Positions 1 through 64,000 of a stretch of 64,000 nucleotides of DNA are shown piece after piece. The notes beneath the pieces were generated by a model, which was not told the DNA's origin, searched no databases, and saw only the letters and a program-made list of their open reading frames with translations. The position numbers and the translations under genes were made by a program. The stretch comes from Planctomycetia bacterium. Its GTDB lineage: Bacteria > Planctomycetota > Planctomycetia > Pirellulales > UBA1268. The DNA lies in contig BJHK01000006.1 of NCBI GenBank assembly GCA_014192425.1, positions 62,001 to 126,000 of the forward strand. Direction: 5' to 3'. Positions within the stretch are counted from its first letter, which is position 1. The number at the start of each line of letters is the position of its first letter.

Positions 1-79
1 TGTTCGCGGGGGAATTCGCGGGGGACTTGGACACGACCATGCTCCGCCTGCCTGTTTCCGATCCGGCGTCTCGTGCCCG

Positions 80-2014
80 TCAGATCAGGCCGCGCTCCTC
101 GAGCAGCGCCTCCAGTGCGGCCACGCACCGTGCCACCGGCCACTCATGGGTGGGGAGGACGAGGTCGGGATGCGCCGGCGGCTCGTAGGCCGCCGAGACG
201 CCGGGAAAGTTCGTGATTTCGCCCGAGTCGGCGCGGGCGTAGTGGCCGTCGGTGTCCCGCGTTCGGCAGACGTCGATCGGCGCCGAGAGGTGCACCACGA
301 GGAACCGCTCCCGGCCCACGCGCTCCGCCGCCTTCTGCCGCACCGCTTCGTCGGGGGCCACGAAGGCGCCGATGCAGAGGATCCCCGCCTCGTTGAACAG
401 CCGGGCGACCTCGATGCCGCGCCGCAGGTTTTCACTGCGTTCCTCGGCCGAGAAGCCGAGGTCGCGGCTGATGCCCAGCCGCAGCGACTGCCCGTCGAGC
501 ACCGCCACGGTCCGTCCGAGGTCGAAGAGCCGGCGCTCGAGCGCCGCCGCGAGCGTGCTCTTGCCGGCGCCCGGCAGGCCCGTGAGCAGGAGCGTGGCCG
601 GCCTCTGGCCGAAGCGGGCCTCGCGCTCGGCCACCGTCACGGTGCTCGCCGCCTCGTGCAGGCCGGCCGCGGCCGGCTCGTCGTCCCAGTGGGCCCGGCC
701 GCCGTCCCCCGGCTCGCGGTCGAGGATCATGCCGGCGGCCACCGTGGCATTCGTGAGCCGGTCGATCATGATGAACGACCCGGTCGCCCGGTTGCGCCGG
801 TAGGCGTCGTAGGCGATCGGACTTGTCAGCGAGATGGCGCAGCGGCCGATCTCGTTGAGGGCCAGCGTCGGGGCCGGCTGGCGGTGCAGGGTGTTGATGT
901 CCACTCGGTAGCGGAGCGTGCTCACGGCGCCGCTGGTGACCTTGCTCGTCTGCTTGAAGAAATACTGCCGCCCGGGAACGAGCGGCTCCTCGGCCATCCA
1001 GACGACCATCGCCTCGAACCGCTGATCGACCTTGGGCACGTTACCCGGCCGGACGAGCATGTCGCCGCGGCTGGAATCGATCTCGTCCTCGAGCGTCAGC
1101 GTGACCGACTGCGGGGCGAAGGCCTCCTCCAGCTCGCCGTCGAACGTGACGATGCTCTTCACCCGGCTCTTGCGGCGCGAGGGGAGGCTGAGCACCTCGT
1201 CACCGCGGCGGACGATCCCCGAGGCGACCGTGCCGGCAAAGCCGCGGAAGTCGAGGTTCGGCCGGAGCACGAGCTGCACCGGGAAGCGGAAGTCCTCGAG
1301 GTTCCTGTCGGAGCCGATGTACACCGTCTCCAGGAGCGGCATCAGCGCGGAGCCGGTGTACCAGGGCATGTTGGGGCTCGGGCGGACGACGTTGTCTCCC
1401 TTGAGCGCGGAGATCGGCATGAAGTGGACGTCGGGCAGGTCGAGCCGGGAGGAAAAGTCGGCGTACTCGGCCCGGATCCGCTCGAAGACGGCCTGGTCCC
1501 AGCCGACGATGTCCATCTTGTTGATCGCCACGACGATGTGGCGGATGCCGAGCAGCGAGACGATGAACGAATGCCGCTTCGTCTGCGGGAGCACGCCGTG
1601 GCGGGCGTCCACGAGGATGATGGCGAGGTCTGCCGTCGAGGCCCCGGTGGCCATGTTCCGCGTGTACTGCTCGTGGCCGGGCGTGTCGGCGATGATGAAC
1701 TTCCGCTTGTCGGTGGAGAAGTAGCGGTAGGCGACGTCGATCGTGATCCCCTGCTGCCGCTCGTCCTCGAGGCCGTCGGTGAACAGGGCGAGATCGACCT
1801 CCTCCCCCGTCGTGCCGTAGCGGGAGGTGTCCTTCTTGATCGCCGCCAACTGATCCTCGTAGATCATCTTCGACTCGTAGAACAGCCGGCCGATGAGCGT
1901 GCTCTTGCCGTCGTCCACGCTGCCGCAGGTGATGAACCGGAGCAGTTCCTTGCGCTCGTGCTGCGCGAGATACGCGTCGATGTCGGTCGCGATGAGTGAC
2001 GATTGGTGGGACAT
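80..2014 (-). CDS. cysNC: Bifunctional sulfate adenylyltransferase large subunit / APS kinase (CysN-CysC fusion)
   Basis: The N-terminal part is the GTPase subunit of ATP sulfurylase, which drives APS synthesis; the C-terminal part phosphorylates APS to PAPS. Visible motifs are the GTPase P-loop GSVDDGKS (residues 31-38), DTPGH (110-114), NKMD (165-168), elongation-factor-like beta-barrel domains to about 430, and a second P-loop GLPGAGKS (479-486) that opens the APS kinase domain. At 644 aa it is full length for a CysN-CysC fusion. The kinase motif usually written DGDN reads DGQS (507-510), a substitution near the nucleotide/APS site. cysD lies 74 bases upstream on the same strand, so the pair is probably one sulfate-activation operon. 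Identity is clear; activity of the kinase half is inferred. Confidence 0.96.
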
Positions 2015-2088
2015 GGTGGTGCCGACGGCAGCCGCAAGGGCCGTTCAGCGGCCGGAGGCCCGCTGCAACGGCCGGCGCGAACGCCGCC

Positions 2089-3000
2089 TCAGAAATACCC
2101 CTCCTTTTTCTTTTTCTCCATCGAGCCCGCCTCGTCGCTGTCGATGAGCCGGCCCTGCCGCTCCGAGAACGTGGTCAGGAGCATCTCCTGGATGATCTCG
2201 GGAAGCGTGGTGGCGGCGGAGTCGACGGCGCCCGACAGCGGGTAGCAGCCGAGCGTGCGGAAGCGGACGCGGCGCATCTCCGGCTGCTCGCCGGGTTTGA
2301 GCGGGAGCCGGTCGTCGTCGACCATGATCATCACGCCGTCCCGCCAGACGATCGGCCGCTCGGCGGCGAAGTACAGGGGGACGATGGGGATGTTTTCCAG
2401 GTGGATGTACTGCCAGACGTCGAGCTCGGTCCAGTTGGAGAGGGGGAAGACGCGGATGCTCTCCCCCTTCCGGACCTTGGTGTTGTAGAGGTTCCAGAGC
2501 TCGGGCCGCTGGTTCTTGGGGTCCCAGCGGTGGAACTCGTCGCGAAAGGAGAACACCCGCTCCTTGGCCCGGCTCTTCTCCTCGTCGCGGCGGGCGCCGC
2601 CGAAGGCGGCGTCGAAGCGGTACTTGTCGAGGGCCTGCCGCAGGGCCTGCGTCTTCATGACGTCGGTGTGGACCTTGCTGCCGTGGGTGATCGGGTTGAT
2701 GCCTTTCGCCCGTCCCTCCTCGTTGACGTGGACGATGAGCTTGAAGCCGAGCTCCTGGGCGACGTACGCGTCGCGGAGCCGGTACATCTCCTTGAACTTC
2801 CACGTCGTGTCGATGTGCATCAGCGGGAAGGGAGGCTTCCCCGGATGGAACGCCTTCTCCGCGAGCCGCACCATGACGGCCGAGTCCTTGCCGATCGAAT
2901 ACAGCATCACCGGGTTTTCGAACTCGGCCGCCACCTCGCGGATGACGTGGATGCTCTCGGCTTCGAGCTGGCGAAGGTGGGTGAGGGAGTAGGAACTCAT
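2089..3000 (-). CDS. cysD: Sulfate adenylyltransferase small subunit CysD
   Basis: Catalytic subunit of ATP sulfurylase, a PP-loop ATP pyrophosphatase that joins sulfate and ATP to give APS and works as a heterodimer with CysN. The protein has the PP-loop SIGKDSAVM near residue 39, the [12 protein letters not shown] segment and the C-terminal FRTLGCYPL motif. The start at [13 protein letters not shown] gives 303 aa, matching the usual CysD length of about 300; the frame is open further upstream but the extension looks non-coding. The C-terminus ends in a lysine-rich tail ([10 protein letters not shown]). It precedes cysNC on the same strand, and the metal-GTPase gene lies upstream, also on the minus strand. 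Confidence 0.96.
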
Positions 3001-3157
3001 CACGTTTTCGGGCGGTGGAGCGGAAGACCGCCGTACTGTAGGGCATCGTCCGTGAGGCGACAATTCCACCCGGGCCGCCGCACGATGGGCCACCGCGCGC
3101 CGCAGGGGCATCGGGCGGCGGGCCGCGCGGTTGTGTCACCCGTTTCTTCCGGTTTTG

Positions 3158-4369
3158 TCAGGCGGGAAACGGATCGGGAAATGCGGCCCATGCCTCCGGC
3201 CCGCCGGCCATCTCGTGATCGTCGAGGCAGCAGTGCCCGAGCCTGGCGATGAGGTCGGGGGCGAGCCGTGCGCCGATGACGACGAGTTCTTGCCTCCGGT
3301 CACCCCACGGCTCCTGCCAGACGGGGGCGATCTCCTCCTCGGCGACGTCATCCGGCCACTCCGCGCGAGGTGCCGTCGCCAGCCACGATCCGCCGTGCTG
3401 CAGGCTGGAGACGACCCCTGCGCTCGACCAGATGGCCACATGGTCGTGCCGCGTCGCCAGCCAGACGACGCCCTTGGAACGGATCACCCCCTGGAAGGCT
3501 GGCCCGGTGATGAGGTCCCAGAACCGGCCGGGATGCAGCGGCCGGCGCGCCTGGAAGACCTGACTGGAAATGCCGTACGTCTCCGTCTCGGGAACGTGCG
3601 TGCCCGGGGCTTCCGCCAGCCAGCCGGGATGATCCGCGGCCGCGTCCATGTCGAACAGGCCGGTGTCGAGGACGGCTTCCAGGGGCACGCGGCCGTGGTC
3701 GGCGCGGACGGTGACCGCCCGCGGATTGAGCCTGCGCAGCAGCGCCTCCAGGTAGTCGACGTCGTCCGGCGGCGCGCGATCGATCTTGTTGATCACGATC
3801 ACGTTGGCGAACTCCACCTGGTCGACGAGGAGCTGGACGAGATCTCGGGAGTCGTCGGCGTCGAGACCGATGCCACGGTCGCGAATTTCCTCGCGCGAGC
3901 AGTAGTCGTCAAGGAAATTCGCCGCGTCCACGACGGTCACCAGCGTGTCGAGCCGGGCACGCGCTGACAGGCTCTCCCCCTGTTCGTCGACGAAGGTGAA
4001 CGTCTCGGCGACGGGCAGCGGCTCGGAGACGCCCGTGCTCTCGATGAGCAGCGCGTCGAACCTCCCTTCGCGGGCGAGGCGGGAAACCTCCGCGAGCAGG
4101 TCCTCGCGGAGCGTGCAGCAGATGCAACCGTTGGAGAACTCGACGAGTTTCTCCTCGGTGCGGCTCAGCCGCGCCGCCGGCGCTGCGAGCTGGCCGCCGA
4201 CGAGCTGCGCGTCGATGTTGACCGTGCTCATGTCGTTGACGATCACGGCCACGCGCAGCCCGGAGCGGTTGGCGAGGATGTGGTTGAGGAGCGTGGTCTT
4301 GCCGGCGCCGAGGAAGCCGGACAGGACGGTGACCGGCAGGCGCCGGTCGGCGGACGGGATCGTGCTCAT
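3158..4369 (-). CDS. CobW/COG0523-family metal-chaperone GTPase
   Basis: A G3E-family P-loop GTPase of the group that delivers zinc or other metals to target proteins. It has the Walker A stretch GFLGAGKT (about residues 18-25), the metal-binding CICC motif within [11 protein letters not shown], an NKID guanine-specificity motif and a CobW C-terminal domain starting near residue 290 (the CHP-type region runs to the end). The start at [10 protein letters not shown] gives 403 aa, in the usual range; a longer frame exists but its extra 22 residues are proline-rich and unlikely. COG0523 proteins with this N-terminus ([16 protein letters not shown]) are often Zur-regulated. A near-palindromic AT-rich site lies about 50 bases upstream. 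Which metal it handles cannot be read from the sequence. Confidence 0.9.
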
Positions 4370-4420
4370 GGCGGGGCTCCGGTCGGGGGTCGGGGGCGGC
4401 GCCCGCATTCTGCCAAATAC

Positions 4421-4433
4421 GCAATAGCGTTGC
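4421..4433. promoter_or_regulatory. Candidate operator upstream of the CobW/COG0523 gene
   Basis: The interrupted palindrome GCAATAGCGTTGC has outer arms GCAA and TTGC and sits in a short AT-rich island within very GC-rich DNA, 51 bases upstream of the GTPase start. Zur-type operators are AT-rich palindromes in this position upstream of many COG0523 genes, so a metal-responsive repressor site is plausible. The central bases are not symmetrical and no known planctomycete consensus was available for comparison, so this is a suggestion only. Confidence 0.3.
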
Positions 4434-4471
4434 AAGTATCCCCAGCCCGTCGACCGCTGATTCGGCCCCGG

Positions 4472-6028
4472 CTACGGACACGCGTCGCGCAGGGCGTCGG
4501 CCTGGCGGCGGATGGCGCGGAGGTCGGCGGCCGGCTTGCGGTCGACGTTCTTGAGCTGCATCGTCATCCGCTGGTTCGTGGCCAGCAGTTTCCGATGGCG
4601 GGCGAGGAAGTCCCAGTACAGCGTGGTGAACGGGCAGGCGTCGGGGCCGGTGGCCTGCGTGGGGCGGAACCGGCAGCCCTTGCAGGCGTTGCTCATCCGG
4701 TCGATGTAGGCGCCGGACGCGCAGTACGGCTTCGACGCCATGACGCCGCCGTCGGCGAACTGGCTCATGCCGAGGGTGTTGGGCAGTTCGACCCACTCGA
4801 CCGCGTCCACGTACACGGCCAGGTACCACTCGTGGACGCGGCGCGGCTCGACGCCGAACAGGAGCGCGAACAGGCCCGTGACCATGAGCCGCTGGATGTG
4901 GTGGGCGTAGCCGTGCGCGAGCGTCTGGCCGATCGCGTCGCGGAGGCAGTTCATCTCGGTGACACCGCTCCAATACAGGTTCGGCAGCGGCCGGTCGGCG
5001 CCGAGGGCGTTGCGGTCGAGGTATTCCGGCATGAACTGCCAGTAGATCCCGCGGACGTACTCGCGCCAGCCGATCACCTGGCGAACGAAACCCTCGGCGG
5101 CCTCCAGCGGCACCCGCCCCGCACGCCAGGCCCGCTCGGCGCCGGCGACGACGTCGCGCGGGTCGAGGAGCTTCATGTTCATGGCCTGCGCGAGCCGCGA
5201 GTGGTAGAGCCACGGCTCGCCGGTCCAGATCGCGTCCTGGTAGCGGCCGAAGTTCGCGAGGCGATGCGCGAGAAAATCGTCGAGCGCCCGCCGGGCGTCG
5301 TCGGGCGTGACCGGCCAGTCGAACGAGTCCAGGCTGCCGGGATGGGACGCGAACCGGGCGTCGACGAGATCGACGACCGCGCGGGTCGTGGCATCGGGCG
5401 CGAACCGCACCGGCGCGGGAAGCACCCCCGGCCCCGCCTTCGGAAACGCGCCCCGGTTCTCGGCGTCGTAGTTCCATTGGCCGCCGGCGGGCTCGCCGCC
5501 GTCCATGAGGACGCCGAATTTCTCCCGGAGCGGCCGATAAAAATATTCGAGGCGCAACTGCTTGCGGCCCGCGGCGTGCGCGGCGAAGTCGTCCCGCGAG
5601 GTGAAAAAGTGCCGGTCGGTGCGGATGTCGAGGGGAATCCCCGCCGTGTGGGCGGCGCCGCGCAGCGCTTCCTGCACCCGCCACTCGCCCGGCTCGACGA
5701 CGACGAGGCGGTCGGGTTTTTGTCCGGCTTTCGTCAGCCGGACGAGGCTTGCCGCGAGCGCGGCGGCCAGCGACGCCGGCTCCTTGGGCCGCGGCTTGGC
5801 GGCGAGCTCCGTGTAGTCCACGGCGTAGCCGCGGGCCTCGAGCCGGTCGCGGAAGTGCCGCATGCCAGCGAGAAAAACCGCGATCCGGGCCTTGTGGGTC
5901 CAGACGTGGGTCGATTCCTCGGCCACCTCGGCCATCCACACGCCGTCCCGCGCGGCCTCGAACCCGTCGAAGGCGGCGCTCCGCTCGTCGAGCTGGTCAC
6001 CGAGCACGAGGACAAGATGGCGCGGCAT
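4472..6028 (-). CDS. FeS-type photolyase / cryptochrome-related protein (PhrB/CryB-like)
   Basis: Member of the iron-sulfur bacterial cryptochrome and photolyase group, which repairs (6-4) photoproducts using FAD and carries a [4Fe-4S] cluster. At 518 aa it has the typical N-terminus (HLVLVLGDQLDER), a helical FAD-binding domain with HHIQRLMVTGLFALLFG, and C-terminal cysteines consistent with cluster ligands: NCLRD, then SNACKGC and a further DACPF cysteine. Characteristic segments are YCASGAYIDRMSNACKGC and TTLYWDFL. The next gene upstream is divergent. Repair versus photosensory function cannot be decided from sequence. Confidence 0.9.
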   Translation of the reverse strand: MPRHLVLVLGDQLDERSAAFDGFEAARDGVWMAEVAEESTHVWTHKARIAVFLAGMRHFRDRLEARGYAVDYTELAAKPRPKEPASLAAALAASLVRLTKAGQKPDRLVVVEPGEWRVQEALRGAAHTAGIPLDIRTDRHFFTSRDDFAAHAAGRKQLRLEYFYRPLREKFGVLMDGGEPAGGQWNYDAENRGAFPKAGPGVLPAPVRFAPDATTRAVVDLVDARFASHPGSLDSFDWPVTPDDARRALDDFLAHRLANFGRYQDAIWTGEPWLYHSRLAQAMNMKLLDPRDVVAGAERAWRAGRVPLEAAEGFVRQVIGWREYVRGIYWQFMPEYLDRNALGADRPLPNLYWSGVTEMNCLRDAIGQTLAHGYAHHIQRLMVTGLFALLFGVEPRRVHEWYLAVYVDAVEWVELPNTLGMSQFADGGVMASKPYCASGAYIDRMSNACKGCRFRPTQATGPDACPFTTLYWDFLARHRKLLATNQRMTMQLKNVDRKPAADLRAIRRQADALRDACP

Positions 6029-6521
6029 GGGAGCCTGGGGCGGGAGCGGAGCGGGCGGAGCCGGGCCGACTCATGCTACCGCCCACCGCCCGACTGACGG
6101 GCGCGGGGCCACATTCGGTGCCGGGCGCCGGTTGGCCGCGGACAGGGCCCAAGACAGGGGGGCGGTCGAAAACCGGGAAAAGAGCCGAAATAAGGCCCTT
6201 TTTTGCTTTCGTCTCCGGGCTTGCCTTCGGTTCTCCGGCCGCTAGACGATCTGCAATGGCGATGCACATGGTGTGCGTCGCCGGCCACATTCAGCGTTCC
6301 TCCAGGAACTGCTCGTGACCGCGTCGTGATCCCGGGTTCAGGCAGGCTGCTGGAAGCATTCCGGCAGTGGCCATGAACGGCCCCCAAACGGGCCGAGGAT
6401 CCGTCTTCTCGCGGCACGCCTGCCCCGCCCGGTCTCGGGTCGAGGCACCGCTTCGCCAGAAAAGATTTCCCCCGGTCTTGACGTGGTTTCGGCGGTCGCC
6501 ATAAACGCAAGTGAGTTGCAC
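6029..6521. other. Intergenic region between the photolyase and the DUF1559 gene
   Basis: About 490 bases between divergent genes, with no convincing gene on either strand; the overlapping frames here have poor codon character. It contains an imperfect hairpin with T-run around 6177-6204 (AAAAG-A-GCC against GGC-C-CTTTT), a short inverted repeat near 6259-6281 (GCGATGCAC against GTGTGCGTCGC), and AT-richer DNA just before the DUF1559 start that may hold promoters. Confidence 0.5.
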
Positions 6522-7247
6522 ATGCAAATCAATAGCACATCGCGGCGGGTCGGTGGTCGGGCGTTGCGGGGTTTCACACTGGTCGAGTTGCTCGTCGTGA
6601 TCGCGATCATCGCCGTCCTGCTGTCGCTCCTGCTGCCGGCCGTGCAGGCGGTGCGGGCCGCCGGTCGGCGGACGCAGTGTGGCAGCAACATGCGGCAGGT
6701 GGGGCTTGGCATTCTCGGGTTTGCCGAGACACATCAGGGCCGCTGGCCCGACACGACGCATTCCACGGAACCGGATCCGGTCACGGGAGAGTTCGTCAGG
6801 GCGTGGATCTACACCGTGGCCCCGTTCGTCGAAAGCGTCGATGCAATCCGTATCTCGCCGGACGACAAGCTGGCGGCGGATCGGCTCAAGAATCGGCTCA
6901 CGAGTTTCACGCTCAACGGCTGGCTGTCGAGCGAGGCCCGTCCGGCCTTCGATCGGCTGGTGAGGATTCAGGAGACGTCGAAGTCGATCCTCGCCTTCGA
7001 ACTGTCGGAAAACGAGGGCCTGAGCGTGTTTTCAGACCACGTCCATTCCTTCGATTGGTTCCGGACGTCTCGAAAGAACAGCGGCAAGGTCTTCGAAGGC
7101 GTCGCCGCCGAAGTGGCCGTCGATCGGCACGGCGGGTCCGCTCATTACCTCTATGCCGATGGGCACATCGAAACCATCAGTTCGTCCCGGATTCAGGAAT
7201 GGTGCCAGCCGCCCTGGCAAACCCCCGAGTTTTCTCGCCCCCGCTGA
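6522..7247 (+). CDS. DUF1559 family pseudopilin-like protein
   Basis: A type II secretion/type IV pilin-like exported protein of the DUF1559 group that is strongly amplified in planctomycetes. The N-terminus carries a prepilin cleavage and methylation signal: the basic leader [19 protein letters not shown] is followed by one hydrophobic helix ([20 protein letters not shown]) and then [12 protein letters not shown], where the DUF1559 fold usually begins. The C-terminal [20 protein letters not shown] is the H-x-G-G-x-x-x-L-F-x-D-G-H-V type ending of the family. At 241 aa it is short for DUF1559. The start MQINSTSRR was chosen because it puts the leader at normal length. A PEP-CTERM gene follows after 19 bases, so the two are probably co-transcribed. 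Confidence 0.88.
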
Positions 7248-7266
7248 AAGAACAGGAGAAACCGCC

Positions 7267-8109
7267 ATGTCTTTCGTTTCGCGATACTCGTTCGCACCCA
7301 GCCGGCTCTGGGCGGTCGCCGTGGTCGCCGTGCTGCTGGGCACTCCGGGTGCGGTCATCGCCCATGACGACGTCGTGCCGTACCTTGACCTGCTTACCAA
7401 CAGGCTGCGGACGGGCGGGTATGACGACCCGGCCGACACGTATTCGGTCGCGCAACGGGTCTTCGGCTACGACTTCGGCGAGGATGAGCTCGACCCATGG
7501 ATCATCCGAGATCCCGGCTTCAATAACGATGAACCGCTCATCATCACTAATTTTCCAAACGGCGGGCTGCTCCCTGCAAGCCGGAATCTCTTCTTCTCTG
7601 TCTTCGGTGGTCCGTACGGTTCATTGCACTATTGGGGTGGCAACGGCAGTCCCGCATTCAGCCCGGTGACTGACGGAACCGAGATCATCATCGACTCCGG
7701 CACGCCATTTCTGCGGATCGGAGCCACGACGACGTCGGGTTCGATCAACATCGTAACCACGGGAACAGGTCGAGTGCATGATCATATCGAGTCGCTGATC
7801 GGCTCCGGGGGCAGCGGTGCCGGATTCGCCACGAACGGTGCACCAAACGGCTTCTACGCGTTTGGTGCGACACTTTCCCTGTCCGGTACCTCTCCGACGT
7901 ACGGCGCATCCGATCCGATTTACTTCGTCTACAATGTCGGCATGAGCGAGTCTCTCCACGACGAGGCAATCGATTTCTACAACGTGCAGGTGGTGCCCGA
8001 GCCGTCGAGCCTGGCATTGGCCGGGATCGGGGCGGTCGGTGCCGGCCTTGCGGGGCTGCGATCTCGGCAGCGTCGGTCCCGGCAAAAAGCCGGAAAAAAC
8101 CTGGCCTGA
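7267..8109 (+). CDS. PEP-CTERM sorting domain secreted protein
   Basis: An exported protein of unknown activity, 280 aa. The start MSFVSRYSF is set by AGGAG ending about ten bases upstream. Residues 1-35 form a signal peptide (hydrophobic WAVAVVAVLLGTPGAVIA). The mature part has beta-sandwich-like character without cysteines, and the C-terminus is a PEP-CTERM sorting tail: VPEPSSLALAGIGAVGAGLAG followed by an arginine-rich end (RSRQRRSRQ). Such proteins are processed by exosortase in other bacteria; no exosortase lies in this window. It directly follows the DUF1559 pseudopilin gene. The central region is not recognised. Confidence 0.87.
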   Translation: MSFVSRYSFAPSRLWAVAVVAVLLGTPGAVIAHDDVVPYLDLLTNRLRTGGYDDPADTYSVAQRVFGYDFGEDELDPWIIRDPGFNNDEPLIITNFPNGGLLPASRNLFFSVFGGPYGSLHYWGGNGSPAFSPVTDGTEIIIDSGTPFLRIGATTTSGSINIVTTGTGRVHDHIESLIGSGGSGAGFATNGAPNGFYAFGATLSLSGTSPTYGASDPIYFVYNVGMSESLHDEAIDFYNVQVVPEPSSLALAGIGAVGAGLAGLRSRQRRSRQKAGKNLA

Positions 8110-8218
8110 AGCCCGCGGACGGCATTTTCGCTAGGGCCGGTTAGGCCGGCCGCTCCAGTGCGGTTTCCCCTCAGGTGCCAGGCGACGGATTCGGCCGCCG
8201 GCGCCGAGGAGGGCTGTC

Positions 8219-9253
8219 ATGATCGCACGGGCCAGAAAGGCACCCAGAATTCCCGGAGTCGGGAGGCGAACATCGCGCGGCGATCTGCCCGCAAGAAGGT
8301 CTGGCCAGTTGGCCCCGCGGCGGCCGAAGGATTCTGCCGCCGATGCAACTCGGTCTGTGCTCGCCAAACGTCGCGAGGAGTTCTTCAGCCGGCCGATCGA
8401 GTTCATTCCCTGCGCAGACTTCCGCAGAAAGGCAGCCGAGTCGCTCGCCTGCACGCCCCCCGCCGAGGCGGCGGTGCCACTCGACCAGCGGCCGAGCGAC
8501 CCGGCCGCGCTCAGGGGTCTGACTCCGTACCTGGCCAGCCTCTACCAAAATCGTCTGCTCACGCCCGCCGAGGAGCAGTACTACTTTCGGCGCATGAACT
8601 GGCTGAAGTTTCGCGCGGCGAAGGCCCGGCGGCGTCTCGACAAGCGGCGGGCGACAGCCAGGCAGATGGACGATGTCGACGGCACCCTCGCCGAGGCCGA
8701 GACGGTGAAGGCGATCCTGATCACGGGCAACCTCCGGCTCGTCGTCTCGATCGCCAAAAAGTTCGTCGACCCGACCTGGTCGTTCGACGAACTCGTCAGC
8801 GAGGGGAATGTGGCCTTGATGCGGGCGGTTGAGAAGTTCAACTTTTCGCTCGGCAATCGGTTCAGCACCTACGCCACCTACGCGATCCAGCGGCACTTCT
8901 TCCGGCTCTCGCACCGCGGTCGGCAGTTTCGCAAGCGGTTCGTGAGCGACGACGCGGCCCTCCGTGACCGGGCGGAAGTCGAGCCCGACACGGCCTATCG
9001 CTCGGCGGAGCAGATCGGCGTCCTCGAGGACGTGTTCGCGGGGTTCCTCGGCGATCTCGAGCCGCGGGAGCGGCGGGTCGTGATCGCGCGGTTCGGGTTC
9101 GACGGCCGGCCGCCGCGGACGTTTCGGGAACTCGGCAGCCAGATGGGCGTCTGCAAGGAGCGGATCCGGCAGATCCAGAGCCGGGCCCTGGAGAAACTCC
9201 GCGGCATGGCGGCGGAGGCGGGGCTGGAGCAGATCGTCGGCAACTGGTTGTGA
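8219..9253 (+). CDS. RNA polymerase sigma-70 family factor
   Basis: A sigma factor of the sigma-70 type, 344 aa. Region 2 is clear (NLRLVVSIAKKFVDPTWSFDELVSEGN, then FSTYATYAIQRHFFRL, covering core binding and -10 recognition). Region 4 is clear at the C-terminus (EPRERRVVIARFGFDGRPPRTFRELG and the helix-turn-helix ERIRQIQSRALEKLR). Region 3 is short. About 100 N-terminal residues are basic and unlike region 1.1 of the housekeeping factor. The start follows a strong GAGGAGG site. Resembles the planctomycete-type SigA-like alternative factors; regulon unknown. Confidence 0.93.
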   Translation: MIARARKAPRIPGVGRRTSRGDLPARRSGQLAPRRPKDSAADATRSVLAKRREEFFSRPIEFIPCADFRRKAAESLACTPPAEAAVPLDQRPSDPAALRGLTPYLASLYQNRLLTPAEEQYYFRRMNWLKFRAAKARRRLDKRRATARQMDDVDGTLAEAETVKAILITGNLRLVVSIAKKFVDPTWSFDELVSEGNVALMRAVEKFNFSLGNRFSTYATYAIQRHFFRLSHRGRQFRKRFVSDDAALRDRAEVEPDTAYRSAEQIGVLEDVFAGFLGDLEPRERRVVIARFGFDGRPPRTFRELGSQMGVCKERIRQIQSRALEKLRGMAAEAGLEQIVGNWL

Positions 9254-9271
9254 CGGGTGCGCGCGCTCGCC

Positions 9272-9360
9272 GGGGCATCGAGGTCGATGGGATCGCTTCG
9301 CGAATCTCTCGCTACGCTCGATCTTCACGCTCCGCTAGTTCCCATCGACCTCGATGCCCC
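9272..9360. repeat. Perfect 21-bp inverted repeat flanking a 47-base spacer
   Basis: Bases 9272-9292 (beginning GGGGCATCGAGG) are exactly the reverse complement of 9340-9360 (ending CCTCGATGCCCC). The spacer includes a 20-base segment (9316-9335, GCTCGATCTTCACGCTCCGC) that recurs in the same direction at 9391-9410, followed in both places by a similar ATCCCATCG-like stretch. It begins 19 bases after the sigma-factor stop codon, so the fold could act in the 3' end of that transcript or be a relic of repeat insertion. Confidence 0.85.
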
Positions 9361-9452
9361 TCCCGTCCCTGGGGTGAGGCGGAACGCTGCGCTCGATCTT
9401 CACGCTCCGCGAGATCCCATCGGGCTGGTTGTCGCGCCGTCGCCGCCGTCCC

Positions 9453-9520
9453 GGCGTCGGCTCCGGCTTACGGTCGCCGGGCGAAGCCCGGCTCCCCGCC
9501 GGGCGTCGCCCGGCGGTTCG
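9453..9520 (-). repeat. Dispersed two-hairpin repeat, minus orientation
   Basis: The reverse complement of this segment closely matches the units at about 22.87 and 23.03 kb, sharing for example CCGTAAGCCGGAGCCGAC. It folds into two adjacent hairpins: CCGGGC-GAA-GCCCGG (9477-9491) and CCGCCGGGCG-T-CGCCCGGCGG (9496-9516). Differences from the other copies fall mainly in loops and in paired positions. No coding frame is convincing. Confidence 0.8.
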
Positions 9521-9569
9521 AAGTTTCGGCGATAGGTACGCGCAGCCGGGGGATCGGCCGAAGCTCGAC

Positions 9570-9595
9570 GAGCGTGAGGCTATCCTGCCTCAGCG
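9570..9595 (-). repeat. 26-bp segment shared in inverted orientation with 22795-22820
   Basis: This stretch, containing GTGAGGCTATCCTGCCTCAG, is the exact reverse complement of 22795-22820. Both copies lie next to copies of the two-hairpin repeat, so the shared module extends beyond the hairpins. Confidence 0.85.
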
Positions 9596-9685
9596 AGGAG
9601 ACTTCTGCCGTCCACCGGCGGGTTGGGCCGGGGGATTGCATGCGTGTAGAACGCATCCCACTCTGAGCGACACGAAGGCGACATC

Positions 9686-10426
9686 ATGGCAACACCACAA
9701 CGCATCCTCGTCATCGGCGCCGGCGGCGGCATCGGGTCGGCCGTCACGCGGCTGATCGCCGCTGCGGGCGGATCCGTCTACCTCGCCGGCCGCGATGCCG
9801 GCAAACTCGCGCCACTCGCCGCGGAACTCGGGCTGCCCCACGGCACGCTCGATGCCACCGACCCCGACGCGGTCGACTCGTGCGCCGATGCCGCCGCCGC
9901 AGCGCTCGGCGGCCTCGACGGGATCGTCAACTGCGCCGGTTCTTTGCTCCTCAAGCCCGCCCACCTCACCACCACGGCCGAATGGCAGGCGACGCTCGCC
10001 GCCAATCTCACCAGCGGCTTCGGCTGCGTTCGCGCGGCGGGCCGCCTGCTCCGGGCGAACGGCGGCTCGGTCGTGCTCGTCTCCAGCGCCGCCGCCCGGG
10101 TCGGCATCGCCAACCACGAGGCGATCGCGGCGGCCAAGGCGGGCGTCATCGGCCTCGTCCTCTCCGCCGCGGCCACCTACGCGAAGCAGCGGATCCGCTT
10201 CAACGCCGTCGCTCCCGGGCTCGTCCGCACGCCGCTCACCAAGGGGCTCGTGTCGAGCGAGCCGGCTGAAAAGGCCTCGATCGGCATGCATCCGCTCGGC
10301 CGGCTCGGCGAGCCGGGGGACGTCGCCCGGGCGATCGTGTTTCTGCTCGACCCGGCCCAGGACTGGATCACCGGGCAGGTGCTCGGTGTGGACGGCGGCC
10401 TCGCCGACCTCAAGTCCCGCCCCTGA
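9686..10426 (+). CDS. SDR-family protein with the catalytic tyrosine replaced
   Basis: A short-chain dehydrogenase/reductase fold protein of 246 aa. It has the nucleotide-binding motif GAGGGIG (residues 11-17), VNCAG (81-85) for the NNAG motif, LVSSAAA (131-137) with the catalytic-serine region, and an intact K151 in AAAKAG. The usual YxxxK pair is broken: the position four residues before K151 is isoleucine (I147), not tyrosine. C-terminal features (FNAVAPGLVRTP, GQVLGVDGG) are normal for the family. GAAGG lies upstream of the ATG. It may be a non-classical enzyme or a non-catalytic nucleotide-binding protein; substrate unknown. The MFS permease gene follows closely. Confidence 0.88.
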   Translation: MATPQRILVIGAGGGIGSAVTRLIAAAGGSVYLAGRDAGKLAPLAAELGLPHGTLDATDPDAVDSCADAAAAALGGLDGIVNCAGSLLLKPAHLTTTAEWQATLAANLTSGFGCVRAAGRLLRANGGSVVLVSSAAARVGIANHEAIAAAKAGVIGLVLSAAATYAKQRIRFNAVAPGLVRTPLTKGLVSSEPAEKASIGMHPLGRLGEPGDVARAIVFLLDPAQDWITGQVLGVDGGLADLKSRP

Positions 10427-10459
10427 CGGACGCGCCACTCCGTGGTATCCTCCGCGGCC

Positions 10460-11782
10460 ATGGAAGCCTCCCCCGCACCGCGCGCCCCGCTCGCCATGAC
10501 CCGGCTGGGGGTCATGATGTTCCTGGAGTTCTTCCTCTGGGGCAGCTGGATGGTGCCGATGGGGAAGTACCTCACGGCGCTGTTTGCCGGCCGCGAGGAC
10601 ATCGGCTCGATCATCGGCAACGCCTACGGCACCGGATCGCTGGCCGCCATCATCGCCCCGCTGCTCGTGGGGCTGGTGGCCGACCGTTTTCTGCCTGGGC
10701 AGGTCGTCCTCGGCGTGCTGCACATCGTCGGCGCCGGCCTGCTCTACGGCGTGGCCCGGGCGACCGATCCGACGACCTTCTACTGGACGCTGCTCGCCGC
10801 CGGGCTGTGCTTCATGCCCACCCTGGCACTGGTGAATTCGGTCAGCTTCGACCACCTGGCGGAGCCGCAGCGGCAGTTTCCCCTGGTCCGCGTCTGGGGC
10901 ACGATCGGCTGGATCGTCGCCGGCGTCACCGTGGGCTCGCTCCTGCCGCGGATGCTGGCCGCCGATGCCCTGCCTGCGGCGCTGACGATCATGCTCCGCG
11001 GCGATCCATCGGGCAACGACGTCGGCAGAACGAACCTGCCGTTCCTGCTCGCCGCAGCCACGTCGCTCGTGCTCGGGCTCTACTCGTTCACGCTGCCGCA
11101 CAGCCCCCCGAAGGGCCGCGGGCAGCAGGTGAGCGTCGCCCGGATGCTGGGGCTCGACGCCATCGGGCTCCTCAAGTCCCCCGCCTTCGCCGTGTTCGCC
11201 ATCGCCAGCTTCCTGGTCTGCATTCCGCTTGCCGTCTACTACGCCAAGGCCAACGAGTACATCAGCGACATGGGGATCGCCGGCATGGTGGGGCTGGGCA
11301 GCGAGACGGTCATGACCTTCGGCCAGATGAGCGAGATCGGCTTCATGCTCCTCATGCCCTTCTTCCTCGCCCGCTTCGGCGTCAAGACGATGCTCATCGG
11401 GGGCATGGCGGCGTGGGCGGCGCGGTACGCGCTGTTCGCCTTCGGGGCCGGCTCCGCCTGGATGCTGATCCTTGCCGTGGTGCTCCACGGGATCTGCTAC
11501 GACTTCTTCTTCGTCACGGGCCAGCTGTACACGGACCACGTCGCGCCGCGGGAACTGCGGGCCAGTGCCCAGGGGCTGATCGCCCTGCTCACCTACGGCG
11601 CCGGCATGTACGTCGGCAACCTGGCGTTTCCAAAAATCGCCGCCGGGCTGACCGACGCGACCGGCGCATTCCCCTGGCGGCCGTTCTGGCTGACCTTCGC
11701 CCTTATGGCCGTGGCGGTCATGGTGGCATTCGCCGTCGCCTTCCGCGACCGGGTGCGGCTCGGAGCCCCGGCCCGTGGCTGA
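10460..11782 (+). CDS. MFS transporter, nucleoside:H+ symporter-like (NupG/XapB family)
   Basis: A 440-aa inner-membrane carrier with about twelve predicted hydrophobic segments. The start of the first helix, MTRLGVMMFLEFFLWGSW, and RVWGTIGWIVAG are typical of the nucleoside proton symporter branch of the major facilitator superfamily. The loop ARFGVKTMLIGGMAAWAARY and the YDFFFVTGQLYTD segment also fit. The start at MEASPAPRAP is a choice; an upstream in-frame GTG at 10442 is possible and no clear ribosome-binding site separates them. It lies 33 bases after the SDR gene. Substrate is inferred from family resemblance only. Confidence 0.85.
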   Translation: MEASPAPRAPLAMTRLGVMMFLEFFLWGSWMVPMGKYLTALFAGREDIGSIIGNAYGTGSLAAIIAPLLVGLVADRFLPGQVVLGVLHIVGAGLLYGVARATDPTTFYWTLLAAGLCFMPTLALVNSVSFDHLAEPQRQFPLVRVWGTIGWIVAGVTVGSLLPRMLAADALPAALTIMLRGDPSGNDVGRTNLPFLLAAATSLVLGLYSFTLPHSPPKGRGQQVSVARMLGLDAIGLLKSPAFAVFAIASFLVCIPLAVYYAKANEYISDMGIAGMVGLGSETVMTFGQMSEIGFMLLMPFFLARFGVKTMLIGGMAAWAARYALFAFGAGSAWMLILAVVLHGICYDFFFVTGQLYTDHVAPRELRASAQGLIALLTYGAGMYVGNLAFPKIAAGLTDATGAFPWRPFWLTFALMAVAVMVAFAVAFRDRVRLGAPARG

Positions 11783-11904
11783 CCGGCGGCAGCCCGACGC
11801 AACTCCCTGCGGCCGGTGAACCGGCCTTGCGGACTGCGGCGGCCCTGCCTACCCTCCCGCCCCCGCCCCGTTCCGCGGGGCCGCCATGCTGGGAGGCTTC
11901 ACCG

Positions 11905-12969
11905 ATGTCGATCGCGCTTCGTGACCTGGCCGCCGCCGTTGCCGGCACGGTCGTCGGCGACCCCGCGCTGCCACTCGCGGGCGCGGCCACCCTCGAGACC
12001 GCCGGCAGCGCCGAGATCGCGCTCGTCGACGGCGCCGACAAACTCCATCTTCTCGCCCGGAGCCGGGCCGGGGCCGCCATCGTGCCGCGCGGCACGGGGC
12101 CGCTCGACCGGCCCACCATCGAAGTCGACGACGTCCACGCCGCCTTCGCCGCCACGATCGTCCGCTTCCGTCCGCCGCGGTCGCGCGCCCGGTGCGGCGT
12201 CAGCCCGCAGGCCGTCGTCGATCCCTCCGCCCGGCTGGCGGCCGACGTCGAGGTCGAGCCGCTGGCCGTGATCGGGCCGGACTGCACGATCGGCCCGGGG
12301 AGCACGATCCACTCGGGCGCCCGCCTCGCGGCCGGCTGCACGATCGGCGCCGGCAGCGAGATCTTTCCCAACGCCGTGCTCTATGAAAACACGCGAGTCG
12401 GGGCGCGGTGCATCGTCCATGCCAACGCCGTCCTCGGCGCCTACGGCTTCGGCTACCGCGTCGCCGACGGCCGCTACGCCCTGTCGGCCCAGCTCGGCTG
12501 GGTGGAGCTCGACGACGACGTGGAGGTGGGCGCCGGCACGACGATCGACCGCGGCACCTACGGGCCGACGCGGATCGGCGCCGGCACGAAGCTCGACAAC
12601 CTCGTGATGATCGCCCACAACTGCCGGCTGGGCCGCCACAACATGATCTGCTCGCAGGTGGGCGTGGCCGGCAGCACCAGCACCGGCGACTGGGTGGTGA
12701 TGGCCGGGCAGGTCGGCGTGCGCGACCATGTCCACATCGGCGACCGGGCGGTGCTCGGGGCCCGCTCCGGCGTCTCGGGCGACATCGAGGCGGGGAAGAC
12801 GGTCCTCGGCGAGCCGGCGATCGACCTGCGCGACCGTAAGCTCCAACTGGCCACGATCAGCAAGCTGCCCGAGATGCGCAAGGAACTGAAGCAGCTCGCG
12901 GCCCGGATCGAGGGGCTGGAACGGGCCGGCAGGGCGGACGAGCCGCCGGCTTCCGCGGAGGCGGCCTAG
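11905..12969 (+). CDS. lpxD: UDP-3-O-(3-hydroxyacyl)glucosamine N-acyltransferase LpxD
   Basis: Adds the N-linked hydroxyacyl chain in the third step of lipid A synthesis, acting as a trimer in the cytoplasm. At 354 aa it has the N-terminal uridine-binding domain (residues 1-100), a left-handed beta-helix of hexapeptide repeats (about 110-310), and the catalytic-histidine motif IAHNCRLG in MIAHNCRLGRHN. The C-terminal helix (KLPEMRKELKQLAARIEGLE) is typical. The ATG follows GGGAGG. lpxI begins 16 bases after the stop, so the pair forms a lipid A operon. Confidence 0.95.
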   Translation: MSIALRDLAAAVAGTVVGDPALPLAGAATLETAGSAEIALVDGADKLHLLARSRAGAAIVPRGTGPLDRPTIEVDDVHAAFAATIVRFRPPRSRARCGVSPQAVVDPSARLAADVEVEPLAVIGPDCTIGPGSTIHSGARLAAGCTIGAGSEIFPNAVLYENTRVGARCIVHANAVLGAYGFGYRVADGRYALSAQLGWVELDDDVEVGAGTTIDRGTYGPTRIGAGTKLDNLVMIAHNCRLGRHNMICSQVGVAGSTSTGDWVVMAGQVGVRDHVHIGDRAVLGARSGVSGDIEAGKTVLGEPAIDLRDRKLQLATISKLPEMRKELKQLAARIEGLERAGRADEPPASAEAA

Positions 12970-12985
12970 CCGCGGCGCTTGCTCC

Positions 12986-13903
12986 ATGGAACGACACGCG
13001 TGTGATGAGCCGGCGCCGCTGGCAGGCGAGACCGTGGGGATCCTCGCCGGCTGGGGACGGTTTCCCGTGGTGGTCGCCGAGGCGATCCGCCGGCACGGCG
13101 GCCGGACGGCGATCCTCGCCATTCGCGATCACGCCGACGCGGCCCTCGAGCCGCTGGCCGATGCCTACGGCACGGTCGGCGTCGCGGAGATCGGCACGGC
13201 GATCGATTTCTTCCGCCGGCATGGTGCCCGCCGGGCGACGATGGCGGGGAAGATCCACAAGGCGAAACTCTTCGGCCGGCGGGCGTGGCGCCGGCACCTC
13301 CCCGACTGGGTCGGGCTGCAGACGTTCTGGCCGCACTTCGTCAGCCGGCGCCGCGACAACCGCGATGATTCGCTCCTCGGGGCGGTCGCGGCGGCCTTCG
13401 ACGCCCGCGGCGTGCGGGTGTGCCCGGCCACCGACTTCGCCCCCGAGCTGCTCGTCGCGGAGGGCCTGATCGCGGGCCGGCCGCTTTCCGCTCGGCAGTG
13501 GGCCGACGTGGAGTTCGGCTGGGCGTTGGCCAAGGAGATCGGCCGGCTCGACGTCGGCCAGACGGTGGTCGTCAAGGACCGGGCGCCGCTGGCGGTCGAG
13601 GCGATCGAGGGGACCGACGCCTGCATCCGCCGTGCGGGCGCGGTCTGCCCGGCCGGCGGCATGGTGGTCGTCAAGGTCGCCAAGCCGCAGCAGGACCTGC
13701 GGTTCGACATGCCCACGATCGGCATCGGGACGCTCGAATCGCTGGCCGCGGCCGGAGCGGCGGTTCTGGCCGTGGAGGCGGGACGCACCATCCTCGTCGA
13801 GCGGGAGGCCCTCGCGGCCCGCGCCTGCGAGCGGGGCATCGCGATCGTGAGCTGTTGCGACGCGGCCGGCCGGCCCGCCCGCGGCGACGCCCGCGCGGCC
13901 TGA
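12986..13903 (+). CDS. lpxI: UDP-2,3-diacylglucosamine pyrophosphatase LpxI
   Basis: Hydrolyses UDP-2,3-diacylglucosamine to lipid X and UMP, replacing LpxH in many bacteria. The 305-aa protein matches the LpxI (DUF1009) pattern: an N-terminal GILAGWGRFPVVVAEAIRRHG, the central GKIHKAKLF and DDSLLGAVAAAFD, and a C-terminal domain with VVKDRAPLAVEAIEGTDACI and KVAKPQQDLRFDMPTIG. It follows lpxD on the same strand. A 10-residue N-terminal extension (MERHACDEPA) precedes the conserved part, and the true start could be slightly downstream. Confidence 0.94.
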   Translation: MERHACDEPAPLAGETVGILAGWGRFPVVVAEAIRRHGGRTAILAIRDHADAALEPLADAYGTVGVAEIGTAIDFFRRHGARRATMAGKIHKAKLFGRRAWRRHLPDWVGLQTFWPHFVSRRRDNRDDSLLGAVAAAFDARGVRVCPATDFAPELLVAEGLIAGRPLSARQWADVEFGWALAKEIGRLDVGQTVVVKDRAPLAVEAIEGTDACIRRAGAVCPAGGMVVVKVAKPQQDLRFDMPTIGIGTLESLAAAGAAVLAVEAGRTILVEREALAARACERGIAIVSCCDAAGRPARGDARAA

Positions 13904-13928
13904 GCGGGGACTGCGCTATACTGCCGGC

Positions 13929-14750
13929 ATGTCAGCCCGCCTCGTCCGCCTGTTGATCGCCCCCGCGCTCGTCTGCCAGTTCGGTGCGCCGCGCGGCAGC
14001 GCGGAACCGCCACCGGTCGCCGCGCCGGTCGTGGAGCCCGCCGTCCGTTCCGCGACGCGACCGCTGCCGATCGACACGGCGATCGACCGCGACACGCCGA
14101 TCCCGCCGGCGGCGACCCATCACATGGGCCGCGAGATCGCCCAGGCGATGCACTTCGCCGGCGCCGACTGGCTGGTCCGCGAGAGCCGGCAGCGCGAGGA
14201 GGACTGCCGCCTGCTGCTCGGGGCGCTCAACGTGCGGCGCGGTCAGACGATCTGCGACATGGGCTGCGGCAACGGTTTCTACACGCTGGAACTCGCCCGC
14301 CGGGTCGGCCCCACGGGGACCGTGTACGCCATCGACATCCAGCCCGAGATGCTGCGCTTGCTCGCCGAGCGGGCCGGCGCCGAGGGACTGACGAACATCC
14401 GGCCGGTGCTCGGCACGGTGATCGATCCGCGCCTGCCGAAGCGTGGCGTGGACATCATCCTGTGCGTCGACGTGTATCACGAGTTCTCCCATCCGGCCCA
14501 GATGCTGGCGGCGATGCGGGCAAGCCTCGCCGACGGCGGAAGGTTGGTGCTGGCCGAGTTCCGCGGCGAGGACCCCGCGGTGCCGATCAAGCCGCTCCAC
14601 AAGATGACGAAGGACCAGATCCGTGTGGAACTCGGCCCGGCCGGGTTCGCCGTGGCCCGGGAATTCGATCGGCTTCCCTGGCAGCACCTGATGTTTTTCC
14701 GGGCCGCCGCCCCGGATCCGGCCGGCAAAACCGGCGGTTTTCCGCGGTAA
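13929..14750 (+). CDS. Exported class I SAM-dependent methyltransferase-like protein
   Basis: A 273-aa protein with an N-terminal hydrophobic segment (LVRLLIAPALVCQFGAPRGSA) that looks like a signal peptide, then a Rossmann methyltransferase domain: motif I ICDMGCGNGFYTLELA (about residues 111-126), the acidic turn YAIDIQPEM, and LCVDVYHEFSHPAQML. A methyltransferase fold outside the cytoplasm is unusual, because SAM is not expected there; similar exported proteins are known in planctomycetes but have no assigned substrate. It lies 25 bases downstream of lpxI and may share its transcript. The last codons form the hairpin at 14727-14741. Confidence 0.82.
   Translation: MSARLVRLLIAPALVCQFGAPRGSAEPPPVAAPVVEPAVRSATRPLPIDTAIDRDTPIPPAATHHMGREIAQAMHFAGADWLVRESRQREEDCRLLLGALNVRRGQTICDMGCGNGFYTLELARRVGPTGTVYAIDIQPEMLRLLAERAGAEGLTNIRPVLGTVIDPRLPKRGVDIILCVDVYHEFSHPAQMLAAMRASLADGGRLVLAEFRGEDPAVPIKPLHKMTKDQIRVELGPAGFAVAREFDRLPWQHLMFFRAAAPDPAGKTGGFPR
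14727..14741 (+). terminator. Hairpin overlapping the methyltransferase 3' end
   Basis: AAAACC-GGC-GGTTTT forms a short hairpin inside the last codons of the methyltransferase gene, with additional outer pairing of GC and CGC. It could serve as an attenuator or terminator, but there is no following T-run, so it may only be a coding coincidence. Confidence 0.3.
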
Positions 14751-14917
14751 ATCAGGGGTTCATCCGGGTGGGGCGCGGTCCCCTGTCCGGCGGGCTGGGC
14801 GGTCCGTTGCATCGGTCATCTTTCCCGGCCATACTCTGCGCACACCCCCGCGGCGGCGATGTGCCACTCATGGCTCGTCCCACCGGTGGGGTGCCCCGCC
14901 CGAACGGAATCCCCACC

Positions 14918-15988
<1,071 letters not shown>

Positions 15989-15999
15989 CCGCTGATTCG

Positions 16000-16398
16000 T
16001 CAACGGATCCGGCAGGTGTCATCGCTGCAGCGGCCGGCGAACTCGTAGCGGCGGGCAGCGATCCAGGCGTAGAGCCGGCTCCACAGGGGCAGCGTGCCGG
16101 GAATGTGAAGCAGCATCGCCAACGGCCAGAGTGGCACGATCCGGCGGGACAAGTAGCGGACCGCCTCGGCACCCCCCCGGGCAGCGCCCGTGTCGTCGAC
16201 GACGAACATCCGGTCCATCAGGTCGGCGACGGGAATCTCGGGAAAGTCATGGGCCACGGAGGGCTCGTGCAGCGACGTGAACCGCAGCCGGCCGCCGAAG
16301 TCGAGCCGGCGGAGCAGGGCGATCTGCCGTCGGCAGAACCGGCACTGCCCGTCGTAGAGAACCGTGTCGTGCTCGGGATGTCGGGCTGTGTGAATCAT
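16000..16398 (-). CDS. DCC-family (DUF393) thiol-disulfide oxidoreductase-like protein
   Basis: A 132-aa protein of the DCC/DUF393 family, named for the N-terminal DxxCxxC pattern. It shows VLYDGQCRFCRRQ (CxxC at about residues 20-23), then MDRMFVVDDTGAARGGAEAVRYL and a hydrophobic stretch near 88-112. Members resemble thioredoxin-fold proteins. It is convergent with the sigma-54 activator, whose stop lies 11 bases away, so the two mRNAs may overlap at their 3' ends. Confidence 0.88.
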   Translation of the reverse strand: MIHTARHPEHDTVLYDGQCRFCRRQIALLRRLDFGGRLRFTSLHEPSVAHDFPEIPVADLMDRMFVVDDTGAARGGAEAVRYLSRRIVPLWPLAMLLHIPGTLPLWSRLYAWIAARRYEFAGRCSDDTCRIR

Positions 16399-16569
16399 CG
16401 GGACGGGCCTGGTCGGTGGGGTGCTGGGCAGCCTGAAAAGAACCCCCTGCAGGGAGCCGCCACGCGATCCACTCGCGGCCCGGGCGGGTCACGGCGACGA
16501 GTGACAACCCTTCTTGACAACCGCATCCGGCAGCCCCAGATAACCGGCAGCCCCTGAGAACCGGCAGGT

Positions 16570-16812
16570 TCAGTGGTTCAGGCTCCGCCACGGCTGGCCG
16601 GTCGGTGCCGCCTGCTTCACCGGCAGCGTGACGAAGTGGAGGATCGTCACCGCCCCGACCGAAAGCAGCGCCCACGGTGCCCAGTCAGGGGCCGTCACGG
16701 TCCGCGGCTGTCCGCCCTGGAGCGGCATCACCGAGGCTGAATCGACGAGCAGCATCTCGACGCCGAGGATGCAGGAGAAGGCGCCCAGCGCCAGAAACAC
16801 GCTCTTCCACAT
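16570..16812 (-). CDS. Small predicted membrane protein
   Basis: An 80-aa protein with two likely membrane segments (VFLALGAFSCILGVEMLLV near the N-terminus and WALLSVGAVTILHFVTL near the C-terminus) separated by a short loop. No known domain was recognised. A second small protein at 32908-33180 has the same layout and a similar C-terminal motif (W, LGLALMSAGAVLTI), so they may be distant paralogues. Codon use fits a real gene, but the ORF is short. Confidence 0.55.
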   Translation of the reverse strand: MWKSVFLALGAFSCILGVEMLLVDSASVMPLQGGQPRTVTAPDWAPWALLSVGAVTILHFVTLPVKQAAPTGQPWRSLNH

Positions 16813-17104
16813 GGCCTGCCCGTCCGTGATTCGCGCGCCGGGGAACCGGGGCCCGGCACCTCGCCCTCCCAGGGCAATCGGCCGCGCCAGGGTGCCGAAT
16901 GCAGCGGCCCCGCAGCCGGGCCTGACGGCACCGATTGACGGGGATCTGCGGGCTGGGCGTGATCACACCATTTCCGCGCACGGGTCGATGCGGCCTTCGT
17001 GCAGATCGGCGACCTTCCACGCGGGGCTGCCCAGCCGCTGCTGGACGGGCACGGGCTCCCAGCCACGCCGACGGCGAAAGGCGTGAGAGCCGGCGGGCGG
17101 TCGG

Positions 17105-19198
<2,094 letters not shown>

Positions 19199-19406
19199 GG
19201 GACGACGTGTGGGTCCTGCCAGGGGGAAGCTGATCCGAAAGGAACCGTGCATCCTAAGCCGAAGAAAACCGGGCGACAAACGGCAGCCGCACCGGAGCCC
19301 TTGCGGTCGGTGGCCGCCGGTTCGCCAGCGGGTTTCGCATGGCGATCCCGGTCGCCGTGCCGTAGACTCGTGGAGTTCGAGGGTCCGTTCTCCGCCAGAA
19401 TCCGCC

Positions 19407-20645
19407 ATGACGTCCCCCGCCAGTTGTCCCACAGCCGAGGGACCGGTCCGCCGGTCCCCGGATCCAGGCAGTGGCGTCGATCCGGGTGGTCGTCCGCTGG
19501 CCGTGGCCGTGCTGGGCTCGACCGGCAGCATCGGCATGAGCACGCTGGACGTGATCGAAGCGGCCCCCGATCGGTTCACCCCCCACCTGCTGGCAGCCCA
19601 GCGCAGCGTCGGGAAACTGCTGGAGCAGGCCTGCAGGCTGCGGCCCCGGTGGGTCGTCGTCACCGATCCGGCCGCGGCCGCCACGATCGGGGCCGCCAGC
19701 CTGCCCGCGGGCACGCGGCTCGCCGTCGGCGCCGACGCGCTCGACGACCTCGTCCGCGACCCCGCGGTTGACCGGGTCGTGTCGGCGATCGTCGGTGCCG
19801 CCGGGCTGCGCAGCACGTGGGCCGCGGTCGAGGAGGGCAAGACGGTGGCCCTGGCCAACAAGGAGACGCTCGTCATGGCCGGGCCGCTGGTGATGCGGCT
19901 CGCCGCCCGCACCGGGGCCGCCATCCTTCCCGTCGACAGCGAGCACTCCGCCATCCAGCAGGCGCTCTGCTCCGGCACGGGCGCGGAGGTGCGCCGGATC
20001 GTGCTCACCGCCAGCGGGGGGCCGTTCCGCACCCGGCCGGCGGAGACGTTCGCTGCGATCACGCCGGAAGAGGCGCTGCGGCACCCCACCTGGTCGATGG
20101 GGCCGAAGATCACGATCGACTCGGCGACGATGATGAACAAGGCTTTGGAGCTGATCGAGGCGCGCTGGCTGTTCGGCGTGCCTGCCACGAAGCTGGAGGT
20201 GCTCGTCCACCCGCAGTCGATCGTGCACTCGATGGTCGAGTTCGTCGACGGCTCGGTGATCGCGCAGCTCAGCCCGCCCGACATGCGGCTGCCGATCCAG
20301 TACGCGCTCTCCTACCCGCGACGGCTCCCCGGCCCCGCGCGGCGGTTCGATTTCACGCGCGGCTTCGCCCTCGAGTTCGCGCCCCCCGATCCCGCCCGCT
20401 TCCCGGCGCTCGCGCTCGGGCACGAGGCCGCGTCCCGGGGGGGCACGGCGGGCGCCGTGCTCAACGCCGCCAACGAGGAGGCCGTCCGCGGCTTCCTCGC
20501 CGGCCGCCTCCGATTCACCGACATCGCCGCCGTCTGCGGCCGGGTGCTCGAAGCGCATCCCTTCCAGGACGATCCCACGATCGAGGACATCCGGCGGCTC
20601 GACGCCTGGGCCAGAGAGGAGGTCGTCACGTGGTCTGCTGCCTGA
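19407..20645 (+). CDS. dxr: 1-deoxy-D-xylulose 5-phosphate reductoisomerase
   Basis: Second step of the MEP isoprenoid pathway: converts DXP to MEP with NADPH. The 412-aa protein has the NADPH motif LGSTGSIG (about residues 35-42), the substrate/metal region [25 protein letters not shown], the loop [18 protein letters not shown], and [19 protein letters not shown]. About 30 N-terminal residues precede the conserved fold. Its last 16 bases overlap the rseP coding start, a strong sign of co-translation. Confidence 0.96.
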
Positions 20646-22672
20646 TCGCCGCGGAAACCTGGATCCAGTGGCTGCTCCAGCCGTCGAGCTGGTGGGTGAT
20701 CCTGCTGGTCGCCGGCGGCCTGGGGTTCGTGATCTTCGTCCACGAACTGGGCCACTTCCTCGTCGCCAAGGCCTGCGGGGTGAAGTGCGAGAAGTTCTAC
20801 CTCGGGTTCGACGTCGGCGGCCTCAAGCTCTGCAGCTTCAAGTGGGGGGAGACGGAATACGGCATCGGCGCCCTGCCGCTCGGGGGCTACGTGAAGATGC
20901 TCGGCCAGGACGACAACCCGGCCGCGGCCGCCGCCGAGGCGGAACGGGCCCGGGCATCGGGCGACCTGCCGCCGGAGCCCGTGGCCGGCGCCCATCCCGC
21001 CTGGGATCCGCGCAGCTACCCGGCCCAGAGCGTGCCCGAACGGATGGCGATCATCTCAGCCGGCGTGATCATGAACGTGATCTTCGCCGTGCTCATGGCG
21101 TCGCTGGCCTACGGGCTGGGCGTCCGGGAACAGGCTGCGACGCTGTCTGGCTCGCGCCCTGGCGGTGCCGCCTGGCGGGCCGGACTGCGCACCGGTGACG
21201 AGATCACGGCCATCGCCGGCAGGCAGGATCCGATGTTCGAGGACCTGATCCACGCCGTCACGGTGGGCAGCGTCGAGCGTGGTGTCGAACTGACGGTGCG
21301 TCGGCCGGCCGACGGCTCGACGCGGACGCTGACCCTCAAGCCAGACATCGACCTCGGCAAGCCGACGCTCGGCATCACCGGCCCCAGTTCGCTGACCGTG
21401 CCCGCCGACCTCAAGGTCGGTCTGCCGGGGTCCGCCGGTCAGGCCCGGCCGGCGCTCCGCGGCGGCGACCGGGTGACGGCCGTGGGTGGAACAGCGGTGG
21501 GGTCTTATGCCGAACTGATCGCGGCGCTCGCGCCGCTGGCCGACAAGCCGGTCACGCTGACTGTCCGCCGCACGGGGGACGAACCCGCCGCGCCGGAGCA
21601 GGATCTGGACGTCGTCCTCGAGCCCCAGCCGCGACGCATCACTGGCCTCGTGATGACCGCCGGACCGATCAAGGCCGTGCAGGAAGGCTCGCCGGCCGCC
21701 GGCGCCGGGCTGCAGCCCGGCGACAGGATCGTCTCGGTCGCCGCTGAACCGGTGGGCGACCCGCTGACCCTCGACGACCGGCTGCGCCGGTTGGCCGGGA
21801 CCCCGGTGAAGATCGACGTGGACCGGGCCGGCACGCCGGTCGCGGTGGAGATCGAGCCGCGCCGGGTGGAGTGGGTGGAATCGAACCTGCTCTCCAAACT
21901 GGCCTCGGTGCCGTCGATCGGAGTCGCCCTCGCCGTCGAGGCGGTCGTGGCCGGCGTCGATGCGGACGGACCGGGGGCGAAGGCCGGCGTCCAGGTCGGC
22001 GACCGGGTCATGGCGGTGCAGTTGATCGATCCGGCCGCCGCGGGCAAAACCAAGGGCACGGCGGTGACGCTCACCGCCAACAACCAGTGCTGGCCGATGG
22101 TGGCTGCCGAGATGCAGTATCTCGAGCCTGGCAAGCGGCTCCGGCTCACGCTCGAGCCCGCTGCCGGCGGCAAGCCGCGGGACGTGGACCTCGAGCCGGC
22201 TCCGTCCCGCGACCTGTTTGTGGTCGAGCGCGGCCTGTTCTTCGAGCCCGTCGAGCGGACCTTCAAGGCGCGGTCGATCGGTGAGGCCCTCTCCAAGGGG
22301 ACGCGGAAGGCGTTCCAGGGGCTGGCGATGGTCTATGGATTCCTGCAGAAACTGACGCAGAACCAGATCAGCCCGCGGCTGCTCGGCGGGCCGATCACCA
22401 TCGCCCAGCAGGCCGCCAAGTCGGCCGAGGACGGCTTCAGCAGCCTGCTCCTTTTCCTGACGATGCTGTCCGCGAACCTGGCCGTCGTGAACTTCCTCCC
22501 CATCCCCGTCCTCGACGGCGGGCACATGGTGTTCCTGCTCTACGAATGGGTCCGGGGCAAGCCGCCGAGCGAGGGCGTCGTCGGTGTGCTCAGCTACCTC
22601 GGCCTGGCGCTGATCCTGACGCTGATGCTCTTCGTGTTCGGCCTCGACCTCGGGCTGATCCCGAGACGATAG
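20630..22672 (+). CDS. rseP: Site-2 membrane protease of the RseP family
   Basis: Zinc metalloprotease cutting membrane-embedded anti-sigma factors or signal-peptide remnants. It starts at a GTG, chosen because a strong GAGAGGAGG site precedes it by eight bases. Features are HELGH (residues 38-42) in the first membrane segment, GALPLGGYVKML, three PDZ-like regions (about 170-260, 255-345 and 365-455), and PIPVLDGGHM near the C-terminus with two more membrane helices. The 680-aa length, compared with about 450 for E. coli RseP, comes from extra PDZ-like material. The overlap with dxr matches a common dxr-rseP arrangement. Confidence 0.93.
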   Translation: MVCCLIAAETWIQWLLQPSSWWVILLVAGGLGFVIFVHELGHFLVAKACGVKCEKFYLGFDVGGLKLCSFKWGETEYGIGALPLGGYVKMLGQDDNPAAAAAEAERARASGDLPPEPVAGAHPAWDPRSYPAQSVPERMAIISAGVIMNVIFAVLMASLAYGLGVREQAATLSGSRPGGAAWRAGLRTGDEITAIAGRQDPMFEDLIHAVTVGSVERGVELTVRRPADGSTRTLTLKPDIDLGKPTLGITGPSSLTVPADLKVGLPGSAGQARPALRGGDRVTAVGGTAVGSYAELIAALAPLADKPVTLTVRRTGDEPAAPEQDLDVVLEPQPRRITGLVMTAGPIKAVQEGSPAAGAGLQPGDRIVSVAAEPVGDPLTLDDRLRRLAGTPVKIDVDRAGTPVAVEIEPRRVEWVESNLLSKLASVPSIGVALAVEAVVAGVDADGPGAKAGVQVGDRVMAVQLIDPAAAGKTKGTAVTLTANNQCWPMVAAEMQYLEPGKRLRLTLEPAAGGKPRDVDLEPAPSRDLFVVERGLFFEPVERTFKARSIGEALSKGTRKAFQGLAMVYGFLQKLTQNQISPRLLGGPITIAQQAAKSAEDGFSSLLLFLTMLSANLAVVNFLPIPVLDGGHMVFLLYEWVRGKPPSEGVVGVLSYLGLALILTLMLFVFGLDLGLIPRR

Positions 22673-22794
22673 CTGGCCGCAGACCGGGGCTCGTTCCCGC
22701 CCCACCCGCCGACGGCGCGAATGCAGCGCGATAGTCACGCCGCGAACCAGCGGGGCATCACGCCCCAGCCGCAGGAAGACGGCAGCAGTCGCGT

Positions 22795-22820
22795 CGCTGA
22801 GGCAGGATAGCCTCACGCTC
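22795..22820 (+). repeat. 26-bp segment shared in inverted orientation with 9570-9595
   Basis: The exact reverse complement of 9570-9595, containing CTGAGGCAGGATAGCCTCAC. It sits at the start of the first 159-bp unit, and both copies flank members of the two-hairpin family. Confidence 0.85.
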
Positions 22821-23120
22821 CGCGTCCTGCTGCCGTTCTTCCTGCTCCGTCAGATGTCGCGTACCCACTCGGCGCCGGGCGCACGCCCGGCGTGGGAGCC
22901 GGGCTGTGCCCGGCGACCGTAAGCCGGAGCCGACGCCGTGTCGTCGGCGACGGCGCGAAACCTAGCGAGCCTCACGCTCCGCGTCCTGCTGCCGTTCTTC
23001 CTGCTCGGTCAGATGTCGCGTACCCACTCGGCGCCGGGCGCACGCCCGGCGTGGGAGCCGGGCTGTGCCCGGCGACCGTAAGCCGGAGCCGACGCCGTGT
23101 CGTCGGCGACGGCGCGAAAC
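22811..23120 (+). repeat. Tandem duplication, two 151-bp copies at 159-bp spacing
   Basis: Two nearly identical copies, 22811-22961 and 22970-23120, differ by one base (CTGCTCCGT against CTGCTCGGT). Each ends with the dispersed element: hairpins GCGCCGGGCG-CA-CGCCCGGCGT and GCCGGGCTGTGCCCGGC, then CCGTAAGCCGGAGCCGAC. A relative is present in opposite orientation at 9453-9520. The array fills the space between rseP and lepA, whose 3' ends converge here, so it may act as a bidirectional terminator or be a mobile intergenic repeat. Confidence 0.9.
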
Positions 23121-23129
23121 AGTGCCGGG

Positions 23130-24941
<1,812 letters not shown>

Positions 24942-25030
24942 GGAAGGATTCTAGACGAGTTTGCCTCCGTGTGCAGGATCGGGCAGCAGCGCCCGGCGGC
25001 CGGAGTCCACCCGGTCCAGCGTGGCGGGCG

Positions 25031-26056
25031 TCAGCGGGCGCGGATGTGATCGAGCCGGGCGAGGCCCGCGGCGCCGATCGACCCGGCGTCGCCGCCGAGG
25101 CTCGCGTAGCGGATCACGGTCTTCTCGGCGAGCACGGGGAACGTCCGGCCCCGGACCTCGTCGCGCACGCGGTCGATGAACTCCCGCCCCAGCGGGTCGG
25201 CGTCGCCGCCGAACGTCATCGCCCCGCCGATGAGCACCATCTCGGGATCGATCGTGTGCATGAGCGTCACCACGCCGATCCCCAGCCAGCGGGCCGTCTC
25301 CAGGATCAGATCGCGGGCCAGTGGATCGCCGGCGCGGGCCGCGTCGGCAATCACGATCGGCGTCAGGGGAGCGGCGGCGGTGGTGAGCATGCCGCCAGCA
25401 CCAGCCGCCAGCGCCTCGCGGGCCCGGGCCACGAGCGCCGTGGCGCTCGCGTAGGCCTCGAGATCACCCGGATGACCGAGCGGGCAGCGGCGGGCGCCGG
25501 CCGAGGCGTCGACGACGATGTGACCGCACTCCGACCCGTGGCTGTGGGCACCGGAGACATTCAGGTCGCCGATGATGATCCCGCCCCCCACACCGGTGCC
25601 GAGCGTCAGCAGGATCAGGCTCGAGGCAGCGCGGCCGGAGCCGACCCAGAACTCGCCGTACGCGGCCGCATTCGCGTCGTTGGCATAGGACACGCCATGG
25701 CCGCAGTGCGCCGCCACACGGTCGCGGATCGGGAAGTTCTCCCAGCCGGGCAGGTTGCCCGCCGTGAGGATCAGCCCCGCGGGAAGGTCCTGCGGCCCCG
25801 GCGTCCCCAGGCCGACGCGGGCGATGGTCTCCGTCGAGACGCCGGCCTGCGCGGCGAGGATCCCCACTGCCCGCCCCATGCGCAGGGCGGCATCCTCGGG
25901 ACCGCGGCCGACGGCGGTCGGCTCGGTGTGGAACGCCAGCATGGCGCCGGCGGAATCGACCAGCGCCGCCTTGATGTTCGTGCCCCCGAGGTCGAGGCCG
26001 GCGAACAACGGCTGCCGGGCGTCCGCGGCGGCGACCAGGCTCCGCTGCGCCGTCAT
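25031..26056 (-). CDS. ROK-family sugar kinase, glucokinase-like
   Basis: A 341-aa ROK-family protein likely to phosphorylate a hexose with ATP. It has the phosphate-1 motif FAGLDLGGTNIKAALVD (about residues 18-34), NDANAAAYGE, the phosphate-2 motif LTLGTGVGGGIIIG, and HGSECGHIVVD. The usual zinc motif CxCGxxGCxE reads CPLGHPGDLE: only the first cysteine remains, with Leu and Asp at the other two positions. Its start codon overlaps the stop codon of the upstream peroxidase (TCAT on the plus strand, 26053-26056), so the two are translationally coupled. The next gene downstream on this strand is lepA. Confidence 0.9.
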   Translation of the reverse strand: MTAQRSLVAAADARQPLFAGLDLGGTNIKAALVDSAGAMLAFHTEPTAVGRGPEDAALRMGRAVGILAAQAGVSTETIARVGLGTPGPQDLPAGLILTAGNLPGWENFPIRDRVAAHCGHGVSYANDANAAAYGEFWVGSGRAASSLILLTLGTGVGGGIIIGDLNVSGAHSHGSECGHIVVDASAGARRCPLGHPGDLEAYASATALVARAREALAAGAGGMLTTAAAPLTPIVIADAARAGDPLARDLILETARWLGIGVVTLMHTIDPEMVLIGGAMTFGGDADPLGREFIDRVRDEVRGRTFPVLAEKTVIRYASLGGDAGSIGAAGLARLDHIRAR

Positions 26057-27474
26057 TCCGGTAGCCGGCCGGTTTCCACCGCCGGCGTCGGCCCCGTGCA
26101 GGACTTCATGAAGGCCACGAGGTCGGCCTTCTCGTCCGCCGTCAGCGTGAGCGGCCTGATCTTCTCGCTGAGGTGCGGGTTGGCGTGGCCTCCCTTGTCA
26201 TACCACTCGACGACCTCCTCGAGGGTCGCCAGTGAACCGTCGTGCATGTAGGGGGCCGTCAACTCAACGTTTCGCACCGTGGGAGTCTTGAAGGCGCCGG
26301 TGTCCTTGGGGTCCTTCGTGACCGCGAACCGGCCCGGATCGGGCGCGGGCTTGTCCATGCCGATGCCGATGTTGTGGAACTTCTCGTCGGCGAGGTTCGC
26401 GCCGACGTGGCAGGCCGAGCAGTTCCCCTTCGTGCCGAAAAAGATCTCCCGGCCGCGCAGCGCCGAGTCGGAGAGCGGCTCGGCGGCGGCCGCCGCCTTC
26501 GCGGCCGCGTGCCGCTTGGCCAGATCGGCGTCCTCGGCCAGGTCGTCGGCGTCGAGCGCTTGAAGCCGCTGCCACTCCGCACCGAGGTCGTACGGCGATG
26601 GGGACGTGACCAGCACGCGCTCGAAGGCGGCGATCGCCTCGCCCACCCGCTCGATCGTCAGTTCACCGAACACCTTGTCGAACTGCCGGCGGTAGGCGGG
26701 AATCCCGTTCAGCCGCTGCACCACGCCCTCGTGCGTGAACCCCATCTCGATGGGATTGGCGATCGGCCCGATCGCCTGGGCTTCGAGGGAGTCGGCACGG
26801 CCGTCCCAGAACTGGGCCGCCGAGAGGATGCGGTTGAACGACACGGGCGAGTTGCGGCCCCCCTTCTGGCCGCCAATGCCGACGCCCGTCTGCGTGTGCG
26901 CCGTGTAGCCCATCGCCGGGTCGTGGCAGCTGGCGCAGCTCACGGTCGAGTCGGCAGAGAGCCGGGTATCGAAGTACAGCTGCCGGCCGAGCTCGACCTT
27001 CGCCCTCGTCAGCGGGTTCTTGTCGAGCCCGTGGATCTGGTCCTTCCCCTGGGACAGGCCGATCGGCAGGATCGGCTGGAGGACGACGTGGTTGCGCGGC
27101 TCCGCAAGCCAGGCTTCGACATCAGCCAGCGTCACCTTGCCGGCGCCGGGAATGCCGGCGGTGAGAGCGGCATCACCGAGCGACACCTTCTCCTCCACCA
27201 GCGCTGCTGGAGCCGAGGCGGCCTGCGGTGTGGCCGGGGCGGTGGCCGGGGCGGGGTTCGTGGCGGGGGCGGGCGTGGCCGCCGTCGTCGGCTGTTCCGC
27301 GGTCGGCTTCGCGGGCGGCGGCGCCGTGGCCGGCGTCTCGGCCGGCAAACGCTCGATCTCCTCGATCTCGACGACCGCGTCGCTCGACGTCGTCCGGTTG
27401 CCGCTGCAACCGCCCCCACCGGTCAGCGCCAGGATGGCCGCCGTCCACAGGCAGGCCAGCGGGATCGCCTTCAT
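26053..27474 (-). CDS. Dihaem cytochrome c peroxidase (MauG/CcpA family), lipoprotein-like
   Basis: A periplasmic peroxidase with two c-type haems. It has CASCHDPAMGYT and CSACHVGANLADEKFHNIG as haem sites, and the middle domain NRILSAAQFWDGRADSLEAQA. The start MKAIPLACLW gives 473 aa; the N-terminus (AILALTGGGGCSG) looks like a lipoprotein signal. A 100-residue linker rich in proline, alanine and threonine follows. The C-terminal segment with GTKGNCSACH is the second haem domain. It precedes and overlaps the ROK kinase by four bases. Electron donor unknown. Confidence 0.92.
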   Translation of the reverse strand: MKAIPLACLWTAAILALTGGGGCSGNRTTSSDAVVEIEEIERLPAETPATAPPPAKPTAEQPTTAATPAPATNPAPATAPATPQAASAPAALVEEKVSLGDAALTAGIPGAGKVTLADVEAWLAEPRNHVVLQPILPIGLSQGKDQIHGLDKNPLTRAKVELGRQLYFDTRLSADSTVSCASCHDPAMGYTAHTQTGVGIGGQKGGRNSPVSFNRILSAAQFWDGRADSLEAQAIGPIANPIEMGFTHEGVVQRLNGIPAYRRQFDKVFGELTIERVGEAIAAFERVLVTSPSPYDLGAEWQRLQALDADDLAEDADLAKRHAAAKAAAAAEPLSDSALRGREIFFGTKGNCSACHVGANLADEKFHNIGIGMDKPAPDPGRFAVTKDPKDTGAFKTPTVRNVELTAPYMHDGSLATLEEVVEWYDKGGHANPHLSEKIRPLTLTADEKADLVAFMKSCTGPTPAVETGRLPE

Positions 27475-27662
27475 CGGGTCACTGCCGGCAACCCGCGACA
27501 CACAAGGAAACGACATGCGACAACCTCCTGAATGACGGGGGACGCCCGAGGGGAACCGGCCCCAGAGCCTCGACTGCCGAACACCCCCTTAGTGTAGCCA
27601 GGGCGACAAGCCCGTCCGAGAAAGGGGGGAACGCGTGGCCGGCGGGCGGCCCGCCCCCGGCG

Positions 27663-28160
27663 TCAGTCGTCGGCGACGAGGTCGGGGGTCGCCAGCCAGT
27701 CGAGTTCACCGGCCAGGCCCGGGCCGTCGTCGAGTCGCACGCAGGCGATCGCCCCCTTCTGCATCCGGACGGCGGCCGTGCCGTCGCCGATCGCCAGGGA
27801 GACGAGCCTGCCGATGCAGGGGGCGTGCCCCACCCAGGCGACGCGTCCCGCGTTCTGCTGCACGGTCCACTCGACGAGCGCCTGCCAGTCGGCCGGCGGC
27901 GCGAGTGCGTCGACGACCTCGATCCGCGGCGCGGCGGGGAGGGTTTCGGCGAGGATCTCCGCCGTCTGCCGGGCGCGGACCAGCGGGCTCGTGGCGATGA
28001 GGTCGATCGCCATGCCGGCGCCGGCCAGCCGGCGCACCAGCCGCGCAAACCGCTTGACGCCCCGCCTGGTGAGTCGGCGCGCCTCGTCGGCCACGCCGGC
28101 CGCCGGCTCCTCCGCGACGGCGTGCCGGACGAGATACAGTCGGGTGGTGAGCGTGGCCAT
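27663..28160 (-). CDS. sixA: Phosphohistidine phosphatase SixA-like
   Basis: A histidine-phosphatase superfamily protein of 165 aa, which removes phosphate from phosphohistidine in signalling proteins. It shows LYLVRHAVAEE with the catalytic RH, ATSPLVRARQTAEIL and WVGHAPCIGRL with the second histidine. The start MATLTTRLYLVRHA was chosen because the conserved domain begins there. It is the last gene of a SpoU/RNase HII-like/SixA group on the minus strand, 48 bases after the RNase HII-like stop. Confidence 0.88.
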   Translation of the reverse strand: MATLTTRLYLVRHAVAEEPAAGVADEARRLTRRGVKRFARLVRRLAGAGMAIDLIATSPLVRARQTAEILAETLPAAPRIEVVDALAPPADWQALVEWTVQQNAGRVAWVGHAPCIGRLVSLAIGDGTAAVRMQKGAIACVRLDDGPGLAGELDWLATPDLVADD

Positions 28161-28208
28161 GCCGCGGATTGTGCGGTCGGTGTCGGCCTCCGGCAAGATC
28201 AGCCAAGA

Positions 28209-29138
28209 TCAGACGCGGCGCCAGACGGACTCCCAGGGGACCGCCGCCACCCTGACGGCGGCCTCGGCCTCGCCCCGCCAGCGCGCCGCGTCGACGGGGT
28301 AGCCGGCCGTCTCCCGCAGGCCGGGAATCCGCGCGGACCAATGGGCGTTGAAGGCCAGCATGGAAAGCTCGCGCAGGTACTTCGCCGTCATGCTCGCCAG
28401 TGCCACCGGCATCCGCCCCTCGCCGCCGACGGTGAACTCGAACCGGCAGCCGGCAGCCGGCAGTTCGTAGGCCGAATGCCCGGCCGTCTCGGCAAGGACG
28501 TGGACCACGGCGGTCTCGAACTGGGCGGCCAGCAGCGCGGCATACCGGCGCCGGCCGCCATGACGATCGCACCACATCACGGCCGGCCCGCGCGGCACGG
28601 CGGGGAGGATGCCGGCAGCGAGCTCGAGCGTGGTCTGGGAGAGGATGTCGGACTTGTTGAGGCCCGACCCGAGAAGACGATTGAACTGGGCCGGCTGCAC
28701 GATGCGGCCGTGGACCGCCACCAGCCGGACGCCGTGCGCCGCGAGCCCGGCGGCGATGACGCCGGCCCGGGCCGCGGTCTCGTGCGCCGGTGCCGCACGG
28801 GGCAGCGTCAGGGCTTCGAGCGTGTCGCGCTCCGGCGGCTCGCCCGCCGCCTCCGGGACGGCGCCGGCGGCGACGAGCGACCGCCAGTCGGCAGGGGCGG
28901 CGCCGGTGGCGATGGTCAGGGCCGCCAGCGCGCCGTGCTCGAGCGCGGCCCAGCCGCTGCCCCCCCGGTAGACCTGCTTCGAATCCCGCCACGGATCATC
29001 CAGCGCCGCGCTCGCCGCGGCGAGGATCGCCTCCGCCTCGGCCGCCGGGCCGGCCACGTCCCAGAGCGTGGCGGCGATGACGAGCGGTCCGAGGTTCGGC
29101 CCGTAGCCCGCCTCGTCGGTGCCGACGACGAGCGTCAT
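28209..29138 (-). CDS. RNase HII-like protein
   Basis: A 309-aa protein with an RNase HII-like fold: TDEAGYGPNLGPLVIAA (the usual GDEAGRGPLAGPV signature) and WRDSKQVY (DSK motif) both fit the nuclease family. The later part (MWCDRHGGRRRY, SMTAKYLRELSML) diverges from standard RNase HII, so it may act on a different RNA/DNA hybrid or have another role. It overlaps the upstream SpoU gene by four bases (29135-29138), a translational-coupling arrangement. A paralogous classical rnhB would be expected elsewhere in the genome. Confidence 0.75.
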   Translation of the reverse strand: MTLVVGTDEAGYGPNLGPLVIAATLWDVAGPAAEAEAILAAASAALDDPWRDSKQVYRGGSGWAALEHGALAALTIATGAAPADWRSLVAAGAVPEAAGEPPERDTLEALTLPRAAPAHETAARAGVIAAGLAAHGVRLVAVHGRIVQPAQFNRLLGSGLNKSDILSQTTLELAAGILPAVPRGPAVMWCDRHGGRRRYAALLAAQFETAVVHVLAETAGHSAYELPAAGCRFEFTVGGEGRMPVALASMTAKYLRELSMLAFNAHWSARIPGLRETAGYPVDAARWRGEAEAAVRVAAVPWESVWRRV

Positions 29139-29653
29139 GTCCCCGCCCCGCCGGCCGGTCCGGGAAACTGCCGGCAGTATTCGTACACGGCGATCGCCGC
29201 GCTCGTCGCGGCGTTCAGGCTGTGTGGCATTCCTGCCAGCGGGATCTCGGCCACCCGATCGAGCCGTTCCAGCACCTCGGGCTCGAGGCCGAGCCGCTCG
29301 TTGCCGATCACCAGCACCGTCCGGGCCAGGAATGAAAAGGAGAACAGCGATTCGGCACCGGTCGTCTGCTCGAGCCCCACGATCTGGTACTCCTCGGCCC
29401 GGAGCCGGTCGAGCACGGGGGGCAGACTGCGATGCACGTCGAACGTCACGGCGTCCGCGCCGTCCCGCGCGATCCGGCCGTGGAGGCCGGCGGCGCCGCA
29501 GGCCACGACCCGGCGGATGCCGAAGCAGCCACAGGTCCGTACGATGTGGGACAGGTTGACGTGGCTGCGCATCGGCGCGCAGGCGACCACCAACTCCCGC
29601 GGGACGGGGAGCGCGTGCGGAGGCTTGTGACGGATGTGGACGAACCGTGGCAT
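29135..29653 (-). CDS. SpoU-family RNA 2'-O-methyltransferase (TrmH-like)
   Basis: A 172-aa SPOUT-fold methyltransferase acting on tRNA or rRNA ribose. It has the conserved motif 1 region RSHVNLSHIVRTCGCFGI, motif 2 LVIGNERLGLEPEVLE and motif 3 IPLAGMPHSLNAATSAAIAVYEY. The start MPRFVHIRHK was chosen because it opens the conserved domain; the longer upstream frame is low complexity. Its start codon shares CATG with the divergent TlpA-like gene. It leads the SpoU/RNase HII-like/SixA group. Confidence 0.9.
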   Translation of the reverse strand: MPRFVHIRHKPPHALPVPRELVVACAPMRSHVNLSHIVRTCGCFGIRRVVACGAAGLHGRIARDGADAVTFDVHRSLPPVLDRLRAEEYQIVGLEQTTGAESLFSFSFLARTVLVIGNERLGLEPEVLERLDRVAEIPLAGMPHSLNAATSAAIAVYEYCRQFPGPAGGAGT

Positions 29654-30239
29654 GCGTGGTGACGGCCGGGCGGGGTGTCGCGGTGCATTCTGCGGCATCG
29701 CCCGGGGAACGGGAATCCTCCTCGTCGGCATCGTCGCCGCGGCCGGCGGATGCGGCACGCCGGCGGCCCCCGCCGCCGCCGTCCGGCTGGACCTTGTCGA
29801 TCACGACGGGCTCCTCGAGGCCGTGGCCCGGCAGCGCGGCCGGGTGGTCGTGCTCGACTGCTGGAGCACGTCGTGCCCGCCGTGCGTGAAGGAGTTTCCC
29901 CGGCTCGTGGCCCTGGAGGCGAAGTACCGGGGCCGGGTCGCCTGCCTGTCGCTGGCCTTCGATTTCGAGGGGCTGGGGAGCGTCGCGGAGGCGGCCCGGC
30001 GGGTCGAGGAGTTCCTGCGCACGGTCAACGCCGGCCGGATCGTCAACCTGCTCTCGAAGGAGGAGGCCGACGTCATGTATCGCAAGCTGGAACTCGACAG
30101 CGTGCCGGCGGTCTACGTGTGGCGGGCGGACGGCAGCCGCGCCCGCAGGTTCGACGCCAGCGACTCCGCCGCGCGGCTGGGGCGGCCCTTCACCTACGAG
30201 GATGTCGAACTGGAGGTGCGGGCCCTGCTCGAGCCGTGA
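29652..30239 (+). CDS. TlpA-like thioredoxin-fold lipoprotein
   Basis: A 195-aa exported redox protein. The N-terminus (ILLVGIVAAAGGCGT) looks like a lipoprotein signal with a cysteine after AAGG. The thioredoxin fold has the CxxC active site CPPC (VVLDCWSTSCPPCVKEFPRLV) and SVPAVYVWRADG with the cis-proline. Likely a periplasmic thiol-disulfide reductase or cytochrome maturation protein. The start overlaps the divergent SpoU start at CATG (29651-29654), so the two promoters must lie inside each other's coding regions; an earlier in-frame ATG at 29634 would overlap further. Confidence 0.85.
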   Translation: MRGDGRAGCRGAFCGIARGTGILLVGIVAAAGGCGTPAAPAAAVRLDLVDHDGLLEAVARQRGRVVVLDCWSTSCPPCVKEFPRLVALEAKYRGRVACLSLAFDFEGLGSVAEAARRVEEFLRTVNAGRIVNLLSKEEADVMYRKLELDSVPAVYVWRADGSRARRFDASDSAARLGRPFTYEDVELEVRALLEP

Positions 30240-30294
30240 TAGGCTCCCGGTACCGTCCGGTGCGGACGGCAACCGCAGGCAGGGAGCAGGCGCC

Positions 30295-32004
30295 ATGGGC
30301 GTTCGCGACGACGGTCGGCAGAAGCGGCTGGAGACGGCCGGCGCGGGAACCCGGGCCGAAGCGGCCGCCGGGGAGCGCGGCGACGACTGGAATCCGCTTC
30401 CCGGGATGCGCGAGACGGTGGAGTCGATCGTCGTCGCCTTCACGCTCGCCCTGCTGTTCCGCGGCTTCGAGGCCGAGGCGTTCGTCATCCCCACCGGCTC
30501 GATGGCACCCACGCTGATGGGCCGCCACAAGGATCTTCTCTGCACGGCGTGTGGCCGCGACTTCCGCGTCGGCTGCAGTGCCGAGCTCGACGAACGGGAG
30601 CAGCGGGTCGATCCGCTGCGCATGCTCGAGCAGGCCCGCTGCCCGGGGTGTGGCAACGCGATGCGGCTCGCCCGCGGCGCCGGCCAGCAGCGGGTCAACG
30701 ACGACCGCTACCCGTCCTTCAACGGCGACCGGATCCTCGTCGACAAATTCGCCTACGACTTCACCGATCCCGACCGCTGGGACGTCGTGGTCTTCAAGTA
30801 TCCCGAGGATGCGAAGACGAACTACATCAAGCGGCTCGTGGGCCTGCCGGGGGAGACGCTGTCGATCTCCGGCGGCGACCTGTGGATCGCCCGCGACGGC
30901 GGCCCGGCGGAGATCGCCCGCAAGCCGGCCGAGCGGCTGCCCAGGCTGTTGCAGTTGGTGCACGACAGCCGGCAGGTCGCGGAGGAGCTGCGTGAGGCGG
31001 AATGGCCGCCGGCGTGGTGTGACTGGCGCGCGGAGGGCGCGGCGGGAGCCGCCGGCTGGAAGACCGACGACGGTGGCCGCTCCTTCGCCGTCGCCTGCCC
31101 GGCGGGCGAGTCGGCCACGCTGCGCTACCGGCACATGGTGCCCGACGACGCCCTGTGGGGGGCGGCGCGGAACGGCAAGTCACTGGCCGGCCTGGCCCGG
31201 CCGACGGTGATCGGCGACCTCCAACCCTACAATGCCGATTCCCGTGGGCCGCACTACGTCGGCGACCTGGGGCTGGAGGTCGATCTGGAGAGCCGCGCCG
31301 CGACGGGCGCGATCGTCCTCGACCTCGTCGAGGCGGGGGTTACCCACCGCTGCGAGATCGATCTGGGCGACGGCACGGCGCGGCTGCGCCGCGGCGGGGT
31401 CGTCGAGGACCCGGCCCGGGCGTCCACGGGCGTGCGCGGCCGCGGACGCTGGAGGCTGTTGTTCACGAACGTGGACGACGAACTGCGGCTGTTCGTCGCC
31501 GGTCGTTCCGTGGCCTTCGACAGGCCCACCACCTGGCAGCGGCCGCTCGCGGCGGCCGCGGGGAGCGCCCCGGTCGTGCGCAGCGGCGTCCCCGGCGAGC
31601 GGGAGCCCGACGACCTCGCTCCCGTCGGGATCACGGCCGTCGGCGCCGACGTGGTGGCCCGCGGCCTGCGGGTGCTCCGCGACGTCTATTACATCGCCTC
31701 CGGCGATGCGAACGCGATGGCGGGACTGGTCGCGGAAAAAACCCTGTTCACGTTCCCGCCGCTGGCCGACGGCCAGTTCCTCATGCTCGGCGATAATTCG
31801 TCCGCCAGCAAGGACAGCCGGGCCTGGGGACGCCCGGAAGACGGGCCGTTCCACGTCGATCGGCACCTGCTGATCGGGCGGGCGCTGGTGATTTTCTGGC
31901 CGCACGCCATTCCGGCAGGATGGAGCGTTCCGCTGCGTCTTGGCAGCTGGGAAGTGCGCTTGCCCTGCTGGCCGAACTTCGGGAGGATAGGGTTCGTGCG
32001 ATAG
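30295..32004 (+). CDS. lepB: Signal peptidase I, planctomycete type with a large insertion
   Basis: Cleaves signal peptides from exported proteins. Visible are a membrane anchor (about residues 43-57), the catalytic serine Ser69 in IPTGSMAPT, the lysine K179 in NYIKRLVGLPGE, and LMLGDNSSASKDSRAWG near the C-terminus. Two features are unusual: a CxxC...CxxC zinc-ribbon-like stretch (Cys83/86 and Cys116/119) between the serine and lysine boxes, and an insertion of roughly 300 residues before the C-terminal box with beta-sandwich character. The protein is 569 aa, about twice a normal bacterial signal peptidase. The start is set by a purine-rich site (CAGGGAGCAGG). Confidence 0.92.
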   Translation: MGVRDDGRQKRLETAGAGTRAEAAAGERGDDWNPLPGMRETVESIVVAFTLALLFRGFEAEAFVIPTGSMAPTLMGRHKDLLCTACGRDFRVGCSAELDEREQRVDPLRMLEQARCPGCGNAMRLARGAGQQRVNDDRYPSFNGDRILVDKFAYDFTDPDRWDVVVFKYPEDAKTNYIKRLVGLPGETLSISGGDLWIARDGGPAEIARKPAERLPRLLQLVHDSRQVAEELREAEWPPAWCDWRAEGAAGAAGWKTDDGGRSFAVACPAGESATLRYRHMVPDDALWGAARNGKSLAGLARPTVIGDLQPYNADSRGPHYVGDLGLEVDLESRAATGAIVLDLVEAGVTHRCEIDLGDGTARLRRGGVVEDPARASTGVRGRGRWRLLFTNVDDELRLFVAGRSVAFDRPTTWQRPLAAAAGSAPVVRSGVPGEREPDDLAPVGITAVGADVVARGLRVLRDVYYIASGDANAMAGLVAEKTLFTFPPLADGQFLMLGDNSSASKDSRAWGRPEDGPFHVDRHLLIGRALVIFWPHAIPAGWSVPLRLGSWEVRLPCWPNFGRIGFVR

Positions 32005-32053
32005 AGAGTTCCGCGGCCGCCAGCGGACGGTTGCCTGCAGGGAGGGATCCCGC

Positions 32054-32788
32054 ATGTCGCTCTTGTCGGTCGAGGGATTGGTCAAGAACTACGGCCGGCG
32101 CCGGGTCGTGGACGGCGTGGATTTCCACGTCGAGGAGGGGGAGATCGTCGGCCTGCTGGGGCCGAACGGGGCCGGCAAGACGACCAGTTTCCGCATGACC
32201 TGCGGGATGGTGATCCCGGACGCCGGCCGCGTCCTCCTCGACGACGAGGAGATCACCGACTGGCCGATGTACCGGCGGGCCCGCGACGGCGGCATGGGCT
32301 ACCTGGCGCAGGAGCAGAGCGTGTTCCGCAAGCTGACCGTCGAGCAGAACCTGCTGGCGATCATGGAACTGGTGGGCATGCCGCCCAAGGAGCGGCGCCG
32401 GCGGTGCGAGGAATTGCTCGAGCAGTTCGCCATCACCAGGATCCGCAAGTCACGGGCCCACTACATTTCCGGCGGCGAGAAGCGGCGCCTGGAGATCGCC
32501 CGCTGCCTGGTCACCGAGCCGCGGATCATCCTCCTCGACGAGCCATTCACCGGGATCGACCCGGTCACGATCCACTCCATCCAGAAGATCATCCAGGGGC
32601 TGCGCGACGACGGGATCTCGATCCTGATCACCGACCACCGGGAGCGGGAGACGCTGGCGATCACCGATCGCAGCTACGTGATCCGGGCAGGCAAGGTGCT
32701 CTGCCACGGCAGTGCCGAGGAGGTGCTCTCCAATCCGGAGGCGAAGAAGTACTACTTCGGCGAGAGCCCGGGCGTGACGGCGGCCTAG
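32054..32788 (+). CDS. lptB: LPS export ABC transporter ATP-binding protein LptB
   Basis: The ATPase that powers lipopolysaccharide extraction from the inner membrane. The 244-aa protein has Walker A GPNGAGKTT (about residues 36-44), the Q-loop AQEQSVFRKLTV, signature ISGGEKRRLEIARCL, Walker B RIILLDEPFTGIDP and the ITDHRERETL switch histidine, all LptB-like. It follows lepB by about 50 bases. It ends with the three-hairpin repeat. Confidence 0.93.
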   Translation: MSLLSVEGLVKNYGRRRVVDGVDFHVEEGEIVGLLGPNGAGKTTSFRMTCGMVIPDAGRVLLDDEEITDWPMYRRARDGGMGYLAQEQSVFRKLTVEQNLLAIMELVGMPPKERRRRCEELLEQFAITRIRKSRAHYISGGEKRRLEIARCLVTEPRIILLDEPFTGIDPVTIHSIQKIIQGLRDDGISILITDHRERETLAITDRSYVIRAGKVLCHGSAEEVLSNPEAKKYYFGESPGVTAA

Positions 32789-32794
32789 CTGTCC

Positions 32795-32908
32795 GTGGAA
32801 AAAGCCGTCTCTGGCCTTTTTCCGCTTGGCCGACCGAGGGAAACCCCGAGGTTTTCCCTGGTCGGCAACCGCCGCATCGTGCGGCGGCAGACTTCTTCCA
32901 CAGCCTGC
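32795..32908 (+). repeat. Three-hairpin intergenic element, single copy after lptB
   Basis: Immediately after the lptB stop codon lie three consecutive hairpins: GGAAAAAGCC-GTCTCT-GGCCTTTTTCC (32797-32823), GCCGACC...GGTCGGC with AGGGAAACC...GGTTTTCCCT inside it (32829-32866), and CCGCCGCATCGTGCGGCGG (32869-32887). GTGGAA (32795-32800) and TTCCAC near 32900 could close the whole element. The same layout with conserved loops and altered stems recurs after glnA at 55.4 kb. It could be a terminator or structured RNA. Confidence 0.75.
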
Positions 32909-33180
32909 TAGGCCGAGCCGCGCATCGACAGGCTCTTGATGGTGAGCACCGCGCCGGCCGACATCAGTGCCAGGCCCAGCCAGCGGGGCGGGTGAATCAT
33001 CCTGCCGCCGGGGCTGGCCTGCCAGAGCCCCTGCGCGGGTGTTCCACGGTCGCCCAGTTGGGCCGAGACGAATCGGCTCGACCGCTCGTTGAGCGAAAAC
33101 GCGGGAACCATCCGGAACTGCATTCCGAGCAGGAACAGCAGCAGTCCGGCGAACAGCAGGTGATTGCGGCGGGGGAGCAT
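32908..33180 (-). CDS. Small predicted membrane protein
   Basis: A 90-aa protein with two membrane segments: HLLFAGLLLFLLGMQF near the N-terminus and WLGLALMSAGAVLTI near the C-terminus, with a polar loop (LNERSSRFVSAQLGDRG). The start MLPRRNHLL was chosen because it opens the hydrophobic segment; an upstream extension of 15 residues is low quality. Layout matches the protein at 16570-16812. It is convergent with lptB, and its stop touches the end of the three-hairpin element. Function unknown. Confidence 0.6.
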   Translation of the reverse strand: MLPRRNHLLFAGLLLFLLGMQFRMVPAFSLNERSSRFVSAQLGDRGTPAQGLWQASPGGRMIHPPRWLGLALMSAGAVLTIKSLSMRGSA

Positions 33181-33432
33181 GGGGCGTCTCGCGGGGCGGG
33201 AATCAGGCCCCTCGATACAGAGCATCGGTCGGCGCCGGGGGCAGGGCTGGAGCGGGCTTCCCGGGCAGCGGATTGCACGGACGATGACGGAGGCGCCGCC
33301 GGCCGGGAGGCGGGGGGCATGGCAAACTGGGAAGGCCGGAGGGGACCGTGGCGAAAATAACTGTCGAAGCGGTCGTGCCGATGACGATGATCGAAGGGCG
33401 TATCCGGCCCGAGGCCGAACCCCCTATTTGTG

Positions 33433-34770
33433 ATGGGCAAGCCCGTGAACCGCTCCAATCGAACGAATCGGTGTGTCGCCGTGGCCCTCGTGCTCGGCCT
33501 GTCGTGCTGCCTGCCATCGCTGACGCTCACGGCAGCCGCCGGGCCGCCGGCGTCCGACGCCGCGGCCGCAGGCTCGCTCGGGGAGGGTCAACTGCTCCTG
33601 CCCCCCGGTGACGTCGTGCCGGACCCAGTGGAGATCCTCCCCGGGGCGGCCCGGCCGCGGCCCGGTGACCTGCTCGATGCCTCCGCCCGGGCGGCGGACG
33701 GCATGCTGCTCGAGGAGTTCCGGCTCGACGAGATGCCCTTCGAGGCGAGTTCCGGCGACTGGTTCTGGAATGGCGGCTGGTATGCCGGCGGCGAGTCGCT
33801 GTGGATGGACCGCAGCCGCAACAACCGGCGCACGATCGCCGAGCAGCCGTACCTCGACTTCAGGACCGGCGGCGTGCGGTTCGCCAAGTTCACGACGACC
33901 GCCCAGCCGTTCAACATGGCGCCCGGCGCCCGCGTCACCATCGGTCGGTCCTTGGGCCGCGACTACCTCGATCGCGACCGGGCCTTCGAGTTTATCTACT
34001 ACGGCGGCATGACCTACGAGGACGTCGATGGTTGGAACGCGCCATTCGGCGGCGACAACGTCATCGTGCCGATCGCGCCTTTCGCTCCCGGCTTCGCCGG
34101 CGCCACGCAATACGCGACGTGGTTCAACTCCGACTTCAACAGCTGGGAATGGGACTACAAGTTGCGGCGCCGGCTCGGCCGCGACCAATTGGTGATGTCG
34201 CCCGGCGGCAACTGGTCGCGACACGCCGAGCGCGGCTGGCTGCCGGCGCTGATCATCGGACCGCGGCTGGCCAACGTCAACGAGGACTTCCGGCTGCGGA
34301 CGAGCCAGGCCGGAGTGTCCCCCGCGACCTTCAGCGGCACGTACACGGTCAACGCCGCCAACTGGCTCCTCGGCCTGAACCTTGGCGGCGAGCTGATCAG
34401 CCAGAACGAGTTCTTCTACTGGGGCCTGCGTGGCCGGGCCGCCCCGGCGCTGTCGTTCGTGAGCACGCACCAGACGGCCGTCGGCGTCAGCTCGGTGACC
34501 ACGCCGCCCGGCATACCGTCGGGCACCACGAACTTCACGGCCGACGCCACCCGCACGGCCCCCGGCTTCATCGGCGACCTGACGCTCATGGCGGGCTGGA
34601 ACATCACGCCGAACTTCGCCCTCCAGGTCGGCTACGACTTCCTCTGGGTGGCGGGTATCGCCACGGCCACGCGGCAGTTCAACCTCGATCAGCGGGACGT
34701 CCGGCCGCTCGATGCCGGCGGCCAGACCTTCTATAACGGCCTGTCGTTCGGCTTCAACGGCTCGTGGTGA
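33433..34770 (+). CDS. BBP7-type outer-membrane beta-barrel protein
   Basis: A 445-aa exported protein of the BBP7 outer-membrane barrel group common in Pirellulales. It has a signal peptide (VAVALVLGLSCCLPSLTLTAAAG), a proline-rich stretch, then alternating aromatic beta-strand sequence (WYAGGESLWMDRSRNNRRT, FEFIYYGGMTYEDVDGWN, NFALQVGYDFLWVAG), and ends in an aromatic strand (LSFGFNGSW), as expected for an outer-membrane barrel. The start at ATG 33433 follows an in-frame GTG at 33430. Role (porin or structural) unknown. Confidence 0.85.
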   Translation: MGKPVNRSNRTNRCVAVALVLGLSCCLPSLTLTAAAGPPASDAAAAGSLGEGQLLLPPGDVVPDPVEILPGAARPRPGDLLDASARAADGMLLEEFRLDEMPFEASSGDWFWNGGWYAGGESLWMDRSRNNRRTIAEQPYLDFRTGGVRFAKFTTTAQPFNMAPGARVTIGRSLGRDYLDRDRAFEFIYYGGMTYEDVDGWNAPFGGDNVIVPIAPFAPGFAGATQYATWFNSDFNSWEWDYKLRRRLGRDQLVMSPGGNWSRHAERGWLPALIIGPRLANVNEDFRLRTSQAGVSPATFSGTYTVNAANWLLGLNLGGELISQNEFFYWGLRGRAAPALSFVSTHQTAVGVSSVTTPPGIPSGTTNFTADATRTAPGFIGDLTLMAGWNITPNFALQVGYDFLWVAGIATATRQFNLDQRDVRPLDAGGQTFYNGLSFGFNGSW

Positions 34771-34877
34771 TGCCGGTCGGGTGGTCCCCGGTCGGCTGAC
34801 CCCGTGTCGTGGGTTGCCGGTTCCGCCGCCCCCCTTGTCTCCCGTCGCAGCATGCGCTGCGCGGGACGGAAGCGGGA

Positions 34878-36146
34878 TCAGTCCGGGCCGGCCACGGCGA
34901 CCGCGACCGCCTGGCCCGTCGAGCAGATGTTGACCGCCAGGGCGGTCGGCGGCCGGCCGCCGAGGGGCGTCTGACGGACGACGTGCACCGGACAGGCCGG
35001 ATCGGGATCGTCGTGGTTGATGGTGAAGGGAACGAGGCCCTGCTCGAGGCCGAGCAGGCTGGCCATCAGCTCCACCACGCCGCCGCCGGCACCGAGGTGA
35101 CCGAAAAAGCTCTTCGGCGCGGTGACGGGAACGGCGCCGAGCTCGGCTGCGATCGCCGTCGCCTCGACCCGGTCCATGTCGATCGTGCCCACGCCGTGGG
35201 CGTTGACGTGGCCGATCCCGCCGGGCTCGAGGCCCGCGGACCGGCAGGCCGCCCGGATGGCCAGCCGCAAGGACTGCCCCCCCAGGCCACCGCGCCTGCC
35301 GACCGATTCGCACCGCGCCGCGGCGCCGAGAAACCGGCCGCGAATCCGGGCCCCGCGGCGTTCGGCATGCTCCCGCGACTCGAGCACCACGACGCCGGCT
35401 CCCTCGCCGTTGACGAGCCCGTCGCGGTCGCGGTCGAACGGCCGGCAGGCCCGCCGGCAGTCGTCGGCCCGATGGGAGAGGAGCGCGTCGCCACGGGCGA
35501 CCAGCGCGGTGGGATGCAGCCGGCAGCCCGTTCCCCCCGCGAGCATCACGTCGGCCCAGCCGCGGCCGATGACGCTGGCCGCCTCGGCCACGGCGAGCAG
35601 GCCGGAGACGTCTCCGAGCACGATCGAGTTGTTGGGGCCGCGGGCGTCGTGCGCGATCGCCACGTGGGAGGCGGTCATGTTGGGGAGATGCTTGAGCAGC
35701 CAGAGCGGGTGCAGCTCCTCATGGATCGCCTCCGACCAGAGCGGGAACGAGAACCGGCCGTCGGCGATCGAGCGGCGGTAGGTCTGATCCAGTTCCTCGA
35801 GGTCGGCGTAGATCATGTCTCCGCCGAATACGACCCCGCACCGTTCCGGCGCGAAGCCGCCGGCTGCCATGCCGGCGTCCGTCATGGCCAGATCGGCGGC
35901 GGCGAATCCCATCTGGATCTCGCGGCTCATGACCTTCAGGCTCTTCCGCGGCCGGACATAGAGGCGCGGATCGAAGTCGGGCACCTGTCCGCCGAACCGC
36001 ACCCGCAGCGAGCTGGCATCGAACAGGTCGATGAGCCGCACGCCGCTGGTCCCGGCGGCAAGCGCCCCCCAGAAGGGGCCGGAGCCGATGCCGATCGGGC
36101 TGACGACACCCAGTCCCGTGATCACGATGTCCCGCCTGCCGCTCAT
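34878..36146 (-). CDS. Beta-ketoacyl synthase homologue lacking the active-site cysteine
   Basis: A 422-aa KAS II/FabF-fold protein. The N-terminal IVITGLGVVSPIG, the histidine motifs NAHGVGTIDMDRVE and SFFGHLGAGGG and the conserved lysine (PKSFFGHLG) are intact. The nucleophile position is Asp179: an ungapped alignment to E. coli FabF pairs GPSISIATACTSG with GPNNSIVLGDVSG. Loss of the cysteine means it cannot form the usual acyl-thioester, so it may be a chain-length-factor-like partner or a decarboxylase. The start at MSGRRDIVITG was chosen over a longer frame with no conserved sequence. It precedes the SNase-like gene on the opposite side by 73 bases. Confidence 0.9.
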   Translation of the reverse strand: MSGRRDIVITGLGVVSPIGIGSGPFWGALAAGTSGVRLIDLFDASSLRVRFGGQVPDFDPRLYVRPRKSLKVMSREIQMGFAAADLAMTDAGMAAGGFAPERCGVVFGGDMIYADLEELDQTYRRSIADGRFSFPLWSEAIHEELHPLWLLKHLPNMTASHVAIAHDARGPNNSIVLGDVSGLLAVAEAASVIGRGWADVMLAGGTGCRLHPTALVARGDALLSHRADDCRRACRPFDRDRDGLVNGEGAGVVVLESREHAERRGARIRGRFLGAAARCESVGRRGGLGGQSLRLAIRAACRSAGLEPGGIGHVNAHGVGTIDMDRVEATAIAAELGAVPVTAPKSFFGHLGAGGGVVELMASLLGLEQGLVPFTINHDDPDPACPVHVVRQTPLGGRPPTALAVNICSTGQAVAVAVAGPD

Positions 36147-36219
36147 GAGCCCCACCCTAAACCACCGGCGCCGGTATCGGAAGGACCACGGTGCGGCCCC
36201 GCTCCCGACCGCCGTGCGG

Positions 36220-36762
36220 TCAATGCTGCCGCGGGTGCTGCGCCCGCCACTCGGCCGGGGCCGTCGGCCGGGGATCCGACCACAGTCCGCTGCGCGTGCG
36301 CCGCGCCTCCGTCTCGGCGGCGAGGTAGGAATCCTCGGGCGCGAAGCCGAAGGTCCATGCCCAGCCCTCGGCGACCATCTCCCGGTTGATGTCGCGGCCG
36401 TCCACGTCGATGCGGCCGAGGAGTCGGCCGTGCTGGTCGATCCCCCGGTCCTCGACCCGCACCATCCGGCCCGCGATCTTGGCGGCGAGCGCAGCGGCGG
36501 CCCGGCGACCGTAGGCCTGCCCGAACTCGGGCGCGTCGATGCCCACGAGCCTGATGCGTCGCGAGCGGCCGTCGGGGGCGAGGCAGGAGATCGTGTCGCC
36601 GTCATGGATGTCGAGCACCCGCCAGGCCGCCGCCGCGGTCGGTTCGCGCAGCCTGTCGATCAGCAGCGGCAGGAGGATGGTCGCCAGCGCCAGCCCGACG
36701 ATGAACAGGGTTCGCGCCGGCATGCGAACCGGGCTGGAGCGGCGGCGGGGCGTCTGACCCAT
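36220..36762 (-). CDS. Thermonuclease (SNase)-family protein with N-terminal membrane anchor
   Basis: A 180-aa protein with a hydrophobic N-terminal helix (LFIVGLALATILLPLLI) that may be an anchor or uncleaved signal, and a staphylococcal-nuclease OB-fold domain: VLDIHDGDTI, RIRLVGIDAPE, and GRLLGRIDVDGRDINREMVAEGWAW, all with the catalytic Asp/Arg/Glu pattern. It probably cuts nucleic acid outside the cytoplasm. The start could be MPARTL (36723) instead. Confidence 0.87.
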   Translation of the reverse strand: MGQTPRRRSSPVRMPARTLFIVGLALATILLPLLIDRLREPTAAAAWRVLDIHDGDTISCLAPDGRSRRIRLVGIDAPEFGQAYGRRAAAALAAKIAGRMVRVEDRGIDQHGRLLGRIDVDGRDINREMVAEGWAWTFGFAPEDSYLAAETEARRTRSGLWSDPRPTAPAEWRAQHPRQH

Positions 36763-36835
36763 TCCGAGGATTCGACCTGCGCCACCCGGTCACGGCAAGC
36801 CATGACCGGGAAACCCCCGGCCGGCTCCCCGGCGG

Positions 36836-38107
36836 TTACTTCGGTTTGCGGCCGCCCGTCACGGGCGCGACGGCGCTGTTCGGCGGGTCGGCCGCGCGCT
36901 GTCGCGGATCGACCGACGGTGGCTCGGGCTCGCGGCCGGCCCGCTTCCTCGCCAGGGCCTTCTCGGTGGGGTCGGAGAGGAGCGGCAGGACGTCGTCATA
37001 GATGTCGGCGGCGTGCGCCCGGACGGCTGCCGCCTGCGGCGGAGTCAGGGGGCCCGACTCCGCCAGCCGCCACCATCCGCCCGCCAGCCGGAACCGCGCT
37101 CCGGGTTCGGCCGCCGACCCGTCCGGCAGGGCGAGTTCCCGGGTGGCGAGATCGCGCAGCGGCTCGCTTCCGGCACGGGCCAGGTATTTGAGGCCACGCT
37201 TCCACTGCCGCTTCACGAAGCAGATGTACTCCCCGACCAGCAGGGCAGCCTCGGCGTCGCTGGGATTGGCCAGCAGCCGCTTCTCGGCGTCGTTGAACTC
37301 CGATGTCTCGCGCCGCGCGTCCTGGAGAACCCTCTGCAACTGCTTGGCGTCGGCGATGAGGGTCTTCGCCGTCGCCTCGGGCGGCGGCTGCTGCGGCCGG
37401 CGGATCTTCCGGTATTCGGTGATCAGCCGCCTCTCCTCGCGATCGATCGCGACGGCGATTTCCAGGGCCACGTCCGCTGCTCCGTCGGCGAGATCGTATT
37501 CCTCGGCCGCCGCGGCCTCCTCGGCGGTCGTGACGGCGAATGCGAACAGCGCTGCATCCGGTTTCTTCACCGCCTTCCGCAGCTTGAGGAACATGCCGTG
37601 CCGGGCCCGCATGCCGTCCTCGTCGAACAGCGACGTCCGCTGCCCCACCACGTCGAGGGCCAGGTCGGTGTCGCCGGCATCGATCGCCACCCCTTCGGCG
37701 ACGCTGAGGAGGGCGTAGCGACGCGCGGCGTCGGTCGTCGTGTTGACCGCCTTGAGCAGCATGCCGACGGCCCGTGCGTAGTCCCGCCGCAGGTCGTCGC
37801 CATAGGCCTGGTGCACGAGATCGATGGCCTCGCGGACGGCGGCCTCGTCCGGCCGGGGGAGTTTTCGTGCCGGCTCGGTGGTCCAAGCCGCCGGTGCGGG
37901 AGCGCGTGGCCGCTCCGCCACCGGCTCCGGTCGCGCTGCCGGCACAGGCTCATCGAGCAGCGATTCGAGCCCCCTCCGAGGCGTCTGTTGCCGGGCATGG
38001 CAGGGGTGCAGGCCGGCCGTTACCACGGCCGTGCAGAGCAACGCGATCGGGAGAATTCGGTCAGTTCGCGACACGTCGCTCGCCCCGGGCACGCTCGTTC
38101 TCACCAT
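36836..38107 (-). CDS. Secreted protein of unknown function, helical
   Basis: A 423-aa exported protein, not recognised. It has a signal peptide (PIALLCTAVVTAGLHPCHA), a proline-rich linker, then a long helix-rich region with many Ala/Glu/Asp residues (AFAVTTAEEAAAAEEYDLADGA) and a tail rich in charged residues ending GGRKPK. Codon character is good throughout, so it is a real gene. The start MVRTSVPGAS places the signal peptide correctly; the frame is open further upstream. Two unrelated exported genes flank it. Confidence 0.7.
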   Translation of the reverse strand: MVRTSVPGASDVSRTDRILPIALLCTAVVTAGLHPCHARQQTPRRGLESLLDEPVPAARPEPVAERPRAPAPAAWTTEPARKLPRPDEAAVREAIDLVHQAYGDDLRRDYARAVGMLLKAVNTTTDAARRYALLSVAEGVAIDAGDTDLALDVVGQRTSLFDEDGMRARHGMFLKLRKAVKKPDAALFAFAVTTAEEAAAAEEYDLADGAADVALEIAVAIDREERRLITEYRKIRRPQQPPPEATAKTLIADAKQLQRVLQDARRETSEFNDAEKRLLANPSDAEAALLVGEYICFVKRQWKRGLKYLARAGSEPLRDLATRELALPDGSAAEPGARFRLAGGWWRLAESGPLTPPQAAAVRAHAADIYDDVLPLLSDPTEKALARKRAGREPEPPSVDPRQRAADPPNSAVAPVTGGRKPK

Positions 38108-38244
38108 GTCAGGTCGGCCGTATGCCGGCTCCGAATCCGGCGACCGACCGCCGCACAGCCCTTCTCGTTTTCGGCATCCCGGCCGGCAATATTCCCGGTC
38201 GGTCCGCACCCCGTCGGACCTCCGGCCGCCGGATCGCGAGACGG

Positions 38245-38979
38245 TCATTTCGCCCGCGAGACGGTCAGGCCTTCTTCGAACAATTCCCCTGTGCTGCCGC
38301 TGAACGGCTGGATCGCGAGCCGGCCGGTGCCGGCCCAAACCCGCAATTTTTCCCTGTTTTCATATTCGATCCAGAAGGTCCCGTCGTCGCAGATGCTCCA
38401 CGCGCCAGGGATCGGCTCGCCGCCGTTCTTGCGGGTCTCGATCCAGCCCCCCTGCCTGTCCGCCTCGAAGATCCGCTGGGAGTTGGGGTGCGTCCACTTG
38501 CCGACGATGAGGTCGTTCGCCTTCTTGTCGGCGGCCACTTTGTTGGCGTTCTTGCCCGCCCAGTCGTATCCCGAGCGATAGAGGATCGTTCCATCCCCCT
38601 CGCTGCCTCCCTCCGGCAGGTATTGCTGAAGGATGAGCACGTCGTCACTGACCAGAGTCACCTGATAGGTGCGGAAGCTGCTGGTCTGCGGGAGCGGCAT
38701 CTTGATCGCACCGGCGGCGGTTCCCGACGCCTGCCAGCCCCCTTCCGCCTTGACCGTGCCGTCCCGGCGGACTTCGGAGCAGACGCCGTCGCCCCGGAGC
38801 ACGAAGTCGACCGGCACGTTGGGATTGGACCACGTGTCGATGAATCGCTTCTGTCCCGTCGGCCGCCGGGCGGGCTTCTGGCCGCAGGCGCCGTCAGGCA
38901 GACCGAGAACGCAGGCCGCAACGCAGGAGGCCAAGAACACGCGATGGAACACGCGCGGAAGCAGGCTTCGGGTTGTCAT
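38245..38979 (-). CDS. Secreted protein of unknown function, beta-rich
   Basis: A 244-aa exported protein with a signal peptide (RVFLASCVAACVLGLPDGACG). The mature part has two repeats of a pattern including W, small residues and aromatic ends (NVPVDFVLRGDGVCSEVRRDG, HPNSQRIFEADRQGGWIETRK), suggesting duplicated beta-sandwich units (FIDTW near the start and GKW later). No known domain was recognised. The start MTTRSLLPRVF was chosen from the signal peptide. It lies 137 bases upstream of the previous secreted gene on the same strand. Confidence 0.7.
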   Translation of the reverse strand: MTTRSLLPRVFHRVFLASCVAACVLGLPDGACGQKPARRPTGQKRFIDTWSNPNVPVDFVLRGDGVCSEVRRDGTVKAEGGWQASGTAAGAIKMPLPQTSSFRTYQVTLVSDDVLILQQYLPEGGSEGDGTILYRSGYDWAGKNANKVAADKKANDLIVGKWTHPNSQRIFEADRQGGWIETRKNGGEPIPGAWSICDDGTFWIEYENREKLRVWAGTGRLAIQPFSGSTGELFEEGLTVSRAK

Positions 38980-39201
38980 CCCTGTCCGCAACGCGGACTC
39001 CGGAACGGCGATGAATCGGTGGCCTTCCGCCGGCACCCGGCGGGAACGTCACGAAGTATACCCGGTGCCAGCTTCGGCGGCACGTGCCGGGGAAAACATA
39101 CACTCCGTGGCCGGGAGTTTGCGGCCTGGTTGCGTGCGCGGCAGGCGCGTTCGCCCCGGCGGCCGATCCCGTCATAGGGGCTCCCGCAGGGAAACCGCAC
39201 C

Positions 39202-39867
39202 ATGAAGCCGACCCGGCTCCTCGACCGGACGACCGCGCCCGACGGCACGCCGATCACCCTCCATGAGCACGATGGCAGCCGCTCGATCCGGGCGGGGGGC
39301 GTGGAGTTGATGTCGACCCGGCAGCACCACTCCGAGGAGCGGCTCGCGGAACTCGCGTGCGCCGGCCTCCGTGATCGGCGGCGGGTGACGCTGCTCATCG
39401 GCGGCCTCGGCCTCGGGTTCACGCTCCGCGAGACGCTGCGGCATGTGGCGGCCGACGCGATCGTCGTGGTCGCGGAGCTGATTCCGGCGGTCGTCGCCTG
39501 GAACCGCGACCCGGCCCACGGACTGGCGGCCGACGTCATCGACGACCCGCGGGTGGAGATCGTGTCTGCCGACGTGGCTACCGTGCTCGCCGCGAGCCGG
39601 GGCCGCTTCGATGGCATCATGCTCGACGTCGACAACGGCCCGCGCGGCCTGACGGCGGCCGCCAACGACGCGCTCTACGTGGCGACGGGACTGGGCGCGG
39701 CCCGGGCGGCGTTGCGGCCCGGCGGGCGGCTGGCCGTCTGGTCGGCGGGGGACGACCCGCGGTTCGCGGCCCGCCTCGACGAGGCGGGCTTCACCGTGGA
39801 GGTGGTCAGGGCGCGGACGCATCCGACCGGCCGCAGCTGGAACACGATCTTCGTAGCCACGCGCTAG
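39202..39867 (+). CDS. Spermidine-synthase-like methyltransferase-fold protein
   Basis: A 221-aa Rossmann-fold protein similar to spermidine synthase/MnmC-like proteins: VTLLIGGLGLGFTLRETL (nucleotide-binding glycine loop), VAELIPAVVAWNRD and FDGIMLDVDNGP. It lacks the N-terminal beta domain of true spermidine synthases and is short. It is convergent with the ABC-F gene, 6 bases apart. Substrate unknown. Confidence 0.78.
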   Translation: MKPTRLLDRTTAPDGTPITLHEHDGSRSIRAGGVELMSTRQHHSEERLAELACAGLRDRRRVTLLIGGLGLGFTLRETLRHVAADAIVVVAELIPAVVAWNRDPAHGLAADVIDDPRVEIVSADVATVLAASRGRFDGIMLDVDNGPRGLTAAANDALYVATGLGAARAALRPGGRLAVWSAGDDPRFAARLDEAGFTVEVVRARTHPTGRSWNTIFVATR

Positions 39868-39873
39868 CGGCCG

Positions 39874-41685
39874 TCAGCTGCCGGCGGCCTCGAGCGCCTC
39901 CCAGCGGCCGAATGCCGTGCCGAGACGGGACTCGAGGTCGCGCAGCCGGGCCTGATCGCGGGCCAGCACGTCTCCCGGCTGCTTGTAATACCCCGGTTTT
40001 GCCAGCGCGGCGTGCAGGGCGGCGATCTCGGTCTCCAGGGTCTCGATGACCGCCGGCAGGGAGTCGAGCTCGCGCTGCTCCTTGAACGACCGCTTGCGCG
40101 GTTCGGCGCCGCTGCCGGCCGGCGACCGCGCGGCGCTGGCCTGCGCCGGCCGCGGCGTCGCGGCGGCCGTCTCGGGGCCGCGCTGCCGCAGCCAGTCGGA
40201 GTAACCGCCGACGTATTCCTTGATGCGATATCCACCGGCCCCGGCCGCCGGCTCGAACACGAGCGTGCTCGTCACCACGTTGTCGAGGAACGAGCGGTCG
40301 TGGCTGACCACGAGCACGGTGCCGGCGAAGTCGACGAGCCGTTCCTCGAGCATCTCCAGGGTCTCCGCGTCGAGATCATTGGTCGGCTCGTCGAGCACGA
40401 TCAGGTTCGCCGGCTTGGCGAACAGCCGGGCGAGCAGGACCCGGTTGCGCTCCCCGCCGGAGAGAAACTTCACTGCCGTCCGCGTCCGCTCGGGGGTGAA
40501 GAGAAAATCCTGCAGGTAGCCGACGACATGCCGCGGCCGGCCGCCGATCTGCACCGTCTCGTAGCCGTCGGCAACGTTGTCGGCCACGCTCTTCTCGTCG
40601 TCGAGCTGGTCGCGGAGCTGGTCGAAGAAGGCGATCCGCAGATTGGTGCCGCGGCGCACGCTGCCCGACGTGGGGTCGAGCTGACCGAGCAGCAGCCGGA
40701 GGAGCGTCGTCTTGCCGGAGCCGTTGGGGCCGATGATGCCGATGCGGTCGCCGCGCATCACCATCGTGGAAAACCCCGTGATGATCGGCCGCGTGCCGCG
40801 CACCAGCGACACGTCTTCCAGCGCCGCCACGAGGGCGCCGCTGCGGTCCGCCTCCTGGATCGCCAGCTGCACGCGGCCCGGGGCGGTCCGCCGGCCACCC
40901 CGTTCGCGACGCATCGCCTCCAGGGCCCGGACCCGCCCCTCGTTGCGGGTCCGGCGGGCCTTGATGCCGGTGCGGATCCAGACCTCCTCGGCGGCGAGCT
41001 TCTTGTCGAACAGGGCGTTCTGCTGCTCCTCCGCGGCCAGCGCCTCCTCCTTGCGGACGAGAAACGTGTCGTAGTCGCACGACCAGTCGAAGATCCGGCC
41101 GCGGTCGATCTCCACGATCCGGTCGGCCATGCGGCGCAGGAAGGTCCGGTCGTGCGTCACGAACATCAGCGTGCCGCGCCAGCGGCGCAGAAACCCCTCC
41201 AGCCACTCGACCGCGTCGATGTCGAGATGGTTCGTGGGCTCGTCGAGGAGGAGGAGGTCGGGTGCGCCGACAAGGGCCCGAGCGAGAAGGACGCGGCGCT
41301 TGAGACCGGCCGACAGGGGGGCGAAGGCGGCGTCGCCGTCGAGCCTCATCCGGGAGATGATCTCCGCGACGGCCTGCTCCTGCCGCCAGGCGTCGGCGGC
41401 CGCGGCCGCCGGCAGGCCGGTGGCGACGATATCGGGAACGTTGCCGGTCAGGTTTTCGGGCACGTCCTGCTGGAGGAGCGCGGCCCGCGTTCCGGGCGCG
41501 AACTCCACGGCGCCTGCGTCAGGCTGGATGACACCGGCCAGAAGCCGCATCAGCGACGTCTTGCCGGCGCCGTTGCGGCCGAGGAGCCCGATCCGCTGCC
41601 CGGCCTCCACATGGCAGGTGACGTCGTCGAGGAGCGGCGGGCCGCCGAAGCGGAGCGCGATGTTGCGGAGGGTGACGAGCGGCAT
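39874..41685 (-). CDS. ABC-F family ATPase, Uup-like
   Basis: A 603-aa cytosolic protein with two tandem ATP-binding domains and no membrane segments, as in ABC-F proteins that act on ribosomes. Domain one has GRNGAGKTS and LSAGLKRRVLLARALV; domain two has GPNGSGKTT and LSGGERNRVLLARLF. Both have DEPTNHLDID/DEPTNDLDAE Walker B segments, and the interdomain linker is rich in Arg/Lys. The C-terminal 70 residues form a coiled coil as in Uup. The start ATG 41685 is used (an in-frame TTG lies just upstream). Confidence 0.93.
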   Translation of the reverse strand: MPLVTLRNIALRFGGPPLLDDVTCHVEAGQRIGLLGRNGAGKTSLMRLLAGVIQPDAGAVEFAPGTRAALLQQDVPENLTGNVPDIVATGLPAAAAADAWRQEQAVAEIISRMRLDGDAAFAPLSAGLKRRVLLARALVGAPDLLLLDEPTNHLDIDAVEWLEGFLRRWRGTLMFVTHDRTFLRRMADRIVEIDRGRIFDWSCDYDTFLVRKEEALAAEEQQNALFDKKLAAEEVWIRTGIKARRTRNEGRVRALEAMRRERGGRRTAPGRVQLAIQEADRSGALVAALEDVSLVRGTRPIITGFSTMVMRGDRIGIIGPNGSGKTTLLRLLLGQLDPTSGSVRRGTNLRIAFFDQLRDQLDDEKSVADNVADGYETVQIGGRPRHVVGYLQDFLFTPERTRTAVKFLSGGERNRVLLARLFAKPANLIVLDEPTNDLDAETLEMLEERLVDFAGTVLVVSHDRSFLDNVVTSTLVFEPAAGAGGYRIKEYVGGYSDWLRQRGPETAAATPRPAQASAARSPAGSGAEPRKRSFKEQRELDSLPAVIETLETEIAALHAALAKPGYYKQPGDVLARDQARLRDLESRLGTAFGRWEALEAAGS

Positions 41686-41707
41686 CAATGGTCTCAAGAA
41701 AGCGGCA

Positions 41708-44458
41708 TCATCTCATCGCCGGCGAAAGGCCCGGGCTGCCCTGCAGCGCGTCGAGCTGCCGGGCAGCCGCGTCGACGTCGGCCTGCCTGGCCGTCACCTG
41801 CGCGCGTTTCCCGGCGCTCGCCTGCCCGGCGTCGGCCACCGCCTTGGAGGCCTCCGCGATTTCGGCGTCGACGGCCGGCAGCGCCGCCTTCACGGCCGCG
41901 ATGTCGGCCTTCTGCCTCTCGCCGGCGGCCCGCTTGTCGACGATCGCCCGCTCCCAGGCGGTCTTTTCCGCCAGCAGGGCGGCGAGGCCGTCCTGTTCCT
42001 GCTTGAGATGCACCCGCTTGGCGTCGAGGGCCGCGGCGAGCCCGGCCCGGGCCTGCTCGAGCGCCGCGTCGTCCGGGGCGGCGGCCAGCCCCTTGTCGAG
42101 GATCGTCGTCGACTCCTCGATCACGGCGATGGCCCGCAGCGACCGCTCGATCGCCCCCTGTGCGGCGGCCACCGCACCCCCCTGCTGCTCGATGCGGCCA
42201 GCGAGCGTCTGCATCTCCTGCTCCCCCTGCACGACGGCCGCCGCCAGCGTCTCGACCTGCTTCTGCAGGCCGTCCTTCCGCGCGACGACGGCCTGCAGCG
42301 CCTGTTCCCGGACCTGCCTGCCGGCCTCTGCCTCGGCCAGTTCCGCCGCCGCCTGGCCGAGCACCTGCTCGCGGTCGGCGAGCAGCTCGAGGAGACCGTC
42401 GTAGTTCGACTGAAACACCACCTCGGCGCGCCAGCCGGCGTGGACCGCCACGGCCTGGGCGAGCTGGGCCGCGAGTGCCGCGGCGTGGTCCGTCGCCTGC
42501 CGGTGCTTCGTCGTGGCGGCGGCGACCGCGGCATCGGCCTGAGCGAGCTGCTGGGCGGCCGCGTCGGCGACGGCCTGCGCCCGATCGCGCTGACCGGCGC
42601 CGGCCACGGCCTGTTGCACCGCCTGCACGATCGCCGCGGCCCGCGCTGCGACGTGCGCCGTGCCGGGGGCGCGATGTCCCTCTGCCTCGGCCTGCTTCGC
42701 CTGAGCCGCGGCAAGCACCTGTTCGGCGGCCTCCTTGGCGGCGGCGTCGTCGCCCGCGGCCGCAACCGCCACCGTCGCCGCCAGCACCTCACCGGCCGCG
42801 GTGGCGATCTGCTGGTCGATCGCCGTCAGGGCAACCGCCGCTTCGGCATGCGCCTGCTTCGCGGCGGCGACTGCGGCCGCGGTGGCATCGACGTGCTTCT
42901 GGAGATCGGCATGGGTGCCGTCGGCGGCCGTCTTCGCCGCGCGGGCGGCCTCCCGCGCCTGCGTCGCCGCGGCCAGGGCCGCGGCGGCTGCCGCGACGGC
43001 CTGCTGCGCCTCGGCGACCGGCGGCCGCCGGGCGGCGACGTCGCGGTCGGCGGCCGCCACGCGGTCGGCGAGTGCCGGGGGATTGGCGTCGAGGCCGCCC
43101 ACCCGGGCCGCATCGGCCGCGTTCCAGACGCGGATCTCGCCGGTCCAGTCACCGGCGATGACGCGATTGGTCTCGTCGCAGTACGATGCCGCCAGGCCGA
43201 TGTCGGCGGCGGCCTCGAACGACCGCTCCGCGGTGCCGTCGGCCTTCCAGAGCTTCGGCACCTTGTCGCGGCCCGTGGAGACGAGCCGGCCGTCGCGCGT
43301 GAACTCGAGGGCAGCGACGCCGCCGTGCGCGGCCCAGGCCTTCACCTGCCCGCCATTCTCGAGTTCCCAGAGCCGGATCTGTCCGTCTTCGCAGCCGGTC
43401 GCGAGCAGGTTGGAGTCGCCGCGCCACGCCAGGCTCGTCACGCTCGCGGGATGAACGCGCAGGATGAGGAAGTCGCGGCCCGTTGCCGCCTCCCAGAGGA
43501 TCACCCCCCCGGCGCGGTCGGCCGTCGCCAGCAGCGCGCCGTCGGGGCTGAAGGCGACGGCGGTGATCCAGTCGGTGTGCCGGGCGAGATCGTGGAGCTT
43601 GTGCCCGTTCTCGAGCGACCAGATGCGGGCCACGCGCTGTGGCCCCCCCATCGCGACGAGCCGTTGGTCGGGGCTGATGTCGGCGGCCAGCACGACGTCG
43701 AGCTCGTCACCCAGGGTGCGGATCCGCCGACCGCTCCTGGTATTCCAGACGGCGACCCTGCCGCTCACCGCCCCCACGCCCCCCCCGGCGAGCACGAGCC
43801 CGCCGCCGTGGCTGAACCTGACGACGTGCGGTCGCCCCTCGGGGAAGGGCAGCACGCCCGCCAGCGTCAGCGAATCGGTCCGGTAGAGCAGCACCTGCTT
43901 CTGGCCGCAGACGGCGGCCAGCGGCGCCCAGGGGCTCGTGGCGATCGACGCGCAGGCATCGACCGTCGGCGTCCGCAGCACCGGCTCCAGCGGCAGATGG
44001 GCAGGCAGCGGCTGCACGGCCGGCCGCTCACCGACCGGGGCCGCGAGCGCCACGACGACCTTCTTGGCGACCACGGCCACGCTCCCCCCGGTCTCGAGCA
44101 GGCCGCCGTCGATCCAGGCGCGCAGCACCTGCCGCTCGGCTTCCGGGATCGGCGGCCCGTCGGGGGGCATCTTCGGCTCGTCGTCGTGGTTGGCGAGCCG
44201 GAACAGATGGCTCGCCTGCGCGTTCCCCGGCACGAGCACCGCGCCCGAGCCGCCACCGGCCATGATGCCGGCGTAGGTCGTGACATCGAGGCCCGCCGTC
44301 TTCTTGTCGGCGTTGTGGCAGGAGCCGCAGCGCTGCCGCAGCACCGGCAGCGCGTGATCGCTGAACGTCACCGTGTCCGCGGCCCGGACGGGCGCGCAGA
44401 CGGCCAGCGCCGCCCAGGCGGCCCAGCCCAGCCGAGAACAATGGGAGCGACGCGTCAT
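41708..44458 (-). CDS. Exported cytochrome-domain / WD40 / coiled-coil protein
   Basis: A 916-aa planctomycete-type protein, last in the operon. It has a signal peptide (WAAWAALAVCAPVRAA), a PSCyt1 c-type cytochrome domain with CGSCHN (Cys44, Cys47, His48) and PKMPPDGPPIPEAERQVLRAWIDGG, then WD40 beta-propeller repeats (WITAVAFSPDGALLATAD, VTSLAWRGDSNLLATGCEDG), and finally about 430 residues of alanine-rich coiled coil. The combination suggests an exported structural or electron-transfer scaffold. It follows the DUF1549/DUF1553 gene with only two bases between stop and start. Confidence 0.88.
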   Translation of the reverse strand: MTRRSHCSRLGWAAWAALAVCAPVRAADTVTFSDHALPVLRQRCGSCHNADKKTAGLDVTTYAGIMAGGGSGAVLVPGNAQASHLFRLANHDDEPKMPPDGPPIPEAERQVLRAWIDGGLLETGGSVAVVAKKVVVALAAPVGERPAVQPLPAHLPLEPVLRTPTVDACASIATSPWAPLAAVCGQKQVLLYRTDSLTLAGVLPFPEGRPHVVRFSHGGGLVLAGGGVGAVSGRVAVWNTRSGRRIRTLGDELDVVLAADISPDQRLVAMGGPQRVARIWSLENGHKLHDLARHTDWITAVAFSPDGALLATADRAGGVILWEAATGRDFLILRVHPASVTSLAWRGDSNLLATGCEDGQIRLWELENGGQVKAWAAHGGVAALEFTRDGRLVSTGRDKVPKLWKADGTAERSFEAAADIGLAASYCDETNRVIAGDWTGEIRVWNAADAARVGGLDANPPALADRVAAADRDVAARRPPVAEAQQAVAAAAAALAAATQAREAARAAKTAADGTHADLQKHVDATAAAVAAAKQAHAEAAVALTAIDQQIATAAGEVLAATVAVAAAGDDAAAKEAAEQVLAAAQAKQAEAEGHRAPGTAHVAARAAAIVQAVQQAVAGAGQRDRAQAVADAAAQQLAQADAAVAAATTKHRQATDHAAALAAQLAQAVAVHAGWRAEVVFQSNYDGLLELLADREQVLGQAAAELAEAEAGRQVREQALQAVVARKDGLQKQVETLAAAVVQGEQEMQTLAGRIEQQGGAVAAAQGAIERSLRAIAVIEESTTILDKGLAAAPDDAALEQARAGLAAALDAKRVHLKQEQDGLAALLAEKTAWERAIVDKRAAGERQKADIAAVKAALPAVDAEIAEASKAVADAGQASAGKRAQVTARQADVDAAARQLDALQGSPGLSPAMR

Positions 44459-44460
44459 GG

Positions 44461-47109
44461 TCAGTGGTTGAAGACGAATTCACGGGAGTTGAGGATCGCC
44501 CAGAAGCCGTCCTCGAGATTCCGCTGCACGGCCGCGGGATCCTGAGCCGCGGGATCCTGAGCCGCGGGATCCTGAGCCGCGGGATCCTTGGCCGTGGGAT
44601 CCTTGGCCGTGGGATCCTTGGCCGTGGGATCCTTGGCCGTGGGATCCTTGGCCGTGGGATCCTTGGCCGTGGGATCCTTGGCCGTGGGATCCTTGGCCGT
44701 GGGATCGGCGACGACCTCCAGGAGCGCGGCCCGCTCCTTGTCGGTCGGCAGGCGGGTGAGCGTGCGCAGGTAGAGCTCCTCGATGACCTGTTCCGGTGTC
44801 CGCTTCTCGGCGAGCAGGTGTTTCACGACGCCGCCGGCCGCGATCTTCTGCTGGACCGTATCGCCGTTGAGCAGGTGCAGGGCCTGGGAGAGGTTCGGCT
44901 CCATCTTCACCTCGCAGGAGCAGGCGCTGCCCCGCGTGGCCCGGCCGAAGGTGCTGAGGAAGTAGGTGCTCGTGTTGCCGTCGGCGATCTGCACGGCGCG
45001 GGCCCCGAGCGGCAGGCCCTTGAACTTGTTCTGCGTGGCCGTCGCGCCGGTGACCATGTCGAGCAGCACCTCGGCGCGAATTCTGCGCAGGCGGGCCTTG
45101 GAGAAGTTCCGCTCATCGCCGGCGTTGGTGTCGTTGGCCTGCGTCGAACGCTGGTAGGCGTGCGACGTGCAGATCTCGCGCACCAGCCGCTTGAAATCGT
45201 ACTTCGATGCCACGAACGACCTGGCGAGGGCGTCGAGCAGCGGCGCGTTGGCGGGCGGATTGCTCACGCGCACGTCGTCGACCGCGTCGACGATGCCGAC
45301 CCCAAAGAAATGCGCCCACACGATGTTGACGAGGTTGCGGCCGAAGTGTTCGTTATCCGGCGACGCCAGCCATTCGGCGAGCACCGCGCGGCGGTCCCGC
45401 CCCCGGCAGTCGGGTGCGGCTCCCCCGAGGAACTTCGGCGGTACGACCCGGCCGCCGACGGGGTGCTTCACGTCGCCGCGGCCGGCATCGAAGACGATCG
45501 TCTCCCGCGGGTCCTCTCCCGCCTTGCGGCCGATGTGGGCGAAGAAGGAGGCGAAGCCGTAGTAGTCGTCCATCGTCCAGCGGTCGAAGGGATGGTTGTG
45601 GCACTGGGCGCACTGGATCCGCATTCCCATGAAAACCTGCGCGACGTTCTCCGCCGTCTTGAGCGTGTCGCGCTCGTGCTGGAAGTAGTTTGTCTCCGGC
45701 TCGGTGAAGGTGCCCCCCTTGGCCGAGAGCAGTTCGCGCACCAGCGCGTCGATGGGCGTGTTGGCCTCGATCCGCTCCTGCAGCCAGTTGGAGTACAGGA
45801 GCATCGCCTTGTAACTGACCGCGTTGGCGACGGTGCGGATCATCATCAGCTCCGACCACTTCATCACCCACAGGTCGACGAACTCCTTCCGGGACAGGAG
45901 CTGGTCGACGAGGTGGGCCCGCTTCTGCGGGTCGCTGCTCGTCATGAAGGAGCGGTATTCGTCGGCGCTGGGGAGCACGCCGCAGATGTCGAGGCTCGCC
46001 CGACGCAGGAACTCCTCGTCGCTGCACAGGCCCGACGGATTGATCCGCAACTTCCGCAGCTTGCGATGGATCAGGTCGTCGATGGCGTTCGCCGCCGGCG
46101 GGTTCGCCCAGGTGAAGGCGTGGCCCGCGGGGAGGGTGATGCAGTGGCTGCCCACGGTGTGGCTCTCGAAGCGGGCCATCACGAAGGCCTCGCCGCGGTT
46201 GCCCGCGCTGACGAGCCCGCCCGCAGTGACGGCGGCCGCGTCGTCGTTGCTGGTGAGGAACACGGCCAGGGCCGTCACGTCGCGGTCGGTGCCGTCGGCG
46301 TAGCGGGCCCGCACCGCGAGCTGCTGCGTGGCCCCGGGCCCGTCGAGGACGGCCTCCGGCGGGAACAGGTCGACGCCGACGACGGCCGGCGTGGGACCGG
46401 GGTCGTTGCGGGCGCCCTCCTTCAGCCAGCGCGTGAGCGTGGCATGGTGTTCGTCACCCGGCGTGAGCCGGATACCGCCGCCGTGCGGCACGGAGTTGGT
46501 CGCCTTGGTGAGCAGGAGGCTCTCGTCCGGCAGCGCGCGGTTGATGCGGCGTCCGGGCATCTCGCGGGTGAGCCGGTGGTAGTCGGCCTCGGGATCGAAG
46601 CCGAAGAGTGAGAGCCGAAAGCCGTCCTTGCCCCGCGCGGCGCCGTGGCAGCTGCCGGCGTTGCAGCCGCTCCGCATGAAGACCGGCATCACGTCGAGCC
46701 GGAAGTCGAGACGCGGGTCCTCGCCGGCCCGCTCGACGTGCACCGGCACGGTCACCTGCGTGCCGGCGACGGTGACCGTGAGCGTGGTGTCGCCGTCGGC
46801 CAGCGGGTGGAGCGTTGTGTTTTCGAGCCGCACCGTGGCGGGATCTGCGACCGCGAGCGTTGCCGTCCGCGTCACGTCGCGCGTGATCCCGTCGCCTTCC
46901 ACCACCTGTACGACCAGCGACTGCCGGTCGCGGGCCGTCGAGAGATGGACGGTCGGTGGAAACACATGCACCGTCGCCGCGGCCGGCGCCGCCCCGGCGG
47001 CCGGCTGATCGGCCCGGGCTCCGGCGGCCGCCGTCGCCGCGGCGAGCAGGATCAGAGTGGCACCCGCGTGGGCGGGCCGCCGGCGGCAGGCGTGTGCTGG
47101 GTGGAACAT
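44461..47109 (-). CDS. DUF1549/DUF1553 planctomycete cytochrome-like protein
   Basis: An 882-aa exported protein of the PSD1/DUF1549-DUF1553 group found almost only in planctomycetes. It has a signal peptide, a bacterial Ig-like N-terminal region (about 45-125), a cytochrome-type motif CNAGSCH (a CX4CH spacing), a second CAQCHNHPFDRWT in the DUF1549 region, and a DUF1553 C-terminal domain. Between residues about 800 and 860 it carries an in-frame run of PTAKD and PAAQD pentapeptides. It is third in the DUF1501 operon, 5 bases after the PPC-domain gene. Biochemical role unknown. Confidence 0.9.
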   Translation of the reverse strand: MFHPAHACRRRPAHAGATLILLAAATAAAGARADQPAAGAAPAAATVHVFPPTVHLSTARDRQSLVVQVVEGDGITRDVTRTATLAVADPATVRLENTTLHPLADGDTTLTVTVAGTQVTVPVHVERAGEDPRLDFRLDVMPVFMRSGCNAGSCHGAARGKDGFRLSLFGFDPEADYHRLTREMPGRRINRALPDESLLLTKATNSVPHGGGIRLTPGDEHHATLTRWLKEGARNDPGPTPAVVGVDLFPPEAVLDGPGATQQLAVRARYADGTDRDVTALAVFLTSNDDAAAVTAGGLVSAGNRGEAFVMARFESHTVGSHCITLPAGHAFTWANPPAANAIDDLIHRKLRKLRINPSGLCSDEEFLRRASLDICGVLPSADEYRSFMTSSDPQKRAHLVDQLLSRKEFVDLWVMKWSELMMIRTVANAVSYKAMLLYSNWLQERIEANTPIDALVRELLSAKGGTFTEPETNYFQHERDTLKTAENVAQVFMGMRIQCAQCHNHPFDRWTMDDYYGFASFFAHIGRKAGEDPRETIVFDAGRGDVKHPVGGRVVPPKFLGGAAPDCRGRDRRAVLAEWLASPDNEHFGRNLVNIVWAHFFGVGIVDAVDDVRVSNPPANAPLLDALARSFVASKYDFKRLVREICTSHAYQRSTQANDTNAGDERNFSKARLRRIRAEVLLDMVTGATATQNKFKGLPLGARAVQIADGNTSTYFLSTFGRATRGSACSCEVKMEPNLSQALHLLNGDTVQQKIAAGGVVKHLLAEKRTPEQVIEELYLRTLTRLPTDKERAALLEVVADPTAKDPTAKDPTAKDPTAKDPTAKDPTAKDPTAKDPTAKDPAAQDPAAQDPAAQDPAAVQRNLEDGFWAILNSREFVFNH
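44531..44706 (+). repeat. 15-bp minisatellite inside the DUF1553 gene
   Basis: About 11 tandem 15-bp units, alternating between two versions: three GCCGCGGGATCCTGA-like units then about eight GCCGTGGGATCCTTG-like units (plus-strand sense). Each unit holds a GGATCC. On the coding minus strand they encode PAAQD and PTAKD repeats, with the reading frame preserved because the period is 15. The type switch in the array suggests expansion by slippage. Confidence 0.92.
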
Positions 47110-47114
47110 GCTGA

Positions 47115-49565
47115 TCACTTCGCGCCCGTGGCCTGTCGGCGCAATTGTTCCAGACGCGAAAGCGGCTTGGCGGCGGGGGAAGTGGCCGCCGCCGGCACCG
47201 GCTGCGGTGGGGCCGCCTGCGGGGCGGCCGCCGGAGCCGGCGGCGCGATCTGGAGTTCCGTGCCGCCCCCCGACATCCGCACCAGCGCGCCGTTCACCGT
47301 CGTCACCAGTTCCACGAACACTGACTTGTGGTTGCCGGCCGGGCTGTTGGCCGTGGTGGCCACCTCGAAGACGAGGTCCTTCGTCTCCTTCGTGAACGGC
47401 AGTTCCGGCGCCGTGGTCTCGGGGGGCAGGCCGTGAAGTCGGGCCCGCGCCGCGCCAGCGAAGGGCCGCAGCTGCGTGAGCGTGCAGGCGATCTGGGCCG
47501 GCTGCCCCTGCACGCAGGAGGCCCGGGCGAGTGTGGCGGTCGTGAACGGCTCGGCGACCTCCAGCGGCGTGAGCGGCGACGCCACCCATGCGCGGCCACC
47601 CATGTCGGCCATGGCGATGGCAGAGACATGCCAGGTGCCCGTCGCCGCCTTGCCGTCGGCATTGATCTGGTAGACCCCCTCCGACTGGTCGGGCGGAATG
47701 GTGATCGAGGGCACGGCCCCGACGCCCGGCGGCCTGAAGGGAAGCTCCACGGTCACGGGCTGGGCGAAGCCCTGCGCCCGACGCACGACGACCTTCAGCG
47801 GCAGCGAGCCGTTCCTCACCAGCGGCGCCTGCGGCGGCACGATCTCGACGTGGAACGGCAGCGCTTCGACGACGGCGAAGGCGAGCTTCGTGACGTCGCC
47901 GCTGTAGTGGACGGCGTTGTTGGGGTCGCCGGTGACGAAGTCGGCGTGGTTCTCGAACCGGCCGCGGACCCCCGCCGCGCCCTGCGGATCCTGCGCCGAG
48001 ACCTGGCGGGCCTCGAAGGGGATCACCCTGCCCGACAACGGTGCGTCGGCTGCGGCCTCGAAGACGACGGGCACCTGTCCCTGGCCGGCCTTGATGACCG
48101 GCGCCGTCATCGTCATCCCCGCCGGGAGCTGGCTGCCGTCGAGCACCAGGTCGCCGTCGAAGTGCTCCCGCGTCGCGTTGACCAGCACGGCGTAGCGGTT
48201 GCCCCGCGGCACGAACACCGTCTGCCTGGTCTGCGAGAAGCGGTCGACGCGCGGGATCGACAGGGAGAGGGCGGGCTGCGGCGGCTGGAACTCGACGCGG
48301 TAGGTGAAGTCGGCCCGGCCGCGGTCGAGATGATCCGTGACGCGCAGGATGTACTCGCCGTCCTCCGGAACCTCGAACAGGTAGACCGAATCGGGGCCCT
48401 TGGCGTCATCGTTACCTCCCACCCCGGTGCCGTCGGCCCGCAGGACATTGAGCACGGAATCGAGCCCCGACCGCAGCCCGCGGGCATGGCACTTGACCTC
48501 GAACACCTGCCCCTTCCGGGCGGCGAAGCGGAAGTGGTCGACGTCGCCGGGTTGGCCGATGATGCCGTTGAACGCACGCGTTACATCGCCGGGGGTCGCC
48601 GTGCGGATCTCGTCGTTCGGCTCCTGCTCGAGCGTGTTGCCCAAGGCCGAGATCCGCACCGGCAGCGGCGACGGGCAGATGCCGCCGTCGTCCGCGGCGA
48701 ACAGCCGGTGGATGCCCCCGACCGGCCCCGCCGGCACGTCGATCTCGCGCGTGATCGGCCCGGCCGCGTCACCGAGGAACGTCACCCGCAGCTTCTCCCC
48801 AGCCTTGCCGCCGGCCGGATAGACGGCGGTCGGCCGCGGAAAGCCGCCGATGTGGAGCCGGTAGCGAGACTGGTTGTCGCCGCCGTAGGAGGCCTCGCGG
48901 ATCTGCACGACGTAGCGGCCCGCGGCCGGCGCGACGAGGGACAGGATGCCGTCCTGGAGGGTGGGCGTCGAGTCGTCGGCCGCGGCGAGCTGGAACCGCC
49001 TGGCGTCGAGGACCGCGATGAAGGGGTCGAACCGCTGGCTGCCGAGCCGCAGTCCCTCCACCTCGACCGCGAGCCGCTGCCCGTGCTCCAGATCCACCGC
49101 GAAGTGATCGATGTCCTCGTTCTCCACGCTGCCGTGCACGGTGCTGCCCAGCGGCACCACCTGGGCCTGCTCGATCGCGCCGTTGGGCTCCGTCTCGTCG
49201 ACGCTGCCCAGCGCCCCCACCCAGAAGGATCGGTATTCCGAGATCCCGGACCTCGTCCGCACGTGGACGAGCTGCTCGCCGAGCGGACAGTTCTCGGGCA
49301 CGTGCACGACGGCCTTGAACGCAGCGGCGTCGACCGGCTGCAGTGACTTCGTCACCAGGCCGTCTTCGGAGTGGAAGAGGATCTCCTCGGCGTCGCCGAG
49401 CCGCTCACCCCGAAAGGTGAGCTCGCGGTCGCCGCCGCGGGGCACGCCGCGGGGCAGGATCAGATTCAGCCTCGGAAACGACCCCTGCGCGACGCCGCCG
49501 GCCGCCGCGAGCAGCGCGGCGAGGAGGAGCGTCGGGAGGGGGGCGGATGCCAGGCGCGGGAGCAT
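47115..49565 (-). CDS. Exported PPC-domain protein
   Basis: An 816-aa secreted protein in the DUF1501 operon. It has a signal peptide (LPTLLLAALLAAAGGVAQG), an IPT-like N-terminal region (RELTFRGERLGDAEEILF), and two bacterial pre-peptidase (PPC) domains introduced by DETEPNGAIEQAQ and EQEPNDEIRTAT with the FxV/DHFRF pattern. The C-terminus is alanine/proline-rich (PPAPAAAPQAAPPQPVPA). It probably binds a surface or polymer substrate. It follows the DUF1501 gene by 26 bases. Confidence 0.85.
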   Translation of the reverse strand: MLPRLASAPLPTLLLAALLAAAGGVAQGSFPRLNLILPRGVPRGGDRELTFRGERLGDAEEILFHSEDGLVTKSLQPVDAAAFKAVVHVPENCPLGEQLVHVRTRSGISEYRSFWVGALGSVDETEPNGAIEQAQVVPLGSTVHGSVENEDIDHFAVDLEHGQRLAVEVEGLRLGSQRFDPFIAVLDARRFQLAAADDSTPTLQDGILSLVAPAAGRYVVQIREASYGGDNQSRYRLHIGGFPRPTAVYPAGGKAGEKLRVTFLGDAAGPITREIDVPAGPVGGIHRLFAADDGGICPSPLPVRISALGNTLEQEPNDEIRTATPGDVTRAFNGIIGQPGDVDHFRFAARKGQVFEVKCHARGLRSGLDSVLNVLRADGTGVGGNDDAKGPDSVYLFEVPEDGEYILRVTDHLDRGRADFTYRVEFQPPQPALSLSIPRVDRFSQTRQTVFVPRGNRYAVLVNATREHFDGDLVLDGSQLPAGMTMTAPVIKAGQGQVPVVFEAAADAPLSGRVIPFEARQVSAQDPQGAAGVRGRFENHADFVTGDPNNAVHYSGDVTKLAFAVVEALPFHVEIVPPQAPLVRNGSLPLKVVVRRAQGFAQPVTVELPFRPPGVGAVPSITIPPDQSEGVYQINADGKAATGTWHVSAIAMADMGGRAWVASPLTPLEVAEPFTTATLARASCVQGQPAQIACTLTQLRPFAGAARARLHGLPPETTAPELPFTKETKDLVFEVATTANSPAGNHKSVFVELVTTVNGALVRMSGGGTELQIAPPAPAAAPQAAPPQPVPAAATSPAAKPLSRLEQLRRQATGAK

Positions 49566-49591
49566 TGAAACCTGTCGGCAGCAGGGGGTCT

Positions 49592-50896
49592 TCAGGAGAG
49601 CAACTGCGGCCGCACCTTGCCGCCGTCGACGATCTCGATGGGCCGGCCGCCGGGCGCCATCAGTTCCTTGTGGGCGTCGATGCCGAGCCGATCGTAGATG
49701 GTTGTGGCCCAGTCCTCGACGGAAAGCGGGTCGTCCTCCGGCTCGCTGGCGGTGGCGTTGCTCGAGCCGTGCACGATGCCGGCCTTGATGCCGCCGCCGG
49801 CCATGACGATCGAGAACACTTTTGGCCAGTGGTCGCGGCCCGCGGTGGGGTTGATCTTGGGCGTGCGGCCGAACTCCGTCCCCACGCAGACCAGCGTGCT
49901 GGCCAGCAGTCCGCGGCGGTCGAGGTCGCGGATCAGCGTTGCGAATCCCTGGTCGAATGCCGGGGCGTTCCTCCGCATGTTGTCCGCGATGGCGTCGTGG
50001 TGGTCCCAACCGCCGTAGGTGAGCGTGACGAACCGCACGCCCGACTCGACGAGCCGCCGGGCGAGCAGCATCCGCATGCCGGCCTGGTTGCGGCCGTATT
50101 CGTCCTTGATGGCGTCGGGCTCCCGCGCCATGTCGAAGGCCGCCTGCGCCGCGGCGGAACTGATCAGTCCGTAGGCCTGCTGGTAGAAGGTGTCGAGGGC
50201 GTCGAGCGCGTCGCTCTGTTCCTTGTGGCGGAAGTGCTCGTTGACCACGTCGAGCATCCGGCGGCGCGTTTCGAAGCGGCCGGTGTCGATGCCGTCGGGC
50301 AGGTTGAGGTCGCGCACCTTGAATGCCTTGTCGGCTGGATCCGCACCGACGCTGAATCCCGAATAGGCGGTCGACAGGTAGCCCGAGCCGGCGAATTCGT
50401 TGGGGACGCTCGGGATACAGACGTAGGCCGGCAGGTTGTCCCGCGGTCCGAACTCGTGCGCGATCACGGAGCCGATGCTCGGGTACTGGAGGGCCGGGCT
50501 CGGCTTGTAGCCCGTGAACATGTTGTGGGTGCCGCGCTCGTGGGCGGCTTCCCCGTGCGTCAGCGAGCGGCAGATCGCGAGTTTGTCGGCGATCCGGGCG
50601 GTGTGCGGCAGCAGTTCGCCGAACCGCACGCCCGGCAGGGCGGTGTCGATGCTGCCCAGCGGGCCCCGGTATTCGACCGGCGCGAAGGGCTTGGGATCGA
50701 ACGTCTCCTGGTGGGCGAATCCGCCGGGCAGATAGATGTAGATCACCGACGTGGCGACACCCTGCCGGGGAGGCTGGCCCGCGGAGGCCCGCGCCGCCCC
50801 GAGGCGGAAGAAGTCTCCGAGCGAGAGGCCGAGTCCGCCGATGGCGCCGACCGTGAGGAATCCGCGGCGGTCGACGCCGCGTGCGAGGCCCTTCAT
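49592..50896 (-). CDS. DUF1501 family protein
   Basis: A 434-aa exported protein of the DUF1501 family, frequent in planctomycetes. It has a twin-arginine-like signal (RGVDRRGFLTVGAIGGLGLSLG), IYLPGGFAHQETFDPKP near the start, HERGTHNMFTGYKPSP, VTLTYGGWDHHDAI and a catalytic-looking TLVCVGTEFGRTPKINPTAGRDHWP (phosphatase/sulfatase-like fold). The metal-binding His/Asp pattern fits an alkaline-phosphatase-superfamily fold, but the enzymatic activity is not established. First gene of the four-gene operon; a likely ribosome-binding site GGAGATG precedes the ATG. Confidence 0.9.
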   Translation of the reverse strand: MKGLARGVDRRGFLTVGAIGGLGLSLGDFFRLGAARASAGQPPRQGVATSVIYIYLPGGFAHQETFDPKPFAPVEYRGPLGSIDTALPGVRFGELLPHTARIADKLAICRSLTHGEAAHERGTHNMFTGYKPSPALQYPSIGSVIAHEFGPRDNLPAYVCIPSVPNEFAGSGYLSTAYSGFSVGADPADKAFKVRDLNLPDGIDTGRFETRRRMLDVVNEHFRHKEQSDALDALDTFYQQAYGLISSAAAQAAFDMAREPDAIKDEYGRNQAGMRMLLARRLVESGVRFVTLTYGGWDHHDAIADNMRRNAPAFDQGFATLIRDLDRRGLLASTLVCVGTEFGRTPKINPTAGRDHWPKVFSIVMAGGGIKAGIVHGSSNATASEPEDDPLSVEDWATTIYDRLGIDAHKELMAPGGRPIEIVDGGKVRPQLLS

Positions 50897-51237
50897 CGGA
50901 TCATCTCCGGGCGGATCAGATCGAGCGTGCAGAGCGAATGATACCCGGGTTGAGAGTCGATTGCGATGCACGGCAGCGGCGCGGCAAGCAGTCTGCCCGG
51001 GCAGGAGCGCGCACGGCACGAGCGCTCGACGGAGCGTGCCGTGGCGGGCGGTGTTCCGCCGGCCACGGGCAGTCGGCGGGCGGATTGGACACCTGACCGA
51101 CCGGGACGCAGCGGCTCCTCGCCGCCGGCGTGCGTGGCGCAGGGCGCACGTCCGCACGAAACGACGGAACCCGCGGCCGCCGCTGGGGGTTGCCGCGGGT
51201 TCCTCGAACATCAGTCCGATCCCGCCGATCGGCCGAG
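50897..51237. other. Intergenic region upstream of the DUF1501 operon
   Basis: About 340 bases between the DUF1501 start and tRNA-Val, both on the minus strand. It must hold the operon promoter; a GGAGATG ribosome-binding site lies just before the DUF1501 ATG. AT-richer DNA with TATCAT on the minus strand near 50940 is a weak -10 candidate. No convincing gene was seen. Confidence 0.5.
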
Positions 51238-51311
51238 TGGGCGATATAGGACTCGAACCTATGACCCCCAGCTTGTCGAGCTGGTGCTCTAACCAACTGA
51301 GCTAATCGCCC
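51238..51311 (-). tRNA. tRNA-Val (anticodon GAC) with C33
   Basis: The minus strand folds into a complete 74-nt cloverleaf: acceptor GGGCGAT/ATCGCCC, D arm GCTC/GAGC, anticodon stem CCAGC/GCTGG with loop TCGACAA, T arm ATAGG-TTCGAGT-CCTAT and discriminator A. The anticodon GAC reads valine codons GUC/GUU. CCA is not encoded. Position 33, before the anticodon, is C rather than the usual U. Confidence 0.9.
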
Positions 51312-51470
51312 GTTCAGAACCAAGTGTCGCGCCCGAATCGCCCCCCGTCAAGGAACCCATCGCTCGGCCGCCGTGGCGGCGGTTCAGGCTTGTGCCGGCT
51401 GCGCGGCCGCCGCTACGCTGCCGCTGCGGCTGCACCCCGCGCCCGCTCCTCGCACCCGGCGACTTTCGTC

Positions 51471-53474
51471 ATGATCACTGTTCGTTTTTCCGACGGCACG
51501 ACGGCGGAATTTCCCCCGGCAACGCCCCTCACCGACGTGCTCCACGGCGCCGCCAAGGGCGGCCGCCCGATCGCCGCTGTCCTCGACGGCCGCACCGTGG
51601 GACTCGACGCCCGGCTCCCCGCTGCGGGCAGCGTGGCGGTCGAGCCGCTCCGCGCCGGCGATCCCCGCGCCCTGCCCGTGATGCGGCACTCCGCGGCCCA
51701 CGTCATGGCCCGGGCCGTGATGCGGCTCTTCGAAGGCGTCGAACTGGCCTTCGGACCCACCGTCGGCGAGGGCTTTTATTACGACCTGCGCGCCGCCCGC
51801 CCGATCACCGACGAAGACCTGCCGGCGATCGAGGCGGAAATGCGCCGGATTGTCGAGGCCGACGAGGCGTTCGAGCGGGTCGAGGTGCCGCGGGCCGAGG
51901 CCATCGAGATCGTCCGCGGACTCGACCAGCCGCTCAAGGTCGAGCACATCGAGACGGGCCTCGCCGACCATCCCAGCCTGTCGTTCTACCGGCAGGGGGA
52001 ATTCGTCGACCTGTGCCGCGGTCCGCACGTCCCCAGCCCGGGCTGCATCCGGGCCTTCAAGCTGACGAACATCGCCGGTGCCTACTGGAAGGGGGACGCC
52101 GCCAACGCCCAGCTGCAGCGGCTCTACGGCACGGCCTGGTTTTCCCCGGCGGATCTCGACGCCCATCTGGCGGCCTTGGAGGAGGCTCGGCGCCGCGATC
52201 ACCGCGTGCTCGGCAAGCAGCTCGACCTGTTCACGACCAGCCCGCTCGTCGGGTCGGGGCTCGTGCTCTGGATGCCCAAGGGTGCGATCCTGCGCGGCAC
52301 CCTGGAGGCGTTCGTCCGCGACGAGCTCGCCGCCCGCGGCTACCAGCCGGTGTACACGCCGCACATCGGCAAGATCGACCTCTACAAGATCTCCGGCCAC
52401 TATCCCTACTACGCCGACAGCCAGTTCAAGCCGATCGTCATGAGCGACGACGAGCAGTACCTGCTCAAGCCGATGAACTGCCCGCACCACACGATGATCT
52501 ACAAGGCCCGGCCCCACAGCTACAAGGACCTGCCGCTGCGACTGGCGGAGTTCGGCACCGTCTACCGCTACGAGCAGTCGGGGGAACTCGGCGGCATGAC
52601 GCGGGTCCGCGGCTTCACCCAGGACGACGCCCACATCTTCTGCACGCCCGAGCAGGTGGAGCAGGAGGTCGAGGGCTGCATCGACTTCACGCTCAAGGTC
52701 CTCTCCAGCCTGGCCTTCGACACGTTCCGCGTCCGCCTCGGGTTCCGCGATCCGACGAGCGACAAGTACGTCGGTCCCCCGGAGCGCTGGGCCGAGGCGG
52801 AGGCGGCGATCGAGCGGGTCGCCCGGCGCATGAGCCTGCCGGGCTGCGAGCCGGAGCCGGGCGAGGCCGCCTTTTACGGTCCGAAGATCGACTTCGTGAT
52901 CAACGACTCGCTGGGCCGCGAGTGGCAGCTGGGCACCGTCCAGCTCGACTACAACCTGCCGAGCGCCGAGCGGTTCGACTGCGAGTACATCGGCGCCGAC
53001 AACGCCAAGCACCGCCCGGTGATGATCCACCGCGCTCCGCTCGGCTCGCTGGAACGGTTCGTGGGCGTCCTCATCGAGCACTTCGCCGGCGCGTTCCCGC
53101 TCTGGCTGGCGCCCGAGCAGGTGCGGGTCATCCCGGTGAGCGAGAAGAGCGCGGCCTACGCCGGGCAGGTGAAGGCCCGGCTCGAGGCCGCCGGCCTGCG
53201 GACGGGGATCGACCTCGCCGCCGAGAAGCTGGGGGCCAAGATCCGCACGGCGCAGCTGGAACTGATCCCGATGATGGTCGTCTGCGGGCCACGGGACGAG
53301 GCGGCCGGCACGGTCAGCCTCCGTGACCGCGTCGACGGTGACCTGGGCGCCATGAGCCTGGAGGCGGCCGTGGAACGGCTCCGGGACGAGAACGCCCGGC
53401 GGGCGGTCCGCCACAAGCCGAAGCCGCTGGCCATGCCGACCACGTCGGCAGCCGGCAGCGGGCTGGACTATTGA
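51471..53474 (+). CDS. thrS: Threonyl-tRNA synthetase
   Basis: Charges tRNA-Thr. The 667-aa protein begins with a TGS domain (residues 1-60), then the editing domain with [15 protein letters not shown] and a class II core with [11 protein letters not shown] (zinc ligand Cys), [17 protein letters not shown] (motif 2), and the final motif [18 protein letters not shown] (motif 3), followed by the anticodon-binding domain. Start MITVRFSDG gives normal length; a longer frame is not conserved. Downstream are a LigD-N-like gene and glnA, all in the same direction. Confidence 0.96.
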
Positions 53475-53484
53475 GCCCGGGCCG

Positions 53485-53895
53485 ATGCCGCGGTTCGTCA
53501 TCCTCGAGCATGTGAACGCCCCCGACGATCCGCTGGGGCGACACTACGACCTGCTCCTCGAACAGGGGCCGGCCTGCCGGACGTGGCGGCTCGCCGCGCT
53601 CCCGGAGTGCGGTGGCGCGGCGGTCGCGGCCGTCGAGGCGCCCCCGCACCGCCTTGCGTGGCTCGATCACGACGCCGGCACGGTGTCTGGCGGCCGGGGA
53701 TTCGCCCGGCGGATCGATGGCGGCGCCTACGAGCCCGAACTGTCCCCCGCAGGCGCGACCAGCCGGGCCACGACGATCGAGGCGACGCTCGCGGGGGGGC
53801 AGTTCCGTGGCCGGCTCGTTCTTCGCGCCCACGAAGACCGCTGGCTCGTCCGGCTCGACCCGCAGCCCCCCGGTGCGGCGCTGCGGGAGGGCTGA
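53485..53895 (+). CDS. Stand-alone LigD N-terminal (3'-phosphoesterase-like) domain protein
   Basis: A 136-aa protein matching the N-terminal phosphoesterase domain of bacterial Lig[34 protein letters not shown]. In LigD this domain removes 3' end modifications during non-homologous end joining. Here it is a separate protein with no ligase or polymerase domain. It lies 10 bases after thrS and before glnA. A role in DNA end processing is an inference. Confidence 0.8.
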
Positions 53896-53950
53896 GCGAC
53901 GGCCCCCGGCGGAACGCGGGTATCATGGGGCATCCGAGGAGAACACGCCC

Positions 53951-55363
53951 ATGAAGCCCCGTGAAGTGCTCGCGATGTGTCGCGAGAAGGAAGTCAAGGC
54001 CATCGACCTGCGGTTCACCGATTTTTTCGGTGCCTGGCAGCACTTCACCATCCCGGTCGGCAAGCTCGAAGAGGACGTCTTCGAGGACGGGCTCGGCTTC
54101 GACGGCTCGAGCATCCGTGGCTGGCAGGCGATCAACGAGAGCGACATGCTGCTCGTGCCGGTGCCCGGCAGCGCCTTCGTCGATCCCTTCGCCCAGATTC
54201 CCACGCTGGCGATGATCTGCATGATCCAGGACCCGATCAGCCGCGAGGACTATTCCCGCGACCCGCGCAACATCGCGCGCAAGGCGGTCAACTATCTGAA
54301 GAGCACCGGCATCGCCGACACCTGCTTCATCGGCCCGGAGGCGGAGTTCTTCGTGTTCGACGACGTGCGGTTCGACCAGAACGCGCACGAGGGCTACTAC
54401 CACCTCGATTCGCGGGAAGCGGAGTGGAACCGGGGCCGGGCCGAGGGGCCGAATCTCGGCTACAAGCTGCGGTTCAAGGAGGGGTACTTCCCCTGCCCCC
54501 CCGCCGACCAGCTCATGGACCTGCGCAACGAGATGATGCAGACCATGATCCAGTGCGGTATCGACGTCGAGGCCCAGCACCACGAGGTGGCCACGGCCGG
54601 CCAGTGCGAGATCGACATGCGGTTCCAGGAACTGGTGAAGATGGCCGACCAGATGTGCCTCTACAAGTACATCGTGCGCAACGTGGCCCGCCGCCACGGC
54701 CGCACCGTGACCTTCATGCCCAAGCCGCTGTACGGCGACAACGGCTCGGGCATGCACACCCACATCTCGCTCTGGAAGGAGGGGCATCCGTTGTTCGCCG
54801 GCAGTGGCTACGCCGGCCTCTCCGAGATGGCCCTGCACGCCATCGGCGGCATCCTCCGCCACGCGCCGGCGATCCTCGCGATCACGAACCCGACGACCAA
54901 CAGTTACAAGCGGCTCGTGCCCGGCTACGAGGCCCCGGTGAACCTCGCCTACTCGCAGCGCAACCGCTCCGCCAGCTGCCGGATCCCGATGTACTCGGCC
55001 AGTCCGAAGACGAAGCGGGTGGAGTTTCGCTGTCCCGACCCGACCTGCAATCCGTACCTCGCGTTCGCGGCCATCCTCATGGCGGCGATCGACGGCATCC
55101 AGAACAAGATTCATCCCGGCGACCCGCTCGACCGCGACATCTATGACATGCCGCCGGAGGAGCTGGCGAACGTGCCCAAGGCGCCCGGCTCGCTGGAGGA
55201 GGCGCTCGTCGCCATGGAGCGGGACGCCGACTTCCTGCTCCGCGGCGACGTGTTCACCGAGGACGTGATCGGCACGTGGCTGAAGTGGAAGCGCGAGCGG
55301 GAGATCGACGCGATGCGGCTCCGGCCGCATCCGTACGAGTTCTGCCTCTATTTTGATGCGTGA
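53951..55363 (+). CDS. glnA: Glutamine synthetase, type I
   Basis: Synthesises glutamine from glutamate and ammonium with ATP. At 470 aa it has the usual markers: [53 protein letters not shown], and the adenylylation-site region IYDMPPEEL with Tyr, consistent with GlnE control. A GAGGAG site lies before the ATG. The 3' end matters: its last four codons (TTT GAT GCG TGA) are also the first bases of the tandem three-hairpin repeat that continues downstream. Confidence 0.96.
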
Positions 55364-55681
55364 GAAGCCATCCCTGGCCTTCTCACGCAGCGCCCGGTGG
55401 GCAACGCCGAGGGTTGCCGCACCGGGCGGCGCCGCATCGTGCGGCGGTTTGATGCGTGAGAAGCCCTCCCTGGCCTTCTCACGCAGCGCCCGGCGGGCAA
55501 CGCCGAGGGTTGCCCACCGGGCGGCGCCGCATCGTGCGGCGGTTTGATGCGTGAGAAGCCATCCCTGGCCCTTTCCACGCAGCGGCCGGTGGGCAACGCC
55601 GAGGGTTGCCGCACCGGGCGGCGCCGCATCGTGCGGCGGTTTGATGCGTGAGAAGCCCTCCCTGGCCTGCGCTCACACGCA
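55352..55681 (+). repeat. Tandem three-hairpin array (about 3.4 copies of a 96-bp unit)
   Basis: Units start at 55352, 55448, 55543 and a partial at 55640. Each begins TTTGATGCGTGAGAAGCC and contains stem one GTGAGAAGCC/GGCCTTCTCAC (loop ATCCCT or CTCCCT), stem two CCCGGTGGGCAAC with loop GCCGAG, and GCCGCATCGTGCGGCGG. The third unit has a right arm changed to CCTTTCCAC. The first unit includes the last codons and stop of glnA, so the array grew from the glnA terminator region. It is related to the single element at 32795-32908. Confidence 0.9.
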
Positions 55682-55807
55682 CCGAAAGCCGGTCGGAGGC
55701 ACGCGCAGGAGCCGGTGCACTTTGCCTGGACCGCAGGACGCACCATGCCGCCGGAGCCCATGCCGGCAAAGTCCGCCGGCGACGAGCATGCTTCCGAGCG
55801 GCGGCGC

Positions 55808-55853
55808 GTTGCCGAGCGTTGCCGAGGGTCGCCGAGGGTCGCCGAGGGTCGCC
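55808..55853 (+). repeat. 10-bp direct repeats
   Basis: Four full units and a partial of a GTTGCCGAGC/GTCGCCGAGG motif in tandem with small differences, directly after the three-hairpin array and about 35 bases before the glycosyltransferase start. It could affect the spacing or translation initiation of that gene. Confidence 0.8.
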
Positions 55854-55888
55854 TTGACGCGGCGCGCGCGGCGGCGCGACCATATGGC

Positions 55889-57034
55889 ATGCCAGAAACC
55901 CTGCCGCGGGTCGTCATCGACCTGGAAAAGCTCCGCCATTTCAACTGCGGTCTCGGCCGGTTCTCTTTCCACCTCGGCCGCGAACTGCTGGCCATCGCCC
56001 CGGGCAGGTTCCGGCCGGTGTTCTTCCTGCCCGCGGGCTGCGAACGGCACTTCCCCGAGGGGGGCTACGACCGGATCGAAGTCAGCGACTGGCGAAAGGA
56101 ACGGCTGCTGCGGCTCGTCCGCCCGTTAACGCAGCCGTTTCTCGGCTCCCCCGCCGCCAGCCTGTGGCACGTCACCAACCAGACCTCCAAGTACCTGCCG
56201 CTCGACCGGCGCATCCCGGTCGTGCTCACGATCCACGACCTGACCTTTCTCCACGAGGCCCCCCGCCCAGGCCGCGAACGGGAGATCGCCCGCAAGCGCG
56301 CCGCCATCCAGGCGAAGGTCAGTCGGGCGACGCTGCTCGTCACCGATTCCGCCTACGTGGCCGACGACGTTCGCGACAACCTCGCTGTCGGCACCCGGCC
56401 GATCCGCGTCGTGCCCCTCGGTTGTTCCGCGCCCGGCACCGCGGCCGACAGGCGGCCCCCATTCCTGCCGCCCGGGCCATTCCTGTTCACGCTGGGGAAC
56501 TGCCTGCCGCACAAGAATTTTCACGTCCTCATCGATCTCGTGGAGCGGCTCGCGGACACGCGTCTGGTGATCGCCGGCAAGAACGCCACGCCCTACGGCG
56601 AACAGATCGCCCGCGAGGTCGCGCGACGCGGGCTCGCCGACAGGGTCCTGCTGCCTGGGGAAGTCTCCGACGGCGACCGGCAGTGGCTCTACGAGAACTG
56701 CCGGGCATTCTTCTTTCCCTCGCTCTCCGAGGGCTTCGGCCTGCCGGTCCTGGAGGCGATGCACGCCGGCCGGCCGGTGTTCGTGGGGCGGAACACGAGC
56801 CTGGCGGAAGTCGCGGGCGACCTCGGCTTCTACCTCGACTCGTACTCAGGCGACGCGATCGTCGCCGCCTACCGGTCGGGCATGGAGCGGTTCAACGCCG
56901 CGGCCGACTACCCGGCTCGCCTGCGCCGGCACGCCCAGGGATTCTCCTGGGGTGCGACCGCCGCGGGCTACGCCGCCGTCTACGCCGAGGCGCTGGCGGA
57001 CCATGCGAACCGTGAGCGCCGCTCACGCCGCTGA
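55889..57034 (+). CDS. Glycosyltransferase family 1 (GT-B fold)
   Basis: A 381-aa glycosyltransferase that probably builds a cell-surface polysaccharide. It has the N-terminal VVIDLEKLRHFNCGLGRFSFHLGRELL, VLTIHDLTFLHEAP and TLGNCLPHKNFHVLI, then the GT1 sugar-nucleotide site FFPSLSEGFGLPVLEAMHAGRP. The start MPETLPRV was chosen because the conserved domain opens there; upstream lies repetitive DNA without a good ribosome-binding site. It is followed by cysI. Donor and acceptor sugars unknown. Confidence 0.88.
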   Translation: MPETLPRVVIDLEKLRHFNCGLGRFSFHLGRELLAIAPGRFRPVFFLPAGCERHFPEGGYDRIEVSDWRKERLLRLVRPLTQPFLGSPAASLWHVTNQTSKYLPLDRRIPVVLTIHDLTFLHEAPRPGREREIARKRAAIQAKVSRATLLVTDSAYVADDVRDNLAVGTRPIRVVPLGCSAPGTAADRRPPFLPPGPFLFTLGNCLPHKNFHVLIDLVERLADTRLVIAGKNATPYGEQIAREVARRGLADRVLLPGEVSDGDRQWLYENCRAFFFPSLSEGFGLPVLEAMHAGRPVFVGRNTSLAEVAGDLGFYLDSYSGDAIVAAYRSGMERFNAAADYPARLRRHAQGFSWGATAAGYAAVYAEALADHANRERRSRR

Positions 57035-57113
57035 GCCCGGCTGGCTCGGGCATGGTCAATCGCCTATCCTGTCCTAGATCGTGACGGTGACCGTGAACAG
57101 GAGGCATCCGCCG

Positions 57114-58865
57114 ATGGCAGACGAACCCCGGGCAGCCGCCCCGAAACCCTCCGCCGTCGAGGTGGCGAAGGCCGCCAGCGCCTACCTGCGCGGAGACATC
57201 GCCCAGGAACTCGCCGACGGCGCCCCCGGCTTCGGCAAGGGCTCGGTCCAGCTGCTCAAGAACCACGGCACCTACCAGCAGGACGACCGCGAGCAGCGCA
57301 AGGCCCGCGACGGGGCCAAGAGCCAGCGCGAGATCTCGTTCATGATCCGGACCTGCGTGCCGGGGGGGAAGCTCACGGCCGACCAGCTGCTCGCCGCGCT
57401 CGACCTCGGTGACGAGGTCGGCAACGGCACGATCCGCCTGACCACGCGGCAGTCAATCCAGCATCACGGCGTCGTCAAGGGGGACCTGAGGCCGTTCATG
57501 CAGCGGGTTCACGACATCCAGCTGACCACGCTCGCCGCCTGCGGCGACGTCGAGCGCAACATCATGTGCTGTCCGGCGCCGATCAGGAATGACCCGGTCC
57601 GCGAGGAGATGCAGGCCCAGCTCGACCTGCTCGCCCGGCACCTCGCCCCGCGGACGAGGGCCTACTACGAGATCTGGCTCACCGATCCGGACACGGGGGA
57701 GAAGACGCTCGCCGGCGGCACGGGGGCCGAGAAGGAGGTGGAGCCGATCTACGGCCCCACCTACCTGCCGCGGAAGTTCAAGACGGCCTTCGCGCTCCCC
57801 GAGGACAACTGCACCGACGTGTATGCCAACGACCTCGGCTTCCTCGTCGTCCACGAGCAGGGGAGGATCCTCGGCTACAACGTCCTCGCCGGCGGCGGCA
57901 TGGGGGTGACGCCGAGCGCCGCCAAGACGTTCCCCGCGCTCGCCAAGCGGCTCGGGTTCGTGCCGCCGGCCGACGTGCTGGCGATCGCCGAGGCGGTGGT
58001 CAAGGTGCAGCGCGACTTCGGCAACCGCGCCGACCGGAAGACGGCCCGGCTCAAGTACACGATCCACGCCATGGGTCTGGAGGCGTTCCGGGCGAAGGTC
58101 GAGGAGTACTTCGGCAAGCCCCTCGCCCCCTGCCATCCCGTCGACGTCCACGGCTTCGACGACCACATCGGCTGGCACGAGCAGGGGGATGGAAGGTACT
58201 TTTACGGCTTCAACGTCGAGAACGGCCGCGTCCACGACACGGGCGACTTTCGCCTCAAGTCGGCGCTGCGCCGGATCCTGCGCGAGATCCGGCCCGGCGC
58301 GCGAATCACGGCCCACCAGAGCCTGCTGTTCACCGACCTCGCCGTCACCGACCGGGAGCGGATCGCCCACCTGCTCCACGAGCACGGCGTGAAGACGTCC
58401 GAGGAGATCTCGACCTTGCGCCGCTGGAGCATGGCCTGCGTGGCGCTGCCGACCTGCGGCCTGGCCGTGGCCGAGAGCGAACGGGTGCTGCCGGGGCTGA
58501 TCGACGAACTGGAGCCGGAGGTCGCCCGGCTCGGTCTGGCCCAGGATGCCTTCACGCTGCGGATGACCGGCTGCCCGAACGCCTGCGCCCGCCCGTACAA
58601 CTCCGACATCGGCATCGTGGGCCGGACGCTCGGCAAGTACACACTTTTCCTCGGCGGCCGGCTGCTCGGCGACCGGCTCAACACGCAGTACAAGGACGTC
58701 GTTCCCTTCGAGGACCTGTCACGCGAGATCGGCGCGGTGCTCGCCTGCTACAAGGCGGAGCGGCAGGGAGGGGAGACGCTCGGCGACTTCTGCCACCGCA
58801 AGGGCGTGGACGGCGTCCGCACCTGGGCCGACGCCTGGCTGGCCGGCAGCCGCGGCCACGGCTGA
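57114..58865 (+). CDS. cysI: Assimilatory sulfite reductase hemoprotein CysI-like
   Basis: Reduces sulfite to sulfide using a sirohaem and a coupled [4Fe-4S] cluster. The 583-aa protein has two ferredoxin-like halves with NGTIRLTTRQSIQHHGVVK, CGDVERNIM and the cluster ligands CVALPTC and GCPNAC (C-x5-C and C-x3-C) near the end. A strong AGGAGG site lies nine bases before the chosen ATG. It completes the sulfate-to-sulfide pathway with the cys genes at 0.1-3.0 kb, but no APS/PAPS reductase lies in the window. Confidence 0.92.
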   Translation: MADEPRAAAPKPSAVEVAKAASAYLRGDIAQELADGAPGFGKGSVQLLKNHGTYQQDDREQRKARDGAKSQREISFMIRTCVPGGKLTADQLLAALDLGDEVGNGTIRLTTRQSIQHHGVVKGDLRPFMQRVHDIQLTTLAACGDVERNIMCCPAPIRNDPVREEMQAQLDLLARHLAPRTRAYYEIWLTDPDTGEKTLAGGTGAEKEVEPIYGPTYLPRKFKTAFALPEDNCTDVYANDLGFLVVHEQGRILGYNVLAGGGMGVTPSAAKTFPALAKRLGFVPPADVLAIAEAVVKVQRDFGNRADRKTARLKYTIHAMGLEAFRAKVEEYFGKPLAPCHPVDVHGFDDHIGWHEQGDGRYFYGFNVENGRVHDTGDFRLKSALRRILREIRPGARITAHQSLLFTDLAVTDRERIAHLLHEHGVKTSEEISTLRRWSMACVALPTCGLAVAESERVLPGLIDELEPEVARLGLAQDAFTLRMTGCPNACARPYNSDIGIVGRTLGKYTLFLGGRLLGDRLNTQYKDVVPFEDLSREIGAVLACYKAERQGGETLGDFCHRKGVDGVRTWADAWLAGSRGHG

Positions 58866-58872
58866 TACAAGT

Positions 58873-60135
58873 TCAGAGCCCAACGCCCCGGGGCGCCGAC
58901 CGGGCCCCGCGCCAGCCCACGCCGGGAGCCCGGGTGGCACTCCCATCGGCCGCGTTCAACCGATAGGACGGGTTGCCCGACCGGCCGTGGCCGCCACGGA
59001 TGCCGCTGCCGGCGGCGTCGGCCTGGGGCCAGTCGGCGGGCAGGGCGGGCGTGCCGCGGCCATGCGTGCCGCGAAACCGGCGGCCGGCGGCATTGGCCAC
59101 GGTCACCGTCTGCTCACGCGGCGACCGCCAGCCGTTGATCGATTCGACGCCCCAGAACGACGGGTGGTTGAGGCTGTCGCCGGTGTCCCAGCCGGGCTCG
59201 ATCGGCCCGCGCGTGAGTTTTTCGTATTCCAACTCGGTCAGCGGCCGGACCGCTGCCCAGGCGGCGAAGGCCGCCCCATCCGCCCACGACATGCCGCCGT
59301 GCCGATTCTTTTTGTCCGCGGCCGCGCCGAGCGCCTCCACCTCGTCCGGCGGGAGCGACTCCACGAACCGCGGAAAATAGAACATGGCGTGGTACTTCAT
59401 GGCATAGAAGCTGCCGAAGCCGGTCGGGTAGCCAGCCGGGGTCTCACCGCCATCCTCGGGCTCGTTGCCACGCCGGGCCCAGAGGCGGCCCTGCTGTCTG
59501 CCGGTCGGGATCGGGCCGGCGGCCGCGACCCGGTAGGGCTTCTGGTGCTGCGACCCATCCGTGTACTCGTAAAAGTGGAGCGGTTCGCTGCCACCGCCGA
59601 GCACGAACGCCCCCTCCGGCACATACGCCATCTCGATGCCGACGGCGAGGAACGAGATCTTCTGATCGGGGGAAATCCCGGGGGCGGCCGCGAGATCCCA
59701 ACGCGCCGTCACGCCTGTGGCGGCGATCGGACCGAGACCGTAGTCGGCGCGGCGGACGAGCATCCCGAGGAAGCCGTCGTCGCCATCGGGCACGATCAGA
59801 TCGACCCGCGTGCCCCCCGCCTGCCCGTAACCGGTCGGATTGACGGTCTTGTCGGCGGCCAGCCGCAGATGCCGCCACTCGTCGCTCCCCTCGGGTCGGT
59901 ACTTGAAGAACACCCAGAGCGCGTCGTGGTTGCCCTCGTGCCGCCAGGAGTTCTTCCAGCCGACGTCGAACGTCAGGATCGCCGCGGTCTTCGACCACTC
60001 CGTCACCCGCACGTTCGTCACCGGGCCCGCGTCGGCCGCGATGCCCCGTGGCATGCACGCGAGCAGCGCGCCGAGGACCACGACCAGGCCGGCGCAGCCG
60101 GCACTCGGATTGGAGCGGCGTGGAACGTTCGCCAT
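58873..60135 (-). CDS. Secreted SUMF1/FGE-like fold protein (paralogue 1)
   Basis: A 420-aa exported protein with a signal peptide (GLVVVLGALLACMPRGIAA), an N-terminal domain beginning VTNVRVTEWSKTAAILTFDVGW, and a SUMF1/formylglycine-generating-enzyme fold: MAYVPEGAFVLGGG, YAMKYHAMFYFPRFVESLP, WADGAAFAAWAAVRPLTELEYEKL and the GIRGGH...GVGWRGARSA end. The C-terminal region has no cysteine pair of the kind needed for classical FGE catalysis, so it may bind a ligand rather than make formylglycine. It shares the same layout with two neighbours, forming a cluster of three. It is convergent with cysI. Confidence 0.85.
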   Translation of the reverse strand: MANVPRRSNPSAGCAGLVVVLGALLACMPRGIAADAGPVTNVRVTEWSKTAAILTFDVGWKNSWRHEGNHDALWVFFKYRPEGSDEWRHLRLAADKTVNPTGYGQAGGTRVDLIVPDGDDGFLGMLVRRADYGLGPIAATGVTARWDLAAAPGISPDQKISFLAVGIEMAYVPEGAFVLGGGSEPLHFYEYTDGSQHQKPYRVAAAGPIPTGRQQGRLWARRGNEPEDGGETPAGYPTGFGSFYAMKYHAMFYFPRFVESLPPDEVEALGAAADKKNRHGGMSWADGAAFAAWAAVRPLTELEYEKLTRGPIEPGWDTGDSLNHPSFWGVESINGWRSPREQTVTVANAAGRRFRGTHGRGTPALPADWPQADAAGSGIRGGHGRSGNPSYRLNAADGSATRAPGVGWRGARSAPRGVGL

Positions 60136-60178
60136 GATGCGCTCTCCTCTGGCTCCCTCCCTAACCGGCCTCGGCCGG

Positions 60179-62215
60179 TCAGGGGCGGGGATCGAACCGC
60201 ATATAATTCTGCCCACTGCCGCCGGCGGCACCCCGCACCATGCCCGGTGCCAACTGGATCCATTCCTGGCCGCCGGCGCCGTCGTCGTCCTCGGAGACGA
60301 GCACGTTGAAGCCGAACAACTCGTCGGACGCGATGCCGAGGGGGGCGAGCGGCAGCCGCAGTTCATAGCGGGTGGCTCCCTTGGCATCGTCGCGGACGAC
60401 GGCGCAGTCGAGCACCTCGAGGAGTTTCGTGTCGTCCGGCTGCCATTGGTGCACCCGGACGCCGTCGGCGGTGGCCGCCACGCCGAAGGTGCGGTGCCCC
60501 TCCCTGGTCGCGATCCCGATCTGCAGGGCGTCACCGTCGCCGATCGCCGGCCCGCTTTGGGTGTTGCAGTGCCGGTCGTCCGTCACCTCGACCGCGACGC
60601 ACAGGTCGCCATCGTCGCGGGCAACGTGGATCCGGGCCCCGAGATCGGCCGGACCGCCCCACGACTCGGGCAGCCGCGGCGTCGGGTAGCGGCGGCTCAC
60701 CGGCGTGTGGGTGAGCGGAAAGACGTCGCGAAACTCGCCGATCACCACGAGCGGATCCCCCCAGTCGTCGAGACGGCCGTCGATCGTGGCCCGCGTCGTT
60801 CGCCGCGGCAGTTTCCAGGGGATCGCGGGATCGAAGCGGGCGACCAGCGGCTTCAGGGCGTCGTCCCCGGCGGGATCGGTACGGACCCCGCGCCACATCG
60901 CCAGCGGGTGGGGCTTGCGATCGGCCTGCGAATCGACCGCCAGCAGCCGGCCGGAGATCCGCTGGTGGCCACCGCTCGTGTAGGCACGCATATGGAGCAC
61001 GTCGCCACGCAGGATCGACGCCCGGGCGTCCTCCGGCCAATCGGCCGGAAGTTTCGTCGTCCCGCGGCCATGCGTCCCCTTGAACGACAGGCCCCGGGGC
61101 GTCACCACCGAAATGGGCCGTTCGTACATCTGCCCGGCGTTGCAGTCCTCGAGGCCCCAGAAGGAGATGCCGTTGTCCGACAGCCGGGGCTGCGCCGGTC
61201 CCCGGCATGCCTTCTCGTACTCGAGTTCGGTCATCGGCCGCAGGCCGGCCCAGGCGGCGAAGGCGGCCGAGTCGGCCCACGACAGCCACGGGCAACGATG
61301 GTCGCGGTCGGCCGCCTGGGGCCGAAACCAGGTGTTCGGAAAACCACCGCGCGGTGCGTAGACGCGGTTCGGCGGCTCACCCGATCGGCTGATCCAGGTG
61401 CCATGGCCGTCGGGATGGTAGCGCCGGGAAGCCTCCGCCTCGGAGAGGGTGGAGAGGAAGTCCGCGTACTGCCCCTGCGTGATGGCGAACTTCATCGCAT
61501 AGAAGCCGCGGTAGCCGTTGGGGAACGAGGCGGGAATCGCGCCGCCGTCCTCGGGCACGATGCCCGTCGCCCAGAGCCGGCCCGGCTGCCGGCCGGTCGG
61601 GATCGGCCCCGGCCCGGTGACCGTGAACGGAGGCGTGCCGGTGCCACTGAAGGCATGAAAACGGTTGAGCTCCGGTCCGGACACGACGCCGAGGTCGAAC
61701 GGTCCCTCGGCCACGTGGACCATCTCCACGCCGAACGCCTTGACCGTCGCCGCGGCTCCGGCGGCCAGCGGCTCCGTCAGCACCTCGACCCGTTCCGCCG
61801 CAACCCGGCCGATGCCATCCTGCCGGCGGCGCAGAAACACCCCGACGAAACCGTCGTCGCCATCGGGCACGACGCAGTCGAGCACGGTTCCACCCCCCTG
61901 GCGGAATCCGGATGGGTTGACGACCGTGTCGGCCAGCAGGCGCAGCGGTTGCCCGGGCGATGCAGCTTCCTTGCGAACCTTGAAGAACACCCAGGCCGCA
62001 TCGTGGACCGTGCCGCCGCGCCACGAGTGGTCCCAGGCGACGTCGAAGCCGATCGTCGTCGCCGTGCCATCCCGCGGCGTGGCCACGACGTTGGTGATCG
62101 AGAGGCCATCGGCAGCAGCGCGGGCGGCCAGCGATCCGAGGAGCAGTGCCACGAGCGGCCGCACCACGCACCGGGTTGCCATGTGAAGCCGTAGCCCCAA
62201 GTGAATCACGTTCAT
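60179..62215 (-). CDS. Secreted SUMF1-like protein with C-terminal CBM9-like domain (paralogue 2)
   Basis: A 678-aa exported protein, the longest of the trio. It has a signal peptide (PLVALLLGSLAARAAA), the shared N-terminal domain (LSITNVVATPRDGTATTIGFDV), a SUMF1-like domain (EMVHVAEGPFDLGV, FAAWAGLRPMTELEYEKACRG) and a distinct C-terminal beta-sandwich (IDGRLDDWGDPLVVIG, CVAVEVTDDRHC, RYELRLPLAPLGI) typical of CBM9-type sugar-binding domains. The start ATG 62215 is supported by a GGGGAG site. It lies 43 bases upstream of paralogue 1 on the same strand. Confidence 0.83.
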   Translation of the reverse strand: MNVIHLGLRLHMATRCVVRPLVALLLGSLAARAAADGLSITNVVATPRDGTATTIGFDVAWDHSWRGGTVHDAAWVFFKVRKEAASPGQPLRLLADTVVNPSGFRQGGGTVLDCVVPDGDDGFVGVFLRRRQDGIGRVAAERVEVLTEPLAAGAAATVKAFGVEMVHVAEGPFDLGVVSGPELNRFHAFSGTGTPPFTVTGPGPIPTGRQPGRLWATGIVPEDGGAIPASFPNGYRGFYAMKFAITQGQYADFLSTLSEAEASRRYHPDGHGTWISRSGEPPNRVYAPRGGFPNTWFRPQAADRDHRCPWLSWADSAAFAAWAGLRPMTELEYEKACRGPAQPRLSDNGISFWGLEDCNAGQMYERPISVVTPRGLSFKGTHGRGTTKLPADWPEDARASILRGDVLHMRAYTSGGHQRISGRLLAVDSQADRKPHPLAMWRGVRTDPAGDDALKPLVARFDPAIPWKLPRRTTRATIDGRLDDWGDPLVVIGEFRDVFPLTHTPVSRRYPTPRLPESWGGPADLGARIHVARDDGDLCVAVEVTDDRHCNTQSGPAIGDGDALQIGIATREGHRTFGVAATADGVRVHQWQPDDTKLLEVLDCAVVRDDAKGATRYELRLPLAPLGIASDELFGFNVLVSEDDDGAGGQEWIQLAPGMVRGAAGGSGQNYMRFDPRP

Positions 62216-62319
62216 GGCATGCTCCCCGACCCGTGCCTTGTCGCACCGTGGGTCCCCGAAGTATAACTTCTCGCGGCCGCGGGGTGGAAATCGTCCCTTC
62301 TCGGTGGAGTTCGTCGCGC

Positions 62320-64000
62320 ATGCAAGTGCCAGCATTCTCCCCACGAGCCGGACACGACTGGCGATTCCCCGCGGCGCTCGCCTGGGCAGCGGCATGCCTC
62401 GTGCTCACGCCGGGACCGCTCGTCGCCGACGACCATGCGGCGGAACGGTTTCGCGGCGCCGGGCGGGCGGACCCGATCCGGGTCACCAACGTGCGACGCA
62501 CGGCCGGGCCCGGTGCGGGGCAGAGCACGATCACGTTCGACCTCGCCTGGGATCATTCCTGGCGGGCCTCGTGGGAGGTCGGCGAAAAAGAGCATGGTGG
62601 ACCTGGCGGCCCGCGGCTGGAGAACTGGGACGCGGCCTGGGTGTTCGCGAAGTTCCTGGCGCCGGGATCGGATCGCCACGCCCATGCCATGCTCTCCGCC
62701 AGGGCGGCGGACCATCGCGTGCCGACGGGAGCGGCGATCGACGTGGGCCGCACGGACGACGGCACGGCGGGGGTCGGCGTGTTCGTGTATCGCGCCGTCG
62801 CGGGGCAGGGCCCCAACGACTTCAAGGGGGTGACGCTGCGTTGGGTGCACGGCGCCGACCTGCCCGCCGACGCCGACCTGCGGGTGTTCGCCGTGCAGAT
62901 GGTCCGCGTGCCCGAGGGCGGTTTCTGGGCCGGGGACGGATCGACCGATTTCGTGCGCGGGCAGTTTTCGTCTGGCACGTCCACCGCCCCGGTGCGCATC
63001 GCGAGCGAGGCGCCGATGACGCTCGGTGGCGAGGCTCCGGGCGTGCTGAACAACCGCGACGGTGCCGGCATGAACCTGAGCCACACCGATGACTTCAGCA
63101 GCGACGTGCCCGTGTCGCTGGCGGCGGCGTTTCCCAAGGGCTACGGCGGGTTCTACTGCATGCGACAGGAGATGACCCAGCAGCAGTACGTCGATTTTCT
63201 CAACACCCTCCCCTTCGACCGCCAGGCACAGCGGACGATCCCGCAGGGCGAGAAGAAACTCGGCCCCGACGCACCGCCGGGAACCGCCGTGCTCGTCGGA
63301 GAGAAGAACGCGGGGGGGCATCGGGCCGCGGTCCGCATCGCGTCCTCCGGCACCCCGGACGTTCGGGAGGGAGTCGTGGTGGATCGCAAGACGTTCATCG
63401 CCTCTGCATCGGTGGTCAGGCGCGGCCGGCCGGCCGTCTACGCGACCGACAACCCGCACGTCGTGTGCAACGGCATCAACCACATCGACGGCATCGCCTT
63501 CGCGGCCTGGGCCGGACTGCGGCCGATGACCGAGCTCGAATACGAGAAGGCCTGCCGTGGTCCGCTGCGGCCCGTGGCGGGCGAATATGCCTGGGGCACC
63601 GCCGGGATCGCCGGCATCGATCCCGGCGGCGGAAACTACGTGCTGCAGAACGGAGGAGCGGCGGAGGAGACGGTCGTCTGGGAGGGGGCCGGCGGGGCGG
63701 ACGCGACCCATGGTAACGCTCCGTGCTCGGTGACCAACAGGAAACTTGGCGGCCCGGTGCGTGGCGGCGTGTTCGCCACCGCGACGAGCGACCGCGTGTC
63801 AGCGGGGGCTTCGTACTGGGGAATCCTCGACCTGAGCGGGAACGTCAACGAGGTCGTCGTCCCGGTTGGCGTGGTCCGGGGACGAGTCTTCGCCGGCACG
63901 CATGGCACGGGCGACGATCCGCCGTGGGGCGATCTGTTGTGCGGCATCCGTGGCGGCGGCTACGGCGATGGCGGCGGCCACTACAGGGGGTTCGGCGGCG
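62320..64000 (+). CDS. Secreted SUMF1-like protein (paralogue 3), cut by the window end
   Basis: The frame from ATG 62320 stays open to the last base, so this is an incomplete gene. The visible 560 residues contain a signal peptide (LAWAAACLVLTPGPLVAD), the shared N-terminal domain (RVTNVRRTAGPG...ITFDLAWDHSWR), and a SUMF1-like domain (QMVRVPEGGFWAGDG, YCMRQEMTQQQYVDFLNTLP, AAWAGLRPMTELEYEKACRG, LDLSGNVNEVVV and LLCGIRGGGYGD). A GGTGGAG site precedes the ATG. It is divergent from paralogue 2. The C-terminus and any further domains lie outside the window. Confidence 0.87.
   Translation, partial: MQVPAFSPRAGHDWRFPAALAWAAACLVLTPGPLVADDHAAERFRGAGRADPIRVTNVRRTAGPGAGQSTITFDLAWDHSWRASWEVGEKEHGGPGGPRLENWDAAWVFAKFLAPGSDRHAHAMLSARAADHRVPTGAAIDVGRTDDGTAGVGVFVYRAVAGQGPNDFKGVTLRWVHGADLPADADLRVFAVQMVRVPEGGFWAGDGSTDFVRGQFSSGTSTAPVRIASEAPMTLGGEAPGVLNNRDGAGMNLSHTDDFSSDVPVSLAAAFPKGYGGFYCMRQEMTQQQYVDFLNTLPFDRQAQRTIPQGEKKLGPDAPPGTAVLVGEKNAGGHRAAVRIASSGTPDVREGVVVDRKTFIASASVVRRGRPAVYATDNPHVVCNGINHIDGIAFAAWAGLRPMTELEYEKACRGPLRPVAGEYAWGTAGIAGIDPGGGNYVLQNGGAAEETVVWEGAGGADATHGNAPCSVTNRKLGGPVRGGVFATATSDRVSAGASYWGILDLSGNVNEVVVPVGVVRGRVFAGTHGTGDDPPWGDLLCGIRGGGYGDGGGHYRGFGG

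Follow-up and report, generated by a model that had tools for sequence, protein, structure and literature searches.

Directly after lptB, in the 64,000-nt planctomycete stretch analysed here (contig BJHK01000006.1; hereafter the window), three consecutive hairpins follow one another, raising the question of whether they belong to that gene or to something else. An earlier note had described conserved loops and changed but paired stems, had taken this to suggest selection on RNA structure, and had offered a terminator or a small RNA among the possible functions. The hairpins lie exactly where they had been placed, and the similar layout reported after glnA was found as a tandem array (Table 1). 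The bounds of the element were instead drawn slightly short, since the right terminal repeat and the flanking CTAG sequences had been left out, and both its terminal inverted repeats (TIRs) and its mobility had been missed.

Table 1. Features of the element after lptB and of the array after glnA, in window coordinates.
Feature	Position	Strand	Basis and remarks
Left CTAG target-site duplication	32785-32788		Sequence; 32786-32788 is the TAG stop of lptB (32054-32788)
MITE-like mobile unit, 119 bp	32789-32907	+	Flank spacing, absence after lptB in relatives, nested copy
Left terminal inverted repeat, CTGTCCGTGGAAAAAG	32789-32804	+	Inverted-repeat detection, copies; overlaps 5' arm of H1
Hairpin 1 (H1)	32795-32825	+	Loop GTCTCT, family consensus HTCCHT; fold; 7 model pairs covary (E<0.05)
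Hairpin 2 (H2)	32829-32866	+	Loop with CCGAGG, consensus GCCRAGG; fold; 8 model pairs covary (E<0.05)
Hairpin 3 (H3)	32869-32887	+	Loop ATCGT, consensus ATCCN; fold; 1 pair covaries (E<0.05)
Right terminal inverted repeat, minus-strand reading CAGGCTGTGGAAGAAG	32892-32907	-	Same end as IS1182-like elements; no significant covariation
Right CTAG target-site duplication	32908-32911		Sequence and ORF list; TAG stop of convergent 105-aa gene 32908-33225 (-)
TIR-less tandem array of the three-hairpin unit	55352-55677	+	About 96-bp period, 3.5 copies; overlaps the end of glnA (stop 55361-55363) and continues 3'

The 119-nt unit is made up of the three strong hairpins and of a weaker fourth part corresponding to the right terminal repeat, where a weak fourth hairpin is possible in many copies. 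Folded as RNA, its plus strand gave -59.8 kcal/mol versus -40.1 for shuffled sequences (z = -5.4, with 0 of 200 shuffles folding as well), and its minus strand a z of -5.8. The loop of H2 in the lptB copy is centred around CCCCGAGG, and the pairing of H3 is poor in some relatives. No U-tract follows any hairpin of the element (0 intrinsic-terminator sites, defined as a GC hairpin with a U-tract) and no sigma-70-like promoter was found at it. Both the lptB element and the glnA array scored below the gathering threshold of every Rfam family, in agreement with the earlier view that they lie outside the named families.

Several lines of evidence indicate that the element is almost certainly a mobile unit. 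Its terminal inverted repeats (CTGTCCGTGGAAAAAG versus CAGRCTGTGGAWMAAG) are imperfect and about 16 bp long, as in MITEs, and it is bounded by CTNN 4-mers, whose spacing is 118-120 bp in 99 of the 107 copies with recognisable ends. The left and the right 4-mer are identical in 44 of these 107 copies, compared with 21.7 expected from shuffling and a maximum of 34 in 10,000 shuffles; when the left 4-mer is other than CTAG, an identical pair still occurs in 12 of 62 copies versus 3.1 expected. The flanking 4-bp repeats vary from copy to copy (CTAG, CTAA, CTCG, CTGG, CTGT), as target-site duplications do. At locus L130 one copy is nested in another, and once the insert and one CTAG are taken out, the host copy is whole again across the junction GGGTTTC-CTAG-GTCGAC; near-empty sites with 73-77% identity were found at L051 and L298. 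Tandem or mixed-orientation cassette clusters were also observed (L173 1586-2135, L022 3001-3505, L046 1537-1838 and L018 2891-3468), the last with copies inserted into or adjoining one another.

At lptB itself, the sequence could be read in 17 other genomes of the genus; none of them has the element, and in several lptB ends with GCCTAGG, namely the sequence expected before insertion. The lptB stop falls in the left CTAG and that of the convergent gene in the right one, an arrangement that would be expected if the two genes had once shared a single palindromic CTAG. The convergent gene is small, membrane-protein-like and conserved in three relatives (G001, G008, G011). The terminator or small RNA considered in the earlier note is not supported as something dedicated to lptB, the element being transposed, absent at lptB in relatives and devoid of both a U-tract and a sigma-70-like promoter.

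The element is by no means limited to the window. By blastn, 24 places were retrieved from its own genome, and a covariance model built from 14 copies (R1) gave 57 hits there at E<=0.01, including a few cases of one place read on both strands. Searching relatives with a covariance model, which had been proposed as a check along with a significance test of the covariation, returned many further copies: R1 detected the element in 21 of 21 other same-genus and in 14 of 15 other same-family genomes among 60 relatives, with 1 to at least 56 scored copies per relative carrying it. In genome G025, 181 matches to the left end (with at most 2 mismatches) were counted versus 14 for a reversed control pattern. 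A second model (R2), applied to 246 genomes of the order, was positive in 45 of 50 genomes of the family, with copy numbers between a few and about 180, and in none of the 196 genomes outside it. The named records with the element are planctomycete MAGs from freshwater, whose titles place them in Planctomycetaceae/Pirellulales. One copy (L344, RGTL01000119.1) lies in a contig that was assigned to a gammaproteobacterial MAG and is probably a planctomycete one put in the wrong bin.

Conservation of the loops alongside changed, still paired stems was confirmed in an alignment of 70 copies fitted to the structure and including the TIR-less subfamilies (A4). Pairs were formed in 91.1% of cells, versus 69.0% after shuffling and 36-46% with slid partners, and both sides had changed in 39 of the 40 pairs. 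A tree-aware null, which redistributes substitutions among the columns along the tree, left 18 column pairs of the structure-fitted alignment significant (E<0.05). Sixteen of them are predicted stem pairs, located in the three hairpins (Table 1) and never in that of the terminal repeat, and the remaining two are stacked inside H1 and H2. When the 90 TIR copies were aligned without fitting to the structure, stem pairs again made up most of the highest-ranking column pairs, but only 2 reached E<0.05, few independent changes having occurred within the TIR family alone. Loop identity in H1 and H2 was 0.79 and 0.85, versus 0.58 and 0.61 for the respective arms, with TCC occurring in 61 of the 70 H1 loops.

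The array after glnA represents a TIR-less form of the same unit, having GTGAGAAG/CTTCTCAC and CGCCCGG/CCGGGCG as stems. The cassette was also recovered from the orthologous site of G009, G014 and G013, and weakly from that of G018, and its stems show compensatory changes across species (GAGAAG/CTTCTC, GAACGG/CCGTTC and GAGCGG/CCGCTC; GCGTGAGAAG/CTTCTCACGC, GCGTGAACGG/CCGTTCACGC and GCGTGAGCGG/CCGCTCACGC). Other repeats were noted in the same region, namely four 10-bp repeats of the CGCCGAGGGTCGC type shortly past the array (window 55810-55854) and, 3' of glnA in several relatives (L404, L408, L418), a second repeat family with GC-rich palindromes (GGGGCTGCCCGTGCCCC...GAGCCGGCG).

In searching for a transposition partner, DDE transposases were collected and their flanks scanned for the ends of the element. 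An IS of genome G019 (L244), encoding a transposase of 448 aa at L244:832-2178, has a left end (CAGGCTGTGGATAAAG) matching the right end of the G025 copies at 16 of 16 positions and a degenerate right end. Relatives of its transposase were found in 11 of 60 genomes, and the IS1182-like IS of G019, G003, G031, G034 and G025 possess ends of the type CAGNCYGTGG..AAG, mostly adjoining CTAG or CTAA. The ends of these relatives include CTAG-CAGACCGTGGCCAAAG, CTTTGTCCACGGCCTG-CTAG and CCTAG-CAGGCTGTGGAAAAAG and, in another family, TTAG-CAGCCCGTTGATTTAG...CTAAATCAACGGGCTG-TTAG; the IS1182-like IS sharing the ends of the element are without the hairpin cassette. In Pfam the candidate transposase matches DUF772, DDE_Tnp_1_6 and DDE_Tnp_1, the first two linking it to the IS1182 family; its best NCBIfam match is indeed transpos_IS1182 (NF033551), although at 182.5 bits, under the cut-off of 270. 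No IS1182-like gene was found in the window's own genome, so that mobilisation there would be past or due to a lost or unassembled copy. On the basis of the shared ends, an IS1182-type element is very probably the partner, and an IS1182-like DDE transposase would have moved in trans the MITE form, 119 bp long with terminal repeats CWGNCYGTGGAWMAAG, into CTAG-type sites, duplicating 4 bp.

As other candidate movers, IS701 elements (DDE_5) were discarded, as they show CTAG duplications but have other ends (e.g. TACTACAGCGCTAAC) and are missing from most carriers; among the other DDE_Tnp_1 elements none had matching ends save the IS1182-like one. A distant hairpin element whose end reads CTAG-CAGTCCGTTGAAAAACGCCATCGTGG is found in genome G044 next to an IS701-type IS that has a CTAG end (L193 2790-2960), a possible sign that a remoter relative of the MITE exists in another family.

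The element is a MITE by every feature tested. Like the MITEs of DDE insertion sequences, it is short, non-coding and present in many copies, with TIRs, a target-site duplication and ends that correspond to those of a full-size IS found in relatives. Unlike them, it has as its interior a three-hairpin cassette, shared with TIR-less cassettes, in which the stems covary and the loops are conserved, and it is not a simple deletion derivative of an IS. No IS1182-linked MITE or planctomycete MITE of this type was found in a literature search, and a covarying structured interior of a MITE is not reported in the literature retrieved.

Copies of the element lie preferentially at gene ends and in one orientation. 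A left neighbour was called for 131 copies, and this upstream gene is in sense in 101 of them and in antisense in 30 (p 3.5e-10, an optimistic value, array copies being counted separately and shared copies not being independent); in the window's own genome the corresponding figures are 39 and 4. Sense copies lie at a median distance of 4 nt from the upstream gene, the commonest case being that of a stop codon inside the left CTNN. When CTAG is present on either side, the stop is in the left duplication in 19 copies and in the right one in 3 (p 0.0009). The target is also directional, since CTAA outnumbers TTAG 9:0 and CTGA outnumbers TCAG 6:0, and this could account for part of the sense bias. 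TIR-less cassettes have a like position 3' of genes. CTAG, CTAA and CTGA are common at gene ends, where they consist of a C followed by a stop codon, so that insertion would keep the protein intact while adding a folded tail to the transcript.

Taken together, these data are probably best explained by a three-hairpin 3'-UTR cassette existing in a fixed TIR-less form, as after glnA, and in a mobile MITE form spread by transposition. As to the molecule under selection, H1 and H2 of 90 copies contain 35 G.U pairs versus 51 A.C mismatches, and those of A4 27 versus 29; the signature of an RNA strand, namely G.U tolerated above A.C, was thus not seen. Pairing was 0.937 in sense and 0.931 in antisense copies. 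Since G.U pairs are not in excess and antisense copies are equally paired, the stems alone do not point to RNA as the selected molecule, and of the initial suggestion of a selected RNA structure it is the pairing constraint that the data support. The same two observations, and the near-perfect Watson-Crick stems, would fit a structure acting in DNA, either a cruciform or single-strand hairpins whose loops are recognised by a transposase or a host protein, serving the spread of the element with mRNA irrelevant to it; equal pairing in antisense indeed seems to place the constraint on the propagating lineage and not on single insertions. However, a need of this kind sits badly with IS1182-like IS that have the same ends and lack the cassette, with a TIR-less glnA cassette, common to the species at one place, that retains its hairpins, and with the strong sense bias 3' of stop codons, and we consider a purely DNA-level constraint possible but unlikely. 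Palindromes might also be maintained neutrally, if template switching copied one arm onto the other and left the stems paired but drifting without selection, as the double changes and the few G.U intermediates would suggest. Loops conserved where stems have diverged, including the recurrent TCC of H1, make drift alone insufficient, which renders this explanation improbable.

Two observations favour a role in the transcript, namely the bias towards sense orientation behind stop codons and the presence of a fixed cassette at glnA. Sense copies would most likely act at the 3' end of the mRNA, as structures that stop 3' exonucleases or promote termination, a role to which we give slightly under an even chance; any effect of the element on the transcript is one that we infer. 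That the hairpins form a family of intrinsic terminators accords with their position and orientation 3' of stop codons, but is very unlikely given that no U-run follows any of them, the stems of the other subfamilies being likewise without U-runs. Palindromic repeats at gene ends are also known as REP/BIME, for which mRNA stabilisation or termination has been proposed; a REP measures 20-40 bp and bears the tag GTAG or CGTC (Di Nocera et al. 2013, PMC3733652). The present element shares with them the location of hairpin repeats at gene 3' ends, and the genome does contain one Y1 transposase gene from which a RAYT tyrosine transposase could be supposed to move it; yet it is 119 bp long, with TIRs, 4-bp CTAG duplications and neither tag, and the Y1 gene is flanked by unrelated terminal repeats of its own, making a RAYT/REP origin, which we rejected, extremely unlikely. 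This only Y1 (RAYT-type) gene (L026:3790-4620, about G000:C4:109790-110620) is enclosed by long inverted repeats (AAAAGGTGCCAGCCACCAAATCTGGGTAA), resembling a TIRYT-like unit.

A further comparison concerns the sRNAs bound by CsrA/RsmA, such as RsmW (RF02809), which similarly consist of several hairpins whose loops are conserved and whose stems vary. In our element the GGA motif is carried by the antisense H1 and H3 loops and not by the strand of the preferred orientation. Membership of RsmW/CsrB was rejected, as cmscan gave E 0.004-2.6 and 24-30 bits versus a gathering score of 52, with hits on both strands of one locus. Weak RsmW matches were recorded on the antisense strand of three cassettes (L018 3339-3465 (+), window 55351-55453 (-) and L402 1415-1511 (+)). 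The csrA gene is present in all 60 genomes examined, usually with about 4 genes per family genome searched. Loops that read TCC on the sense strand and GGA on the other, together with the presence of csrA in all 60 genomes, are what would allow a balance with CsrA. The mobile cassette might be an RNA module, a 3'-UTR structure selected on one strand, whose loops would be recognised by an RNA-binding protein or through pairing with mRNA, and which transposition would have carried to stop codons, possibly in balance with CsrA. We hold this to be quite unlikely; if true, dozens to hundreds of genes per genome would be under common post-transcriptional control.

For the study of these bacteria, the finding is a warning that planctomycete intergenic hairpins showing covariation can turn out to be transposons and not dedicated RNA genes, and its copy-number and orientation data set offers a means to separate RNA-level from DNA-level constraint on hairpins. 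The element provides a clear case of a mobile repeat with a covariation-supported structure, placed at stop codons without protein damage and in a preferred orientation. The favoured reading, a 3'-UTR cassette in fixed and mobile forms, would show how transposition gave many genes of one bacterial lineage structured 3' ends at the same time.

Follow-up and report, generated by a model that had tools for sequence, protein, structure and literature searches.

Many prokaryotic satellites are gene segments coding for amino acid repeats, and lengths divisible by three predominate among those of Bacteria, as stated in the available part of a survey (PMC6749651). The array described here lies in a 64,000-nucleotide stretch of planctomycete DNA (the window) and resembles the intragenic in-frame minisatellites and VNTRs of bacteria in its period, which is a multiple of three, its position inside a gene, the amino acid repeat that it encodes and its homogeneous blocks. 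A VNTR, however, is defined by its variability in a population, whereas the window array is known from one genome. The protein that carries it resembles the PSCyt2/PSD1 proteins of planctomycetes, with which it shares both Pfam domains and neighboring genes for PSCyt1-WD40, PPC, and DUF1501 proteins, but the C-terminal loop has 21 to 35 residues in the homologs measured and 76 in the window protein. A redox function has been suggested for DUF1553 proteins from their domains (PMC2754498, available part). Judged by title or the beginning of the abstract, none of the literature matches listed describes the window array; a paper that treats copy numbers of tandem repeats in M. tuberculosis (PMC12817950, available part) is not used here as evidence.

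The array looks genuine and fairly ordinary. It offers a fairly clean before-and-after view of a coding minisatellite, with a short loop and a likely seed in the relatives and the expanded form in one species, and it would matter more if its copy number varies and alters the behavior of the protein.

The array and its carrier protein

TRF reports a repeat of period 15 with 11.8 copies, a match of 97%, and a score of 284 at 44530-44706, and codon-by-codon reading resolves twelve units (Table 1). The original prediction had placed an in-frame 15-bp array at 44531-44706, which is correct to within 4 bases, and its PTAKD/PAAQD units are the same array read in another phase (DPTAK/DPAAQ on the coding strand). 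On that strand, the order from 5' to 3' is eight copies of GATCCCACGGCCAAG, three of GATCCCGCGGCTCAG, and one of GATCCCGCGGCCGTG, followed by CAGCGGAATCTCGAG. The units GATCCCACGGCCAAG and GATCCCGCGGCTCAG differ at 3 positions, and every base is alike inside each block. Such a block-wise switch of unit type had been ascribed to slippage, and such a pattern is indeed to be expected after slippage or unequal exchange. Within the coding sequence, the exact period of 15 is kept over a run of at most 111 bases, compared with a maximum of 13 over 1,000 codon shuffles of the same sequence. With a period divisible by three, a reading frame that stays intact (as had been claimed), and a regularity beyond chance, the array is a coding in-frame minisatellite. 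When a 25-base pattern spanning the units was searched against the whole source genome, with as many as 3 mismatches allowed, all 8 matches fell inside the array. On the opposite (plus) strand, a frame at 44464-46611 with RGILG repeats was considered as an antisense gene and rejected, as open frames of this kind are expected opposite a GC-rich gene.

Table 1. Coordinates of the array, its units, and the genes at the locus (positions in the window)
Feature	Position	Strand	Remarks
CDS, exported-looking DUF1549/DUF1553 (PSCyt2/PSD1) protein, 882 aa, BIG2-type Ig-like modules	44461..47109	-	
Tandem array, twelve 15-bp in-frame units (8 DPTAK, 3 DPAAQ, 1 DPAAV)	44527..44706	-	Residues 802-861; TRF and codon-by-codon reading
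8 identical units GATCCCACGGCCAAG = DPTAK	44587..44706	-	Codon-by-codon reading
3 identical units GATCCCGCGGCTCAG = DPAAQ	44542..44586	-	Codon-by-codon reading
Boundary unit GATCCCGCGGCCGTG = DPAAV	44527..44541	-	Codon-by-codon reading
Next gene, PSCyt1 + WD40 protein	41708..44458	-	ATG 2 bp past the stop codon that ends the repeat-bearing CDS

The encoded protein is a member of the DUF1549/DUF1553 (PSCyt2/PSD1) family, since both domains exceed their Pfam gathering scores: PF07583 (DUF1549) at residues 343-526 with 150 bits (cut-off, 29.8) and PF07587 (DUF1553) at residues 573-799 with 144.8 bits (cut-off, 28.5). The assignment of the array to a DUF1553 protein therefore stands, with the refinement that the minus strand is the coding strand and that the array, near the C terminus, follows directly after the DUF1553 match (573-799) instead of lying in it. 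Weak Extensin and HC2 matches across the repeat, both below the cut-off, reflect mere low complexity or composition. One PPC gene and one DUF1501 gene lie upstream. The N terminus, judged by eye, resembles a Sec signal peptide, and export of the protein is therefore likely.

An AlphaFold2 model computed from 41 sequences (the window protein and 40 homologs) has a mean pLDDT of 71.1 and a pTM of 0.72. The pLDDT falls below 50 at residues 806-854, between one helix at 790-801 and another at 858-873. Given the residues that the array occupies, its last unit would run into the beginning of the last helix, with the remainder forming an unstructured loop; behind the array, the model has one short helix and the conserved end, with no separate domain. 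Hence, the description of the array as a linker agrees with an unstructured segment between two confidently predicted helices, but not the description as a surface linker: the protein looks exported, nothing puts it on the cell surface, no anchor was noticed in it by eye, and exposure on a protein is not exposure on a cell. In a PDB sequence search, the 41-sequence profile matched BIG2-type Ig domains of solved structures, and the same BIG2/Ig-like module came up again among the best 50 of 1,086 fold matches when the model was searched with Foldseek. Their counterparts are modules of Leptospira Lig and of S-layer proteins, a likeness that does not locate the repeat-bearing protein. For the DUF1549/DUF1553 part, the PDB sequence search and the best 50 of the 1,086 fold matches held nothing usable; the matches were otherwise Ig-like, S-layer-type, and weak others.

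The loop in related genomes

We compared 110 homolog loci, namely, the 30 best matches of one search and the best 80 of 557 from another, a set in which some genes occur in both searches and from which weaker homologs were left out. The contigs of the latter 80 are mostly titled planctomycete MAGs, a few bearing other names. Among the 110 tails (100 parsed by script and 10 read by eye), an array is present in the window gene's own copy only. The loop before the last helix was measured in 97 of the 100 parsed tails and comprises 21 residues in 75, 22 in nine, 23 in two, 25 in two, 27 in four, 35 in four, and 76 in the window protein. With identical tails counted once, 89 remain, of which 70 have a loop of 21 residues, nine of 22, two of 23, one of 25, two of 27, and two of 35 (that is, 22 to 35 residues in 16 of them), next to two unmeasured tails and the window protein with 76. 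The three unmeasured tails and the ten missed by the script were without an array when read by eye. Subtraction of 11 units from the window loop leaves exactly 21 residues, the common length among homologs, and subtraction of 10 units leaves 26, near the 27 residues of four orthologs of the same genus. Across 72 genomes of the family (one per species), the array DNA was found in one, the source genome; the array is absent, or the loop of a different length, in the relatives compared. The expectation that copy number could change the length of the loop without breaking the protein fits this spread of lengths.

Within the genus, none of the seven orthologous loops that could be read contains an array; they measure 35 residues in G001 and G007, 27 in G002, G004, G009, and G018, and 25 in G021. 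A degenerate pentapeptide doublet is present in four of the seven, the orthologs with 27 residues, in the forms DPTAG-TPAGL, DPAAR-TPAAL, DASAK-TPAGL, and EPAAE-KPAGL. The loops of G001 and G007, both array-free, contain DPAAV, and in G007 (L006) 15 bases are identical to the boundary unit GATCCCGCGGCCGTG. Judged from these sequences, the DPAAV/pentapeptide motif is a plausible seed of the array. In six further species (G003, G006, G011, G012, G016, and G020), the array is also absent, but the homolog read there is a more distant one, and in G005 the homolog is a fragment without this end.

Arrays in other proteins of the family

A set of 140 homologous frames that include a stop codon, each distinct tail entering once, was screened for arrays of at least 2.5 copies with a TRF score of at least 100. 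Nine frames have one: L001 (the window gene), L027, L086, L098, L047, L069, L130, L011, and L054. They lie toward the N terminus in all except the window gene and L130; the frames were taken from stop to stop, and some N-terminal arrays may sit upstream of the true start codon. Closest to the window array are those of the orthologs L086 (1-177) and L098 (5844-6000; contig titled Gimesia), which have 10 to 12 copies and resemble it in protein family, in the 15-bp period, and in having two unit types in blocks, here PAPAK and PVPAK. The numbers of these units differ between the two genes, of which L086 is cut by the contig end. In contrast to the window array, both lie near the N terminus (in L098, after the signal peptide), and their unit sequence is unrelated.

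For the genus, 96 DUF1553 frames were inspected, comprising 11 of the 12 paralogs of the source genome (one was skipped as masked) and 85 frames from other species; 93 of 101 loci gave a frame. Two of the 96, both from the source genome, have an array of at least 4 copies and a score of at least 45, a contrast with the other species that is not a rate because the latter were sampled as high-scoring Pfam matches and not at random. One of the two paralogs, L130, has an AGEKM array between domains. The other, L123 (a 960-aa frame), has a 12-bp RGDA array shortly before the last helix region, apparently in the C-terminal loop that also holds the window array. With comparable in-frame arrays in homologs and paralogs, the window array is of an already known kind.

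Origin of the array

We propose, with a probability of about 0.8, a recent, lineage-specific expansion of a short preexisting motif by slippage or unequal recombination in a length-tolerant, disordered loop of a PSD1 protein, with nearly neutral effect. The starting point would be a short motif already present in the loop between the last two helices of the PSD1 (DUF1553) protein, which may then have been copied in tandem by replication slippage or unequal recombination. Since the loop appears to tolerate changes in length and the unit size is divisible by three, the expansion would have left the protein readable and would not have been removed, and the added residues are most likely of little or no consequence. 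From the uniform blocks, the motif in relatives, and the frame-keeping unit, we infer slippage or unequal exchange as the mechanism; strong selection could be another source of blocks free of substitutions.

An alternative is that the array is a functional tether, adjustable in the manner of a contingency locus, whose copy number sets how far apart, or how flexibly joined, the PSD1 domain and the last helix are. The array is in frame and disordered, it lies in a loop between helices whose length varies from 25 to 76 residues within the genus, and the array of L123 in the corresponding loop could be a sign that length there is used. We nevertheless consider such a tether unlikely, as all seven other readable orthologs of the genus have loops of 25 to 35 residues and most homologs have 21, and what would be tethered is one short helix and a conserved end. 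A broader version, in which in-frame repeat expansion recurs in this lineage at the loop preceding the terminal helix of PSD1 proteins (window gene and L123) and the loop serves as an adjustable tether that changes in length more rapidly than other parts of the protein change, is quite improbable in our estimation. The array might also act at the nucleic acid level, for example, through an mRNA structure that affects coupling to the next gene with its closely spaced ATG. Its RNA folds better than all of 200 dinucleotide shuffles (z, -5.44), but of 500 arrays that keep the layout and have their units permuted, 50 fold equally well or better, as do 10 of 120 codon-order permutations (the observed order being among the 120). 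Hence, the RNA stem is mostly a by-product of repetition. Since, in addition, Rfam gave no match at the gathering threshold over 44000-45200, and nothing resembling a promoter or a terminator was found in 44300-44900, an RNA or regulatory element was set aside; the relatives examined lack the array, which also argues against such a role, and we give it very little credence.

The array or its copy number could finally be a product of the assembly, a draft of 70 contigs; a different repeat family has several of its matches in sister genomes at the ends of contigs, which would be expected at places where an assembly breaks. However, near-identical arrays of far greater length are present in the same assembly (one of 3 × 295 bp at 99% and one of 4.5 × 98 bp at 100%). 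Near-identical arrays of that length are rarely resolved by short reads, and their presence suggests that reads able to span 180 bp were used. The array itself has two unit types, a clean junction, and unique flanks. An assembly error at this site is thus unlikely, and an artefactual array or copy number is improbable, although in a draft of this kind the exact copy number could be a result of the assembly.

Repeats elsewhere in the genome

Arrays of at least 3 copies and a period of at least 6 number 17 in a 399-kb sample of the source genome (window excluded), 5 in 397 kb of G012, G009, and G017 of the same genus (P = 0.017), and 9 in 400 kb of G022 (P = 0.17). At a match of at least 94% and a score of at least 60, the numbers are 8, 1 (P = 0.039), and 4 (P = 0.39), respectively. 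Three of the 17 arrays overlap a dispersed palindromic family, and the remaining 14 compare with 5 at P = 0.064 and with 9 at P = 0.40; the samples are not random and differ in GC content and assembly quality, and therefore, we claim no genome-wide excess of arrays. A MutS-type domain is present in the source genome.

The window contains two further repeats. At 22809-23120, a 159-bp direct duplication (99%) with hairpin-forming palindromes is a member of a dispersed family, often arranged in tandem, that has 125 matches in the source genome. Its 90-bp core has at least 102 matches there, compared with counts that range from 0 to 40 among 21 other species of the genus (0 in 10 of the 21); all these counts are lower bounds because 40 candidates were scored per genome. 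From its sequence, the family looks like a REP-type element, and one Y1-transposase-type domain occurs in the source genome. At 55352-55668, a 96-bp unit is present in 3.3 copies and has 15 further matches in the source genome at 72 to 91% identity.
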